A DNA stretch of 45,989 nucleotides. Source: Acidobacteriota bacterium. GTDB lineage: Bacteria > Acidobacteriota > Terriglobia > Acidiferrales > UBA7541. The notes under the pieces were generated by a model, which ran no database searches, had not been told where the DNA came from, and saw only the letters and a list, made by a program, of their open reading frames with translations. The stretch covers positions 1 to 45,989 of the forward strand of contig QHYI01000118.1 in assembly GCA_003223245.1 (NCBI GenBank). The letters are read 5' to 3'. Each line of letters starts with the position of its first letter. The stretch's first letter is position 1. The position numbers and the translations under genes were made by a program. Below are positions 1 to 45,989 of this stretch, in pieces.

Positions 1-244
1 CAGTATCGGAGTTGAGATGCTGAGCGGCCATGGCCCCCACTTGGGCGGGACCCGCTTGGAGCGGACGCAAATCCCATTCCGCGATGGGAGCCTCCCCGGG
101 ATCAACGGCCTGCACGATCAATTCTTCAAACGTGCCGTGAGAAGCGGAAAGCGGCGCCGTGGTCAAGAAGTGCGCGAACTCGCGGATCATTGTCTCCAGG
201 GAGAAATCTCGGGTCCAGACGCGCAGATAAGCGTGATTTCCCAT
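1..244 (-). CDS. Partial unknown protein, N-terminal 81 residues
   Basis: A reading frame begins at ATG (244-242) and stays open to the window edge, so only the N-terminus is present. It starts MGNHAYLRVWTRDFSLETMI and continues with a mix of helix-like segments and no signal peptide or membrane segment. I do not recognise the family. Support is the open frame, the GC-rich third positions typical of the neighbours, and a perfect TATAAT (minus strand, 267-262) placed 17 nt before the ATG. It reads in the same direction as the PilZ gene to its right, separated by a terminator-like hairpin, so it is probably its own transcription unit. Confidence 0.6.
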   Translation of the reverse strand, partial: MGNHAYLRVWTRDFSLETMIREFAHFLTTAPLSASHGTFEELIVQAVDPGEAPIAEWDLRPLQAGPAQVGAMAAQHLNSDT

Positions 245-261
245 TGCGCTTGAATCTTGGG

Positions 262-267
262 ATTATA
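262..267 (-). promoter_or_regulatory. Candidate -10 box for the partial leftmost gene
   Basis: TATAAT on the minus strand, 17 nt upstream of the ATG at 244. The -35 region at 16-18 nt spacing (around 284-291) matches TTGACA poorly, so this is a candidate only. Confidence 0.3.
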
Positions 268-324
268 CCGGGGTCAAAGGGAAGTGGCGAATCGGCGCTG
301 GCGCGAGGCACTGCTCGGAGCTCA

Positions 325-354
325 TAGAAAGGGGACGCGCTGAAGCGCGCCCCC
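325..354 (-). terminator. Hairpin terminator after the PilZ/coiled-coil gene
   Basis: Read on the minus strand, GGGGGCGCGC (354-345) pairs with GCGCGTCCCC (340-331) around a four-base loop, ten pairs with one G-U, followed by TTTCTA. It lies 40 nt past the stop of the PilZ gene (394) and before the next gene start (244). The T-run is short, so termination may be imperfect. Confidence 0.55.
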
Positions 355-393
355 ACAGCGGGGCGCCCCAGAAAGGCTTCCATTTACAGAGCG

Positions 394-3132
394 CTAGCTG
401 CCGGTACTTGCGCCTTTTGCGCGCGGAGCAGGAGGCTCGGTCGGAGAGGTGAAGTTTTGCGCGATTTCGCTGAGCCGCTGTCGCAGCGAATCGCCCACGC
501 CTTCGAAAACCTGGGAACAGGCGGCGCGAAGTTTTTCTTCCGCGGCCGCGGCAATGCCGGAAATCATGTCGCGCGACTGACGATCAAGTGAAGCAACGGT
601 TGCCAGCAGCCACTGATTTGAGAGGTTCTCCAGCCGGGTTTTGTGTTGTTCGGCAGCCTGCTGGCCCATGTTGTCGTAAACGCCCTTCATTTCTTGCTGA
701 TGCGCGTCGGTGATATTTTTCCATTGCGCCAGCAGAGAGCCGAAGCCTTCGGAAACGGTCTTTTGCGCTTCCGCAACACGCGTTTGCAGCACATTGCCCA
801 GGGATTCCTGAAAGCGCTTCAGAAATGCTTCCTGCTCGGAATTGACCTGCTGCGCTAGCTCCGTGCGCTCCTCGGCCGTGGAGCGCTTGAGTTCCTCGTT
901 GTATCCGCCAAGCTCCTGGCGCGCGGTGCGCTGAATTTCGTCGATGAAGGCCGCACTGGTTGTGTCGGCCGCTTCAGCAAAGAGCGCGCGGGCGCGTTCG
1001 AAAGAGTCGCGCACGACGTCTTCCATCTGAGTCTGCGTGTGGCCGAGGAAGTTGCGGCTGGAGTGATCGAGTTCCGTGGCGAATACCCCCGAGATTTCGC
1101 GGGCCTTTTCCCGCAGTTGGTTTGCGGCGTGCTCGACGGCCTTTTCCGAATAATTTTGAATTTGCGTCTGGGCCTTCTTCTCGTACCATTCGGAGGACTT
1201 GAGAAGCTCGTCCACGACCTGGTGCTTCAAGTCGGCGACTTTGCCTTCGAGATCTGCTACCGCCTGGCCGGTGATCGTTTGCGAAGACTCGCGCAGGATT
1301 TGCTCGATGCTGCCAAGGTTTTGCCGGAATTGGGCGAGGGATTCGCCGAAGGCTTCGTCGGCGGCAGTGCGGATGCGGTCCTGCTGCAGCGTCAGTGCCG
1401 CGTCGACCATCGAACGGCTCCCCGCAAGGCGCTGAATCGCTTCCTCGGTGCGCGCGATGTGCGGTTGCACGCACTCCTGAATGTGCTTTTCGAATTCCTC
1501 ACTAGCTTTGTTGGCGGTTTCCTCGAAGGTGGCCCGGGCACGCGCGTTGATTTGCTCAATCAGAAATTCGGATTCCTGATGTAATTCGCTGCGGCTCTGG
1601 CTAAGCGTATCGGCAAGTTGTGCGTGGAGCGCTGCGAGCGTCTGTTGTTGGGCGCTGTAGAGTTCAGCGGAATGCTGCTCGAGGTTTTGGTGGACCTCTG
1701 CGGCACGCGTAAGGACAGATTCCAATTTTTGTGAATGTTCCTGCAGCGATTCGCGCATCGCCGCCAGCTTCTGTTGCCATTCCCCTCCGGAGATTTCTGC
1801 GGATTCCCGGAGAACGGCGGCGTGCCGCGCGGCTTCTTCCTGAAACTGAGCGAGCAGCGAGCGTAAGTGTGCACTCAACCCGCCCGCGGCGCGGTCTTGT
1901 GCTTCAGCAAGTGTGCTTTCGAGACGGTCCTGCAGTTGCGAGTTTGCGGCTTCGAATTCTTTGGAGACTTGCTCTTGCCATGAAAATTGCGCGGATGCTA
2001 TCGCCGAACTTACTTGCTGCTGAACCTCCGCCGCTTTGGCTTCAAGCGAGCGGGCGGTGGACTCCGATTGGGAAGCCATCTGCGCCTCGGCTTGCTCGGC
2101 GTGGGCCTTTAGCCGCGCGGCGGCTTCTTCGGCCTGTTGACAAGCGGCTTTGAGGGACTTCGTAGCGGCTTCCAGTTGCTGGGTGTGCTCGTCACGCTGG
2201 GCGAGGGCTTCTCGCGTGAGCCTGTCCATAAACTCGCGAGTGAGCTGTTCCAACTGCGGAGCCAGGCGGCGGGGCAGCTCCGTTCGCAACGTTTCCGCCG
2301 CTGCGGCCTGCGCCTCGCGCGATTGCTGGTCGGTTTCCTGCTGCAGCTTCTCGATGGCGCGCGTGGTTGCATTCACGATTTCCGCGCGTCCCGACGCAAA
2401 CGTCTGCTCCCATTGCTCAAAAGAGAGACGGTGCTCGGCGGAAACAGCGTTCGAGGCAGCTTCCTGTGCGGCGGCTTGAATTTGCTGCTGCGCGTCGGCC
2501 ACGAGCCTTGCGACTTGGCGCGCCAATTGGAGCGACGCATCGGTGGTGCTCGCCGGAGAAGGGAAGACGCACAGATTGTCGTTTGCGCTCGCTGCTGCGT
2601 TCGGTGCGGCTGGCGCGACCTCGCTGGCGGCCATCGGTACCTCGGGCAGAGGCGAGGGCAGTGGCGGCGGTTCGGGCACTCCCTCGAGCAGCGGCGGAAC
2701 TTGCATACCCTCCGGGAAAGGGAACCAATCTTCGGGCGGAAACACGATGCCCCAGAGGTTTCCCGGAACTTCCAGCTCGAGCGCGACTTGAAAGAGCTGG
2801 CGAACCGTGCGAGGCCGCTGAATCCAGGCCACGCGGCCACGCACCGATCGCGGCGGCTGCCCGGTCTCCGGGTGAGGAACTTCCAAGGTCACCCACATGT
2901 TCTTCAGGACGTAGTGTTTCGATTGGTACCGGCAACCGTGGCAGTTAAGGATGAGAGAAGAAGTGCGTTCCACGAACGGCCGGCCGATCGCGTCCACACC
3001 GGTAACCGTGAGAGGAACGGCTTGCAAGATCCGCGTGCTGCGACGTTTTCTCAATTCTGCGCCCGGATTGGCTTCTGATTCGGAGGCCATCTCGACCGTC
3101 TCATCGGCAAAATTGCCGCTTGCGTCGTTCAT
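394..3132 (-). CDS. PilZ-domain protein with very long coiled-coil tail
   Basis: 912 residues. Roughly residues 28-140 form a PilZ-like domain: the basic RKRRSTR stretch fits the c-di-GMP-binding RxxxR motif, followed by a beta-rich segment ending near the FPPEDWFPFPE stretch. The second PilZ motif (usually D/NxSxxG) reads LNCHGCRY, so nucleotide binding is possible but uncertain. A proline-rich hinge (about 145-180) leads into about 700 residues rich in Ala, Gln, Glu and Arg with heptad-like spacing, a long coiled coil with no membrane segment, similar in composition to methyl-accepting or apolipoprotein-like filaments. The C-terminus is Pro/Ala/Ser-rich. Inference: a cytoplasmic c-di-GMP-responsive scaffold or filament. 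The start MNDASGNF is preceded by a purine-rich GAACGAGGG stretch. No neighbour points to a pathway. Confidence 0.8.
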   Translation of the reverse strand: MNDASGNFADETVEMASESEANPGAELRKRRSTRILQAVPLTVTGVDAIGRPFVERTSSLILNCHGCRYQSKHYVLKNMWVTLEVPHPETGQPPRSVRGRVAWIQRPRTVRQLFQVALELEVPGNLWGIVFPPEDWFPFPEGMQVPPLLEGVPEPPPLPSPLPEVPMAASEVAPAAPNAAASANDNLCVFPSPASTTDASLQLARQVARLVADAQQQIQAAAQEAASNAVSAEHRLSFEQWEQTFASGRAEIVNATTRAIEKLQQETDQQSREAQAAAAETLRTELPRRLAPQLEQLTREFMDRLTREALAQRDEHTQQLEAATKSLKAACQQAEEAAARLKAHAEQAEAQMASQSESTARSLEAKAAEVQQQVSSAIASAQFSWQEQVSKEFEAANSQLQDRLESTLAEAQDRAAGGLSAHLRSLLAQFQEEAARHAAVLRESAEISGGEWQQKLAAMRESLQEHSQKLESVLTRAAEVHQNLEQHSAELYSAQQQTLAALHAQLADTLSQSRSELHQESEFLIEQINARARATFEETANKASEEFEKHIQECVQPHIARTEEAIQRLAGSRSMVDAALTLQQDRIRTAADEAFGESLAQFRQNLGSIEQILRESSQTITGQAVADLEGKVADLKHQVVDELLKSSEWYEKKAQTQIQNYSEKAVEHAANQLREKAREISGVFATELDHSSRNFLGHTQTQMEDVVRDSFERARALFAEAADTTSAAFIDEIQRTARQELGGYNEELKRSTAEERTELAQQVNSEQEAFLKRFQESLGNVLQTRVAEAQKTVSEGFGSLLAQWKNITDAHQQEMKGVYDNMGQQAAEQHKTRLENLSNQWLLATVASLDRQSRDMISGIAAAAEEKLRAACSQVFEGVGDSLRQRLSEIAQNFTSPTEPPAPRAKGASTGS

Positions 3133-3189
3133 ACAAACCGCCCTCGTTCCTCAGTGTTCTTGGCTTCGCGCTCGTCGAGCCCGCCGTGC

Positions 3190-3534
3190 TTAGCTCGAGG
3201 CGGAGCTTCGCGGGGTACCCTCTGAGGTCGGCTTGCGGGGTGTTCCCATGAGAAACACCCAAACTTCCCGAGCGACCCAGATTGGCCCAACGAGCAAATA
3301 AATCGGTCCCTGTAAAAACGCCGGACGATTTCCTTCCATCCGGTGTCCGAGAAACAAGAGCACCCACCCGCCAAGAAAAAAGCCGGCCCCCCAAATCCAC
3401 TTCAGGAAGAGAAGAAGGAGAATCCCCGTAAAAATCACGGGGATGCCGATCACATGCAGCAGCTTGTTCAGAGTGGTTTCGTGCTCGTGATCGTACTGTG
3501 CCGTGTAGTGCGCCAGGCTCGGCATGTAGCGCAC
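3190..3534 (-). CDS. Mpo1-like (DUF962/YGL010w) membrane protein
   Basis: 114 residues with three or four hydrophobic segments (about 28-47, 50-63, 75-97). The family hallmarks are visible: the N-terminal YDHEHETTLNKLLHVIG stretch (His16, His18, His27) and GHRMEGNRPA (His64). In yeast, Mpo1 is an Fe(II) dioxygenase that shortens 2-hydroxy fatty acids in sphingolipid breakdown. The bacterial members share the histidines, but their substrate is not known from this sequence. The family is usually 100-190 residues, so this is a compact full-length member. It is followed by the PilZ gene 57 nt downstream and could share a transcript with it. Confidence 0.85.
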   Translation of the reverse strand: MRYMPSLAHYTAQYDHEHETTLNKLLHVIGIPVIFTGILLLLFLKWIWGAGFFLGGWVLLFLGHRMEGNRPAFLQGPIYLLVGPIWVAREVWVFLMGTPRKPTSEGTPRSSASS

Positions 3535-3793
3535 CTCCCGGGCAGCCCTTTGCAGGCTCCCAAGTCGCGGGTGTGGGGACAGCCACGTCTACAGCAAAAT
3601 GTATACCTAAACTGTGAAATTTCCTAGAGCGTTCTAAGAGTACTGAGAGTCCTCGTTGTTTCGTCCTCTGCAGAATAGGCCGTAAGTAACGTTCAAAACG
3701 CAAGATTTGATTCAGGCGCTTGGCAGGGAATTCAGGCTCCGGCAACTCGCGTGATAGGTCCCCCCTTTTTTCCGCTCCGGCCTCGACTTGGCG

Positions 3794-4393
3794 CTAAAGT
3801 TCGCGCCGACCTTCCATGGCTTTCAACATGGTGACTTCGTCGGCGTATTCCAGATCCGCGCCCACAGGGATGCCCACCCCAATACGGGTGACGCGGACGC
3901 CCAAAGGCTTGAGCAGTTTTGAAAGGTAAACAGCCGTGGCTTCGCCTTCCGCAGTGGGATTCGTAGCGATGATAATTTCTTCGACGGTGTTGCCCTTCAA
4001 ACGTTCGATGAGCGATTTGATATGAAGCTGATCCGGCCCGCGCCCGGAAAGAGGCGAAAGGGAACCGCCAAGGACGTGGTACATGCCGTTATAGGTGCGC
4101 GTCTTTTCGATGGCCATTATGTTGTGCGCCTCTTCGACGACGCAAATGGTTTTCTTGTTGCGCGTGGGACCGACGCAGTAGAGGCAGGGATCGGCATCCG
4201 TGATGTTGTGGCATGTGGAGCACTCGCGAATTTTTTCCTTGGCGTCTCGAATGGCGTCGGCAAGCGCCAGCGCATCTTCCGGTGCGGCACGCAGCAGAAA
4301 AAACGCCAGGCGCTGGGCCGTCTTCTGGCCGATGCCGGGAAGATGTTTCAATTCATCGATGAGGCGTTCCACAGGAGCGGCAAAATCTGGCAT
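3794..4393 (-). CDS. recR: Recombination protein RecR
   Basis: 199 residues, the normal RecR length. It has the N-terminal helix-hairpin-helix segment ([17 protein letters not shown]), the C4 zinc finger [16 protein letters not shown], a Toprim domain starting [14 protein letters not shown], and the C-terminal [20 protein letters not shown] motif. RecR works with RecF/RecO to load RecA on gapped DNA. The frame is open upstream to 4474, but homology begins at [13 protein letters not shown], so the ATG at 4393 is chosen. In many bacteria recR directly follows dnaX-ybaB. Here it is the last gene of that set, but about 1.1 kb with an acetyltransferase gene and a peptidase relic separate it from ybaB. 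Confidence 0.96.
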
Positions 4394-4445
4394 GCAGCAT
4401 GTGTAGCATAGGCGTGCGCGGAAGCGCAAACCGCTCAGTACAGTA

Positions 4446-4934
4446 CTACAGTTGGCGATGCATAACGAACGCATCGACTAAGCCGAGTGTCGGGTGGTCG
4501 AAAACCTGCGGAAGGCGGCCGACAATCGCGAAGCCGAAACTCTGCCACAATCGGACCGCGCGTTCGTTGCTGCTGACGACAAAATTGAATTGCATGGCGC
4601 GGAAACCGCGCTGCCGTGCGCGTTCGAGCGAGTGCGCGCACATCGTGCGAGCTACGCCACGGCCGATCGCGTGAGGCGCGGTCATGTAACCGCAATTCGC
4701 AACGTGCGCACCGCCCCCTTTTTGATTAGCCTTGAGGAAATACGTACCGACGATATCGCCGTGGTCTTCCGCGACAAAGACTTCGTGGCCTGGCGAACAC
4801 CAGTAGGCGAGGGCGCTTTCCCGATCCATGTTGCGTGGTAGCGGATAAGTCTCGCCCGCGCGAATAACCGGCTCCAGAATCGCCCAAATAGCATCTGCAT
4901 CGCATGCAGCAACCGCTTCACGGACTACTAGCAT
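4446..4934 (-). CDS. GNAT-family N-acetyltransferase
   Basis: 162 residues covering a single GNAT fold. The acetyl-CoA-binding motif A is visible as [19 protein letters not shown] (R/QxxGxG/A type), followed by the beta5/alpha4 segment [19 protein letters not shown], the usual N-x-x-A-xx-L-W/Y signature near the C-terminus. The [19 protein letters not shown] stretch near the N-terminus resembles phosphinothricin/YncA-like acetyltransferases. The substrate cannot be told. It lies 52 nt upstream of recR on the same strand and may be co-transcribed with it, which is unusual for a recR neighbour. Confidence 0.88.
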
Positions 4935-4972
4935 CCGGGTATCTTGCCACGACCCACCGTCAATGCGCCTAA

Positions 4973-5324
4973 GTTCTTTATTTCCAGGACGTTATTTCTC
5001 CGCTTCCCGGCGGCCCGGTCTACCTTGGCGAAGGCATGTTGGATTTGATGACCAACGAAGACGAACTCGCAAGCGCGCTGACCCACGAAGTCGAGCACAT
5101 CGACCACTGTCATTGCGTCGAGCGCGTGCAGATTGAAGCGCGGCTGAAGAAACTGGACCTTACTGTCGTCGGCGTTCTTGTAGAGATTCCGCTGGATTTC
5201 TGGGAGGCCGGTTACCACAAGGATGAGGAGTTCGAAGCCGACCGCGAGGGCCTGGGAATCCCGCACCGCACGAAAGCCGTTTCACGTTGAATACGAAGTC
5301 CACAACGGCGAGTTCGTGAAATAG
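4973..5324 (+). pseudogene. M48-type metallopeptidase remnant, frameshifted
   Basis: A plus-strand fragment without a convincing start. The frame opens after a TAA at 4970-4972 and reads ISPLPGGPVYLGEGMLDLM, then the zinc-binding HEVEHIDH (HExxH) and, about 60 residues on, EFEADREGLG (the ExxxD third-ligand region). This is the ordered core of M48/CPBP-like peptidases. The frame then ends at 5290, while another frame gives HVEYEVHNGEFVK and a stop at 5322-5324, which looks like the original C-terminus. The N-terminal half and much of the C-terminal domain are missing. It lies antisense between the GNAT gene and ybaB, and I take it as an inserted, decayed gene. Confidence 0.65.
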
Positions 5325-5460
5325 GGGGATCGGCATTCTTGCTCAAGCTCCAGCTTGCTGCGTGCTTGTCTCCGCGCACAAGGGAAATCTGCGAATTAGG
5401 TTATGAAGGACTGCCTGGGGGGTACAGCTTTTGACTAGCGATGTTTCTTCTTACTTACAA

Positions 5461-5481
5461 CAGAGAACTGAAGACTGATAA
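5461..5481 (+). repeat. Degenerate ACTGA-type spacer repeat
   Basis: Short direct motif of the form AGAGAACTGAAGACTGATAAC just past the ybaB stop. It resembles the elements at 7617-7648 and 7781-7801 (see findings). Confidence 0.4.
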
Positions 5482-5483
5482 CT

Positions 5484-5810
5484 TTAGAACAGGCCTGGAA
5501 TTTTCAACCCCGAAATTCCCGGAATGCCGCCGGCTAGGCCTTTCATCTGGTTGGCGAGTTCTTCATCCACGCGCCGCGAAGCTTCGTTGACCGCCGCGCG
5601 TATCAAATCCTGCAGCATCTCCTGGTCTTTGCTGGCAAAAACTTCTGGCTCGATGCGCACGTCCACAATTTGCTTTTGACCGTTCATTTTCACGTAGACC
5701 ATTCCTGCGCCCGCGGAAGCTTCCACGGTCACGGAATTCACTTGCCGCTGCCAGTCTTCCTGCAACTTGCCCAATCGCGAAAGCATTTGTTGGATAGCGC
5801 CCACTTCCAT
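5484..5810 (-). CDS. ybaB: YbaB/EbfC nucleoid-associated protein
   Basis: 108 residues, the standard YbaB/EbfC length. The N-terminal amphipathic helix ([18 protein letters not shown]) is followed by the beta segments [29 protein letters not shown] and the C-terminal helix [24 protein letters not shown], with a flexible Gly/Pro/Ile-rich end typical of the family. YbaB dimers bind DNA without strict sequence preference. It begins 21 nt after dnaX ends, the widely conserved dnaX-ybaB(-recR) arrangement, so it is very probably co-transcribed with dnaX. Confidence 0.95.
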
Positions 5811-5831
5811 AGGGAATCCTTCTGCAGCACT

Positions 5832-7613
5832 TCACTTTTCTTCTTGCCGCGATCGCACTTCGGTGATTTTACCACCAAATCGCTGCAGCATCGACCGTAC
5901 CAGGGGATCGCGTTCAAACTGCGCGCGCAATTCCTGGGTACCGGCTGCGGCAACTGCTGTTGCCGCGACAGAATCAAGTCTAGCACAGACGCGCACCGCA
6001 CGGCCCAGCACGTTGCTCGAAACGGCACGGAGCTTTTCGAGCGATTCGCGCCCCTCGATCATTTCGGCGAACGACCGCTTGTCCGGAGAAAAATAAATTC
6101 GCAGCTCCGCGCCTTCGAGTACCCAGCCGCTGCTGTGCTCCACGAGTTCGCCGAGGAATTTTTGCTGCGCCTGAATGGCGCTCTTGATCTCCGCGATTTG
6201 TTCCTGCGTGATACCGCTGACGCGCATCTCCTTCGTGCTGACGCTCGGTGCTTTGCCTTCCGCGGGAGCGAGAGTTGCACTTTGTGCAGGCGCGGAAGGA
6301 GAAGGGAATTGCGAATTCCCTTCAACCCGTGCCGGAGCTGGGGGCGTTGTTGAAAAGTTCCGTGCGGTTCTGGCGGGAGCTGCAAATGCGGGGACTGCTG
6401 CATTGGACGCGGTGGCAGGCCGCGCTTGCGACAAAACGCTGCCGCTGGCTCGCATCGTACCAGTGCTTGTGCTGTTCGGCGCGCCGCTCTTCAGTTCCGC
6501 AAGCAACTCTTCCAGCGGTGCAAGCCGAGAAGCATTGATCAACCGCAGCAGCCCCATTTCCAGGTGCACGCGCGGATCGGGCTTTCTGCGCAGATCATCA
6601 TCCGTTTGCAGGAGAATCTGAAAAAAGCGCGTCAAGTCTTCTTCGCTGAACAAAGCGGCAGCTTTTGCGATTGCGGGCCGTTGGTCCGGCGTCGCGGCAA
6701 TCAACTCCGAGTTCGCCCCGCAAACCCGCGCGATCAACAAATTGCGCACGTGCCGGATGGCTTCGCGGCAAAAATGCTGCAGATTGCGTCCTTCTTTTTG
6801 AAACGTGTGCACCAATCCCAGCGCGCGGTCCGCGGAACCCGCTGCAATCGCGCCGACCAGCTCGTCTAGCGCATCTTCCGGAACCACGCCCAGCAGCGCG
6901 CGTACGTGCTCGTCGGGAATCGTGTCGCCGCAATAGGCACGAGCCTGCTCCAAGAGCGAGAGCGCGTCCCGCAAACTACCCTCCGCCATGCGCGCAATCA
7001 CCGCCATCGCGCCGGGCTCGATCTGCAATTCTTCTTTCTGCGCGATTTCCTCGAGCCGCTTGGTGATTTCCGCAAATGTCAGCGCGCGGAAATGAAAATG
7101 CTGCGACCGCGAACGAATCGTGTCTTCCAGATTTTCCGGCTCTGTCGTGGCCATGACGAAGACCACGCGGTCCGGCGGCTCTTCCAGCGTTTTCAGCAGC
7201 GCGTTCGACGCTTCACCCGTCAGCATGTGCGCTTCGTCGAGGATCACGACCTTGGTGCGGGAAGCCGCGGGCGCATAACGCACCATCTCGCGCAGCTCGC
7301 GGATCTGGTCGATGCCGCGGTTCGAGGCTGCGTCGATCTCAATGACGTCGAGCGAAGTTCCTATGGCAATTTCCTTGCACGAATCGCATACGCCGCAAGG
7401 CTCGGGCGTCGGTCCCTTCACGCAGTTCAATGCTTTTGCGAGAATTCTGGCCGCCGTGGTCTTTCCCACGCCACGCGCGCCGGAAAAAATGTACGCGTGC
7501 GCCACGCGGTTGTTCACGATGGCGTTTTTTAGCGTTTCCGTCACATGCTGCTGCCCGACAAGATCTTGAAACGTCTGCGGGCGCCACTTCCGGGCGATGA
7601 CCTGGTAGCTCAT
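5832..7613 (-). CDS. dnaX: DNA polymerase III subunit gamma/tau
   Basis: 593 residues. The AAA+ clamp-loader domain starts MSYQVIARKWRPQTFQDLVG. Walker A GARGVGKT is at about 45-52, the zinc-binding cysteines are Cys64, Cys73, Cys76 and Cys79, Walker B is ILDEAH near 122-127, and the sensor-1 region ATTEPENLEDTIRSRSQ follows. Domain III runs to about residue 370. A Pro/Ala/Ser-rich linker (about 375-460) leads to a tau-like C-terminal domain. DnaX holds the replicase together and loads the sliding clamp. No obvious slippery heptamer for a shorter gamma form was seen, but this was not searched exhaustively. It sits downstream of the SRP RNA gene and upstream of ybaB. Confidence 0.97.
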   Translation of the reverse strand: MSYQVIARKWRPQTFQDLVGQQHVTETLKNAIVNNRVAHAYIFSGARGVGKTTAARILAKALNCVKGPTPEPCGVCDSCKEIAIGTSLDVIEIDAASNRGIDQIRELREMVRYAPAASRTKVVILDEAHMLTGEASNALLKTLEEPPDRVVFVMATTEPENLEDTIRSRSQHFHFRALTFAEITKRLEEIAQKEELQIEPGAMAVIARMAEGSLRDALSLLEQARAYCGDTIPDEHVRALLGVVPEDALDELVGAIAAGSADRALGLVHTFQKEGRNLQHFCREAIRHVRNLLIARVCGANSELIAATPDQRPAIAKAAALFSEEDLTRFFQILLQTDDDLRRKPDPRVHLEMGLLRLINASRLAPLEELLAELKSGAPNSTSTGTMRASGSVLSQARPATASNAAVPAFAAPARTARNFSTTPPAPARVEGNSQFPSPSAPAQSATLAPAEGKAPSVSTKEMRVSGITQEQIAEIKSAIQAQQKFLGELVEHSSGWVLEGAELRIYFSPDKRSFAEMIEGRESLEKLRAVSSNVLGRAVRVCARLDSVAATAVAAAGTQELRAQFERDPLVRSMLQRFGGKITEVRSRQEEK

Positions 7614-7616
7614 TTT

Positions 7617-7648
7617 GAAGTTCTCAGTGGTCAGTTCTCAGTCTTCGG
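7617..7648 (-). repeat. Degenerate ACTGA-type spacer repeat
   Basis: On the minus strand this reads as three near-copies of ACTGAGAAC/ACTGACC directly upstream of dnaX. A related block lies at 7781-7801. The 7614-7818 stretch between dnaX and the SRP RNA shows no coding signal otherwise. Confidence 0.45.
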
Positions 7649-7780
7649 TTTAAAAAAAACAGCGCAACGCACCATTCTTCCGCCAACTGAAAACGATCTA
7701 ATTCTACCTTCCACTTTTTTCCTCATGGGCAGGAACCACAAACTTTCCAATCTTTCAGAATCAAGAAGCTCCTTGCGGAT

Positions 7781-7801
7781 CACTGAAAACTGACGACTGA
7801 G
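7781..7801 (+). repeat. Degenerate ACTGA-type spacer repeat
   Basis: CACTGAAAACTGACGACTGAG: three ACTGA units in 21 nt, just downstream of the SRP RNA 3' end. Confidence 0.45.
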
Positions 7802-7818
7802 CGCTTCTCGCGGCGAGA

Positions 7819-7922
7819 GGAACTTCGGGTGATCTGCGGCACCCGAGGCATACCCGGTACCGTTGCTCCCTTCCGGGCCTGGCGGGGTTCGCGGGACCTC
7901 GTTGCACAGAGCCCGAAGTTCC
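7819..7922 (-). ncRNA. ffs: Signal recognition particle RNA (4.5S)
   Basis: About 104 nt, minus strand. The hallmark SRP domain IV is clear: GCCAGGCCCGGAAGGGAGCA (7891-7865 region) carries the GGAA tetraloop and the flanking asymmetric-loop bases bound by Ffh. The two ends pair perfectly: GGAACTTCGGG (7922-7912) with CCCGAAGTTCC (7829-7819). This gives the single long hairpin of the short bacterial 4.5S form without an Alu domain. The RNA ends about 205 nt before the dnaX start, the conserved SRP RNA-dnaX-ybaB-recR neighbourhood seen in Bacillus and others. The exact ends are inferred from the stem. Confidence 0.93.
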
Positions 7923-7958
7923 ACGCTCCGGCGTTCGCGCTCCGGATAGTCCTTTGTA

Positions 7959-7979
7959 GCGGCGGGTTTATCCCGCCGC
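7959..7979. repeat. Perfect GCGGCGGG inverted repeat
   Basis: GCGGCGGG (7959-7966) and CCCGCCGC (7972-7979) around a five-base loop TTTAT, upstream of the SRP RNA. No T-run follows on either strand. It could be a dispersed intergenic hairpin element or part of the SRP RNA regulatory region. Confidence 0.5.
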
Positions 7980-8206
7980 GTTTTCCGCGCGTCCGCGTCG
8001 AAAAGTCTAGCATACTCAGTTGGTGAAAAAATGTGGAGCTGCAAGGTAAAGGAGGGCTTCGCGATGGATCGCGACGAGAGTTCCCCGGTCTGATTCCCGG
8101 TGCATTGCAAATGTTAGCGTCTGTCTCGTACCATCAGCTCGATCCAGAAACGCCGCGCGCGAGGAAATCCTCGGCGCGGTGCATGGAGTCCTGGTTTCAG
8201 AATGCT

Positions 8207-8827
8207 CTACTTCTTCGGGAAATTTGGATCCGCTTTCACTTCGTTGATTTGCTTGGTGTGCCGCTCGCTGTGCGCCGCGATGAACAGAACAAATTCGTAT
8301 CCATCCAACTTCCCGAGCGGGCTGTCCATCACGTGATCGCGCAGTCCAGCCGTGTTCTTCAGGAAATCCTCCGTCTGCGAGCGGCTCTCGATGAAATGCT
8401 TGAGCGAGCCCTCCGGCGAACCAAAACGGTTGCTAGGCACGAGCGCTTCCGGCGCTTGCGCCTTGTGTGTGCGGTCAGGAACCATCATCAGGACCGTTTC
8501 ATCGGTTTTCTTTACGTCGCGTCCGGGTTCTCCTGCGGGGCCGGTCATGACTTTTTCCCTGGTCGTCTCCAGTAGAAAATCCTCTGCCGCCGCAATGTGT
8601 TCCATCACCTGCGCCACCGACCAGCGGTCCGGCGCCGGTTTGAAATTCCATTGCCCTGCGGAAAGTCCCTTCGTCGCTTCCAAAACATTTCTCTTTGTCA
8701 CTTCCAGGTATTGCAGCGCGCGGTACTTTTCCGCCTGCGTCACTTCTTGTGCGGACGCCACCACCGCTGCGCAGGTCAGCAGAAGCAGTGCGACGGCGAG
8801 TGTCCCTGTCAGGGATTTGTTCCTCAT
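8207..8827 (-). CDS. Exported DinB-like (DinB_2) protein
   Basis: 206 residues. A Sec signal peptide (MRNKSLTGTLAVALLLLTCA, cleavage likely after VASAQ) precedes a DinB/YfiT four-helix bundle. The fold's metal-binding histidines are visible as MEHIAAAEDF and AAHSERHTKQI, with the usual PAPDRWSVAQVMEH opening. DinB-like proteins are metal-dependent, often thiol-transferase-like enzymes of unknown substrate. The exported form is common in acidobacteria (family knowledge, not seen here). It is a single gene with its own RBS-like GGAGAAC before the start and no evident operon partner. Confidence 0.9.
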   Translation of the reverse strand: MRNKSLTGTLAVALLLLTCAAVVASAQEVTQAEKYRALQYLEVTKRNVLEATKGLSAGQWNFKPAPDRWSVAQVMEHIAAAEDFLLETTREKVMTGPAGEPGRDVKKTDETVLMMVPDRTHKAQAPEALVPSNRFGSPEGSLKHFIESRSQTEDFLKNTAGLRDHVMDSPLGKLDGYEFVLFIAAHSERHTKQINEVKADPNFPKK

Positions 8828-9332
8828 GTTTCGAGTTCTCCTTTATTTGGCTTCGGTCGGCGAAACGGGGGAACAAAGCATAGCACAACTGCGCAAGCAG
8901 CCATCACCGTTCGAATCGTGGGGATCGTGGGGCTCGTAAGAAGGCCAGGAGGAGTGAGCGCCCCAACCGGGTCGGGGCGCTTCACGGGGTTCTGGCGGGC
9001 CGAAGTGGACAGTTTGTCGAACTACCGGTGGCAGGAATGCGAACGCAGAGCGCACACTGACGCTTTGCCCTCGCCGAATGTCCTTACAAGGTTTGCTTCA
9101 TTCCCGACGCAGCGCTTCCGAAGAAACGTTGGGGACCACCCAATCTGGTGCGCCGATCATATCGATTGCTGACGAGGGTAGTTGCACGGCGCTTGCCAAA
9201 ATGCGAATGCACAATGCAACGTGTTCTGGAGCGAGTTGGACATGAGCTCATCGTTCCGTTTTGCCTCACGTCGGGAAACGGTTTGGGATTGAAACCAGGT
9301 GGCGCGCCAACGGGAGACCAGCGCTTAGAGAA
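8828..9332. other. 505-bp non-coding stretch with one hairpin
   Basis: No frame here resembles a known protein and codon patterns are irregular. The only structure seen is AGCGCCCC (8957-8964) pairing with GGGGCGCT (8974-8981) around nine bases, with no T-run. It separates the minus-strand DinB-like gene from the minus-strand M50 gene. Confidence 0.5.
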
Positions 9333-9989
9333 TCAGAAATGGCTCCACAAGAGAACCTGCTTGGCGAACGCCTCAATCGGCGCATAGACATACTGAAACG
9401 CGAACAGCGCCACTACGAGTCCTAGAAGGCCGTAAGAATTGCCGCGCAGCCAATCCAGGTAGCGCTGCGCGCGTGTCTCGCTCATGAACAGCAGGATCGC
9501 CGTGCTCCCGTCCAGCGGCGTCACCGGCAGCAAATTGAACGTGCCCAGCAAAAGATTCAGCGAGAACGCCGCGCCAATCAGATTTTCCGCAAACGAGCCT
9601 TGATGCAGCCATCCCTGACTCCATCCCAAGCGCAAGAGAATCGCCGCGATGATCATCAACGTGTAGTTCGTCGCCGGGCCCGCCAGCGCCATCCACGCCG
9701 CGCGATGCGGATGGCGCCGCTCCCAATGCGGATCGTAGGGCGCGCTGGCCCAGCCGATGACCGAGTGCGTTAGGAGCAACATCGCAATCGGAATGATCAC
9801 CATGCCCCATGGTTCGCGCTGGATGTGCGGCACGGGATTGAGCGACACCTGCCCGCCGAGGAAAGCGGTCTCGTCGCCGCCAATCTTGGCGACGAGCGCG
9901 TGAGCCGCTTCATGGCACGTGGTAGAAAATAGAAACACCACATACCAGATGAATCCTAGAGCTAGAAGGTCAGGTGAAATATTCGGCAT
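9333..9989 (-). CDS. Site-2-type (M50) membrane metalloprotease
   Basis: 218 residues with five or six hydrophobic segments. The zinc site is visible: HEAAH at residues 26-30 inside the first membrane segment, and NLLPVTPLDGS near residue 152-162 supplying the third ligand Asp. The N-P-V/T-x-x-D-G form and the short length place it with the SpoIVFB/YwhC-like group lacking PDZ domains. Such proteases cut substrates within membranes, often anti-sigma factors. No regulator is adjacent, so the substrate is unknown. The start MPNISPDLLALGF fits the family's short cytoplasmic lead. Confidence 0.92.
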   Translation of the reverse strand: MPNISPDLLALGFIWYVVFLFSTTCHEAAHALVAKIGGDETAFLGGQVSLNPVPHIQREPWGMVIIPIAMLLLTHSVIGWASAPYDPHWERRHPHRAAWMALAGPATNYTLMIIAAILLRLGWSQGWLHQGSFAENLIGAAFSLNLLLGTFNLLPVTPLDGSTAILLFMSETRAQRYLDWLRGNSYGLLGLVVALFAFQYVYAPIEAFAKQVLLWSHF

Positions 9990-10147
9990 GAAATGTGTTT
10001 TCCTTTTCTGCTCCTAGCGGCGGGGTTTCGCGGTGGGCGTCTACCCCGGCCTGTCGGTACATTCCGGTTCTAATCGGAAAGACCCAGGCTCTTCATTTTT
10101 TCTTCCTTCTGGTTTGTGCTTTTTAGCGTAGATGGAGCGTCGCTGCT

Positions 10148-10339
10148 TTGCAAGCAGACATTCGAGTAGGTCGAGTAGGGCCGCGATGTCGAAAATACCG
10201 GGCAGCCGGCAGCGAGAATCCAGTTTGGTCTCCCGATGGAAAGCCAATCGCGTTTATCCATCTGAACGAGGGCCCAGTCGCAAACCGGCGTTACGGTGCG
10301 TTGCGCATGCCGGAAATAAACGAGCGGATTGCTAAGTGA
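10148..10339 (+). pseudogene. TolB/WD40-like beta-propeller fragment
   Basis: A short plus-strand frame with one clear PD40 repeat signature, NPVWSPDGKPIAFIHLNEG, about residues 24-42 of the open segment. PD40 repeats normally occur in tandem sets of five or more in TolB-like or peptidase proteins. Here only one is left and the rest of the frame shows no homology, so it is a relic. No start or full fold is present. Confidence 0.55.
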
Positions 10340-10342
10340 TGT

Positions 10343-10590
10343 CTCACCCTCCGAAATGGAAACACGCGGAACCTTGAGCGTCGCGGCGCCAGCGGCCAAA
10401 ATCCCTTTACAGGTGCCCGGCGGAACACCGCTGCGGATCGCGCTTGAACAGCGGGTTCGCATCCGCCGGCCCGGTGAAGTTGTCTGCGGCCACCTAGCGG
10501 AGGCGAGCTACGCTTTCGATCAAGCGGTGATTCCGGCCGGCGCCGTGGTGACGACTGCGGCGAAAGGCCAATCGCGCTCCTTGCGTTTCC
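10343..10590 (+). pseudogene. Fragment of a secreted 'VPAGTPLR'-type protein
   Basis: The plus-strand frame contains LQVPGGTPLRIALEQRVRIR, then GEVVCGHLAEASYAFDQAVIPAGAVVT. I recognise this as the N-terminal domain of a conserved acidobacterial exported protein (VPxGTPLRVAL...YAFDxxVIPAG pattern, function unknown). The similarity stops near 10570, just before the convergent kinase-like gene's 3' end (10628), and there is no signal peptide. I infer a truncated gene. The same frame stays open far into the antisense of the kinase gene, but that part has no protein-like features. Confidence 0.5.
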
Positions 10591-10627
10591 TCAGGGTGTG
10601 CCTCGAAGCCGGCGCTACGAAATGCCA

Positions 10628-12412
10628 CTACTGGATGATTTGCTTGGGGAAGGCTTCGACTCCCGCCGGAGAAAACTCGAAGCGAATCAGCCATTCGCTC
10701 GGAGCGCTGTGGCCGCCCACTTCCGGCGAAGTAAACTCCCAGCGACGCACAGCTTTCATCGAGGCATTCGCGAAATACTCGCTGGGTCCGGGGTTCTCGA
10801 ATTCCGCGGAGGCCACATTGCCGGCGGCGTCCACATGCGCGTGCAGGACCACGCGCACTTTGCCGGTAATGGTGGCAAGGGCTTTGTCGGGAACGTCGGG
10901 CAAGATTTGGTCGAGCACTTCGCCCCGCTCAGTGGTTGAACCGGAGCTGGGGGCGGAACCGGTCGCGGAATTCATCGCTGCGTCCTCCGAAGCTTTGGTT
11001 TCGGAACGCAGAGAGGCAGGAGCGGGAGAAGCAGCTGCCGACGGAGAACTTTCTTTTGCGGGTGGTTTCGCGGCGGCGCCCTTCAGCGGATCTCTGGAGG
11101 GGGCGGACGAAATGGGTTTCGAGCTGCTGGGAACTTCTTCGCCGGAAGACTGTGCCTCGGGTCCGGGCGCCACCGCGCGTGCAGCGCTGGTCTTGGTAAC
11201 AGGAGAAGAGGACTCAACTCCTCTGCTAAGAAATTTAGGCAGCATAATGATTGCGGCAACAACCAGCAGCCCGGCAGCCAGAGGTATGACGAAGCTGGGA
11301 AGAACAATATCCTGCTTCGCGCCACCCACTTTCACACGCGCGCGCGAAGGGGTTTTGGGCAGCGGCGGCACCATAGGAGGCGTGACGGGCGGAGCAGCCA
11401 CCGGAGCTTTTTCGAGCGGCGGCGCGATGGGCGCCATGACCGGGGCCGGCGGCGTGTGCGGCCGAGGCATCGGAGCTTTCGTGCCGCGCGGCGCGAAGAG
11501 CGGCCGTTTCGGGGCTGCCTTGGGCGGAGGGGGCGGCGGTGCGAACGGCGGTGCGAACGGCGGTGCTTGCTGCGCTTGCAGCTTTGCTGCAGGAGCCGCG
11601 GGAGCCGGCGACAACGGCACCGACAAAGGAGACACACTTTGCACGGCCGCAGCAGCCGTGCGAGGATTCAGGCTGGCCGCGATTTGATCGATGGTCCAGC
11701 GAAGACGGGGATCGCGTTCGAGCGCGTGGTGCGCGATGTCGCGAAACGGCTGCGAGAGGGAATCCGGCGACGGGCTTCCCGGTTGTCCGCTGGGAATGCG
11801 TTGCGTCAGCACCTCGATGAGCATGACGCCGAGCGACCAGACGTCGCTCGCGGCAGTGAGCGGTTGATTTGCGGATTCCGGCGCGTCGTAGGCGCTGCGT
11901 TTCGCGGTCGACTTACGAATTTCTCCGGCGGCAAAGAGGCGATCGGTAGAAAGCTTGACTTGATCGCTGGTGGCTAAAACGTTGGAAGGCTTCAAATGGG
12001 AATGAACCAGGCCCTGACCGTGCAAGTCGCTCAGCGCATCCAGCACCGGGCCGAGCATGTCACGTGCTTCGGCAGGAGTGAGCGCGCGCTGCGAGAGAAT
12101 TTCGGAGAGATTTTCTTCGGCGTATTCCATGACCACGTAAAGAAGGTCTATGTCCGCCAGACGGCAGCGGCCGCCCTGATACAACTGCAGCAAATTGGGA
12201 TGCGTGAACTTGGAGGCGCGGCGCCAAAGAGAAAGTTGCGCGTCAACCGATACGCCTTCGGGAACCAGCTTGACGACCGCTTTAGACGATTGTGGACCAG
12301 CGAGTTGCGTGAGGAAAACGGCGGATTCGCTGGAGCCCCCCAGGTACTGCTGCAGCGGAAAAGTATTGTTGATTACCTGGCTTTCGTATTGTTTCCAGGA
12401 AAAACTCATCAT
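10628..12412 (-). CDS. Predicted pseudokinase - TM - TonB_C fusion
   Basis: 594 residues. Residues about 15-250 follow a Hanks-type Ser/Thr kinase: VVK with Lys48, hinge VVMEYAEENL, HSHLKPSNVL (136-147), APE (177-179) and DVWSLGVMLIEVL (190-202). Key catalytic residues are missing. The HRD Asp is His139, DFG reads STDR (155-158), the Gly-rich loop is GGSSESAVF, and the alpha-C Glu is not found. A Pro/Ala-rich linker (255-360), one membrane helix (about 369-394), a Ser/Ala/Pro-rich periplasmic linker, and a TonB-type C-terminal domain (about 510-590, GKVRVVLHAHVDAAGNV...ASMKAVRRWEF) follow. Inference: a cytoplasmic non-catalytic or atypical kinase domain senses something and a periplasmic TonB-like domain contacts partners. 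No ExbB/ExbD or TonB receptor is adjacent. Confidence 0.85.
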   Translation of the reverse strand: MMSFSWKQYESQVINNTFPLQQYLGGSSESAVFLTQLAGPQSSKAVVKLVPEGVSVDAQLSLWRRASKFTHPNLLQLYQGGRCRLADIDLLYVVMEYAEENLSEILSQRALTPAEARDMLGPVLDALSDLHGQGLVHSHLKPSNVLATSDQVKLSTDRLFAAGEIRKSTAKRSAYDAPESANQPLTAASDVWSLGVMLIEVLTQRIPSGQPGSPSPDSLSQPFRDIAHHALERDPRLRWTIDQIAASLNPRTAAAAVQSVSPLSVPLSPAPAAPAAKLQAQQAPPFAPPFAPPPPPPKAAPKRPLFAPRGTKAPMPRPHTPPAPVMAPIAPPLEKAPVAAPPVTPPMVPPLPKTPSRARVKVGGAKQDIVLPSFVIPLAAGLLVVAAIIMLPKFLSRGVESSSPVTKTSAARAVAPGPEAQSSGEEVPSSSKPISSAPSRDPLKGAAAKPPAKESSPSAAASPAPASLRSETKASEDAAMNSATGSAPSSGSTTERGEVLDQILPDVPDKALATITGKVRVVLHAHVDAAGNVASAEFENPGPSEYFANASMKAVRRWEFTSPEVGGHSAPSEWLIRFEFSPAGVEAFPKQIIQ

Positions 12413-12679
12413 TGCACCTCAAGCCGGAAATTCTTCGCTACCGGAGAATGTGGACACGTGCATCCGACCGGTTAGACTTCGAGAGCATGGTGGCGTCTTG
12501 GACGGGGCTGGGGCGCCGAGACTTGAAATTTTGCAGGCGCCAGCGCCAAGGCGCTCGCCCGAATTTATTCTGGCACGAAATGGTTGCTATTGCGAGTATT
12601 CCTGTGGGCAAGAACCTATGAGTAAAGAAGTGCCCAAAGACACTAGACGTTATTCTTTTGGATTTCGCTTCATTCCGCA

Positions 12680-13369
12680 TTACCGAGAACGCAAGCGCGG
12701 CTTACGGCGCTTGCGGGCGGGTTGAAGAAGCCGCTTAGGGCCGCTCACAAAAGGGTTGCCGCGTTCAAAAAAGCGAAGCCGCTTATCGGCGGCGCGGCTG
12801 ATCCCGATGCGCACGGTTTTGCCGATGGGACCCGAGGGATGGTCGATTTCGCCCAGCCAAAGGTTTGTGTCCTCGCACAGATCTACGCCGTCGTGGCGGC
12901 GGTCGATTTGCAGCGCTTGCGCGAGGCGGCCCGGGCCGCGCGTGAGGTCCAGCAGATTCGTGGTTTTGCGGTGGCGCTGCATAATTTCGATGCCTTCGAG
13001 CGGCTCGAGCGCGCGAATCAAAATAGCTCCGGCGGTTTCCGGCCGCTCGCTGACCACGTTGAGCATGAAGTGGTTGCCGTAATTGAAAAAGACATAAACG
13101 TGGCCGGGAGCCAGATACATGGAGCGGATGCGCGGCGTCGGTCCGCGAAAATGATGCGCGGCGGGATCGCCGGGAGGATAAGCTTCGGCCTCCACAATGC
13201 GGCCGCTGACGCGCCCGGACGAAAGTTCGTGCACCACGACTTTGCCGATCAGAAAACGTGATAGCTCGACAGTGTCTTCGGGAAGTTCGGAGCGGCGAAC
13301 GCGGCGGATGGAAATTCCCGAATGTGATTCTTTGAGGGCGGCCGTCGGGGAAGGGAGAAGCGAGGACAT
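12680..13369 (-). CDS. DNA-3-methyladenine glycosylase (AAG/MPG family)
   Basis: 229 residues, the standard bacterial AAG length. Family motifs are LSRFLIGKVVVH, GRIVEAEAYPPGDPAAHHFRG (the Glu of EAEAY is the catalytic base), MYLAPGHVYVFFNYGNHFMLNVV, and DLTRGPGRLAQALQI. It removes alkylated and deaminated purines in base excision repair. The C-terminal codons contain a perfect inverted repeat, CGCAAGCGC (12690-12698)/GCGCTTGCG (12707-12715), which could act as an in-gene terminator but lacks a T-run. The window also encodes the unrelated enzyme Tag (34177-34761). Confidence 0.95.
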   Translation of the reverse strand: MSSLLPSPTAALKESHSGISIRRVRRSELPEDTVELSRFLIGKVVVHELSSGRVSGRIVEAEAYPPGDPAAHHFRGPTPRIRSMYLAPGHVYVFFNYGNHFMLNVVSERPETAGAILIRALEPLEGIEIMQRHRKTTNLLDLTRGPGRLAQALQIDRRHDGVDLCEDTNLWLGEIDHPSGPIGKTVRIGISRAADKRLRFFERGNPFVSGPKRLLQPARKRRKPRLRSR

Positions 13370-13375
13370 ACGAAG

Positions 13376-13720
13376 TCAGCTTCCGCGCGTCAGAACTTTC
13401 TGAAGATCGTCTTCGGAAAGCAAATCCTGATACTCGCGATGCTGGCGCAGGTAACTGGAAACGTAAGGACACAGAGGAACCACTCTCAGATGATTGGCGC
13501 GCGCAAAATCCAGCGCCGCGCGCGTCAGTTTCGCGGCGAGCCCCTTGCCTTCGAGCGGAGCAGGCACTTCGGTGTGCCGCAAAATGAGACGATCCGGGAA
13601 GCGACGATAAGTAATGAGAGAGCGCAGGCCATCCACGGTGGCCTCGAAGCGATGGGCTTCTTCCTTGTGCGTGACAGTTACATCGTCCAGGTTTAGCTCC
13701 ACGCGCACCCCTTGGATCAA
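13376..13720 (-). CDS. Small GNAT-like (YjdJ/GTNAT-type) protein
   Basis: 114 residues, a compact GNAT domain. Diagnostic segments: EEAHRFEATVDGLRSLITYR, RHTEVPAPLEGKGLAAKLTR (acetyl-CoA loop GKGLA) and LRVVPLCPYVSSYLRQHREY with its conserved Cys-Pro. This matches the YjdJ/human NATD1-like group, which lacks the N-terminal part of classical GNATs. Its substrate is unknown in general. The start is a plain ATG, and it lies 6 nt upstream of the AAG glycosylase gene, so the two are probably one operon. Confidence 0.9.
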   Translation of the reverse strand: MIQGVRVELNLDDVTVTHKEEAHRFEATVDGLRSLITYRRFPDRLILRHTEVPAPLEGKGLAAKLTRAALDFARANHLRVVPLCPYVSSYLRQHREYQDLLSEDDLQKVLTRGS

Positions 13721-13782
13721 AGATTTCCCGCTGCGGTCATAGCTTTTCCGAAGCGCAAAATTCTATCAATAGTTCGCCAGCG

Positions 13783-14229
13783 CTAAGCACCCGAGGAGTC
13801 CGGCAGCTCGTTGTTGAAGAGCCGGGCCAACTCCGCATGCTCGATCACCACGGCCGGGTCATTTTGAATCGCGTCAAAATATTTTTTCTGGAACCCATCG
13901 CCGGATTCGGTCGGCATAAACATTTTCCGCGCCAGCGAGAAAGCCACACTGGTGTATTCAGGCGTGATGGGCTCCTTTGCAGCGAGAGATTCATCGATAC
14001 GCACAACAAATTCTGAAATGTTGTGAAGCCACGCAAATTGCGCGTGGTCTACGACCAGGCGGAACAACTCGCCGGCTTTGACGTGGCCGTGCTCCCGCTC
14101 GTAATTTCGGCGCTCCATCTCGATAAGCGTTTTGTGCACGCGAAGAAGCGCCAGCCGGAGGGCGATAAGCTTTTCGCGCGCCGGGGAATCGTGGTTGGAC
14201 CCATCCAATTTGGAGTTCGCAGAGCCCAT
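13783..14229 (-). CDS. Unrecognised 148-residue helical protein
   Basis: I do not recognise a family. The protein is mostly helical with no signal peptide or membrane segment: MGSANSKLDGSNHDSPAREK is a polar lead, then LIALRLALLRVHKTLIEMER, a middle segment around HAQFAWLHNISEFVVRIDES, and an acidic C-terminus. Codon use matches its neighbours and the GNAT-glycosylase pair follows 62 nt downstream, so it may belong to the same transcript. A cytosolic role is likely; nothing more specific can be supported. Confidence 0.75.
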   Translation of the reverse strand: MGSANSKLDGSNHDSPAREKLIALRLALLRVHKTLIEMERRNYEREHGHVKAGELFRLVVDHAQFAWLHNISEFVVRIDESLAAKEPITPEYTSVAFSLARKMFMPTESGDGFQKKYFDAIQNDPAVVIEHAELARLFNNELPDSSGA

Positions 14230-14289
14230 GTTTGCCTATATCACCATTTTCCGCTAGCAAGATGCAATTTTCAAAACAAGTACGCGCAA

Positions 14290-14330
14290 CAGAGAGCAGA
14301 GATCGGAGATCCGACATCCGACTTCAGAGG
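14290..14330. repeat. Degenerate GGAGATC-type spacer repeat
   Basis: Four to five imperfect copies of a GAGATCGGA/CCGACATCC-like 9-10-mer fill the gap between the 148-residue protein and the DUF1684 gene. A similar block lies at 18419-18440. Confidence 0.4.
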
Positions 14331-14336
14331 GTGGCT

Positions 14337-15263
14337 TTATTCGTGGTAGCGGAGCTCGCCGACAGGCAGGGGAATCGGAAGGCGATTGGCGGCAGGCGGC
14401 AGCGGGCAGGTGGAGTATGGCGTGTAGGCGCAAGGGGGATTTTCCAAGCGGTTGAAATCCAGCACCAATTCGCCGGGCTTGTCGAGACCGTTGGTGGGGA
14501 GAGAGGTGTACAGAAAACGGCATGCGGGATAGGTTGTGGTCGCGCTCGTGGTGTCCCGAAGAATAAAGAAAAGTTTTGCCACGGTCGGATCTTCCAGCAC
14601 CGGCTCGAGGCGCCAAGTCTTGCTAGCGAGGACAAATTCCGCGACTCCCGGGACAGGTTGCTCGTATTTGGTGCCGACAAGAGTAGCGAGTGTAATGGTC
14701 TTGAACGGAGTGTAGGGAACCCATTTTGCGGTGACATGATACGCCTCGTTTGGCGGGTACCACTGGAGGCCATGAAATCCGGTGATCGAGGGTGACTGAG
14801 CATCCTTGACGCGGAGAGCAAAGCGATTTTCGCGGCGAATCACGTACAGATTGAGAGTGCCGATAATCATGCGCGGGGCGAGTTTGTCTTTGTTGCCTTC
14901 CGCGCGAAGCGATTGCCGCTTTGCTGGCGCGCCAGCTACAAGAAAATCTTGAGGGAAGCCGCCCGCCGGCGGATCGAGCGTAACAGCATCTCCTTCGAGA
15001 TGAATCACGGCGAGATGGGCTGGTCCTTTCGCGAGGCGGATTTTATTGTCAGGGGCGGAACCAACACTATTATCCCCGGCTTGCAGCCATTCGAGTCCAA
15101 CGAGCGATAGCCAACCATCGGGCTTTAACAAATCAGCTGTGTGTTGCGTACGCCAAGCGGCCAAGTCTTTCAGAAAGTTGCCGTTTTGGGCCAGGAGCGA
15201 AGTCGTGAGCAAAACGCCAGCAAAAATCGCAGGAAGGAGAGAGAGCCGATGGAACGAGCGCAT
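14337..15263 (-). CDS. Exported DUF1684 protein
   Basis: 308 residues. A signal peptide (MRSFHRLSLLPAIFAGVLLT, cleavage after LLAQ) is followed by the DUF1684 domain: WRTQHTADLLKPDGWLSLVGLEWLQAGDNSVGS at the N-terminus, and the family's hallmark C-terminus with LDFNRLENPPCAYTPYSTCP then LPPAANRLPIPLPVGELRYH. DUF1684 proteins are small beta-rich proteins of unknown biochemical function, widespread in Acidobacteria, Bacteroidota and Actinobacteria. Full length, no disruption. Secreted or periplasmic location is predicted from the signal peptide. Confidence 0.93.
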   Translation of the reverse strand: MRSFHRLSLLPAIFAGVLLTTSLLAQNGNFLKDLAAWRTQHTADLLKPDGWLSLVGLEWLQAGDNSVGSAPDNKIRLAKGPAHLAVIHLEGDAVTLDPPAGGFPQDFLVAGAPAKRQSLRAEGNKDKLAPRMIIGTLNLYVIRRENRFALRVKDAQSPSITGFHGLQWYPPNEAYHVTAKWVPYTPFKTITLATLVGTKYEQPVPGVAEFVLASKTWRLEPVLEDPTVAKLFFILRDTTSATTTYPACRFLYTSLPTNGLDKPGELVLDFNRLENPPCAYTPYSTCPLPPAANRLPIPLPVGELRYHE

Positions 15264-15465
15264 ACTTGATTAAACCTCGCCAAATAAAGACGAGCAGTGG
15301 TCGGGTAAACTGGCAGCAAGGCTGCCGCATTCCAAATTGCCTCGACCCAGTGAGTATAACTCGACGCAGCAAATCTTCGCGGCCCTTAACGAAACGCCCG
15401 CGAAGAGTGTATGCTTTGAGGTGAAAATTGTTGGGCGGGTGGGGCAGGCCTCTGATTGAGCTCGC

Positions 15466-15494
15466 TTGGGTGCGTCTCTTCGATAGTGTGTAAT
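15466..15494 (+). promoter_or_regulatory. Candidate sigma-70 promoter of the pnt operon
   Basis: TTGGGT (15466-15471), a 17-nt spacer, and TGTAAT (15489-15494) lie 44 nt upstream of the pntAA ATG. The -10 matches 5/6 and the -35 only 3/6. Confidence 0.35.
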
Positions 15495-15537
15495 CCCATA
15501 AGCAGGTGAGGGTGGTTATGGTCTTGGAGGAAACTTC

Positions 15538-16710
15538 ATGATTGTGGGCGTTCCGCGAGAAAGCTTTCCAGATGAACGCCGCGTGGCGTTAGTACCTTTA
15601 GCGCTGCCGAATCTCACAAAAGCAGGTTTGGAAGTGGTGGTCGAGGCGGGCGCCGGCGCCAGCGCAGGCTATCCCGACGCGGAATATGCCGCGAAGGGCG
15701 CCAGGATTCTACCGAATCGCGCCGACGTCTTCGGCGCCGCGGATATCGTTGTGCAAGTTTTGTGCTATGGCTCGAACGACAAGACTGGCCAAGCCGATGT
15801 TCCGCTGTACCGCAAGGGCCTGGTGCTTATCGGGTTTCTGAGGCCGCTGGGCTCGATTGAGACCATTCAGGAAATTGCCTCCAAGGGAGTGAATTCGTTT
15901 TCCGTGGAGCTGATGCCGCGAACCACACGCGCGCAAAGCATGGACGCGCTTTCCTCGATGGCTACAATTTGCGGCTACAAAGCGGTCCTTCTTGCCGCCG
16001 ACAGGTTGCCGCGAATTTTTCCGATGCTGACGACCGCCGCGGGAACCATCACTCCCGCGCGCGTGTTCATCATCGGCGCAGGGGTGGCTGGTCTGCAGGC
16101 CATTTCCACGGCGCGCCGGCTCGGCGCGGTGACGTCGGCATACGACTTACGGCCTGCCGCCAAAGAGCAAGTCCAAAGCCTCGGCGGACGCTTTGTGGAG
16201 CTTCCTATCGAAGCGAAAGATGCGCAGGATGCCAGAGGCTATGCGCGCGCGCAGGACGAGACTTTTTATCAGCGTCAGCGCGAACTGCTCGGAAAGGCCG
16301 TTGCGGACAGCGACGTGGTTGTTACTGCTGCTGTGATTCCCGGGAAAAAGCCGCCGTTGCTGGTGACTAAGGAAATGGTCACGAGCATGGCGCCGGGTTC
16401 GGTGATCGTAGACCTCGCGAGCGAGCGCGGCGGGAATTGCGAACTCACCAAACCGGCCGAGATCATTGTGGAGCACGGCGTCACAATTATCGGCACGCTC
16501 AATTTGGCGAGCAGTGTTCCCTATCACGCCAGCCAAATGTATGCGCGAAACCTCAGCGCCTTCCTGCTTCATCTGGTCAAAGACGGTAAGCTGCAAGTGA
16601 ATCTCGAGGACGAAATTATCCGCGAGACTTTGCTTACAAAGGATGGCGAAGTCTTCAACGCCCGCGTGCGGGAGTTTTTCTCTCTGCCTGCCCTGGTGGC
16701 CAAAGCGTAA
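15538..16710 (+). CDS. pntAA: NAD(P) transhydrogenase subunit alpha, part 1 (dI)
   Basis: 390 residues, an NAD(H)-binding soluble subunit. It opens with the alanine-dehydrogenase/PNT N-domain signature MIVGVPRESFPDERRVALVP, and has the Rossmann segment VFIIGAGVAGLQAISTARRLGAVTSAYDLR (GxGxxG, Asp for NAD preference) and the C-terminal MVTSMAPGSVIVDLASERGG. Proton-translocating transhydrogenase uses the proton motive force to make NADPH from NADH. Start ATG follows the strong RBS GGAGGAAAC. It is the first gene of a pntAA-pntAB-pntB operon with the alpha subunit split in two, as in Rhodospirillum rubrum. Confidence 0.96.
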   Translation: MIVGVPRESFPDERRVALVPLALPNLTKAGLEVVVEAGAGASAGYPDAEYAAKGARILPNRADVFGAADIVVQVLCYGSNDKTGQADVPLYRKGLVLIGFLRPLGSIETIQEIASKGVNSFSVELMPRTTRAQSMDALSSMATICGYKAVLLAADRLPRIFPMLTTAAGTITPARVFIIGAGVAGLQAISTARRLGAVTSAYDLRPAAKEQVQSLGGRFVELPIEAKDAQDARGYARAQDETFYQRQRELLGKAVADSDVVVTAAVIPGKKPPLLVTKEMVTSMAPGSVIVDLASERGGNCELTKPAEIIVEHGVTIIGTLNLASSVPYHASQMYARNLSAFLLHLVKDGKLQVNLEDEIIRETLLTKDGEVFNARVREFFSLPALVAKA

Positions 16711-16720
16711 GGAGGAAGGG

Positions 16721-17017
16721 ATGCCTGCTGATTTCATCTCCAGTCTTTTCGTGTTCATCCTCGCGGGGTTTTTGGGATTCGAATTGATCAAACGGGTGTC
16801 TCCGCTGCTACACACGCCGTTGATGTCGCTGACCAACGCGCTCGACGCCATCGTTGTAGTCGCAGCGATCATCATCGCGGGCCGGCATGAAACCAAGCTT
16901 TCCACTTTGCTCGGCTTGATCGCCGTAGCCGCCTCCTTCAGCAACATGGTTGGTGGCTTCCTGATCACCGACCGCATGCTGCACATGTTCCGCGCGGGCA
17001 AAGCGAAAAAGCCATGA
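16721..17017 (+). CDS. pntAB: NAD(P) transhydrogenase subunit alpha, part 2 (dIIa)
   Basis: 98 residues with three or four membrane segments (about 5-22, 36-56, 60-80). It is the small membrane part of the split alpha subunit: FVFILAGFLGFELIKRVSPL, HTPLMSLTNALDAIVVVAAI and NMVGGFLITDRMLHMF are family landmarks. The ATG at 16721 sits right after GGAGGAAGGG, 10 nt past the pntAA stop. The frame is open further upstream but inside pntAA, so this start is chosen. The stop overlaps the pntB start (ATGA), indicating translational coupling. Confidence 0.95.
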   Translation: MPADFISSLFVFILAGFLGFELIKRVSPLLHTPLMSLTNALDAIVVVAAIIIAGRHETKLSTLLGLIAVAASFSNMVGGFLITDRMLHMFRAGKAKKP

Positions 17018-18405
17018 GCGCGGTGGCCATGCAGCAGCTCATTGATTTTTCGTATATCGCTGCAGTTGTCGGGTTCATCCTCGCGCTGAAATGGCTCAGT
17101 TCCCCGGTGTCGGCCATGCGTGGCGTGCTCATCGGCGAAATCGCTTCCGGCGTGGCGGTCCTCGCCACGCTTTTCGATCCCCAGGTCACGCACTACAAAT
17201 GGATCATCATCACGTTGATTATCGGCGCGGCGATTGGCATTCCCCTGGGGCTGGTGAAGATGACCGCCGTTCCACAACGAACGGCGCTGAGCCACGCATT
17301 TGGCGCCCTTTCCGCAGCGCTCATCGGCATCGGGGAGTATTACGTGGGTACGCCGCATCTCACCAAGTTCGAGATGCTGGAGATCGGCCTCGAGGTCATC
17401 ATCGGATCGCTCACCTTTACGGGCAGCTTGATCGCCGCAGGGAAACTCCAGGAAATTCTTCCGCAGCGTCCCATCACCTATAAAGGTCAAAACGTCGTTA
17501 GCCTTTCCACTCTTGGCGCTGCGGTTGTTCTCATGCTCATGCTCATGGTTCACCCGGAATACACGCATCTTTTCCAGGCCATGATCCTCGTCGCGCTGCT
17601 TTTCGGCGTAATGCTGGTCACTCCCATCGGCGGAGCGGATATGCCCACGGTGATTTCGCTCTTGAACTCCTATGCCGGTTTCTCCGCAGCTCTGTTAGGC
17701 TTCGTGCTCAACAGCAAAGTCCTCGTCGTTGCCGGTGCTCTTGATGGCGCCTCCGGTTTCATTCTTTCGGTGATCATGTGCAAAGCCATGAACCGGTCCT
17801 TCACGAATGTCCTGTTCGGCGCTTTCGGCCAAGTGCAAGTCTCCGCCGGCAAAGCCACCGAAGAGCGCACGGTTCGCAGCGCCACGCCTGAAGAGGCTGC
17901 CGCAATTCTCGCCGCCGCGAACAAAGTGGTTATCGTCCCCGGATACGGCATGGCGGTGGCGCAGGCGCAGCACAAAGTGCGCGAACTTTTTGACGGCGTC
18001 ACCAAGCGCGGCATTGACGTGAAATTCGGTATCCATCCTGTTGCCGGCCGAATGCCCGGCCACATGAACGTGCTGCTCGCGGAAGCGGACATTCCCTACG
18101 ACAAGCTCCTCGATATGGATGAGATTAATGGAGAATTCCCGCAGACCGACGTCGCGCTTGTGATCGGCGCAAACGACGTCACCAATCCCGCCGCGCGCAC
18201 AGACAGTTCCAGCCCGATTTTTGGCATGCCCATTCTGGACGTGGACAAGGCGCGCACGGTGATGGTCATCAAGCGCAGCATGGGCGCGGGCTTTGCGGGG
18301 ATCGAAAATCCGCTGTACTACATGGACAAGACGCTGATGCTCTTTGGTGACGCGAAGAATTTTGTGGGGGCCATTGTGCGCGAACTGGCCGGGGGCCACG
18401 AGTAA
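17014..18405 (+). CDS. pntB: NAD(P) transhydrogenase subunit beta (dIIb + dIII)
   Basis: 463 residues. About eight membrane segments fill residues 1-260, and the soluble NADP(H)-binding dIII domain follows: VVIVPGYGMAVAQAQHKVRE (atypical GxGxxA nucleotide loop), HPVAGRMPGHMNVLLAEADI and VIGANDVTNPAARTD, then AGIENPLYYMDKTLMLFGDA at the C-terminus. All are canonical. The gene overlaps pntAB by four bases. With pntAA it forms the complete proton-pumping transhydrogenase; NADPH supply for biosynthesis is the expected role. No regulator is adjacent. Confidence 0.97.
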   Translation: MSAVAMQQLIDFSYIAAVVGFILALKWLSSPVSAMRGVLIGEIASGVAVLATLFDPQVTHYKWIIITLIIGAAIGIPLGLVKMTAVPQRTALSHAFGALSAALIGIGEYYVGTPHLTKFEMLEIGLEVIIGSLTFTGSLIAAGKLQEILPQRPITYKGQNVVSLSTLGAAVVLMLMLMVHPEYTHLFQAMILVALLFGVMLVTPIGGADMPTVISLLNSYAGFSAALLGFVLNSKVLVVAGALDGASGFILSVIMCKAMNRSFTNVLFGAFGQVQVSAGKATEERTVRSATPEEAAAILAAANKVVIVPGYGMAVAQAQHKVRELFDGVTKRGIDVKFGIHPVAGRMPGHMNVLLAEADIPYDKLLDMDEINGEFPQTDVALVIGANDVTNPAARTDSSSPIFGMPILDVDKARTVMVIKRSMGAGFAGIENPLYYMDKTLMLFGDAKNFVGAIVRELAGGHE

Positions 18406-18418
18406 GATGAACGAGCCG

Positions 18419-18440
18419 AGATCAGAGACCGGAGATCAGC
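18419..18440. repeat. Degenerate GGAGATC-type spacer repeat
   Basis: GAGATCAGAGACCGGAGATCAG immediately after pntB, similar to the block at 14290-14330. Confidence 0.35.
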
Positions 18441-18524
18441 GAAGGCGCACAGAGAACAAGAGCAATCTCTCCCCTTGTGCCGTTTTTTTTCTGATCTCTC
18501 CTCAATTTCCGCTCCCGTTCTGCA

Positions 18525-19280
18525 TCATTTTGCGTCGTGGAAAATGATGCCGAGCGTGTAACGCCTGCCGCGATGCACACGGCTGACTCCATGCTTCATG
18601 TTCACGCGATAGTAGCCGCGCGTGCCGCGCACCGGGCGGTAGCGCGTGGTGAAGATAATCGCTTGGCCTTGGTCAGCATGCACCACCTCGGCTTTGGATT
18701 GCGCCCGCGGCTGCTGTTCAACCAGCAGGAATTCGCCGCCTTCCCAGTCGCGGCCTTGCTGCCCGAGCGGGAAAACCATCTGTAAAGGAAAAGCGACTTC
18801 GCCGTAAATGTCTTGGTGCAGGCAGTTGTAGCCGCCCGCTTCATAGTGCAGCAGAAGAGGCGTGGGTTTGTTCTGTCCCGCCTTGTGGCAGATTCTTAGA
18901 AACGCCACGTGTTCGGCGGGAAAGCGCGAGCGGTTGTCGCCGAGATTTTGCGCCCACTCATTGGCTACTTTGGCGAGATGCGGATAAGCGCTGGTTCGCA
19001 GGCAGGCGACGATTTCGGGCAGTGGGTTGGCGAAATACTTGTAATCTCCGATACCGAAGCGGTAACGTTCCATCACGATTTGGCTGCGGAAGCGGCTTTC
19101 GTCGGCATACAACGCGGCGAGCGTAGCGCACTCCTCTGACGAGAGAATTGGCGCGGTTACCGCATAGCCGCGTTCGGAAAGGGAGTCGCTCGCGCCTTCC
19201 CAGTCGAGCCCGTCGATGCGCTCTGCGATCGATTGCGCTTGTTTTGTTTTGCAGGCTGCCTCAGCCATAGTAATCCTCAC
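18525..19280 (-). CDS. 2-oxoglutarate/Fe(II)-dependent oxygenase
   Basis: 251 residues. The double-stranded beta-helix fold's iron site is visible as HQD in GYNCLHQDIYGE (HxD) and a distal His in VNMKHGVSRVHRGRRYTLGI, where the nearby Arg would bind 2-oxoglutarate. The LQMVFPLGQQGRDWEGGEFLLVEQ stretch is typical of the prolyl-hydroxylase-like COG3826 group, whose substrates are unknown. No signal peptide, so cytosolic. It converges with pntB (gap 119 nt), so the two share a 3' region. The nearest upstream ATG pair is MRIT/MAEA; the first is used. Confidence 0.9.
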   Translation of the reverse strand: MRITMAEAACKTKQAQSIAERIDGLDWEGASDSLSERGYAVTAPILSSEECATLAALYADESRFRSQIVMERYRFGIGDYKYFANPLPEIVACLRTSAYPHLAKVANEWAQNLGDNRSRFPAEHVAFLRICHKAGQNKPTPLLLHYEAGGYNCLHQDIYGEVAFPLQMVFPLGQQGRDWEGGEFLLVEQQPRAQSKAEVVHADQGQAIIFTTRYRPVRGTRGYYRVNMKHGVSRVHRGRRYTLGIIFHDAK

Positions 19281-19500
19281 TCATTTTCACCAAAACGAGT
19301 CACCCCGACATACAAAGTCTAGGTTAAGGGCCCCTACCGAATCTATCCGCTATTTGTCGTCAAAACTTAAGACGTAACCGGAGTGCGGCCAAAGACACGG
19401 GCTCCGCCTCGCCGGCTCCGCAATCCTCCTGAAACGCGAGATTCAGTGCTATAGTGGTTGCCTACAAGCAGAACCCCAGTCGCTCCTCCAGGAGGTTCGC

Positions 19501-20708
19501 ATGAGCCAGAACACGGCGCTTACCAACGATTCCCGCAGGTCTTTCTTGAAATGGTCCGCCGCTATCGCCGCTGCTTCCACTTTCCGCATCATGACCGAGC
19601 CAATGCTCGCTGCCGCTGCGGCCGTCGACCGCGATATGCAACACTTTCCGCCGGGCTCGGTGGTCATCAACGCCAACGAGAACCCTCTGGGGCCATGCGA
19701 CTTGGCCAGAAAGGCCCTCGCCGACATCATCCCGGAGGGCGGGCGCTATTGCTGGTGGCTGAAGGAGGAACTCACGAAGCAGTTCGCGGAGTCGGTCGGC
19801 GTAAAGCCGGAATACGTCGCGATTTTCCCGGGCTCGAGCGAGCCGCTGCATTTTTCGGTGATGGCGTTTACTTCGCCCACTCGCAGCTACGTCACCGCCG
19901 ACCCGGGCTATGAATCCGGAATGCACTCCTGCAAATTGTCTGGCGCGCGGGTGGTCACGGTCCCGCTGACGAAAACCTACGCCCACGACATTCCCGCCAT
20001 GCTGGCCGCCGCGCCGGACGCCGGCCTTTTCTACGTTTGCACACCAAACAATCCCACCGGGACGCCCACGCCGCACTCCGCCATCGAAGAATTGTTGGCC
20101 AAAAAACCGGCGGGCTCGATCGTGCTCGTCGACGAAGCTTACATCCATTTTGCTGACCTAAGCGCCACGGCCATCGACCTGGTCAAAGCCGGCAAGGACA
20201 TCGTCGTGCTGCGCACCTTCTCGAAAATTTACGGAATGGCCGGCATTCGCTGCGGCGCGGCCATCGCGCGTCCCGATTTGCTCGAGAGATTGATTCCCCG
20301 GAGCGGCGGAAGCGCCATGCCCATCACCGCGCTGGTCGCAGCATCGGCGAGCCTCAGGCACGAGCATCTGGTGCCCGAGCGCAAACAGATCAACACGACG
20401 ATTCGTGAGAAGACGTTCGATTGGTTGAAGAGCCAGGGCTATTCCTGGTGGATGCCCGACGCCCGGCCAAAGAGGTCATTGACGCGCTGGCGGCCAGAAA
20501 GGTGTTTATCGGCCGCATCTGGCCGGCTTGGCCGACCCATTTGCGCATCACCGTGGGCACGCAGCCGGAAATGGATGAGTTTATGACCGCCTTCGCCGCG
20601 GTTATGAAGAATTCCACCAGCATCAGTTACGCGTTTCCGGGGACGTCGGATCCTTCGCTGCGCCGCGACGGCTTCCTCGCCGACGGCACTATGTTTCCAC
20701 GCGCCTAG
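19501..20708 (+). pseudogene. Tat-exported class I/II aminotransferase (HisC-like), frameshifted
   Basis: The first frame (19501 to stop at 20586) encodes a twin-arginine signal DSRRSFLKWSAAIAAASTF then a fold type I PLP enzyme: INANENPLGPC, VTADPGYESGMHSC, CTPNNPTGTPTP, VLVDEAYIHFADL, and FSKIYGMAGIRCG (Schiff-base Lys). After GYSWWMPDA, near 20450-20462, the natural continuation is in another frame: DARRPAKEVIDALAARKVFI, then GRIWPAWPTHLRITVGT, ending at 20708. Related enzymes have about eight more residues between GYSW and the LFLVDARRP segment, so a small deletion (3n+1) has removed them and shifted the frame. The strong RBS CCAGGAGG precedes the ATG. Periplasmic aminotransferases of this kind occur in acidobacteria; the substrate is unknown. 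Could be real decay or a sequence error. Confidence 0.8.
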
Positions 20709-20816
20709 CACAGCTTGTCAGGCTTTTCGGCCTCTGTCTCGGCTGGGCAGGCTGTGAGCCTTATTCCGTCGAATGCTCTTAAGGCCTTTCTACTGGCGAA
20801 ACGCGGAAACTCTCGT

Positions 20817-21389
20817 CTATTTGGAACTCCGCGCCACAGCCAGATTATTTTTCACCGAGAACACATTCGGAACCTGATTCGCGCGTATATTGGCCACGTT
20901 TCTATCCATCTCGCTGTCGACCACGCCCTCCAGCGTGACGTGACCATTCTTCACGATGATGTGAATGGACGGCACCGCCCCTAGCCCGTATCGCTGGAGG
21001 CCAGGCTCGCGGTAAATGGCGCGAAACTCGGCGCGACGCAATTGATCATCCATCGGCGATAAAGGAAGCACCTCGATTTTGTTCACCACCGTGGCGACTC
21101 CCTCGATCCTTTTTACCGCGGCTTCCGCGTCCGATTTCAGCACCGGACGAGTCACTTGGCCGATCAGTGTCACTTTGTCGAGGTCCACTTGAAACGCGAG
21201 ATTGTCGAATACCGAATACCAGGGCAGCATGAGCAGTTGATGGCGCACTTGTTTGATTAGCCGTTGTCGGTAAAGCGCTTCGCTGCGCTGATGCTTGTTC
21301 TGCTGCGAGCCTGCCGCCCAGCAAGTTGCCGTCTCATTCGAGGCGGCGAGCAGCAGGCCAGCCACCAGGGACCTGAACCCCTTGCGCAT
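20817..21389 (-). CDS. Exported protein with two BON domains
   Basis: 190 residues. A signal peptide (MRKGFRSLVAGLLLAASNET..CWA) is followed by two BON domains: residues about 42-112 (VDLDKVTLIGQVTRPVLKSDA..KRIEGVATVVNKIEVLP) and about 118-188 (HIIVKNGHVTLEGVVDSEMD..ANQVPNVFSVKNNL). Each carries the conserved central Gly. BON domains bind phospholipid or mediate envelope contacts (OsmY, RhpC-like); here a periplasmic envelope-stress or surface role is plausible. No operon partner: it converges with the broken aminotransferase gene and diverges from the phosphodiesterase. Confidence 0.92.
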   Translation of the reverse strand: MRKGFRSLVAGLLLAASNETATCWAAGSQQNKHQRSEALYRQRLIKQVRHQLLMLPWYSVFDNLAFQVDLDKVTLIGQVTRPVLKSDAEAAVKRIEGVATVVNKIEVLPLSPMDDQLRRAEFRAIYREPGLQRYGLGAVPSIHIIVKNGHVTLEGVVDSEMDRNVANIRANQVPNVFSVKNNLAVARSSK

Positions 21390-21621
21390 GATTTCCCCCT
21401 CGTCCGGCTTGTAGGATCCCCTGGTTCGTTAGATTCCGGGTGAACGCCAAACAGGTGCACGGGAGGAGTTGGCGATTGGGTGCTAACATGGTCCTCGCGT
21501 ACCGCCTGGTTTTTATGGCGCGCCACTTACTGGAATGGCGTTTCGGGAGATGCCAATCCGAGGCTGCTGTTTCCCCGGGGGGCGTTGAGGGAAGTTGGTT
21601 GCGAACGGAGAAAGCTGCGAC

Positions 21622-22353
21622 ATGCTGGTGATTGCACATCGCGGAGCTTCAGGACACGCGCCGGAAAATACGATGGCGGCGTTCCGCAAAGCCGTGGCGC
21701 TGGGAGCTACATTCATTGAGACGGACCTGCAACTTTCGCGCGACGCGCATTTCGTGGCTATCCACGATGAGAAAGTGAACCGCACCACCAACGGCCGCGG
21801 CTCGGTTCACGAGCTGGCGCTCGCGGAACTGCGCGAACTTGACGCGGGAAGCTGGTTCGGCAGCGAGTTTGCCGGCGAGCGCATTCCCACTCTGGAAGAA
21901 ATTCTCCAGTTCTCGAAAAAAAATGATGTGGTGTTTTACCTGGAGATGAAGCCCAGCGGCGCTTGGGGCGGGGAGCACGCCGTAATTGCCGCGCTGCGCG
22001 AGTCGGGAGAAATTCCGCGCGCGGTAGTGATTTCTTTCGACGCATCGATTGCGCTGAATGTGCACAAGATCGAGCCCACGGTAATGACCGGGCTGCTGTA
22101 CGACGGGCAGTTCGAAGAACCGATCGAGAAAGCCATCGAGATTGGCGCGCGGCAACTGGTGGTGAGGGGAGACCTGGTCACGCCTGCGCTGCTCGAGCAA
22201 GCGCGAAAACAAGACTTGCCGGTTGTCTGCTGGACCGTCAATCATCCCGCACACATGCGGCTGTTGATTGAGGCAGGCGTACACGGCATCATGAGTGACT
22301 ATCCCGACCGCGTGGTAGCGGCGCTAAAGAAAGAATCTGAAACCGTTTTGTGA
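21622..22353 (+). CDS. Glycerophosphodiester phosphodiesterase
   Basis: 243 residues from the chosen ATG. The GDPD TIM-barrel active site is complete: VIAHRGASGHAPENTM (catalytic HRG..PENT), FIETDLQLSRDAHFVAIHDE (E..D metal ligands and second His), and LEMKPSG. The C-terminal VCWTVNHPAHMRLLIEAGVH GIMSDYPDR is also canonical. It hydrolyses glycerophosphodiesters to glycerol-3-phosphate and an alcohol. A TTG at 21595 is in frame, but the ATG at 21622 follows CGGAGAAAG and starts at the family's usual MLVIAHRG, so I prefer it. No signal peptide: cytosolic. It is divergent from the BON gene and convergent with rsmA. Confidence 0.95.
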   Translation: MLVIAHRGASGHAPENTMAAFRKAVALGATFIETDLQLSRDAHFVAIHDEKVNRTTNGRGSVHELALAELRELDAGSWFGSEFAGERIPTLEEILQFSKKNDVVFYLEMKPSGAWGGEHAVIAALRESGEIPRAVVISFDASIALNVHKIEPTVMTGLLYDGQFEEPIEKAIEIGARQLVVRGDLVTPALLEQARKQDLPVVCWTVNHPAHMRLLIEAGVHGIMSDYPDRVVAALKKESETVL

Positions 22354-22373
22354 GCGCGGTGATCGCACATTCA

Positions 22374-23124
22374 TCAACCACCTTCCAGTAGAGCGTGAAG
22401 AGCGGCGAATTGCGCGACGGTAAGCTGCTCGGCGCGGGCGTCGGCGCGAAGGCTTAGCGAGGCAAGGGCGGCGCGAATTCTTTCGGGCTTGGCCAGAGAC
22501 CGCAGGTTGTTCACCAGCGTTTTGCGCTTCTGCGAGAAAGACAATTTTACGAAATTTAAGAAACGGGAGTCATCCTCGATCGCGAGCTTTGCGCGTTCGC
22601 CAGGGAGGCGCAACGTAACCAGACCTGAGGTTACTTTTGGCGGAGGCTGGAACGCTTCGCGAGGAAGCTCGAAAACAATTTCAGGACGCGTGTAGAACTG
22701 CGTGACGACGGAGAGATAGCCGTAATCGCGCGAGCCAGGCTGTGCAGCGAGGCGCGCAGCGACTTCGATCTGAATGACGAAGTGCATTTCGTCGATGAGC
22801 GCCGCGAAGGCGAAAAGGTGATGCAGGATCGGCGACGTGATGTAGTAGGGAAGATTGCCGTAGAGACGGATGCGGCGGCCGGAAGCGAGGGCGGCGAGAT
22901 CCGTTTTTAGAATGTCCCCGGAGACAACGGTCAGGCGCGGAAATTCTTTCGCGAGTTGTCGCAAGCGGCTGGCGAGCGACGAGTCTAGTTCGATGGCGGT
23001 GACTTGACCGCCAGCGGCGAGCAGGTGGCGAGTCATTTCGCCGTGGCCGGCGCCAATTTCGATCCAACAGCTCGCGCCAGTCGAGATCCGCGAGGAAATG
23101 CTGGCCGAGGCGCTGGCGAGGCAT
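22374..23124 (-). pseudogene. rsmA: 16S rRNA dimethyladenosine transferase, frameshifted near N-terminus
   Basis: From CWIEIGAGHGEMTRHLLA (SAM motif I) to the C-terminus (22374) the KsgA/RsmA protein is intact: YGNLPYYITSPILHHLF is the catalytic NLPY motif, followed by PPPKVTSGLVTLRLP and SFSQKRKTLVNNL. The expected N-terminus MPRQRLGQHFLADLDWRE exists too, starting at ATG 23124, but in a different frame. The two meet at about 23073-23070 with the segment between DWRE and CWIEIG missing compared with the family. So a small deletion (3n+2) truncates the first frame. RsmA dimethylates two adenines in 16S rRNA; it is highly conserved, so this is either a real loss or a consensus error. An alternative start at 23195 in the second frame has no family homology. 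Confidence 0.85.
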
Positions 23125-23303
23125 GGGCAAAACAGTGTAGCAGCAGGCGATCGATGTGGGTGCTGCTGCAAGAATCTTCGTGGCGGCTGAAACAAAATGA
23201 TCCCCTGAAACGTTTAGGGGTGTATAGTGGTTCCCTAAGGGGGTTATGGGAGCGGGCAGTAGGGCAGAACGGGAAAGCCAAAATTTGGTCTGCTGGAGAG
23301 GGC

Positions 23304-23633
23304 ATGGAAAAAGAGGGTGATCTGATACAGGGGACGCTGGACATGCTTGTGCTGAAGGCCCTGGCGCGCGGTGCGAAGCATGGATACGGCGTGGCGGAGT
23401 GGATTCATGAAAGCTCGAGCGACGTGTTGCACGTGGAAGAAGGCGCGTTGTATCCGGCGCTACACCGGTTGGAGCTGAAGGGGCTGCTGGCTGCGGAGTG
23501 GGGCACGTCGGAGAACAACCGGCGGGCTAAGTATTACTCGCTGACCGCCGCCGGGCGGAAGAAGTTGGCGGAAGAAGCCGAGTATTGGCGGCGGATGTCC
23601 GGGGCGATCGCAAGAGTGATGCAAACGGCGTGA
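23304..23633 (+). CDS. PadR-family transcriptional regulator
   Basis: 109 residues, the short PadR form. The winged helix is clear: LIQGTLDMLVLKALARGAKHGYGVAEWIHE, the VEEGALYPALHRLELKGLLA recognition region and RRAKYYSLTAAGRKKL wing. The ATG at 23304 follows GGAGAG and begins at the family start MEKEGDLIQG. It is the first gene before two tandem large permeases, the usual acidobacterial PadR-ADOP operon, so it probably represses its own operon and responds to the transported toxic compound. Confidence 0.95.
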   Translation: MEKEGDLIQGTLDMLVLKALARGAKHGYGVAEWIHESSSDVLHVEEGALYPALHRLELKGLLAAEWGTSENNRRAKYYSLTAAGRKKLAEEAEYWRRMSGAIARVMQTA

Positions 23634-23748
23634 AGTGGAAAATGGAAACTCAAAAATCGAAATTGGGAACTCGCAATTCGAGCAAGCTGACAGTGGGAAA
23701 GTCGCGGGGAGAGAGGAAGTTCTCGCTTCGATCAGGTTGACGGCACGT

Positions 23749-24161
23749 GGTGAATTGGGGGAGACGGTCATGAGCTACTGGATGCGGGTAAAGGCGCTCT
23801 TCAAGAGGAAGGAGCTGGATCGCGACTTGGAGGACGAGTTGGCGTTCCACTTGGCGATGCGCGAAGCAAAGAACCGCGAACGCGGGATTGCCGGCAAAGA
23901 AGCGCGCTACGCGGCGCGACGGCAATTTGGAAATGTGACGCGCATTAAGGAAATTTGCCGCGAGGCGTGGAGCTTCGTGTCGCTAGAGACGATTTGGCGC
24001 GATCTGCGCTACGGCGGGCGAACGCTGGCGAAAAATCCGGGGTTCACGGCGGTGGCGGTTCTGGCGACTGCGCTGGGAATCGGTGTGAACACCGGCATTT
24101 TTTCCGTGTTGAACGGAGTTGCCTTGAAGCTGCTGCCCGTTCCCAGAGCGAACCAGCTCGT
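23749..24161 (+). repeat. Direct repeat A of tandem permease genes, left copy
   Basis: 413 nt that match 26476-26888 with two differences (G/A at the second codon of the coding start, C/T near 24067). Covers RBS, start and the conserved N-terminal 125 codons of both permeases. Confidence 0.85.
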
Positions 24162-26402
24162 AAGCATCGACCAGATCTTCCATGGCCATTCCCGGCGCAT
24201 CCTGTACGGCGAGCCCGGATTGTTTTCCTACCCGGAATATAAGAACTATCGGGCGAACAATCACGTGTTCAGCGGCCTGCTGGCGTATGCCCCATTTTTG
24301 CAAGAAACGACACTGGGCGGGGAGAGCCCTAGGCAACTGACGGGAGCCGAAACGTCCTGCAACTTCTTCGATGTCCTGGGAGAGCGCCCGACGCTGGGGC
24401 GGACGTTTGTGGAGGCGGATTGCCGCGCGCCGGGAGCGAGCCCCGTAGTGGTGCTCAGCGACGACCTGTGGAGAAGCCGGTTCGGAGCGGATCCGAAGAT
24501 TGTGGGGAAGAGCGTCTCCCTGAACCGCGCGAATTTCATGGTGATTGGAGTGGCTGCGCCGGGCTTTCGTGGACTTGACCCATGGCCGAGCGAGTTCTGG
24601 GCGCCGGTGACTATGCAGAAGGCGCTGCAACCGGAAGAGAATCTGTTGGAAGAAGACAATGCCTCCTGGCTCGCGCTGCTGGGACGCATGCGGCCCGGCG
24701 TTTCACTCGATGAAGTGCGCGCGGACCTGGGTGTAATCGCAGGACGGATTGACCAGCAATATCCAGGGCGGACGACTACGCTGGCGATCCATCGCGCAAC
24801 CTTCCTCGGACGGCCGGAAGAACGGACGGTGGTCGTCGGGATTGGCGCGGTAGTTCTGGCTGCCGTGGGATTGGTGTTGCTTATTGCTTGCGCAAACGTG
24901 GCGAATTTGCTCCTGGCGCGGGCATCGGCAAGGCAGAAGGAAATTGCCATCCGGCTTTCCATCGGCGGAAGCCGTTGGCGAATCATCCGGCAACTGCTCA
25001 CGGAAAGCCTGCTGCTCGCGTTTCTTGGCGGAGCGGCGGGATCGCTTTTGGCGTTCTGGTCGGTTGAAGGTATCGCGCGGTATGTGCTGGCGCATTTGCC
25101 GCACGGTGTTCCTCGCTTGGTCTGGGATGTAAGTCCGGACCTGCATGTTTGGGGCTATTCGCTGGCGTTGACCGCCGCCAGGACTTGAGTACGGCCGCGA
25201 AAGGGGAGGGCGGCGGATTCATTCGAAACGCCTCAAGTGGAGGAATGTTGCGCGGCGCACTCGTCGGCGTCCAGGTCGCTGTGTGCATGGTCCTGCTGAT
25301 CGCTGCGGGATTGCTGATGCGTGGTCTGTATCTTGCGCAGACCGTGGATCCGGGCTTCGAGATGAAGGGGATCACACAGGCACAGTTCGATTTGCCTTCG
25401 CAAGGCTATAGCGCGGAGAAGGCACGGGCATTTCAGCGAGAATTGATCTCACGTGTCGCAACGTTGCCCGGAGTCGATGATGTCGAGCAAGCGCGTGTCA
25501 CGCCGCTGGGCTTTGGTTCTATGCACACGGTTTCGAAACCCAGCGGAGCAACCGAAGTGCGGCGCTTCCACTACAATGTGGTTTCACCCGGATTCTTCGC
25601 GATGCTGGGAATGCCCATGGTGCGCGGGCGGACATTCTCGGAAGCGGAGGTCGAGTCCGACGCTCCCGTAATGGTGATAACGGAATCCACGGCGCGACGG
25701 CTGTGGCCCGGGCAAGATGCGATTGGAAAGACCCTGATTGGAGGGCTCGGGCCGACGGACACAAAAGAGTATGGGGTCGTTGGAGTGGTGAGGGATTCGC
25801 AGGCAACGCAGTTGGGACAAAGCGACGGGTTGTTCTTTTACCTCCCGGCAGGCCCTCGAGAGCAAGACAGCTTGCAATTGCTGGTGCACAGCAAGGGCGG
25901 CGATGCCGCAACCATCAACGGGATTCGCGCCGCGGCGCGGGCCCTCGACCCGGGCCTGATTGTGGACGTGACGAAGTTGGCGGACAACCTGGAGCTGTGG
26001 CGCACGCCCTCGCGAATCGTGGCCGCGCTCTCTGGCGCGCTCGGAGCGTTGGCGCTGTTGCTTGCGGCGATTGGCGTGCATGGCGTGGTGTCCTATGGAG
26101 TGAGCCGACGAATCCGCGAAATTGGCATTCGGATGACGCTCGGTGCAGACGGGAGAGGCGTGACGAGTCTCGTGTTGCGACAAGCACTGCGGCCAGTCGC
26201 GATCGGCGCCCTGGTTGGCGTGATTGCCTGCGCGGCGGTTTCGCACGTCCTTTCGGATGTGCTGTACGGCATAGGTTCGCACGATCCGATTGCATTCGTC
26301 GGCGTGCCCGTCTTTCTGCTAGGCGTTGCTTTTCTGGCGAGCTATCTCCCGGCGCGGCGCGCGGTCCGCGTGGACCCGATCGTAGCTTTGCGCTACGAGT
26401 AA
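23770..26402 (+). pseudogene. ADOP/MacB-type ABC permease, copy 1, frameshifted by 46-nt deletion
   Basis: The ATG at 23770 after GGGGAGACGGTC gives MSYWMRVKALFKRKELDRDL. The N-terminal permease-prefix domain (ELAFHLAMREAKNRERG) is followed by a membrane helix, the MacB periplasmic domain, and two FtsX-like membrane blocks. The first frame ends at TGA 25188. The rest (AKGEGGGFIRNASSG through ..RVDPIVALRYE, stop 26402) lies in another frame. Compared with copy 2, 46 nt are missing between TGAC (ending 25172) and CAGGACTTGAG (25179 onward): six nt remain of 52. No other damage is seen. It forms an operon with PadR and copy 2. If the deletion is real the product is truncated after the first FtsX block. 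Confidence 0.85.
25305..25447 (+). repeat. Direct repeat B of tandem permease genes, left copy
   Basis: 143 nt identical to 28075-28217. The sequences flanking this block in the two genes are clearly diverged, so it is a recently homogenised patch. Confidence 0.85.
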
Positions 26403-26407
26403 ATCAT

Positions 26408-26422
26408 GGCCCTTTCAGGGCC
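26408..26422. other. Hairpin between the two permease copies
   Basis: GGCCCT/AGGGCC with a three-base loop, 6 nt after the copy 1 stop and 75 nt before copy 2's start codon. No T-run follows, so it may stabilise or process the mRNA rather than terminate it. Confidence 0.4.
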
Positions 26423-26475
26423 ACAACGAAGGAGTAGGGGCGGAGATTCCGCGGCCAAATTGGGCGACCGCACAT

Positions 26476-26888
26476 GGTGAATTGGGGGAGACGGTCATGA
26501 ACTACTGGATGCGGGTAAAGGCGCTCTTCAAGAGGAAGGAGCTGGATCGCGACTTGGAGGACGAGTTGGCGTTCCACTTGGCGATGCGCGAAGCAAAGAA
26601 CCGCGAACGCGGGATTGCCGGCAAAGAAGCGCGCTACGCGGCGCGACGGCAATTTGGAAATGTGACGCGCATTAAGGAAATTTGCCGCGAGGCGTGGAGC
26701 TTCGTGTCGCTAGAGACGATTTGGCGCGATCTGCGCTACGGCGGGCGAACGCTGGCGAAAAATCCGGGGTTCACGGCGGTGGCGGTTCTGGCGATTGCGC
26801 TGGGAATCGGTGTGAACACCGGCATTTTTTCCGTGTTGAACGGAGTTGCCTTGAAGCTGCTGCCCGTTCCCAGAGCGAACCAGCTCGT
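26476..26888 (+). repeat. Direct repeat A of tandem permease genes, right copy
   Basis: 413 nt matching 23749-24161 with two differences. Confidence 0.85.
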
Positions 26889-29190
26889 GAGTGTGGACGA
26901 AATGTTCCATGGAAAGTTCCGACGCAACGTTCATGGGGAGCCGGACTTGTTTTCCTACTCCGAGTACAAAAACTATCGGGCAAATAATCACGTCTTCTCC
27001 GGGTTGCTGGCATACGCGCCCTTTTTGGAAGCAACGCTGGGAGGAGAAAACCCTAAACAACTGGCGGGAGAGGCCGCGTCCTGCAACTTCTTCGATGTCC
27101 TCGGGGAGCGCCCGGCGCTGGGACGGACCTTTGTAAAAGAGGATTGCCGCGCGCCGGGAGCGAGCCCCGTAGTGGTGCTCAGCGACGACCTGTGGAGAAG
27201 CCGGTTCGGAGCGGATCCGCAGATTGTGGGGAAGAGCGTCTCTCTGAGCCGCGCCAAATTCACGGTGATTGGCGTGGCTGCGCCGGGCTTTCGTGGACTG
27301 GATCCCTGGCCCAGCGAATTTTGGGCGCCGGTGACCATGCAAAAGGCGCTGCAACCTGATGCCGATTTGCTTCTCGAGGACTACACCGGCTGGCTGGCGC
27401 TGCTCGGACGGCTACGGCCTGGCGTTTCGCTCGAAGAGGTGCGCGCCGACCTGGCTGTAATCGCAGGGAGGATTGACCAGCAATATCCAGGGCGAACAAC
27501 TACGCTGGCGATTCATCGCGCGACATTTATGGGAAGGCCCGTTGAACGCACGGTGGTCGTCGGGATTGGCGCGGTAGTTCTGGCTGCCGTGGGATTGGTG
27601 TTGCTTATTGCTTGCGCGAACGTGGCGAATTTGCTCCTGGCGCGGGCATCCGCGAGGCAGAAGGAGATAGCCATCCGACTTTCCATCGGCGGAAGCCGTG
27701 GGCGAATCGTCCGGCAACTGCTCACGGAGAGCCTGCTCATCGCCTTTCTCGGCGGGACGCTTGGGTCGCTGGTTGCTTTCTGGTCGGTCGGAGGCCTCGC
27801 GCGCTATGTGCTGGCGCACTTGCCGCTCGGCGCACCACAGCTGGTATGGAACGTAAGTCCGGACCTGCATGTTTGGGGATATTCGCTAGCGCTGACGGCT
27901 CTTACGGGCATTGTGTTTGGACTGGCGCCCGCACTCCATGCCGCTCGGCAGGACTTGAGTACAGCGGTGAAAGGCGAGGGAGGCGGACTCATGGGGAAAT
28001 CCGCGAGAGGGGGAATGTTGCGTGGCACACTTGTTGGCGTCCAGGTGGCAGTGTGCATGGTCCTACTGATCGCCGCGGGATTGCTGATGCGTGGTCTGTA
28101 TCTTGCGCAGACCGTGGATCCGGGCTTCGAGATGAAGGGGATCACACAGGCACAGTTCGATTTGCCTTCGCAAGGCTATAGCGCGGAGAAGGCACGGGCA
28201 TTTCAGCGAGAATTGATGGCGCGTGTGGAAGCATTGCCCGGGGTAGATGAAGTGGAGCAAGCACGCGTGACTCCACTGAGCCATAGTTTTTTGGGCACGG
28301 AACTGACGCCCGGCGGCGACTCGGAATTACGAGGGTTTGAGTTCAACGTGGTTTCTCCGGGATTTTTCGCCATGCTGGGAATGCCCATGGTGCGCGGGCG
28401 AACATTCACGCAAGTGGAGACGCGGTCGAATGCTCCAGTACTGGTGGTGACCGAGTCTACGGCGCGGCGTTTGTGGCCGGGGCAAGACGCGATTGGAAAG
28501 GCGTTAAGGGAGGTTGTGTGCTCGGGTTGTCCCGCTGGTGAGCGCAAGGAGAAAGAGTATCAGGTCGTCGGTGTGGTGAGAGATTCGCAGTCTTCGCACC
28601 TCGGACAGACGGACGGGCTGTTCTTTTACAAGCCGGCCGGACCGGAAGAGCAAGACCGCTTACAATTGCTGGCACACACTAAGGGCGGCGATGCGGCGAC
28701 AATCCGCGGAATTCGAGAGGCGGCGCGGGCGCTGGATCCGGATTTGATCGTGGGCGTGAGCAAACTCGAAGACAATCTAGAGGAGTGGCGAGTGCCGTCG
28801 CGGATTGTGGCGGCGCTCTCCGGAGTGCTCGGAGCGCTGGCGTTGCTCCTGGCCGCGATTGGCGTGCATGGCGTGGTGTCCTATGGAGTGTGCCAACGAA
28901 TCCGCGAAATTGGCATTCGGATGACGCTCGGTGCAGACGGGCGCGATGTAATGCGTCTTGTGTTACGACAAGCGCTGCGGCCAGTAGCGATCGGCGCCCT
29001 GGTGGGCGTGATTGCCTGCGCGGCGGTTTCGCACGTCCTTTCGGATGTGCTGTATGGCATAGGTTCGCACGATCCGATTGCGTTCGTAGGCGTGCCGTTG
29101 TTTTTGCTGGGAGTTGCCTTTCTTGCGAGTTACATTCCTGCGTGCCGCGCCGTCCGCGTGGACCCGGTCGTAGCTTTGCGCTACGAGTGA
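26497..29190 (+). CDS. ADOP/MacB-type ABC permease, copy 2, intact
   Basis: 897 residues from the ATG at 26497, which follows GGGGGAGACGGTC. Order: permease-prefix helix-rich domain (about 1-85), first membrane helix (AVAVLAIALGIGVNTGIFSV), MacB-type periplasmic domain, a three-helix FtsX block (VVLAAVGLVLLIACANVANLLLARASARQ), a second membrane helix (VGVQVAVCMVLLIAAGLLMR), second periplasmic domain and the final FtsX block ending AVRVDPVVALRYE. Such permeases lack their own ATPase and work with a separate MacB-like ATP-binding protein, absent here; they are thought to export antibiotics or lipopeptides. The PadR gene upstream implies inducible expression. It is the paralogue of copy 1. Confidence 0.93.
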   Translation: MNYWMRVKALFKRKELDRDLEDELAFHLAMREAKNRERGIAGKEARYAARRQFGNVTRIKEICREAWSFVSLETIWRDLRYGGRTLAKNPGFTAVAVLAIALGIGVNTGIFSVLNGVALKLLPVPRANQLVSVDEMFHGKFRRNVHGEPDLFSYSEYKNYRANNHVFSGLLAYAPFLEATLGGENPKQLAGEAASCNFFDVLGERPALGRTFVKEDCRAPGASPVVVLSDDLWRSRFGADPQIVGKSVSLSRAKFTVIGVAAPGFRGLDPWPSEFWAPVTMQKALQPDADLLLEDYTGWLALLGRLRPGVSLEEVRADLAVIAGRIDQQYPGRTTTLAIHRATFMGRPVERTVVVGIGAVVLAAVGLVLLIACANVANLLLARASARQKEIAIRLSIGGSRGRIVRQLLTESLLIAFLGGTLGSLVAFWSVGGLARYVLAHLPLGAPQLVWNVSPDLHVWGYSLALTALTGIVFGLAPALHAARQDLSTAVKGEGGGLMGKSARGGMLRGTLVGVQVAVCMVLLIAAGLLMRGLYLAQTVDPGFEMKGITQAQFDLPSQGYSAEKARAFQRELMARVEALPGVDEVEQARVTPLSHSFLGTELTPGGDSELRGFEFNVVSPGFFAMLGMPMVRGRTFTQVETRSNAPVLVVTESTARRLWPGQDAIGKALREVVCSGCPAGERKEKEYQVVGVVRDSQSSHLGQTDGLFFYKPAGPEEQDRLQLLAHTKGGDAATIRGIREAARALDPDLIVGVSKLEDNLEEWRVPSRIVAALSGVLGALALLLAAIGVHGVVSYGVCQRIREIGIRMTLGADGRDVMRLVLRQALRPVAIGALVGVIACAAVSHVLSDVLYGIGSHDPIAFVGVPLFLLGVAFLASYIPACRAVRVDPVVALRYE
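28075..28217 (+). repeat. Direct repeat B of tandem permease genes, right copy
   Basis: 143 nt identical to 25305-25447, inside the second membrane segment and the start of the second periplasmic domain. Confidence 0.85.
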
Positions 29191-29328
29191 GCGAGGAGAT
29201 TCCCCGGCCAATTTGGGCGAAGAAGCGTCTGCGGCGCGTGTTTTGCAAGATTACCCGCAGCGCGAGCCAGTACATCTATCTGTAAGAGTCATCGCGACCG
29301 TAAGGGACGCGAGGAAAGGGAACAGATC

Positions 29329-29805
29329 ATGAAGATGCGCATTGATTATCACGCTAGATTCGGCGAAGAGCCGCTTCAGGCGATGCTCGCGCTGGAGAAG
29401 TACGTCCATAAATGCGGGCTGGACGCGAAGCTGCTCGAGCTAGTGAAAATGCGCGCGTCGCAAATCAACGGCTGCGCGTATTGCCTGGACATGCATTCGA
29501 AAGACGCCCGGGCGCTGGGCGAGACCGAGCAGCGGCTTTACGCACTGAACGCTTGGCGCGAGACGCCGTTCTACAGCGAAAGGGAACGCGCGGCGCTGGA
29601 ATGGACGGAAGCAGTGACGCTGGTGTCGCGGACGCACGTGCCGGATGAAGTGTACGAACAAGTACGCAAGCATTTCAGCGAAAAAGAGCTCCTGGATTTA
29701 ACCTTTGCGGTCGTGGCAATCAACTCGTGGAACCGTCTGGCGATTTCGTTGCGCGCGATTCCGGGGACGTATCAGCCGAGGAAGTCCTCCGCGGCGGCAT
29801 CCTGA
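29329..29805 (+). CDS. AhpD-like carboxymuconolactone decarboxylase family protein
   Basis: 158 residues. The family's redox/relay motif is complete: CAYCLDMHSKDAR (Cys49, Cys52, His56), with the helix preceding it (KLLELVKMRASQINGC) and the C-terminal SEKELLDLTFAVVAINSWNRLAIS. These proteins have alkylhydroperoxidase (AhpD) activity or act as peroxide-responsive reductases; the exact substrate is not readable. ATG follows AGGAAAGGGAACAG. It sits 138 nt after the permease copy 2 stop, with no evident promoter between them, so co-transcription is possible. Confidence 0.93.
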   Translation: MKMRIDYHARFGEEPLQAMLALEKYVHKCGLDAKLLELVKMRASQINGCAYCLDMHSKDARALGETEQRLYALNAWRETPFYSERERAALEWTEAVTLVSRTHVPDEVYEQVRKHFSEKELLDLTFAVVAINSWNRLAISLRAIPGTYQPRKSSAAAS

Positions 29806-30020
29806 TGCTCTGGCGCGTGCACCCATCGAACATGCCAGTGTTTGGGCGCAGCCAGGATTACTCGCTCTGCAGAACCGACCGGAGCGCAAAAATCGCGCTA
29901 CGCTCGGAAAGACCCTCATTTGTTCAGAGCGGCTGGGCATAAGGCTGGTCCAAAGTTGTAAGGCTCGATGACGGGGAAGTAACGTAAAATGGATGCGCAT
30001 CCAGTAAACGGGAACCATCC

Positions 30021-31904
30021 ATGAGAATTTTGTTTGTGGCATCGGAAGGGCTGCCGTTTTCCAAGACGGGGGGCCTCGCGGACGTGGTGGAAGCGCTGCC
30101 GAAGGCTCTGGCGGCGCGAGGTCACGAGGTCGCCGTAGTGTTGCCGCGCTACCGCGGAACCGAAGCGGCGGCGGTGGTGATTCCGAGCCTGACGATTCCG
30201 ATGGGCGGCGCGCGGTTGCGCTTTCCGGCGATTGCAGATGGAGCAATGCTGGGCGGCGTGCGGTACTTCTTCGTGGATGATCCCGCTTATTTCGACCGCG
30301 AGGGACTCTACGGGACCGGTGGGAAAGATTATCCGGATAACGCAGAACGGTACGCCGAGTTTTGCCGCGCGGCCATCGAAGTGGCGAAGCAGATTTGGCC
30401 CGCGGACGTGTTTCATTGCCACGATTGGCAGACGGCGCTGGTGCCGGTGCTGCTGCGTACGTCGTACAGCGCAGATCCCCTGGTGAAAAGCATTCCGGTG
30501 GTATTCACGATCCACAATATGGGGTACCACGGGCAGTTCACGCGAGACGCGCTGGACCGCGTGGGGCTGCCGCCAACGATTTTTCATCCCGAGGGAATCG
30601 AGTTTTACGGCAGCGTGAGTTTTCTGAAGGGCGGTTTGATGTATTCGGATTATCTGACAACCGTAAGCCAGAAGTACGCCGAGGAGATTCAGACAAAGCA
30701 ATTCGGGCACGGGTTAGACGGCGTGGCCAGGAAACGCGCGGACAGGCTGGTGGGAATTTTGAATGGCGTGGATTACACCGCGTGGAATCCGGCGAAAGAC
30801 GGACTAATTGCAGCGAATTATTCGGCCAAGGATTTGAGCGGCAAACAGGCTTGCAAGCGGGATCTGCTGGACGCTTTCGGTCTGCCGCACGAACACCTGG
30901 AGCGGCCGGTGATTGGGATTGTGTCGCGCTTCGCGGACCAGAAGGGATTCGATTTGATCGCAGACAAGGCGCACGAGTTGATGAAGGAAGATTTGGTGCT
31001 GGTGGCGCTGGGGACGGGCGACCGGAAATATGAAAAATTGTTTAGCGCGTTGGCGGCAACGTATCCGGGCCGTGTGGGTTTGAAAATTGCGTACGACAAT
31101 GTCCTGGCGCACAAGGTGGAAGCGGGGGCGGATATGTTTCTGATGCCTTCGCGGTACGAGCCTTCGGGTTTGAACCAGATGTACAGCTTGAAATATGGTA
31201 CGGTGCCGATTGTGCGGGCGACAGGCGGGCTGGATGACAGCATTGAACCGTTTGATGTAGAGCAGGGCACGGGTACGGGATTCAAGTTCCACGAATATTC
31301 CGGAGAAGCGCTCTTGTATGCGGTGCGGCAGGCGTTGCATCATTACATGGACGAGCGCATCTGGAAGCGGATTCAGTTGAACGGCATGACCAAGGATTTT
31401 TCCTGGAAAGGGCCGGCCAGGGAATATGCGAACCTGTATGAGGCGGCGCGAGTGGCTCGGGGATTCGCGCCGACGGCGCCAAAGGCGGCGAAGGCCGAGA
31501 AACTCGAGAAGACCGAGAAGGTAGCAGCAGGGACGACCGGGAAGGAAGCAGAGAGCGAGGCGCCACCGCGCCGGGTACCGAGGAAAGCGGCAAGGGCTGC
31601 AGGACAGTCCACTCTGCGGGAGGGCCAAGTTCCTGCAGTAGCGGAACGGTTGGACCAGGAAAAAGATTCCGGGCTGAGCGCTTCGAGTATGGGAGAGGCT
31701 GCCGCAGATTCTGGACCAGGCACGCAAAGTTCGCCGCAAATTCCTCCAGAATTGCCGGTAGAAGCCGCTCCAGACGCAGAGGAGACCAAGGAATCGGGGC
31801 AAGACGAGCAAAATTCGGACCAAGTCCCTGGAAAATCGGGGCAAGCCTCTCAAGGATCGGGGAAAGCAGGGAGAAACCAAAAACCTGTTGCAACATCTAA
31901 TTAA
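30021..31904 (+). CDS. glgA: Glycogen synthase with disordered C-terminal tail
   Basis: 627 residues; GlgA is usually about 480. The GT5 signatures are complete: FVASEGLPFSKTGGLADVVEALPKAL (ADP-glucose-binding KxGGL), DVFHCHDWQTALVP, TIHNMGYHGQF, and the C-terminal GT1 half with PSRYEPSGLNQMYSLKYGT and VRATGGLDDSI. It extends alpha-1,4-glucan from ADP-glucose. From about residue 483 a 145-residue tail of Lys/Glu/Ala, then Gln/Gly/Ser repeats (SGQDEQ, SGQASQ, SGKAGR) follows, low complexity and probably disordered; it may be accessory or a stretch of drift. The neighbour is thioredoxin 51 nt downstream. Confidence 0.92.
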   Translation: MRILFVASEGLPFSKTGGLADVVEALPKALAARGHEVAVVLPRYRGTEAAAVVIPSLTIPMGGARLRFPAIADGAMLGGVRYFFVDDPAYFDREGLYGTGGKDYPDNAERYAEFCRAAIEVAKQIWPADVFHCHDWQTALVPVLLRTSYSADPLVKSIPVVFTIHNMGYHGQFTRDALDRVGLPPTIFHPEGIEFYGSVSFLKGGLMYSDYLTTVSQKYAEEIQTKQFGHGLDGVARKRADRLVGILNGVDYTAWNPAKDGLIAANYSAKDLSGKQACKRDLLDAFGLPHEHLERPVIGIVSRFADQKGFDLIADKAHELMKEDLVLVALGTGDRKYEKLFSALAATYPGRVGLKIAYDNVLAHKVEAGADMFLMPSRYEPSGLNQMYSLKYGTVPIVRATGGLDDSIEPFDVEQGTGTGFKFHEYSGEALLYAVRQALHHYMDERIWKRIQLNGMTKDFSWKGPAREYANLYEAARVARGFAPTAPKAAKAEKLEKTEKVAAGTTGKEAESEAPPRRVPRKAARAAGQSTLREGQVPAVAERLDQEKDSGLSASSMGEAAADSGPGTQSSPQIPPELPVEAAPDAEETKESGQDEQNSDQVPGKSGQASQGSGKAGRNQKPVATSN

Positions 31905-31955
31905 AAAGGAGAGATAGGCGGCGGGCCGAAAGGCGAGCCGCCGAGAACAACGGTT

Positions 31956-32294
31956 ATGGCAGACAATTCGATTCCAGCGGCGACGGACGGAAATTTCGAG
32001 ACGGAAGTGCTGGCCGCAAGCAATTCCAAACCGGTGATGGTGGATTTCTGGGCCGAGTGGTGCCGGCCGTGCCACATGCTGGCCCCCACGGTGGCGGAAA
32101 TCGCGCACGATTACGAAGGCAAATTGAAGGTGATGAAGCTGAACGTGGATGAAGCGATGAATTCGGCGGGACGCTACAACATTCGCGGAATCCCCACGCT
32201 TCTGGTGTTCAAAAACGGGCAAGTGGTGGAGCAGATTGTTGGGGCAGTGCCGAAGGATCAGATCACTAAGGCGCTCGACCGCCACGTAGCATAA
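31956..32294 (+). CDS. trxA: Thioredoxin (WCRPC active site)
   Basis: 112 residues, single thioredoxin fold: VMVDFWAEWCRPCHMLAPTV (Trp35-Cys36-Arg37-Pro38-Cys39) and the cis-Pro region IRGIPTLLVFKNGQVVEQIVG. The active site has Arg instead of the classic Gly, which would raise the redox potential and alter partner choice. No signal peptide. It ends 16 nt before a strong rho-independent terminator (32310-32342). Confidence 0.95.
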   Translation: MADNSIPAATDGNFETEVLAASNSKPVMVDFWAEWCRPCHMLAPTVAEIAHDYEGKLKVMKLNVDEAMNSAGRYNIRGIPTLLVFKNGQVVEQIVGAVPKDQITKALDRHVA

Positions 32295-32307
32295 TTCAAC
32301 AAGGAAT

Positions 32308-32346
32308 CAGGTGGCGCCATGAGGAATGATGCCACCTTTTTTGTTT
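32308..32346 (+). terminator. Rho-independent terminator after thioredoxin
   Basis: GGTGGC (32310-32315) pairs with GCCACC (32331-32336) around 15 bases and is followed by TTTTTTG. It closes the glgA-trx transcription unit. Confidence 0.85.
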
Positions 32347-32440
32347 TTGCTGGTTTCCGCTTATTGAGTATCCTTGCGGGCAAGACCGTGCATAGCCTCT
32401 TGCCAAATCCATGGGGAACAATTGAGTCCGCGGAGGAAGA

Positions 32441-34180
32441 GTGATTCCGCTGGGACACGCGCAAGCGGAACAGCAGGATTCACGGCATCCAAACAAGTGG
32501 CTCCCCACGCCGCGCCTGCGGTTGTTCTTCTGGTGCTTGGCCATGGTGCTGGGAGCGCTGCAAGTATGGGCGCACCGCAACGAAGTGAATCCCGACAGCA
32601 TTTCGTACATCGAAATGGCGGAAGCCGCGGCGCAAGGCCGCTGCCACGCGCTGGTGAACGGATACTGGAGCCCGCTGTATCCGTTCCTTTTGAGTGTGAG
32701 CTTTCGTCTTTTTCACCCGACACTTTATTGGGAATTTACTGCGGTTCACGTGGTGAACTTTGCGTTGTACCTGGCCGACCTGTTTTGCTTTGAAGTTTTC
32801 TTACGGGGATTGCTTGCGGTGCGGCGCACCGAGAGCGGATTGGAGGAGGCGTTCCGTCGGTTTCCAGAAGAGATTCTGTGGATCTGCGGATATCTGCTTT
32901 TCCTGTGGAGCAGCCAGTTCTGGTTGAGCCCGGCAATGGTCAATCCCGACATTGTAGTTGCGGGGCTCGTGTACATGGCAACAGCGCTTCTGCTGCGCAT
33001 TTATCAGGGAAAAGGGACTAGGCGATGGTTTGGGGCTTTTGGTTTGGTGCTGGGCGTTGCCTATCTTGCGAAGGCAGCCATGTTTCCTCTTGCCTTCGTG
33101 TTTCTTGGCAGCGCATTGTTTTTCCTTGCAAGGACGAGGGGGTCTTATTCGAGCGCGCTGGCGGGACCTGCGTTGGCTCTCGGGATCTTTGTCTTGGTTG
33201 CTTTGCCCCTTGTGGCCGCGCTTTCAAAGGAGAAGCACAGGGCCACGTTTGGCGATGCCGGCAGGCTCAATTATGCGCGGTATATCGACGGAGTGCCGAC
33301 CCTCCACTGGCGCGGAGAAGTACCGGGAAGTGGAAGGGCAGCTCATCCGACTCGTGAAATTTCAATCGATCCTCCCATCTATGAATTTGCACAGCCGATT
33401 GCCGGGAGCTATCCGCCTTGGTACGACCCTTCCTATTGGTATGAAGGAATCCGGCCGCATTTTTCGCTGAGAGGGCAACTTTGGGTGTTGTTCCGGAGCG
33501 CGAATTTGTATCTGAAGCTGATTTCCAGGAGCGGCGCTCTGTATGTCGTGTTTCTGGCGCTGATCGTAGCTGTCGGTAAGGGCGGTACATGGGAATGGGG
33601 AGGGACAAACATGTGGTTGGTGTGGCTCCCTTCGATCGCCGCGCTGGCGATGTACGCCCTGGTCCTGGTTGAACAAAGATATGTGAGCCCGTTTGCGCTA
33701 ATGTTGCTGGTGTGGGTTCTTTCGAGTTCGCGAATTCGCGTAAGTGGTGGAGATGCGCTCAGCAAACGCACGATTCTCATGGTGATTCTTGCTTTATGTC
33801 TAGCCACGGCCTGGCCTGTTGTGCGCGATGTGAGAGATGTTATTGCTAACCGTGGGTACAGACCTTGGGAGGTAGCCGTGGGCCTACACGAAATGAGGAT
33901 TTCAACCGGAACGCAAGTGGGAACGATTGGCTCGGGGATGGGCGCTTACTGGGCGCATCTGGCGGGCGTGAAGATTATCGCGGAAGTCCCGGAAAAAGAT
34001 CAGCCGAGTTTTTTGGCGGCAAATCCTACTAAGAAGGCGGAAGTGCTCCGCAAATTCATTGAAATTGGCGCGAAGGCAGTGGTGACGAACAATGCGGCGG
34101 TGGCGCAGTCGATGAACGGATGGCAAGAAGTGGGGCAGACCCATTACTACGTGTGGCGAGCGCCTGCAATAAGCCAATGA
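32441..34180 (+). CDS. Multi-pass GT-C-like membrane protein
   Basis: 579 residues with about ten hydrophobic segments. The N-terminal VNPDSISYIEMAEAAAQGR carries the acidic DxxSY cluster after the first membrane helix, as in GT-C/dolichyl-mannosyl-transferase-like (GT39/GT83) enzymes that use lipid-linked sugars, and WSPLYPFLLSVSF follows. A large non-membrane stretch around residues 260-340 and a C-terminal extracytoplasmic part (about 480-579, RISTGTQVGTIGSG...) complete it. Substrate unknown. The start GTG at 32441 is preceded by GGAGGAAGA, which fixes it. The stop overlaps the tag start (ATGA). Confidence 0.82.
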   Translation: MIPLGHAQAEQQDSRHPNKWLPTPRLRLFFWCLAMVLGALQVWAHRNEVNPDSISYIEMAEAAAQGRCHALVNGYWSPLYPFLLSVSFRLFHPTLYWEFTAVHVVNFALYLADLFCFEVFLRGLLAVRRTESGLEEAFRRFPEEILWICGYLLFLWSSQFWLSPAMVNPDIVVAGLVYMATALLLRIYQGKGTRRWFGAFGLVLGVAYLAKAAMFPLAFVFLGSALFFLARTRGSYSSALAGPALALGIFVLVALPLVAALSKEKHRATFGDAGRLNYARYIDGVPTLHWRGEVPGSGRAAHPTREISIDPPIYEFAQPIAGSYPPWYDPSYWYEGIRPHFSLRGQLWVLFRSANLYLKLISRSGALYVVFLALIVAVGKGGTWEWGGTNMWLVWLPSIAALAMYALVLVEQRYVSPFALMLLVWVLSSSRIRVSGGDALSKRTILMVILALCLATAWPVVRDVRDVIANRGYRPWEVAVGLHEMRISTGTQVGTIGSGMGAYWAHLAGVKIIAEVPEKDQPSFLAANPTKKAEVLRKFIEIGAKAVVTNNAAVAQSMNGWQEVGQTHYYVWRAPAISQ

Positions 34181-34761
34181 AAAAATCCCACGACACAAAT
34201 TTAGTGCGATGCCAGTGGGCGCAAAGCGACCTGAACATTCCTTATCACGACGAAGAATGGGGCGTGCCCGTTCACGACGAAAAGAAATGGTTCGAATTCC
34301 TGATTTTAGAGAGTGCTCAGGCAGGGCTGAGTTGGGACACAATTTTGCGCAAACGCCCGCGATACCGGGAACTGTTTGACGGATTCGATCCGGAGAAAGT
34401 GGCGCGGTACCACAAGAAGAAAGTGCGCGAGCTGCTCTGCGACGACGGAATTATCCGGAATAAATTGAAAATAGATGCGGCCATCGGCAACGCGCAAGCG
34501 TTCTTGAGGGTGCAGGAAGAGTTCGGCTCGTTCGACAATTACGTCTGGCGATTCGTGGATGGCCAAGCGAGGCGGAATGCTTGGAAAACGCACAAACAAG
34601 TGCCTGCCAAGACCCCGCAGTCGGAGGCCTTGAGCAAGGATTTACAGAAGCGCGGATTCCGCTTTGTGGGCGCCACGATTTGCTACGCCTTGATGCAAGC
34701 CACGGGCATGGTCAACGACCATGTCGTGACCTGCTTCCGCTACGCAGAATTGTCTCGCTAG
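34177..34761 (+). CDS. tag: DNA-3-methyladenine glycosylase I
   Basis: 194 residues. Tag landmarks are RCQWAQSDLNIPYHDEEWG, PVHDEKKWFEFLILESAQAGLSW, TILRKRPRYRELFDGFDP, IIRNKLKIDAAIGNAQAFL and the C-terminal NDHVVTCFRY, which hold the Zn-binding Cys/His set. It removes 3-methyladenine. The frame extends upstream inside the membrane-protein gene, but the ATG at 34177, overlapping the previous stop by four bases, is the family start. The AAG-type enzyme elsewhere in the window is a non-homologous enzyme of the same pathway. Confidence 0.95.
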   Translation: MKKSHDTNLVRCQWAQSDLNIPYHDEEWGVPVHDEKKWFEFLILESAQAGLSWDTILRKRPRYRELFDGFDPEKVARYHKKKVRELLCDDGIIRNKLKIDAAIGNAQAFLRVQEEFGSFDNYVWRFVDGQARRNAWKTHKQVPAKTPQSEALSKDLQKRGFRFVGATICYALMQATGMVNDHVVTCFRYAELSR

Positions 34762-34938
34762 CTCAACTCAGGCGCTGCTTGCACTAGAAGGCGCAGCCAG
34801 CGTACGATTCTAGGCGGTTGTTCCGCATATTCCCACCAGTGGTGTTCCTCTCAGGAAGTCATGGAGGGGGAAGGGTGCGGCCCCGATTGACCGTGGTGGG
34901 CCCTGGCCGGCCGGAAGAGTGTGAGAAAAAGGAACAGG

Positions 34939-36237
34939 ATGAAATCCGTTGTAGTGGTGGGCGCGCAATGGGGTGATGAGGGGAAAGGCAAGGTCGTCGA
35001 CTATCTGTCCGGCTCGTTTGATTACATCGCGCGCGTTGCCGGAGGCCACAACGCCGGACACACGGTCATCATTGGGAAAGACCGGTTCGTGCTGCAACTC
35101 ATTCCCTGCGGGATTCTGCGGTCCAACCGACACGCAGTAATCGGGGCGGGCGTAGTTGTTGATCCCGCCGCCCTCGTGGCGGAGATTGAAACTCTTTCGA
35201 AAGCAGGTGTGAATGTCGACAGGCGCCTGCACGTGAGCAACCGCGCACACCTGATCTTCCCCTATCACCGCGAATTGGATAAAGCCGCCGAAATTGCTCG
35301 GGGCGCGAACAGAATCGGCACGACTTCGCGCGGCATCGGGCCGGCTTACGAAGACAAGATGGCGCGGCGCGGTCTCCGCATGTGCGACTTGCTGGAGCCT
35401 GAGCTGTTTCGCAAGAAAGCCGCGCACGTGGTAGCCGAAAAGAATCGGCTGGCCAAGGGCGCCTATGGCGCGGACATCGACTTTTCCAAGGAAGTCGAAG
35501 AAACACTGAAGCTCGGCGAAAAAATTCGCAGCTACATCTGCGATACCGCGGAACTCTTAAATGGCGCGCTGGCAGAAGGAAAGTCTGTCCTGTTCGAAGG
35601 CGCCCAGGGCACGATGCTGGACATCGACCATGGAACTTATCCGTTCGTGACCTCATCGAGCGCGACTTCTGGCGGCGCGGCGACCGGCGTGGGTGTGCCG
35701 CCAACGAAAATTAAGCATGTGCTGGGAGTTTCCAAGGCTTACACCACGCGCGTGGGCGGCGGCCCGTTTCCGACCGAAATGCCGGACCTCGACGCCAAAG
35801 AAGTGCGCGACCGCGGCAAAGAATTCGGTGCCGTGACCGGGCGGCCAAGGCGTTGCGGCTGGCTGGATCTGCAAGTGCTTCGCTACGCCAAAATGATCAA
35901 CGGGATTGATTCGCTGGCCATCACGAAGCTCGACGTATTCGACACGCAACGCGAAATCCAGGTTTGCGTCGGGTATAAATACAAAGGGAAGCTGCTGAAA
36001 GAGATGCCCGCGCTGGCGGAAGAGTACGAGCATGTTACGCCGGAATACAAGGCGCTCGCGGGCTGGTGCACTTCGACCTACGGCTTAAAAGACGGCGCAA
36101 AGCTCCCGAAAGCTGCGCTCGAGTATTTGCGGTTCATTTCCGATTTTCTGCAAGTGGAGATTGGCATGATTTCCACCGGGCCGGAGCGCGACGCCACGAT
36201 TGTTCCGGCAGCAACGCTGTTGTCGAAATGGCTGTGA
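34939..36237 (+). CDS. purA: Adenylosuccinate synthetase
   Basis: 432 residues. GTP-binding and catalytic signatures: VVVGAQWGDEGKGKVVDYLS, GGHNAGHTVI (IMP/Asp loop), IGTTSRGIGPAYEDK, GAQGTMLDIDHGTYPFVTSS, and TGRPRRCGWLDL near the C-terminus. It makes adenylosuccinate from IMP and aspartate in AMP synthesis. A GTG at 34921 is in frame, but the ATG at 34939 after AGGAACAGG begins where the family does (MKSVVVVG). The gene stands alone; the next gene (moeA) starts 64 nt later with only a weak RBS. Confidence 0.97.
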   Translation: MKSVVVVGAQWGDEGKGKVVDYLSGSFDYIARVAGGHNAGHTVIIGKDRFVLQLIPCGILRSNRHAVIGAGVVVDPAALVAEIETLSKAGVNVDRRLHVSNRAHLIFPYHRELDKAAEIARGANRIGTTSRGIGPAYEDKMARRGLRMCDLLEPELFRKKAAHVVAEKNRLAKGAYGADIDFSKEVEETLKLGEKIRSYICDTAELLNGALAEGKSVLFEGAQGTMLDIDHGTYPFVTSSSATSGGAATGVGVPPTKIKHVLGVSKAYTTRVGGGPFPTEMPDLDAKEVRDRGKEFGAVTGRPRRCGWLDLQVLRYAKMINGIDSLAITKLDVFDTQREIQVCVGYKYKGKLLKEMPALAEEYEHVTPEYKALAGWCTSTYGLKDGAKLPKAALEYLRFISDFLQVEIGMISTGPERDATIVPAATLLSKWL

Positions 36238-36240
36238 ACC

Positions 36241-36265
36241 GAACTGACTGGTGACTCATGACTAG
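36241..36265. repeat. Degenerate ACTGA-type spacer repeat
   Basis: GAACTGACTGGTGACTCATGACTAG just after purA, resembling the elements near dnaX. Confidence 0.35.
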
Positions 36266-36301
36266 TGGTACCCTCGATGGGGTGCCTTGTATACGCTCGG
36301 A

Positions 36302-37513
36302 ATGCTCACCTTTGCAGAAGCACGAGGAAAAGTAATCGAACAGGTCGGAAAGATGCGAGGACCGCGCGCGGGCGTAAGTGTGAGCGTGTGGGATGCGCTG
36401 GGACTCGTTCTGGTGCAGGAAGTCAAGACGGATCGCGAGTATCCGCCGTTTGACCGCTCCACGCGCGACGGCTATGCCGTGCGGTCCAAGGATGTCAAGC
36501 CAGGTGCGCAGCTCAAGTGCACTGGAGAAATAAAGGCGGGCGACACCGTCACACAAGCGTTGGCGCCCAACACGTGTGTACAAATCATGACCGGGGCAGC
36601 GGTTCCGGCCGGTGCCGACGCCGTGGTGATGATGGAATACACGAAGGGGGAGGGAGGCCTCGTCCGGTTCGAACGGGCGGCGCAGGCCAGGCAAAATATT
36701 GTTCCTCGGGGAAGCGAAGCGCGAGCCGACCAAACCATTCTGAAGCCCGGAATGCGGCTGGGATTTGCAGAGTTAGCATTGGCAGCCCAAGTCGGTGCGG
36801 CACATTTGCAGTGCGCCAAGAAGCCGCGCATCGCCATCTTGTCGACGGGCGATGAAGTCGTGCCCATCGATCAGCCGCCGGGAGCATTTCAGATTCGCAA
36901 CAGCAACAGCGTGTCGCTCGCCTCGCAGGTTAAAATAGCGGGCGGCGAGCCTGTAGTTTTGGGCAATGCCGCGGATCGCGTCGAGGATCTCGGAGAAAAA
37001 ATCGAACGCGGGCTCAAGGAAGACGCTCTCGTGCTCACCGGCGGCGTCTCGATGGGCAAATACGATCTTGTGGAAAGCGTTCTAAAGGCGTTGGGCGCAG
37101 AATTTCTCTTTGACGCCGTGGCCATTCGCCCGGGGAAGCCCGCGGTATTCGCAGTTTGCCAAGGCAAGCCGGTCTTCGGCTTGCCGGGAAATCCTGTGTC
37201 CACGATGGTGACGTTTCAATTGTTTGTCGCCCCGGCCATCGATTTGCTGAATGGAGCGGACGCACATCCCTTGCCGCTGGTGGAAGCACGATTGGGTGAG
37301 GCGCTGAAGGAACGACCGGGACTCACGCATTTTTTGCCGGCGCGTATCGAATGGCGGGGAAGCGTGCCTGAAGTGAAGGCCCTGAAGTGGCAAGGCTCGG
37401 GCGACATCGCAGCCCTGGCCGGAGCGAATTGCTTCGTGCTCGTGCCAGCAGAGAACGAAAAGATTGCAGCTGGTGAGCGTGTTTCGGTGTTCTTAAGAAA
37501 AGATGTCGTGTAG
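36302..37513 (+). CDS. moeA: Molybdopterin molybdenumtransferase
   Basis: 403 residues. MoeA features: PPFDRSTRDGYAVRSKDV, IMTGAAVPAGADAVVMMEYT, ILSTGDEVVPIDQPPGAFQI, RNSNSVSLASQ, VLTGGVSMGKYDLVESVLK and GLPGNPVSTMVTFQLF. It inserts molybdate into adenylated molybdopterin. The frame is open to a TTG at 36287; homology begins at MLTFAEARGKV, so the ATG at 36302 is chosen, though its RBS is weak. It is the first gene of a moeA-moaC-(REC)-mogA cluster. Confidence 0.95.
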   Translation: MLTFAEARGKVIEQVGKMRGPRAGVSVSVWDALGLVLVQEVKTDREYPPFDRSTRDGYAVRSKDVKPGAQLKCTGEIKAGDTVTQALAPNTCVQIMTGAAVPAGADAVVMMEYTKGEGGLVRFERAAQARQNIVPRGSEARADQTILKPGMRLGFAELALAAQVGAAHLQCAKKPRIAILSTGDEVVPIDQPPGAFQIRNSNSVSLASQVKIAGGEPVVLGNAADRVEDLGEKIERGLKEDALVLTGGVSMGKYDLVESVLKALGAEFLFDAVAIRPGKPAVFAVCQGKPVFGLPGNPVSTMVTFQLFVAPAIDLLNGADAHPLPLVEARLGEALKERPGLTHFLPARIEWRGSVPEVKALKWQGSGDIAALAGANCFVLVPAENEKIAAGERVSVFLRKDVV

Positions 37514-37533
37514 ATCCGCATAGACCAAGCGCT

Positions 37534-38028
37534 ATGGCCAAGCTTTCTCACTACGGTTTGAAGGGCGAAGTGAAGATGGTCGACGTGTCCGCCAAAGCGG
37601 TGACCACGCGGACCGCCATCGCCCAGGGCTTTGTGACGATGAAGCCGCGGGTGGTCGACGCCGTCGGTCGGCTGAAAAACCCCAAGGGCGACCCCCTGGA
37701 AGTAGCGCGAATCGCAGGAATTGCCGCGGCCAAGCGCACCGCGGAGTGGATACCTCTTTGTCATCCTCTGCCTCTGACACACATTGATGTGACCGCACGG
37801 CTATGCAAAAATGGCGTGGAAGTGCGGTCCGCAGTGACTGCGGCGGCGCCGACCGGTGTCGAAATGGAAGCGCTGGTCGCCGTGGCTGCCGCAGCCCTCA
37901 CGGTTTACGACATGTGTAAAGCGCTCGATAAGGGGATGGAAATCACGGATATCGTGCTGCTGGAGAAAACGGGCGGGAAGAGTGGCGCATACCGCCGGGC
38001 GGCGGCTCAACCGAGGCGCGCGAGATGA
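37534..38028 (+). CDS. moaC: Cyclic pyranopterin monophosphate synthase
   Basis: 164 residues. MoaC features: [40 protein letters not shown] (active-site His), [20 protein letters not shown] and [19 protein letters not shown]. It completes the first step of molybdenum cofactor synthesis after MoaA, which is not in this window. The start is an ATG 20 nt after moeA with no clear RBS. Its stop overlaps the next start (ATGA). Confidence 0.96.
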
Positions 38029-38783
38029 GTACAGTGAGCGGCAAATCGGTGCGATTGCTGCTGGCGGAAGACAATCCGCTGGTGCGCGACTTGATTGTCA
38101 AGGGCCTTGAGCCTTTCTGCGAGATTGAGGTGTGCAAAGACGGCGGCGACGCGCTCCTCAAAGTAGTCGATACCCCTCCGGACGTGATTCTTTGCGATTA
38201 CAAGATGCCGGTGTTGGACGGCAGGCAGCTTTTTGAAAAGCTGCGCGCTCGTGACACCACACGCCACATTCCTTTTTTGTTCATGGCCAACCGCTCGGAT
38301 ATCGAGGAGCGCTTGAGGCCGCTGGTAGACGGCATCGAGGATTTCATCACCAAACCGTTCCTGGTCAAGGACCTGGTTCGAATCGCCAAGAAAGTGATCG
38401 ACCGTCTGCACCTCGAAAAACTGCAAAAAAGCGCTTCGCGACCAGGCGTTATTCAAGGACGGCTCGAAGAGATGAGCATGATCGATCTGATGCAGTCACT
38501 GGAGATGGGGCAAAAATCTTGCCGGTTGACTGTGCGCAACAATGGCGTGCAGGGAGAGCTTTATTTTGCAGGTGGCCAGTGCCGTGACGCAAAAGTTGGC
38601 AACGTGGAAGGCAATGACGCGGTTTATAAAGTTGTGTTGTGGACCGCAGGAGAATTCGAGATTGATTTCAGCGCCGCCAATGCCTCGAAGCGCACGACCA
38701 CGACCAAGAACACGACCGGCCTATTGATGGAAGCGATGCGGCTGATGGACGAAGCCAATCGCGACGCCGTCCCAACTCAATGA
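38025..38783 (+). CDS. Response regulator: REC + PATAN (DUF4388)
   Basis: 252 residues. REC domain about 8-130: acidic pair in LLLAEDNPLV, phospho-acceptor Asp58 in VILCDYKMPVLDG and Lys110 in FITKPF are present; the usual Thr/Ser switch position is Met87 (FLFMANRSD), which may weaken output. Residues about 140-240 form a PATAN (DUF4388) domain: GRLEEMSMIDLMQSLEMGQKS, LTVRNNGVQGELYFAGGQCR, GEFEIDFSA. PATAN regulators control motility, c-di-GMP and gene expression in cyanobacteria, myxobacteria and others. It overlaps moaC by four bases, suggesting it is co-expressed with cofactor genes, unusual for this family. Confidence 0.9.
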   Translation: MSTVSGKSVRLLLAEDNPLVRDLIVKGLEPFCEIEVCKDGGDALLKVVDTPPDVILCDYKMPVLDGRQLFEKLRARDTTRHIPFLFMANRSDIEERLRPLVDGIEDFITKPFLVKDLVRIAKKVIDRLHLEKLQKSASRPGVIQGRLEEMSMIDLMQSLEMGQKSCRLTVRNNGVQGELYFAGGQCRDAKVGNVEGNDAVYKVVLWTAGEFEIDFSAANASKRTTTTKNTTGLLMEAMRLMDEANRDAVPTQ

Positions 38784-38868
38784 CGCTTCGTAGACGGCTT
38801 TCGAAAAAAAACAACGCGAAAGAAAAGCTAAAGACAATCTCTCAACAAAACTGAAAAACTCCCTCCTC

Positions 38869-39345
38869 ATGCGCGTAGCCGTTCTCACCATTAGCGATAG
38901 CGTGGCCAAAGGCGAGCGCGAAGACCGCTCCGGTCCTGCCGTAGTGGCCGCCTGCCGCGGGCTCGGCTGGGAGGTCACCGCGGCCTTGCAGATTTCGGAC
39001 GACCCCGCTGGCGTGCGGCAACAATTGCGCGAGCTAGCGGATTCCGGGCGGGTGGACGTCCTCCTGACCACGGGCGGAACGGGCATCGGACCGCGCGACA
39101 ATACTCCCGAGGCCACCCAGGCGGTTGCCGACCGAATTGTGCCAGGCATCTCCGAAGAGATGCGCCGCAAAGGATTGGAACACACGCCAACGGCCGTGCT
39201 TTCGCGCGGGACGGCTGCGGTCAGACACAAGACTCTTATCGTCAACTTGCCGGGCAGCCCTAAAGGCGCTGCCGAGTCGCTCGATGCCGTGGCGCATCTC
39301 CTCCCGCATGCGGTAAAAGTCCTTCACGGCGCCCGCCACGATTGA
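38869..39345 (+). CDS. mogA: Molybdopterin adenylyltransferase (MogA/MoaB type)
   Basis: 158 residues. The MoCF-biosynthesis domain: MRVAVLTISDSVAKGEREDRSG, VDVLLTTGGTGIGPRDNTPE (the TGGTG motif) and TLIVNLPGSPKGAAES (NLPGSPKG) are complete. It adenylates molybdopterin before MoeA acts. MogA and MoaB share this fold; the length fits both. It is the last gene of the cofactor cluster, 85 nt after the response regulator, and a group II intron fragment lies 70 nt past its stop. Confidence 0.93.
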   Translation: MRVAVLTISDSVAKGEREDRSGPAVVAACRGLGWEVTAALQISDDPAGVRQQLRELADSGRVDVLLTTGGTGIGPRDNTPEATQAVADRIVPGISEEMRRKGLEHTPTAVLSRGTAAVRHKTLIVNLPGSPKGAAESLDAVAHLLPHAVKVLHGARHD

Positions 39346-39350
39346 GCGAA

Positions 39351-39415
39351 TCAAAACGCCACAATCCCCAGAGCCGCGACCATCCAAGGGTCCACTGGGA
39401 ATAGCCGGACTTCCA
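39351..39415 (-). pseudogene. Possible C-terminal scrap of a permease
   Basis: Minus-strand codons just before the intron's 5' end read LEVRLFPVDPWMVAALGIVAF then stop (39351-39353). The L-x-x-x-LF-x-V-x-P-x-DP pattern plus a hydrophobic end resembles the last FtsX-block start of acidobacterial permeases. Only 21 codons, so low confidence. Confidence 0.25.
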
Positions 39416-39901
39416 GTGCGCCGTGAAGAAAGGCGCTGGTCCATAGTGGAGTGAAAGTCTCCACCCGGGAAACTGGTTCGCTCCACCCGGTAGCAATCGG
39501 AGCGGCAGTGGAGGTGACGAAGCTGCTGGAGCACTCTGATGTAGAGGGTCGCATTGGCGACTTGGCGAGCTCGCAGGCCGTAACGTGAGTGAAGGTCGAG
39601 CAGGCCCCGAAACCAGCAATGTAGGAGCCGACCCGCCTGGAATTGTGGGAAGGCCGAAGCGGATGGAAGAGTACGAGCGAAGCGACCCGACACCGGTGAA
39701 GCCGGGTAATTCCGGTGGAGGGAAGGGGCCTCAGTTGAAAGATAACGCAACAAGCAGCGAAGGACAGGAGGATTGGCGATGAGTCTAATAACCCCATCAA
39801 GCGTTCAGAAGCTGCAGACGGCGTTGCACGCAAAAGCGAAGGAATCGCCTAACTTTCGTTTCTACGCGTTGTACGACAAGGTGCACCGAAAGGACGTTTG
39901 A
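39416..39901 (+). mobile_element. 5' fragment of a group II intron
   Basis: GTGCGCC at 39416-39422 matches the group II intron 5' end (GUGYG), followed by a domain I-like GC-rich stretch with several self-complementary arms, and the intron-encoded protein start (39779) preceded by ACAGGAGGATTGGCG. The reverse transcriptase frame is cut after 40 codons and no domain V-like element (3' end) was found before proC. So only the first ~490 nt of a 2-2.5 kb retroelement are left; it cannot be mobile by itself. Confidence 0.75.
39779..39901 (+). pseudogene. Truncated group II intron reverse transcriptase/maturase
   Basis: 40 codons: MSLITPSSVQKLQTALHAKA, then KESPNFRFYALYDKVHRKDV and stop TGA at 39899. 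This is the N-terminus of the LtrA-like family (the KAKxxPxFRFYxLYDKVxRxDVL region). The RT, maturase and endonuclease domains are all missing. The RBS AGGAGG before the ATG is intact, so a 40-residue peptide could still be made. Confidence 0.8.
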
Positions 39902-39923
39902 CGACGAGTAGTAAGTTGAATAA

Positions 39924-40232
39924 GTGCAGTGGCGGTTCGTTGGGTGTAAGGAGGAATCGTGCTCGCACTCGACAGTGCTTCGATTTATGCAAGATCTGCC
40001 GCCGCTTCGGATAACGACGAGCGAAAGGATAGTGGCGGAGCTGCTGAATAGCGCGGCCCACAACACCCATTTACGAAGCGCCGCGGCGGAAATGGCAGAG
40101 GCGCTTCGCGCGGATAGAAGTTTGACGGTTGTCCCTCAAACAAGCGAGCAGTTTGGAACACCACCGTTCTACCTCCCCGTGAATCTTCGGTTGACCCATT
40201 TTCGATTCGAGTCAAGAATGTTTGCACTATGA
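39924..40232 (+). CDS. Doubtful small protein overlapping proC
   Basis: A GTG-started frame of 102 residues whose stop overlaps the proC ATG (ATGA at 40229-40232). The middle part (ITTSERIVAELLNSAAHNTH, RSAAAEMAEALRADRS) looks helix-forming, but I recognise no family, and an alternative 30-codon frame from GTG 39960 has the better RBS (AAGGAGGAATC). Most of 39902-40228 otherwise shows no known feature. The coupling geometry is the only positive argument. Confidence 0.3.
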   Translation: MQWRFVGCKEESCSHSTVLRFMQDLPPLRITTSERIVAELLNSAAHNTHLRSAAAEMAEALRADRSLTVVPQTSEQFGTPPFYLPVNLRLTHFRFESRMFAL

Positions 40233-41056
40233 CGCAGAAACTAGCAGAGAAAAAACTGGCGGTTTTGGGAGCCGGGAAGCTCGGCGGCATCTTGCTCCGG
40301 GCTTACCTGAAGCAGGAGCTCTTCGCGCCGAAGCGCGTGACCGCAACGGTGGCGCACGGGGAAAAGGCGGCGACGCTGACGAAAGAACTTGGCGTGACGG
40401 TGAGGACCGACAACCGCAACGCTGTGCAGGGCGCGGAAGTCGTCCTGCTCTGCGTCAAGCCGAAAGTGGTCACCGAAATATTGAACGAAATTGCGCCTGA
40501 GCTTACTGAGAAAATGCTGGTGATCTCTGTGGCAGCTTCGGTGCCAACGAGTTACATCGAGCAACATCTTGGTAAAAAGGTTCCTGTGGTGCGCGTCATG
40601 CCCAACACGCCGTCGACCGTGGGCTGCGGCATGACCGGGATTTGCCGTGGATCGCATGCTGGGCCGGAGCACTTGGAGATTGCTCGCGCCATGTTTGACG
40701 CCGTGGGTCGCACTGTGGTCGTAGACGAAAAAAATATGGACGCGGTGACGGGCCTTTCCGCAAGCGGTCCCGCTTTTGCCTACATCATCCTCGAATCCCT
40801 CGCGGAAGCCGGTGTTAAGGTAGGCTTGCCACGGGACGTCGCCACCTTGTTGGCGGCGCAGACGATGAAGGGTGCCGCCAGTGTCGTGCTCGAGACCGGC
40901 GATCACCCCGCTCTTTTGAAAGACGCCGTGACCACACCTGCGGGCTGCACCATCGATGGAATTCTCGAACTGGAAGAAGGCAAGCTTCGCGTCACGCTGA
41001 TCAAGGCGGTGGTGAAAGCCACCAGTCGCGCCGGCGAACTGCTTTTCGAGAAGTAA
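40229..41056 (+). CDS. proC: Pyrroline-5-carboxylate reductase
   Basis: 275 residues. N-terminal NAD(P)-binding LAVLGAGKLGGILLRAYLK, central VVRVMPNTPSTVGCGMTGIC, and the C-terminal signature AVTGLSASGPAFAYIILESL with TTPAGCTIDGILELEEGKLR. It reduces pyrroline-5-carboxylate to proline. Start ATG overlaps the stop of the doubtful upstream frame. It is followed 51 nt later by nuoA, so a shared transcript with the complex I operon is possible but not shown. Confidence 0.97.
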   Translation: MTQKLAEKKLAVLGAGKLGGILLRAYLKQELFAPKRVTATVAHGEKAATLTKELGVTVRTDNRNAVQGAEVVLLCVKPKVVTEILNEIAPELTEKMLVISVAASVPTSYIEQHLGKKVPVVRVMPNTPSTVGCGMTGICRGSHAGPEHLEIARAMFDAVGRTVVVDEKNMDAVTGLSASGPAFAYIILESLAEAGVKVGLPRDVATLLAAQTMKGAASVVLETGDHPALLKDAVTTPAGCTIDGILELEEGKLRVTLIKAVVKATSRAGELLFEK

Positions 41057-41107
41057 GAAACTCCCAAAAAACGAAATTGGTGGTAGGATGCTGCCGGTGA
41101 GGAAAAC

Positions 41108-41482
41108 GTGCCCAAAGCATATCTTCCCGTCTTGATTTACGCCGTGCTGGTGATGGCTTTTCCGGCGGTGACGCTCGTTTTTGCCAAGCTCCTTCGCCCG
41201 GATTCCACCTCGTACGGGCCGAAACTCCAGCCGTACGAGTGCGGGATTGCACCAGAAGGCCACGCGCGTGGACGCTATTCCGTGCGCTTTTACATCATCG
41301 CCATGCTGTTCGTCGTGTTTGACGTGGAAACGATGTTCCTGTTTCCCTGGGCGATTTTGTATCGCGGGTGGGTGATGGCGCACTTGGGACTTTTCGCGCT
41401 GATCTCGATGTTCGTGTTCCTCGGCATTCTCCTGATCGGATACGTGTGGCTGTACAAAAAGGGCGCGCTGGAATGGGCGTGA
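41108..41482 (+). CDS. nuoA: NADH-quinone oxidoreductase subunit A
   Basis: 124 residues with three membrane helices (about 6-28, 62-82, 90-112). The NuoA core KLQPYECGIAPEGHARGRYSVRFYI and VVFDVETMFLFPWAILY (acidic residues of the proton path) are present. GTG start at 41108 follows GAGGAAAAC. It begins the complex I operon. In most genomes nuoB follows directly, but here the next gene is nuoCD with 190 nt of spacer and no nuoB. Confidence 0.95.
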   Translation: MPKAYLPVLIYAVLVMAFPAVTLVFAKLLRPDSTSYGPKLQPYECGIAPEGHARGRYSVRFYIIAMLFVVFDVETMFLFPWAILYRGWVMAHLGLFALISMFVFLGILLIGYVWLYKKGALEWA

Positions 41483-41672
41483 GCTGCGAGACTCATTTGC
41501 TCCAGGCGCTGCCGACCGCTCTCCAAGTTCTTGTGATTGACTAGGTTTTTCCCGTGTGTTAGAAAACGCGGACGCTTGAAATTCGAGTCTTTGTGCGTTG
41601 CGATCGGTGCGAGGGAATCCCTGCGCGCCGGTGGCAGAGAGAGGGACTGCAGCCCGCTATTGCACAGGGTCT

Positions 41673-43436
41673 ATGGCCGACGAACCCAAGGAACAACCGC
41701 CTTCCGGTGCGCCCGCGGGCGATAAGCCCGCGAGCAGCTCCGCCCCCGGGTCCACTCCTCCGGCGAAGCCCGCAACTGCGGCACCTCTAGCTGCGGTCCC
41801 GCCAAAGCCTGCTGCGGCTGTGCCTGCAAAGGCTCCCGTGCAGCTGCAGACGCCGCTGAACAATGAATTGGTCGCACGGGTTCGCGCCAAGTTTGGAACG
41901 GCTCTTGTGGAAGCCATCGAAGACCGCAAGCAAGCGATCTTGACCGTGGACTGCGGCAAGCTCGGGGAAATTGCGCAATACCTGCGCGACGAGGAAAAGT
42001 TCGATCTGCTCTCGGACTTGACGGCTGTGGATTGGCCAAAGCGCGAGAAGCGCTTCGACGTGGTGCTCAATCTTTATTCTTTTGCGAAAAATGAACGTTT
42101 GCGCCTGAAGGCGCGCGCAGGCAATGGCGAGGAAGTCCCCAGCGTTTCGAGCGTCTGGTCCACGGCCAATTGGCTGGAGCGCGAGGCGATTGACATGTTT
42201 GGGATTGTATTTGCCGGGCATCCCAACCTGACGCGAATCTTGCTCCCAACCTGGGCATCGAAAGCGGCCAATGAAGAGCAGCCAATAACGGGCATGGCGA
42301 ACAACCCCATCACGGACGTTGCAGGGAAGCAGCAGACGCTGCTCGGTGCGGATGAACTGATCCTGAACATGGGGCCGCAGCATCCCTCCACGCACGGCGT
42401 GCTGCGCGTGAAGCTCAAGCTCGATGGCGAGCGCGTGATCGGTTCCGAGTGCATGATCGGGTATCTGCACCGCGGCGTGGAAAAAATTGCGGAGCATCGC
42501 TCTTATCAGCAGTTCGCGCCGTATGTGGACCGCATGGATTACGTTGCGGCGGTCAGCAACGGTTTGGGCTACTGCGAAGCCATTGAAAAATTGCTGATGG
42601 TCGAAGCGCCGCCGCGAGCGAAGGTCATTCGAACCATCCTGACTGAGCTTCAGCGCATTGCTAGCCATCTTTTGTGGCTGGGAACACATGCGCTGGACAT
42701 CGGAGCGCTGACGCCGCTGTTCTATTGTTTCCGCGAGCGCGAAGAAATCCTGAAAATTTTCGAGAAATATTGCGGCGCTCGGCTGACCACGCACGCGTTT
42801 CGCATTGGCGGATTACAATATGAAGCCTACGACACGCTGGAAAAAGACGTCGAGCGTTTTTGCAAGGCCTTCGAACCGCGCATTAAGGATTACGAAGATC
42901 TCCTGACGCAAAACCGCATTTGGCTGGGCCGCACCAAAGGCGTGGGAATCTTGACCGCGGCGGACGCCATCGCTTTGGGGGCAACCGGTCCCTTGTTGCG
43001 GGCCAGCGGAGTGAAGTGGGACATCCGCAAAGCGATGCCCTACGCCGCGTACGATCAATACAAGTTTGACATTCCTACGGGTAAGACCGGTGACACGTAT
43101 GATCGGTATATGGTGCGCATGGAGGAGATGCGGCAGTCGCGGCTGATTTGCCTGCAAGCCATCGAAAACATTCCCAGCGGGCCGATCATGGCCAAAGTCG
43201 GCAAAGTGCTGAAGCCTCCGCCGGGCGAGGTCTATCACTCCATCGAAGCGCCCAAGGGCGAGTTGGGCTATTACGTGATTAGCGATGGAACGGTCCAGCC
43301 TTATCGCGTCCGCATCCGGCCGCCATCGTTTGTGAATTTGCAATCGTTCGACAAGATGGTGCGAGGGCATCTGGTAGCGGACGTAGTGGCCATCATCGGA
43401 ACACTGGACATTGTTTTGGGTGAAGTGGATCGATAA
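41673..43436 (+). CDS. nuoCD: NADH-quinone oxidoreductase subunit C/D fusion
   Basis: 587 residues from the ATG at 41673. Residues 1-58 are a Pro/Ala-rich lead ([18 protein letters not shown]...) not found in E. coli NuoCD, then NuoC (about 62-190, ending [20 protein letters not shown]), and NuoD (about 225-587): [60 protein letters not shown], and the C-terminal DIVLGEVDR. Together they form the quinone-near peripheral arm. A fused C-D is known in several phyla. The frame extends upstream to 41598, but the MADEPKE start is better placed. Confidence 0.94.
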
Positions 43437-43483
43437 CGGATTGAAGACGAAGACAGACTCATTGCCGGGGTGACAGGTCACTG

Positions 43484-44875
43484 ATGCAAGCGGTAACGCA
43501 AGCCACCATGGAATTCATGAAAGAGTATCGCACGCCGCTCATTTGCGGATTTGTCATCGTTGCGGTTCTTCCGCTTATCGTCGGCTACGTCGTGCTAGTG
43601 GAACGCAAGATCATGGCGGACATGCAAGCACGGCTTGGCCCGATGCGCGTGGGACCGCATGGTTTGCTCCAGCCCATCGCCGACGCTGTAAAGCTGCTCA
43701 TCAAGGAAGACATTATCCCGGACGATGCGGATAAGCTCGTTTTCTGGCTCGCCCCGGTGCTTTCCGTAGGAGCTGCTTTGCTCGCGATAGCCGGTTTGGC
43801 CATTGGCCCGGCCTTCCAAATCGCGCAGGGTATCAACATCGGCATTCTTTTTGTTGTCGGCGTCAGCGCCATGGGAATTTTTGGCATTGTGTTGGGAGGC
43901 TGGGCCTCCAACAGCCACTATTCGCTGATCGGCGCGCTGCGCAGCTCCGCGCAGCTGGTGAGTTACGAAACCGCCGCGGGCATGGCCCTGGTGTGCGGGC
44001 TGCTGTTTGCCGGCACGCTTAACATCACTTCGATTGTGCAAGCGCAATACGATCAAGGCATTTGGTTTGGTCTGCTCGCTCCGGTGGCGTTCTTTGTTTA
44101 TTTGGTGGCCTCCATCGCGGAAACAAACCGCGCGCCTTTCGATTTGCCGGAAGCGGAATCCGAGCTAGTAGCGGGTTACATGACAGAATTCAGTGGCTTT
44201 CGCTGGTCGCTCTACTTTCTCGCGGAATACACCAACATGATTGTCGTGGCTTCGGTGGCGACGACGTTGTTCCTCGGCGGCTGGCTGCGCCCGTTCCCGC
44301 GCACCCACTGGCTGACGTGGAAATCCACTGGGATGGACTTTTTCGATTTCCTCCCGGCGCTCCTCATGGTCGTGGTTGGCGCTTATTGTCTCGCGCGCAC
44401 GCCCAAACAACCCGTGCGCGTGCAGCAATTGTTCATGCTGGCCGTTGCAGGCATGTGTTTTGCGGCAGCTGCGGTGCTCGCGGCGCCCGTGATTGTGCCG
44501 TTTGTAAAGCCGTCGCTAGCCGCTGCCGTGAAGCCTCTCTACGAGGGGATCCATGGCGGTTTCTGGTTCATCTGCAAAGTGGGCTTGTACATATACTTTT
44601 TCATGTGGGTGCGTTTCACCCTGCCTCGCTATCGCTTCGATCAGTTGATGCGTCTAGGCTGGCATTTCTTGATTCCGCTGTCCATCATCAACGTGCTGCT
44701 GATCGGCATCGCCATGATTATCGGTTCCTATTACCACCTGAATGGCTGGTGGCTGCTCCTGGCCACAATTCCCGCATCCATCATCGCGTTGATCATCGCG
44801 CTGTTCATTTTGGCCCTGGAGCAAAAGGGCCAGCCGCAGAAGGCGGCCGGGGCCGCGCCGGATTCTTATGCTTGA
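43484..44875 (+). CDS. nuoH: NADH-quinone oxidoreductase subunit H
   Basis: 463 residues versus about 325 in E. coli. Family core: VLVERKIMADMQARLGPMRV, GLLQPIADAVKLLIKEDIIP, SYETAAGMALVCGLLFAG, EAESELVAGYMTEFSGFRW and FFMWVRFTLPRYRFDQLMRL. About 85 extra residues between the SGFRWSLYFLAEY and FFMWVRFTLP regions add two hydrophobic segments, plus a longer C-terminus. The quinone-channel acidic residues in the E-rich loop are kept. ATG at 43484 with a weak RBS (GGGGTGACAGG). The 3' end overlaps nuoJ by eight bases; nuoI, normally between them, is absent. Confidence 0.93.
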   Translation: MQAVTQATMEFMKEYRTPLICGFVIVAVLPLIVGYVVLVERKIMADMQARLGPMRVGPHGLLQPIADAVKLLIKEDIIPDDADKLVFWLAPVLSVGAALLAIAGLAIGPAFQIAQGINIGILFVVGVSAMGIFGIVLGGWASNSHYSLIGALRSSAQLVSYETAAGMALVCGLLFAGTLNITSIVQAQYDQGIWFGLLAPVAFFVYLVASIAETNRAPFDLPEAESELVAGYMTEFSGFRWSLYFLAEYTNMIVVASVATTLFLGGWLRPFPRTHWLTWKSTGMDFFDFLPALLMVVVGAYCLARTPKQPVRVQQLFMLAVAGMCFAAAAVLAAPVIVPFVKPSLAAAVKPLYEGIHGGFWFICKVGLYIYFFMWVRFTLPRYRFDQLMRLGWHFLIPLSIINVLLIGIAMIIGSYYHLNGWWLLLATIPASIIALIIALFILALEQKGQPQKAAGAAPDSYA

Positions 44876-45386
44876 TCAAGTCATCTTTTATTTTTTCGCG
44901 GCCATCGCCGTGGTGAGCGCGGTGCTGACGGTCACGCGGCGGAACGCCGTGCACAGCGCTATTTTTCTGATTACCGCCCTCCTGGCAACCGCGGGAATCT
45001 TCCTGCAACTCCGCGCCGAATTTCTCTTTATCGTGCAGATCATTCTCTACGTCGGCGGCATCATGGTGCTTTTCGTTTTCGTGATCATGCTGGTGAACCT
45101 CGACGTTGCCGTGCGCCAGATGCAATTCGCGCGGCAGAAGTGGGTGGCTTTGCTCATTTCGCTCGCGCTGGCGGCGCAGGTAGGACTGATGCTGTGGTCG
45201 AGCAGGAACATGCCCGGCCAGGGAGTGCCGGTCCTCAGCGCGGTTCCCGCCGACAAGCTGCCGCCAAATTCCGAGGAAGTGGCCAAGAGTTTGTTCTCGT
45301 CCTATTTGTTGCCGTTCGAAATTGCTTCGGTTCTGTTGTTGGTGGCCATGATCGGCGCAGTGGTTATGGCGAAGAAAAGGACCTAG
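44868..45386 (+). CDS. nuoJ: NADH-quinone oxidoreductase subunit J
   Basis: 172 residues with five membrane helices. NuoJ core: NAVHSAIFLITALLATAGIF, EFLFIVQIILYVGGIMVLFV (the pi-bulge helix region) and the C-terminal ASVLLLVAMIGAVVMAKKRT. The ATG at 44868 lies eight bases inside nuoH, so translation is coupled. It precedes nuoK by five bases. Confidence 0.94.
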   Translation: MLDQVIFYFFAAIAVVSAVLTVTRRNAVHSAIFLITALLATAGIFLQLRAEFLFIVQIILYVGGIMVLFVFVIMLVNLDVAVRQMQFARQKWVALLISLALAAQVGLMLWSSRNMPGQGVPVLSAVPADKLPPNSEEVAKSLFSSYLLPFEIASVLLLVAMIGAVVMAKKRT

Positions 45387-45391
45387 GAACC

Positions 45392-45694
45392 ATGCTTCCG
45401 ATTGGACATTATTTGTTTCTAGGACTGGCGCTCTTCATCATTGGCGCGATCGGCGTAGTCACCAGGCGCAACGTGATCGTCATTCTGATGTCCATCGAGC
45501 TGATTCTGAACGCCGTTAACATCAATCTCGTCGCGTTTTCGCGCTTGTACGGCGACGTCGCAGGTCAAGTTTTTGCATTATTTATCATCGCGGATGCCGC
45601 CGCCGAAGCTGCTGTGGGACTGGGCATCATTATCGCGTTCTTCCGGAACCGCGAAACTGTTCTTGAAGACGAAATGGATTTGCTGAAGTGGTAG
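45392..45694 (+). CDS. nuoK: NADH-quinone oxidoreductase subunit K
   Basis: 100 residues, three membrane helices. NuoK landmarks: RRNVIVILMSIELILNAVNI (with the Glu of the antiporter-like channel) and ADAAAEAAVGLGIIIAFFRN (second Glu). The ATG at 45392 follows ACCTAGGAACC; the frame opens further upstream but inside nuoJ. Confidence 0.94.
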   Translation: MLPIGHYLFLGLALFIIGAIGVVTRRNVIVILMSIELILNAVNINLVAFSRLYGDVAGQVFALFIIADAAAEAAVGLGIIIAFFRNRETVLEDEMDLLKW

Positions 45695-45736
45695 CGTGAT
45701 GCGCAACAAAATGACAACGCAAGGAAAACAATTCGC

Positions 45737-45989
45737 ATGACGCCGACGGGGTACTTCCTCGAGCATCTGTGGCTCATCCCGCTGTTCCCTTTGGTGACCG
45801 CGGCGCTGATGCTTTTGGTGGGTCGCCGTCTACCCAACAGCGCCGTAAGCGTGTTCTGCGTCGGCAGCGTCGGCTTGTCGTTCGTCTACTCGCTGGGCGC
45901 GGTCACGCAACTGTTGTCCGCGGATCCCGAGAACCGCGTCGTGCAGCACATCCTTTTCGAATGGCTCACGCCCGGGCAGATGCTACTCA
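45737..45989 (+). CDS. nuoL: NADH-quinone oxidoreductase subunit L, partial N-terminus
   Basis: The ATG at 45737 opens a frame that runs off the window (84 codons). It begins MTPTGYFLEHLWLIPLFPLV, then TAALMLLVGRRLP and a second hydrophobic segment, then HILFEWLTPGQM, matching the first two helices and the loop of NuoL. It lies 42 nt after nuoK. Being in the position after nuoK, subunit L is the expected gene; M would also be compatible with the motif alone. Confidence 0.85.
   Translation, partial: MTPTGYFLEHLWLIPLFPLVTAALMLLVGRRLPNSAVSVFCVGSVGLSFVYSLGAVTQLLSADPENRVVQHILFEWLTPGQMLL

Follow-up and report, generated by a model that had tools for sequence, protein, structure and literature searches.

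The gene described here encodes a membrane protein with a kinase fold that lacks the catalytic Asp before a single membrane helix, and a TonB-type C-terminal domain after it. It lies in a window of 45,989 nucleotides (the whole stretch of DNA that was analyzed) from a soil Acidobacterium, and it belongs to a large family of membrane pseudokinases whose periplasmic domain is exchangeable. The loss of the catalytic Asp and of the DFG motif is family-wide, the replacing residues are conserved, the outer domain is exchanged between TonB_C and SPOR types, and the gene is under purifying selection. We lean toward the view that the protein is a receptor-like sensor or scaffold of the cell envelope, a reading that we hold with a little more belief than doubt and that a preliminary description of this DNA had suggested in similar terms.

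The layout of the protein is summarized in Table 1. The gene opens with two in-frame ATGs (12412 and 12409) directly after a GAGGTG stretch (12420–12415). The membrane helix is the only hydrophobic segment in the protein, with all windows that start outside residues 355–400 reaching 1.6 or less. We infer the orientation in the membrane, with the C-terminal half periplasmic and the kinase half cytoplasmic. An antisense ORF of 452 aa on the plus strand (10329–11687) runs into the gene and is likely a by-product of GC-rich codons.

Table 1. Features of the pseudokinase gene, in window positions
Feature	Position	Strand	Details
Whole gene, 594 aa/codons	10628..12412	minus	pseudokinase - linker - membrane helix - linker - TonB_C
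Pseudokinase domain, residues ~10-250	11663..12385	minus	Pfam Pkinase, AF2, Foldseek
Lys48, beta3 lysine	12269..12271	minus	kept; family: K 89, R 34, five others, one gap (n=129)
Catalytic loop HSHLKPSN, residues 137-144	11981..12004	minus	His139 replaces catalytic Asp; Asn144 kept
S-T-D-R, residues 155-158	11939..11950	minus	in place of x-D-F-G; Asp157 in 124/129
Pro/Ala/Ser-rich linker before membrane helix, residues 252-365	11318..11659	minus	58% P+A+S, 36 Pro
Single membrane helix, residues 373-391	11240..11296	minus	Kyte-Doolittle peak 2.65
Ser/Ala/Pro-rich linker after membrane helix, residues 396-500	10913..11227	minus	55% P+A+S
TonB C-terminal domain, residues ~505-594	10631..10900	minus	TIGR01352, Pfam, AF2, VIA

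Sequence and structure both identify the N-terminal part as a protein kinase fold. Pfam Pkinase scored 81.3 bits on the window protein (cut-off 31.7), the AF2 model of residues 1–262 (18 sequences) had a pLDDT of 89.6, and Foldseek returned PAK4, PknG, and PknB within the best 50 structures (E 2e-15 to 4e-14), which places PknB among the solved structures nearest to this part. The C-lobe landmarks Pro178-Glu179, Asp190, and Arg238 are present. The HRD catalytic Asp is missing (HSH at 137–139), no catalytic Asp was found by alignment, and the DFG motif is missing under either register of Asp157. The alpha-C Glu falls inside a 4-residue gap of the profile alignment; position 57, at the start of the predicted alpha-C, is acidic in 52 of the 69 non-SPOR members (D 35, E 17). 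The D-F-G motif is certainly lost and the metal-binding Asp at most probably so, and nucleotide binding by the altered site may still be possible, with Lys48, Asn144, and Asp157 all kept. As a kinase fold without the HRD Asp, the window protein is a pseudokinase, defined as a kinase fold that lacks one or more of the beta3 Lys, the HRD Asp, and the DFG Asp (PMC12599244). The preliminary description had named the kinase-fold N-terminus, the kept Lys48, the changes of HRD to HSH and of DFG to STDR, the absent alpha-C Glu, and the Pro-rich linker followed by one membrane helix, and all of these features stand in the 594-residue ORF.

The position of Asp157 relative to the DFG motif depends on the method of alignment. 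In all four profile–profile alignments, Thr156 falls opposite the DFG Asp and Asp157 opposite the Phe, with a gap of one residue. Compared with PKA, the beta8 strand predicted by the AF2 model (152–154) agrees with the Phe position. Counted without a gap, the distance from Asn144 to Asp157 is 13 residues in 128 of the 129 family members, and 13 is also the commonest distance from the Asn to the DFG Asp among active kinases (35 of 75). Because of this equal spacing, Asp157 may be the DFG Asp itself. MAFFT alignments were divided, with A5 putting Asp157 on the DFG Asp and A3 not, and an alignment of the 75 active kinases to the family profile placed their Asp on column 156 in 34 cases and on column 157 in 17. 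On this evidence, the Phe position is favored over that of a displaced DFG Asp. The gap-free count nevertheless means that binding of a nucleotide or metal, and even residual activity, may be less excluded than the reading of the motif suggests.

The family was delineated from profile matches, from which 129 members were hand-picked with a spread over genera in mind, leaving many of the class-wide matches aside. The set comprises 89 ORFs (92 above 100 bits, minus two partial duplicates and the active kinase L016) and 40 members from other families of the class; L139, which has HRD and DFG, was excluded beforehand and is in no tree. The profile that set membership includes the catalytic loop and therefore favors look-alikes. 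L016, at 124.5 bits, scores above some SPOR members (lowest 108), so it is the tree rather than the score that separates the family from active kinases: on the careful tree, which has 102 rows, a 100/100 branch separates 80 members of the family from 22 active kinases. This tree omits 13 rows (nine family, four active) that were long branches or near-copies. Matches at E 1e-20 or better occur in 56 of the 95 genomes of the order, two of which (G056 and G086) match in the C-terminal part only; no family kinase was found in the corresponding stretches (L225 and L226). When TonB_C- and SPOR-type members were combined in one model, 150 of the 399 genomes of the class, in 35 of 136 genera, gave matches at E 1e-35, a count of matches of which not every one was inspected individually. 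A narrower model at E 1e-30 gave matches in 26 of the 396 genomes of the phylum; just one of these matches lies outside the class, and it is an ordinary HRD/DFG kinase.

The catalytic Asp is absent in 125 of the 129 members. Position 139 is instead occupied by H (75), R (35), G (4), S (4), Q (3), A (2), E (1), or C (1), the remaining four being D, so that 110 of the 129 members have H or R. D-F-G occurs in none of the 129, the closest being D-V-A in L281, and position 156 is never Asp in this set. Four members have Asp139 (HGD; L106, L109, L113, and L306) and retain S-S-D or S-T-D where DFG is expected. Three of them form one clade (support 99, quick tree), and the fourth is L306; their Asp139 is either a regained base or a relic. 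As controls, 80 kinase loci were kept of 130 confirmed ones, all found by peptide patterns without the catalytic motifs, and 75 of these lie outside the family. These distant kinases have HxD in 75 of 75 cases, followed by D-[FLWY]-[GAS] in 75 of 75, and 74 satisfy a stricter DFG-type pattern (the exception, L017, has DFS). Within the genome of the window protein, three of nine Pkinase matches belong to this family, and the other six all keep HxD and DFG. The changes in the window protein are therefore more than chance or a single mutation, since they run through the family, which removes the concern that this was just one mutated copy.

Some relatives depart from the common layout. At L002 (G000:C22:129314-131040), two tandem paralogues of the pseudokinase lie in the same genome. 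The second runs on into a CxxC segment that resembles a zinc ribbon, followed by a hydrophobic segment and a C-terminal part of unknown type; this third architecture is also found in L199, L200, and L201. In L197, L198, and L204, the protein stops behind the CxxC part. Beside L107, a stretch that matches the C-terminal half (G021:C202:38481-38969) contains a TGA, and the G021 pseudokinase looks cut off from its TonB_C.

The C-terminal domain proved to be a TonB_C domain both by sequence and by fold, in keeping with the TonB_C-like domain named in the preliminary description. NCBIfam TIGR01352 (tonB_Cterm) scored 28.1 bits on the window protein (cut-off 27.1), and Pfam TonB_C (PF03544) scored 22.0 bits on the whole protein and 26.1 on residues 490–594 alone (cut-off 24.6). 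On whole relatives, Pfam TonB_C was above the cut-off in three of four (not L123, 17.2) and again in three of four (not L306, 22.6). The C-termini of 29 of 29 members matched Pfam TonB_C at E 0.01 or better, and when a profile of 29 family C-termini was run against the PDB, it matched solved structures of TonB proteins with a best E of 2.1e-6. The AF2 model of this part, predicted separately from the kinase part (six sequences), was also confident, with a pLDDT of 92.3. In VIA, it matched 9dc4_T with a Z of 11.0 and an rmsd of 2.3 over 86 residues, and all ten top rows belonged to TonB or the homologous FusB, with Z from 11.0 down to 8.0.

By our own profiles, 78 of the 129 C-termini are TonB_C, 36 are SPOR, and 15 are neither; ten of these last form a paralogous clade and five are incomplete or not placed. 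The 40 members from other families of the class all end in TonB_C or SPOR by profile, and 38 of them have a hydrophobic peak of 1.8 or more between the halves (L299 reaches 1.3 and L300 1.5). Pfam SPOR was above its cut-off of 21 in seven of ten tested members (two of four, the others at 20.4 and 20.7, then five of six). In the sixth of the latter, L301, a member of the SPOR group with a strongly diverged kinase part, Pfam found neither kinase nor SPOR at E 0.01. Both types are present in families f4 and f5, and one genome (G686) has one TonB_C copy and one SPOR copy (L287 and L288). SPOR requires three changes on the quick tree, which has all 129 rows, and the starred branches force one of them. 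Separately, the TonB_C and other members as one clade against the SPOR members gave an AU p of 0.40. The site of SPOR members is more worn: 31 of the 36 have Arg48, in 32 of them Lys141 is replaced by E or D, and 10 lack Asn144. SPOR domains recognize denuded peptidoglycan, which is stripped of its peptides and enriched at the division septum (PMC6895207). Because two different families of periplasmic domain occupy the same place, their distribution suggests that contact with the envelope is the need shared by the TonB_C and SPOR types.

Selection was estimated with NG86 in our own script, comparing the window gene with five relatives; dS was high (0.66 or more), which makes the values rough. 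On this basis, dN/dS was 0.10–0.16 in the kinase part, 0.12–0.26 in TonB_C, 0.22–0.38 for residues 251–360, and 0.24–0.40 for the linker after the helix. Lys48, Asn144, Asp157, Pro178-Glu179, Asp190, and Arg238 are invariant in the 32 sequences of alignment A1, the window protein included. At the catalytic position, 19 changes are needed on the careful tree. Because H or R is present in 110 members despite these changes, a basic residue seems to be favored there.

Positions 48 and 157 also tend to change together. A basic residue at 48 (K or R) and Asp157 are both kept in 122 members and both changed in four, with one single change of each kind and one gap. By plain count, with descent ignored, the joint pattern has a Fisher p of 2e-6 (n=128); once descent is counted, it comes down to two to four independent pairs, too few to reach significance (sign test p 0.5 or more). 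Among the four double changes, L280 retains an acid (Glu157) and L290 has an Asp one residue on. In the alignment, the basic residue 48 and Asp157 are both lost in L120, L287, and L290, which are TonB_C copies. The pattern would fit either register of Asp157, and the acid at 57 could be a rival partner for Lys48.

The pseudokinase gene stands alone. In a comparison of 40 stretches, with the target gene picked in 38 (L169 and L189 were missed by the ORF picker), no neighbor cluster was common to most of them, and the largest sharing, by 12 of 40, was among close relatives. The recurring neighbors, named from reading sequences rather than by family search, were DUF1684-like (12 stretches), M50-like (11), glycosylase-like (8), and dnaX-like (8), all in close relatives only; small groups of stretches share other neighbors. 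In the window, an M50-like peptidase gene lies downstream (9333–9989) and a DNA-3-methyladenine-glycosylase-like gene upstream (12680–13369), and both stay near the gene in close relatives only. Since no cluster recurs in most stretches, we propose no partner gene.

From these observations, we infer a ligand, a partner, a mode of signaling, and a role for Asp157 as follows. The periplasmic domain, TonB_C here and SPOR in other lineages, would hold a ligand, either peptidoglycan or a TonB box carried by an outer-membrane protein, and its occupancy or tension would reach the cytoplasmic kinase fold by way of the single helix. The kinase fold would not phosphorylate; it would hold a partner protein, as EssB/YukC is reported to do. 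An Asp157 that occupies the Phe position of DFG may form with Lys48 the pair that the missing alpha-C Glu would otherwise make, and one that is the displaced DFG Asp may still bind a metal.

Several other explanations have to be weighed against a sensor or scaffold. Against that reading count the role of TonB_C elsewhere, which is to serve outer-membrane receptors, the lack of a widely shared neighbor cluster, and the four members with Asp139. A TonB-type energy transducer, whose TonB_C engages the TonB box of a receptor while the pseudokinase gates or couples, would account for the genuine TonB_C fold, which the protein shares with TonB/HasB transducers and which is close to the receptor-bound TonB structures 2gsk and 6i97, and for a genome that contains 34 Plug matches to TonB-dependent receptors (29 over the cut-off) and four ExbD matches. 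The ExbD matches are all on other contigs, however, and even the closest Plug match, which falls below the cut-off, lies ~75 kb away; neither ExbD nor Plug was matched within the window, as the preliminary description had supposed when it saw no receptor or ExbD gene nearby. The membrane helix of TonB is N-terminal and carries a Ser/His motif, whereas here it is mid-chain, preceded by the kinase fold, and free of His in the window copy and in the TonB_C rows checked. With SPOR in place of TonB_C in more than a quarter of the members by profile (36 of 129), we consider a transducer unlikely. That the outer domain only positions the protein, for example at the septum, and that the pseudokinase is a constitutive scaffold with no transmembrane signal, would fit the exchange of TonB_C for SPOR and the recognition of denuded septal glycan by SPOR (PMC6895207), and such an anchor seems to us quite unlikely.

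A cryptically active enzyme, transferring phosphate, AMP, or another group by a rearranged site of Lys48, Asn144, Asp157, and His/Arg139, has precedents in SelO and SidJ (PMC12599244). It draws on the retention of Lys48 in 71 and of Asn144 in 72 of the 78 TonB_C members, on the near constancy of Asp157 and of H or R at 139 across the family, and on the spacing of Asn144 and Asp157, which equals that of 35 of the 75 active kinases; this equal spacing slightly raises the probability of a cryptic enzyme and slightly lowers that of a sensor or scaffold. The general lack of a catalytic Asp, the agreement of all four profile alignments in keeping Asp157 off the DFG Asp, and the E or D at 141 and frequent absence of Asn144 in SPOR members make such an enzyme, in our estimation, improbable. 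The worn activation segments of many SPOR members and the TGA in G021 would also be expected of a decaying kinase that has lost its activity and drifts with no present function. The low dN/dS of the kinase part, the invariant residues in A1, and the matches in 150 genomes of the class run against decay, which is largely refuted by this constraint and which we regard as very improbable. A more elaborate form of the envelope sensor is possible, though we are doubtful of it: TonB_C, originally a domain that energizes receptors, would have come to read the wall or envelope, as a counterpart that SPOR can replace and vice versa. The kinase site would have been rebuilt, with a basic residue for the catalytic base and Asp157 working alongside Lys48, as a nucleotide-gated switch that reports the state of the envelope to the cytoplasm.

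The closest known architecture is that of the PASTA receptor kinases (PknB/PrkC/Stk1), which likewise have an N-terminal kinase fold, one membrane helix, and an outer domain tied to the wall. PASTA domains bind peptidoglycan fragments (PMC5786024, PMC7286690). In contrast to these kinases, the present family has lost the catalytic Asp family-wide and carries TonB_C or SPOR, not PASTA; no PASTA domain was among the four Pfam matches of the window protein at E up to 1, and NF033483 matches it only at residues 66–207. EssB/YukC and Mycobacterium MviN (ActPs3), whose partner is FhaA, also sit in the membrane and have a cytoplasmic pseudokinase. For EssB/YukC, scaffolding and recruitment are reported, and MviN is essential for peptidoglycan synthesis (PMC12599244). 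ActPs3 and EssB differ in being without the beta3 Lys, HRD, and DFG motifs (PMC12599244), in their other outer parts, and in belonging to other phyla. DYD pseudokinases are similar in being membrane-associated, in having no alpha-C Glu, and in an Asp of the DFG region for which a pairing with the beta3 residue has been proposed (PMC12599244), but their beta3 position is Arg and they have a DYD motif, whereas the window copy has Lys48, S-T-D-R, and no catalytic Asp. CP1 and DLHK pseudokinases have no membrane region, unlike the window protein with its helix. The SPOR-type C-terminus of 36 relatives is shared with the cell-division proteins FtsN and RlpA, except that here a pseudokinase precedes the membrane helix.

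A review of bacterial pseudokinase families covers ActPs1-3, GLW, CP1, DYD, and DLHK, and none of the families in the portions of it that we consulted has these motifs or domains (PMC12599244); its main text contains no occurrence of Acidobacteri-, TonB, or SPOR. Among the matches listed for open-licence PMC papers, no title was recognized as concerning a kinase–TonB_C or kinase–SPOR protein, and the word TonB is absent from PMC1262709 and PMC2877116.

Bacterial pseudokinases are largely unexplored by experiment (PMC12599244), and this family comes with natural controls in the exchange of TonB_C and SPOR, the four Asp139 members, and the joint changes at 48 and 157. The SPOR-bearing relatives add the cell wall as a possible ligand to what the preliminary description had envisaged. 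Since TonB_C and SPOR stand in the same place of the same protein, one can ask if TonB C-terminal domains are able to serve the cell wall, and the family as a whole lets one ask whether a dead kinase can carry a signal from the envelope.
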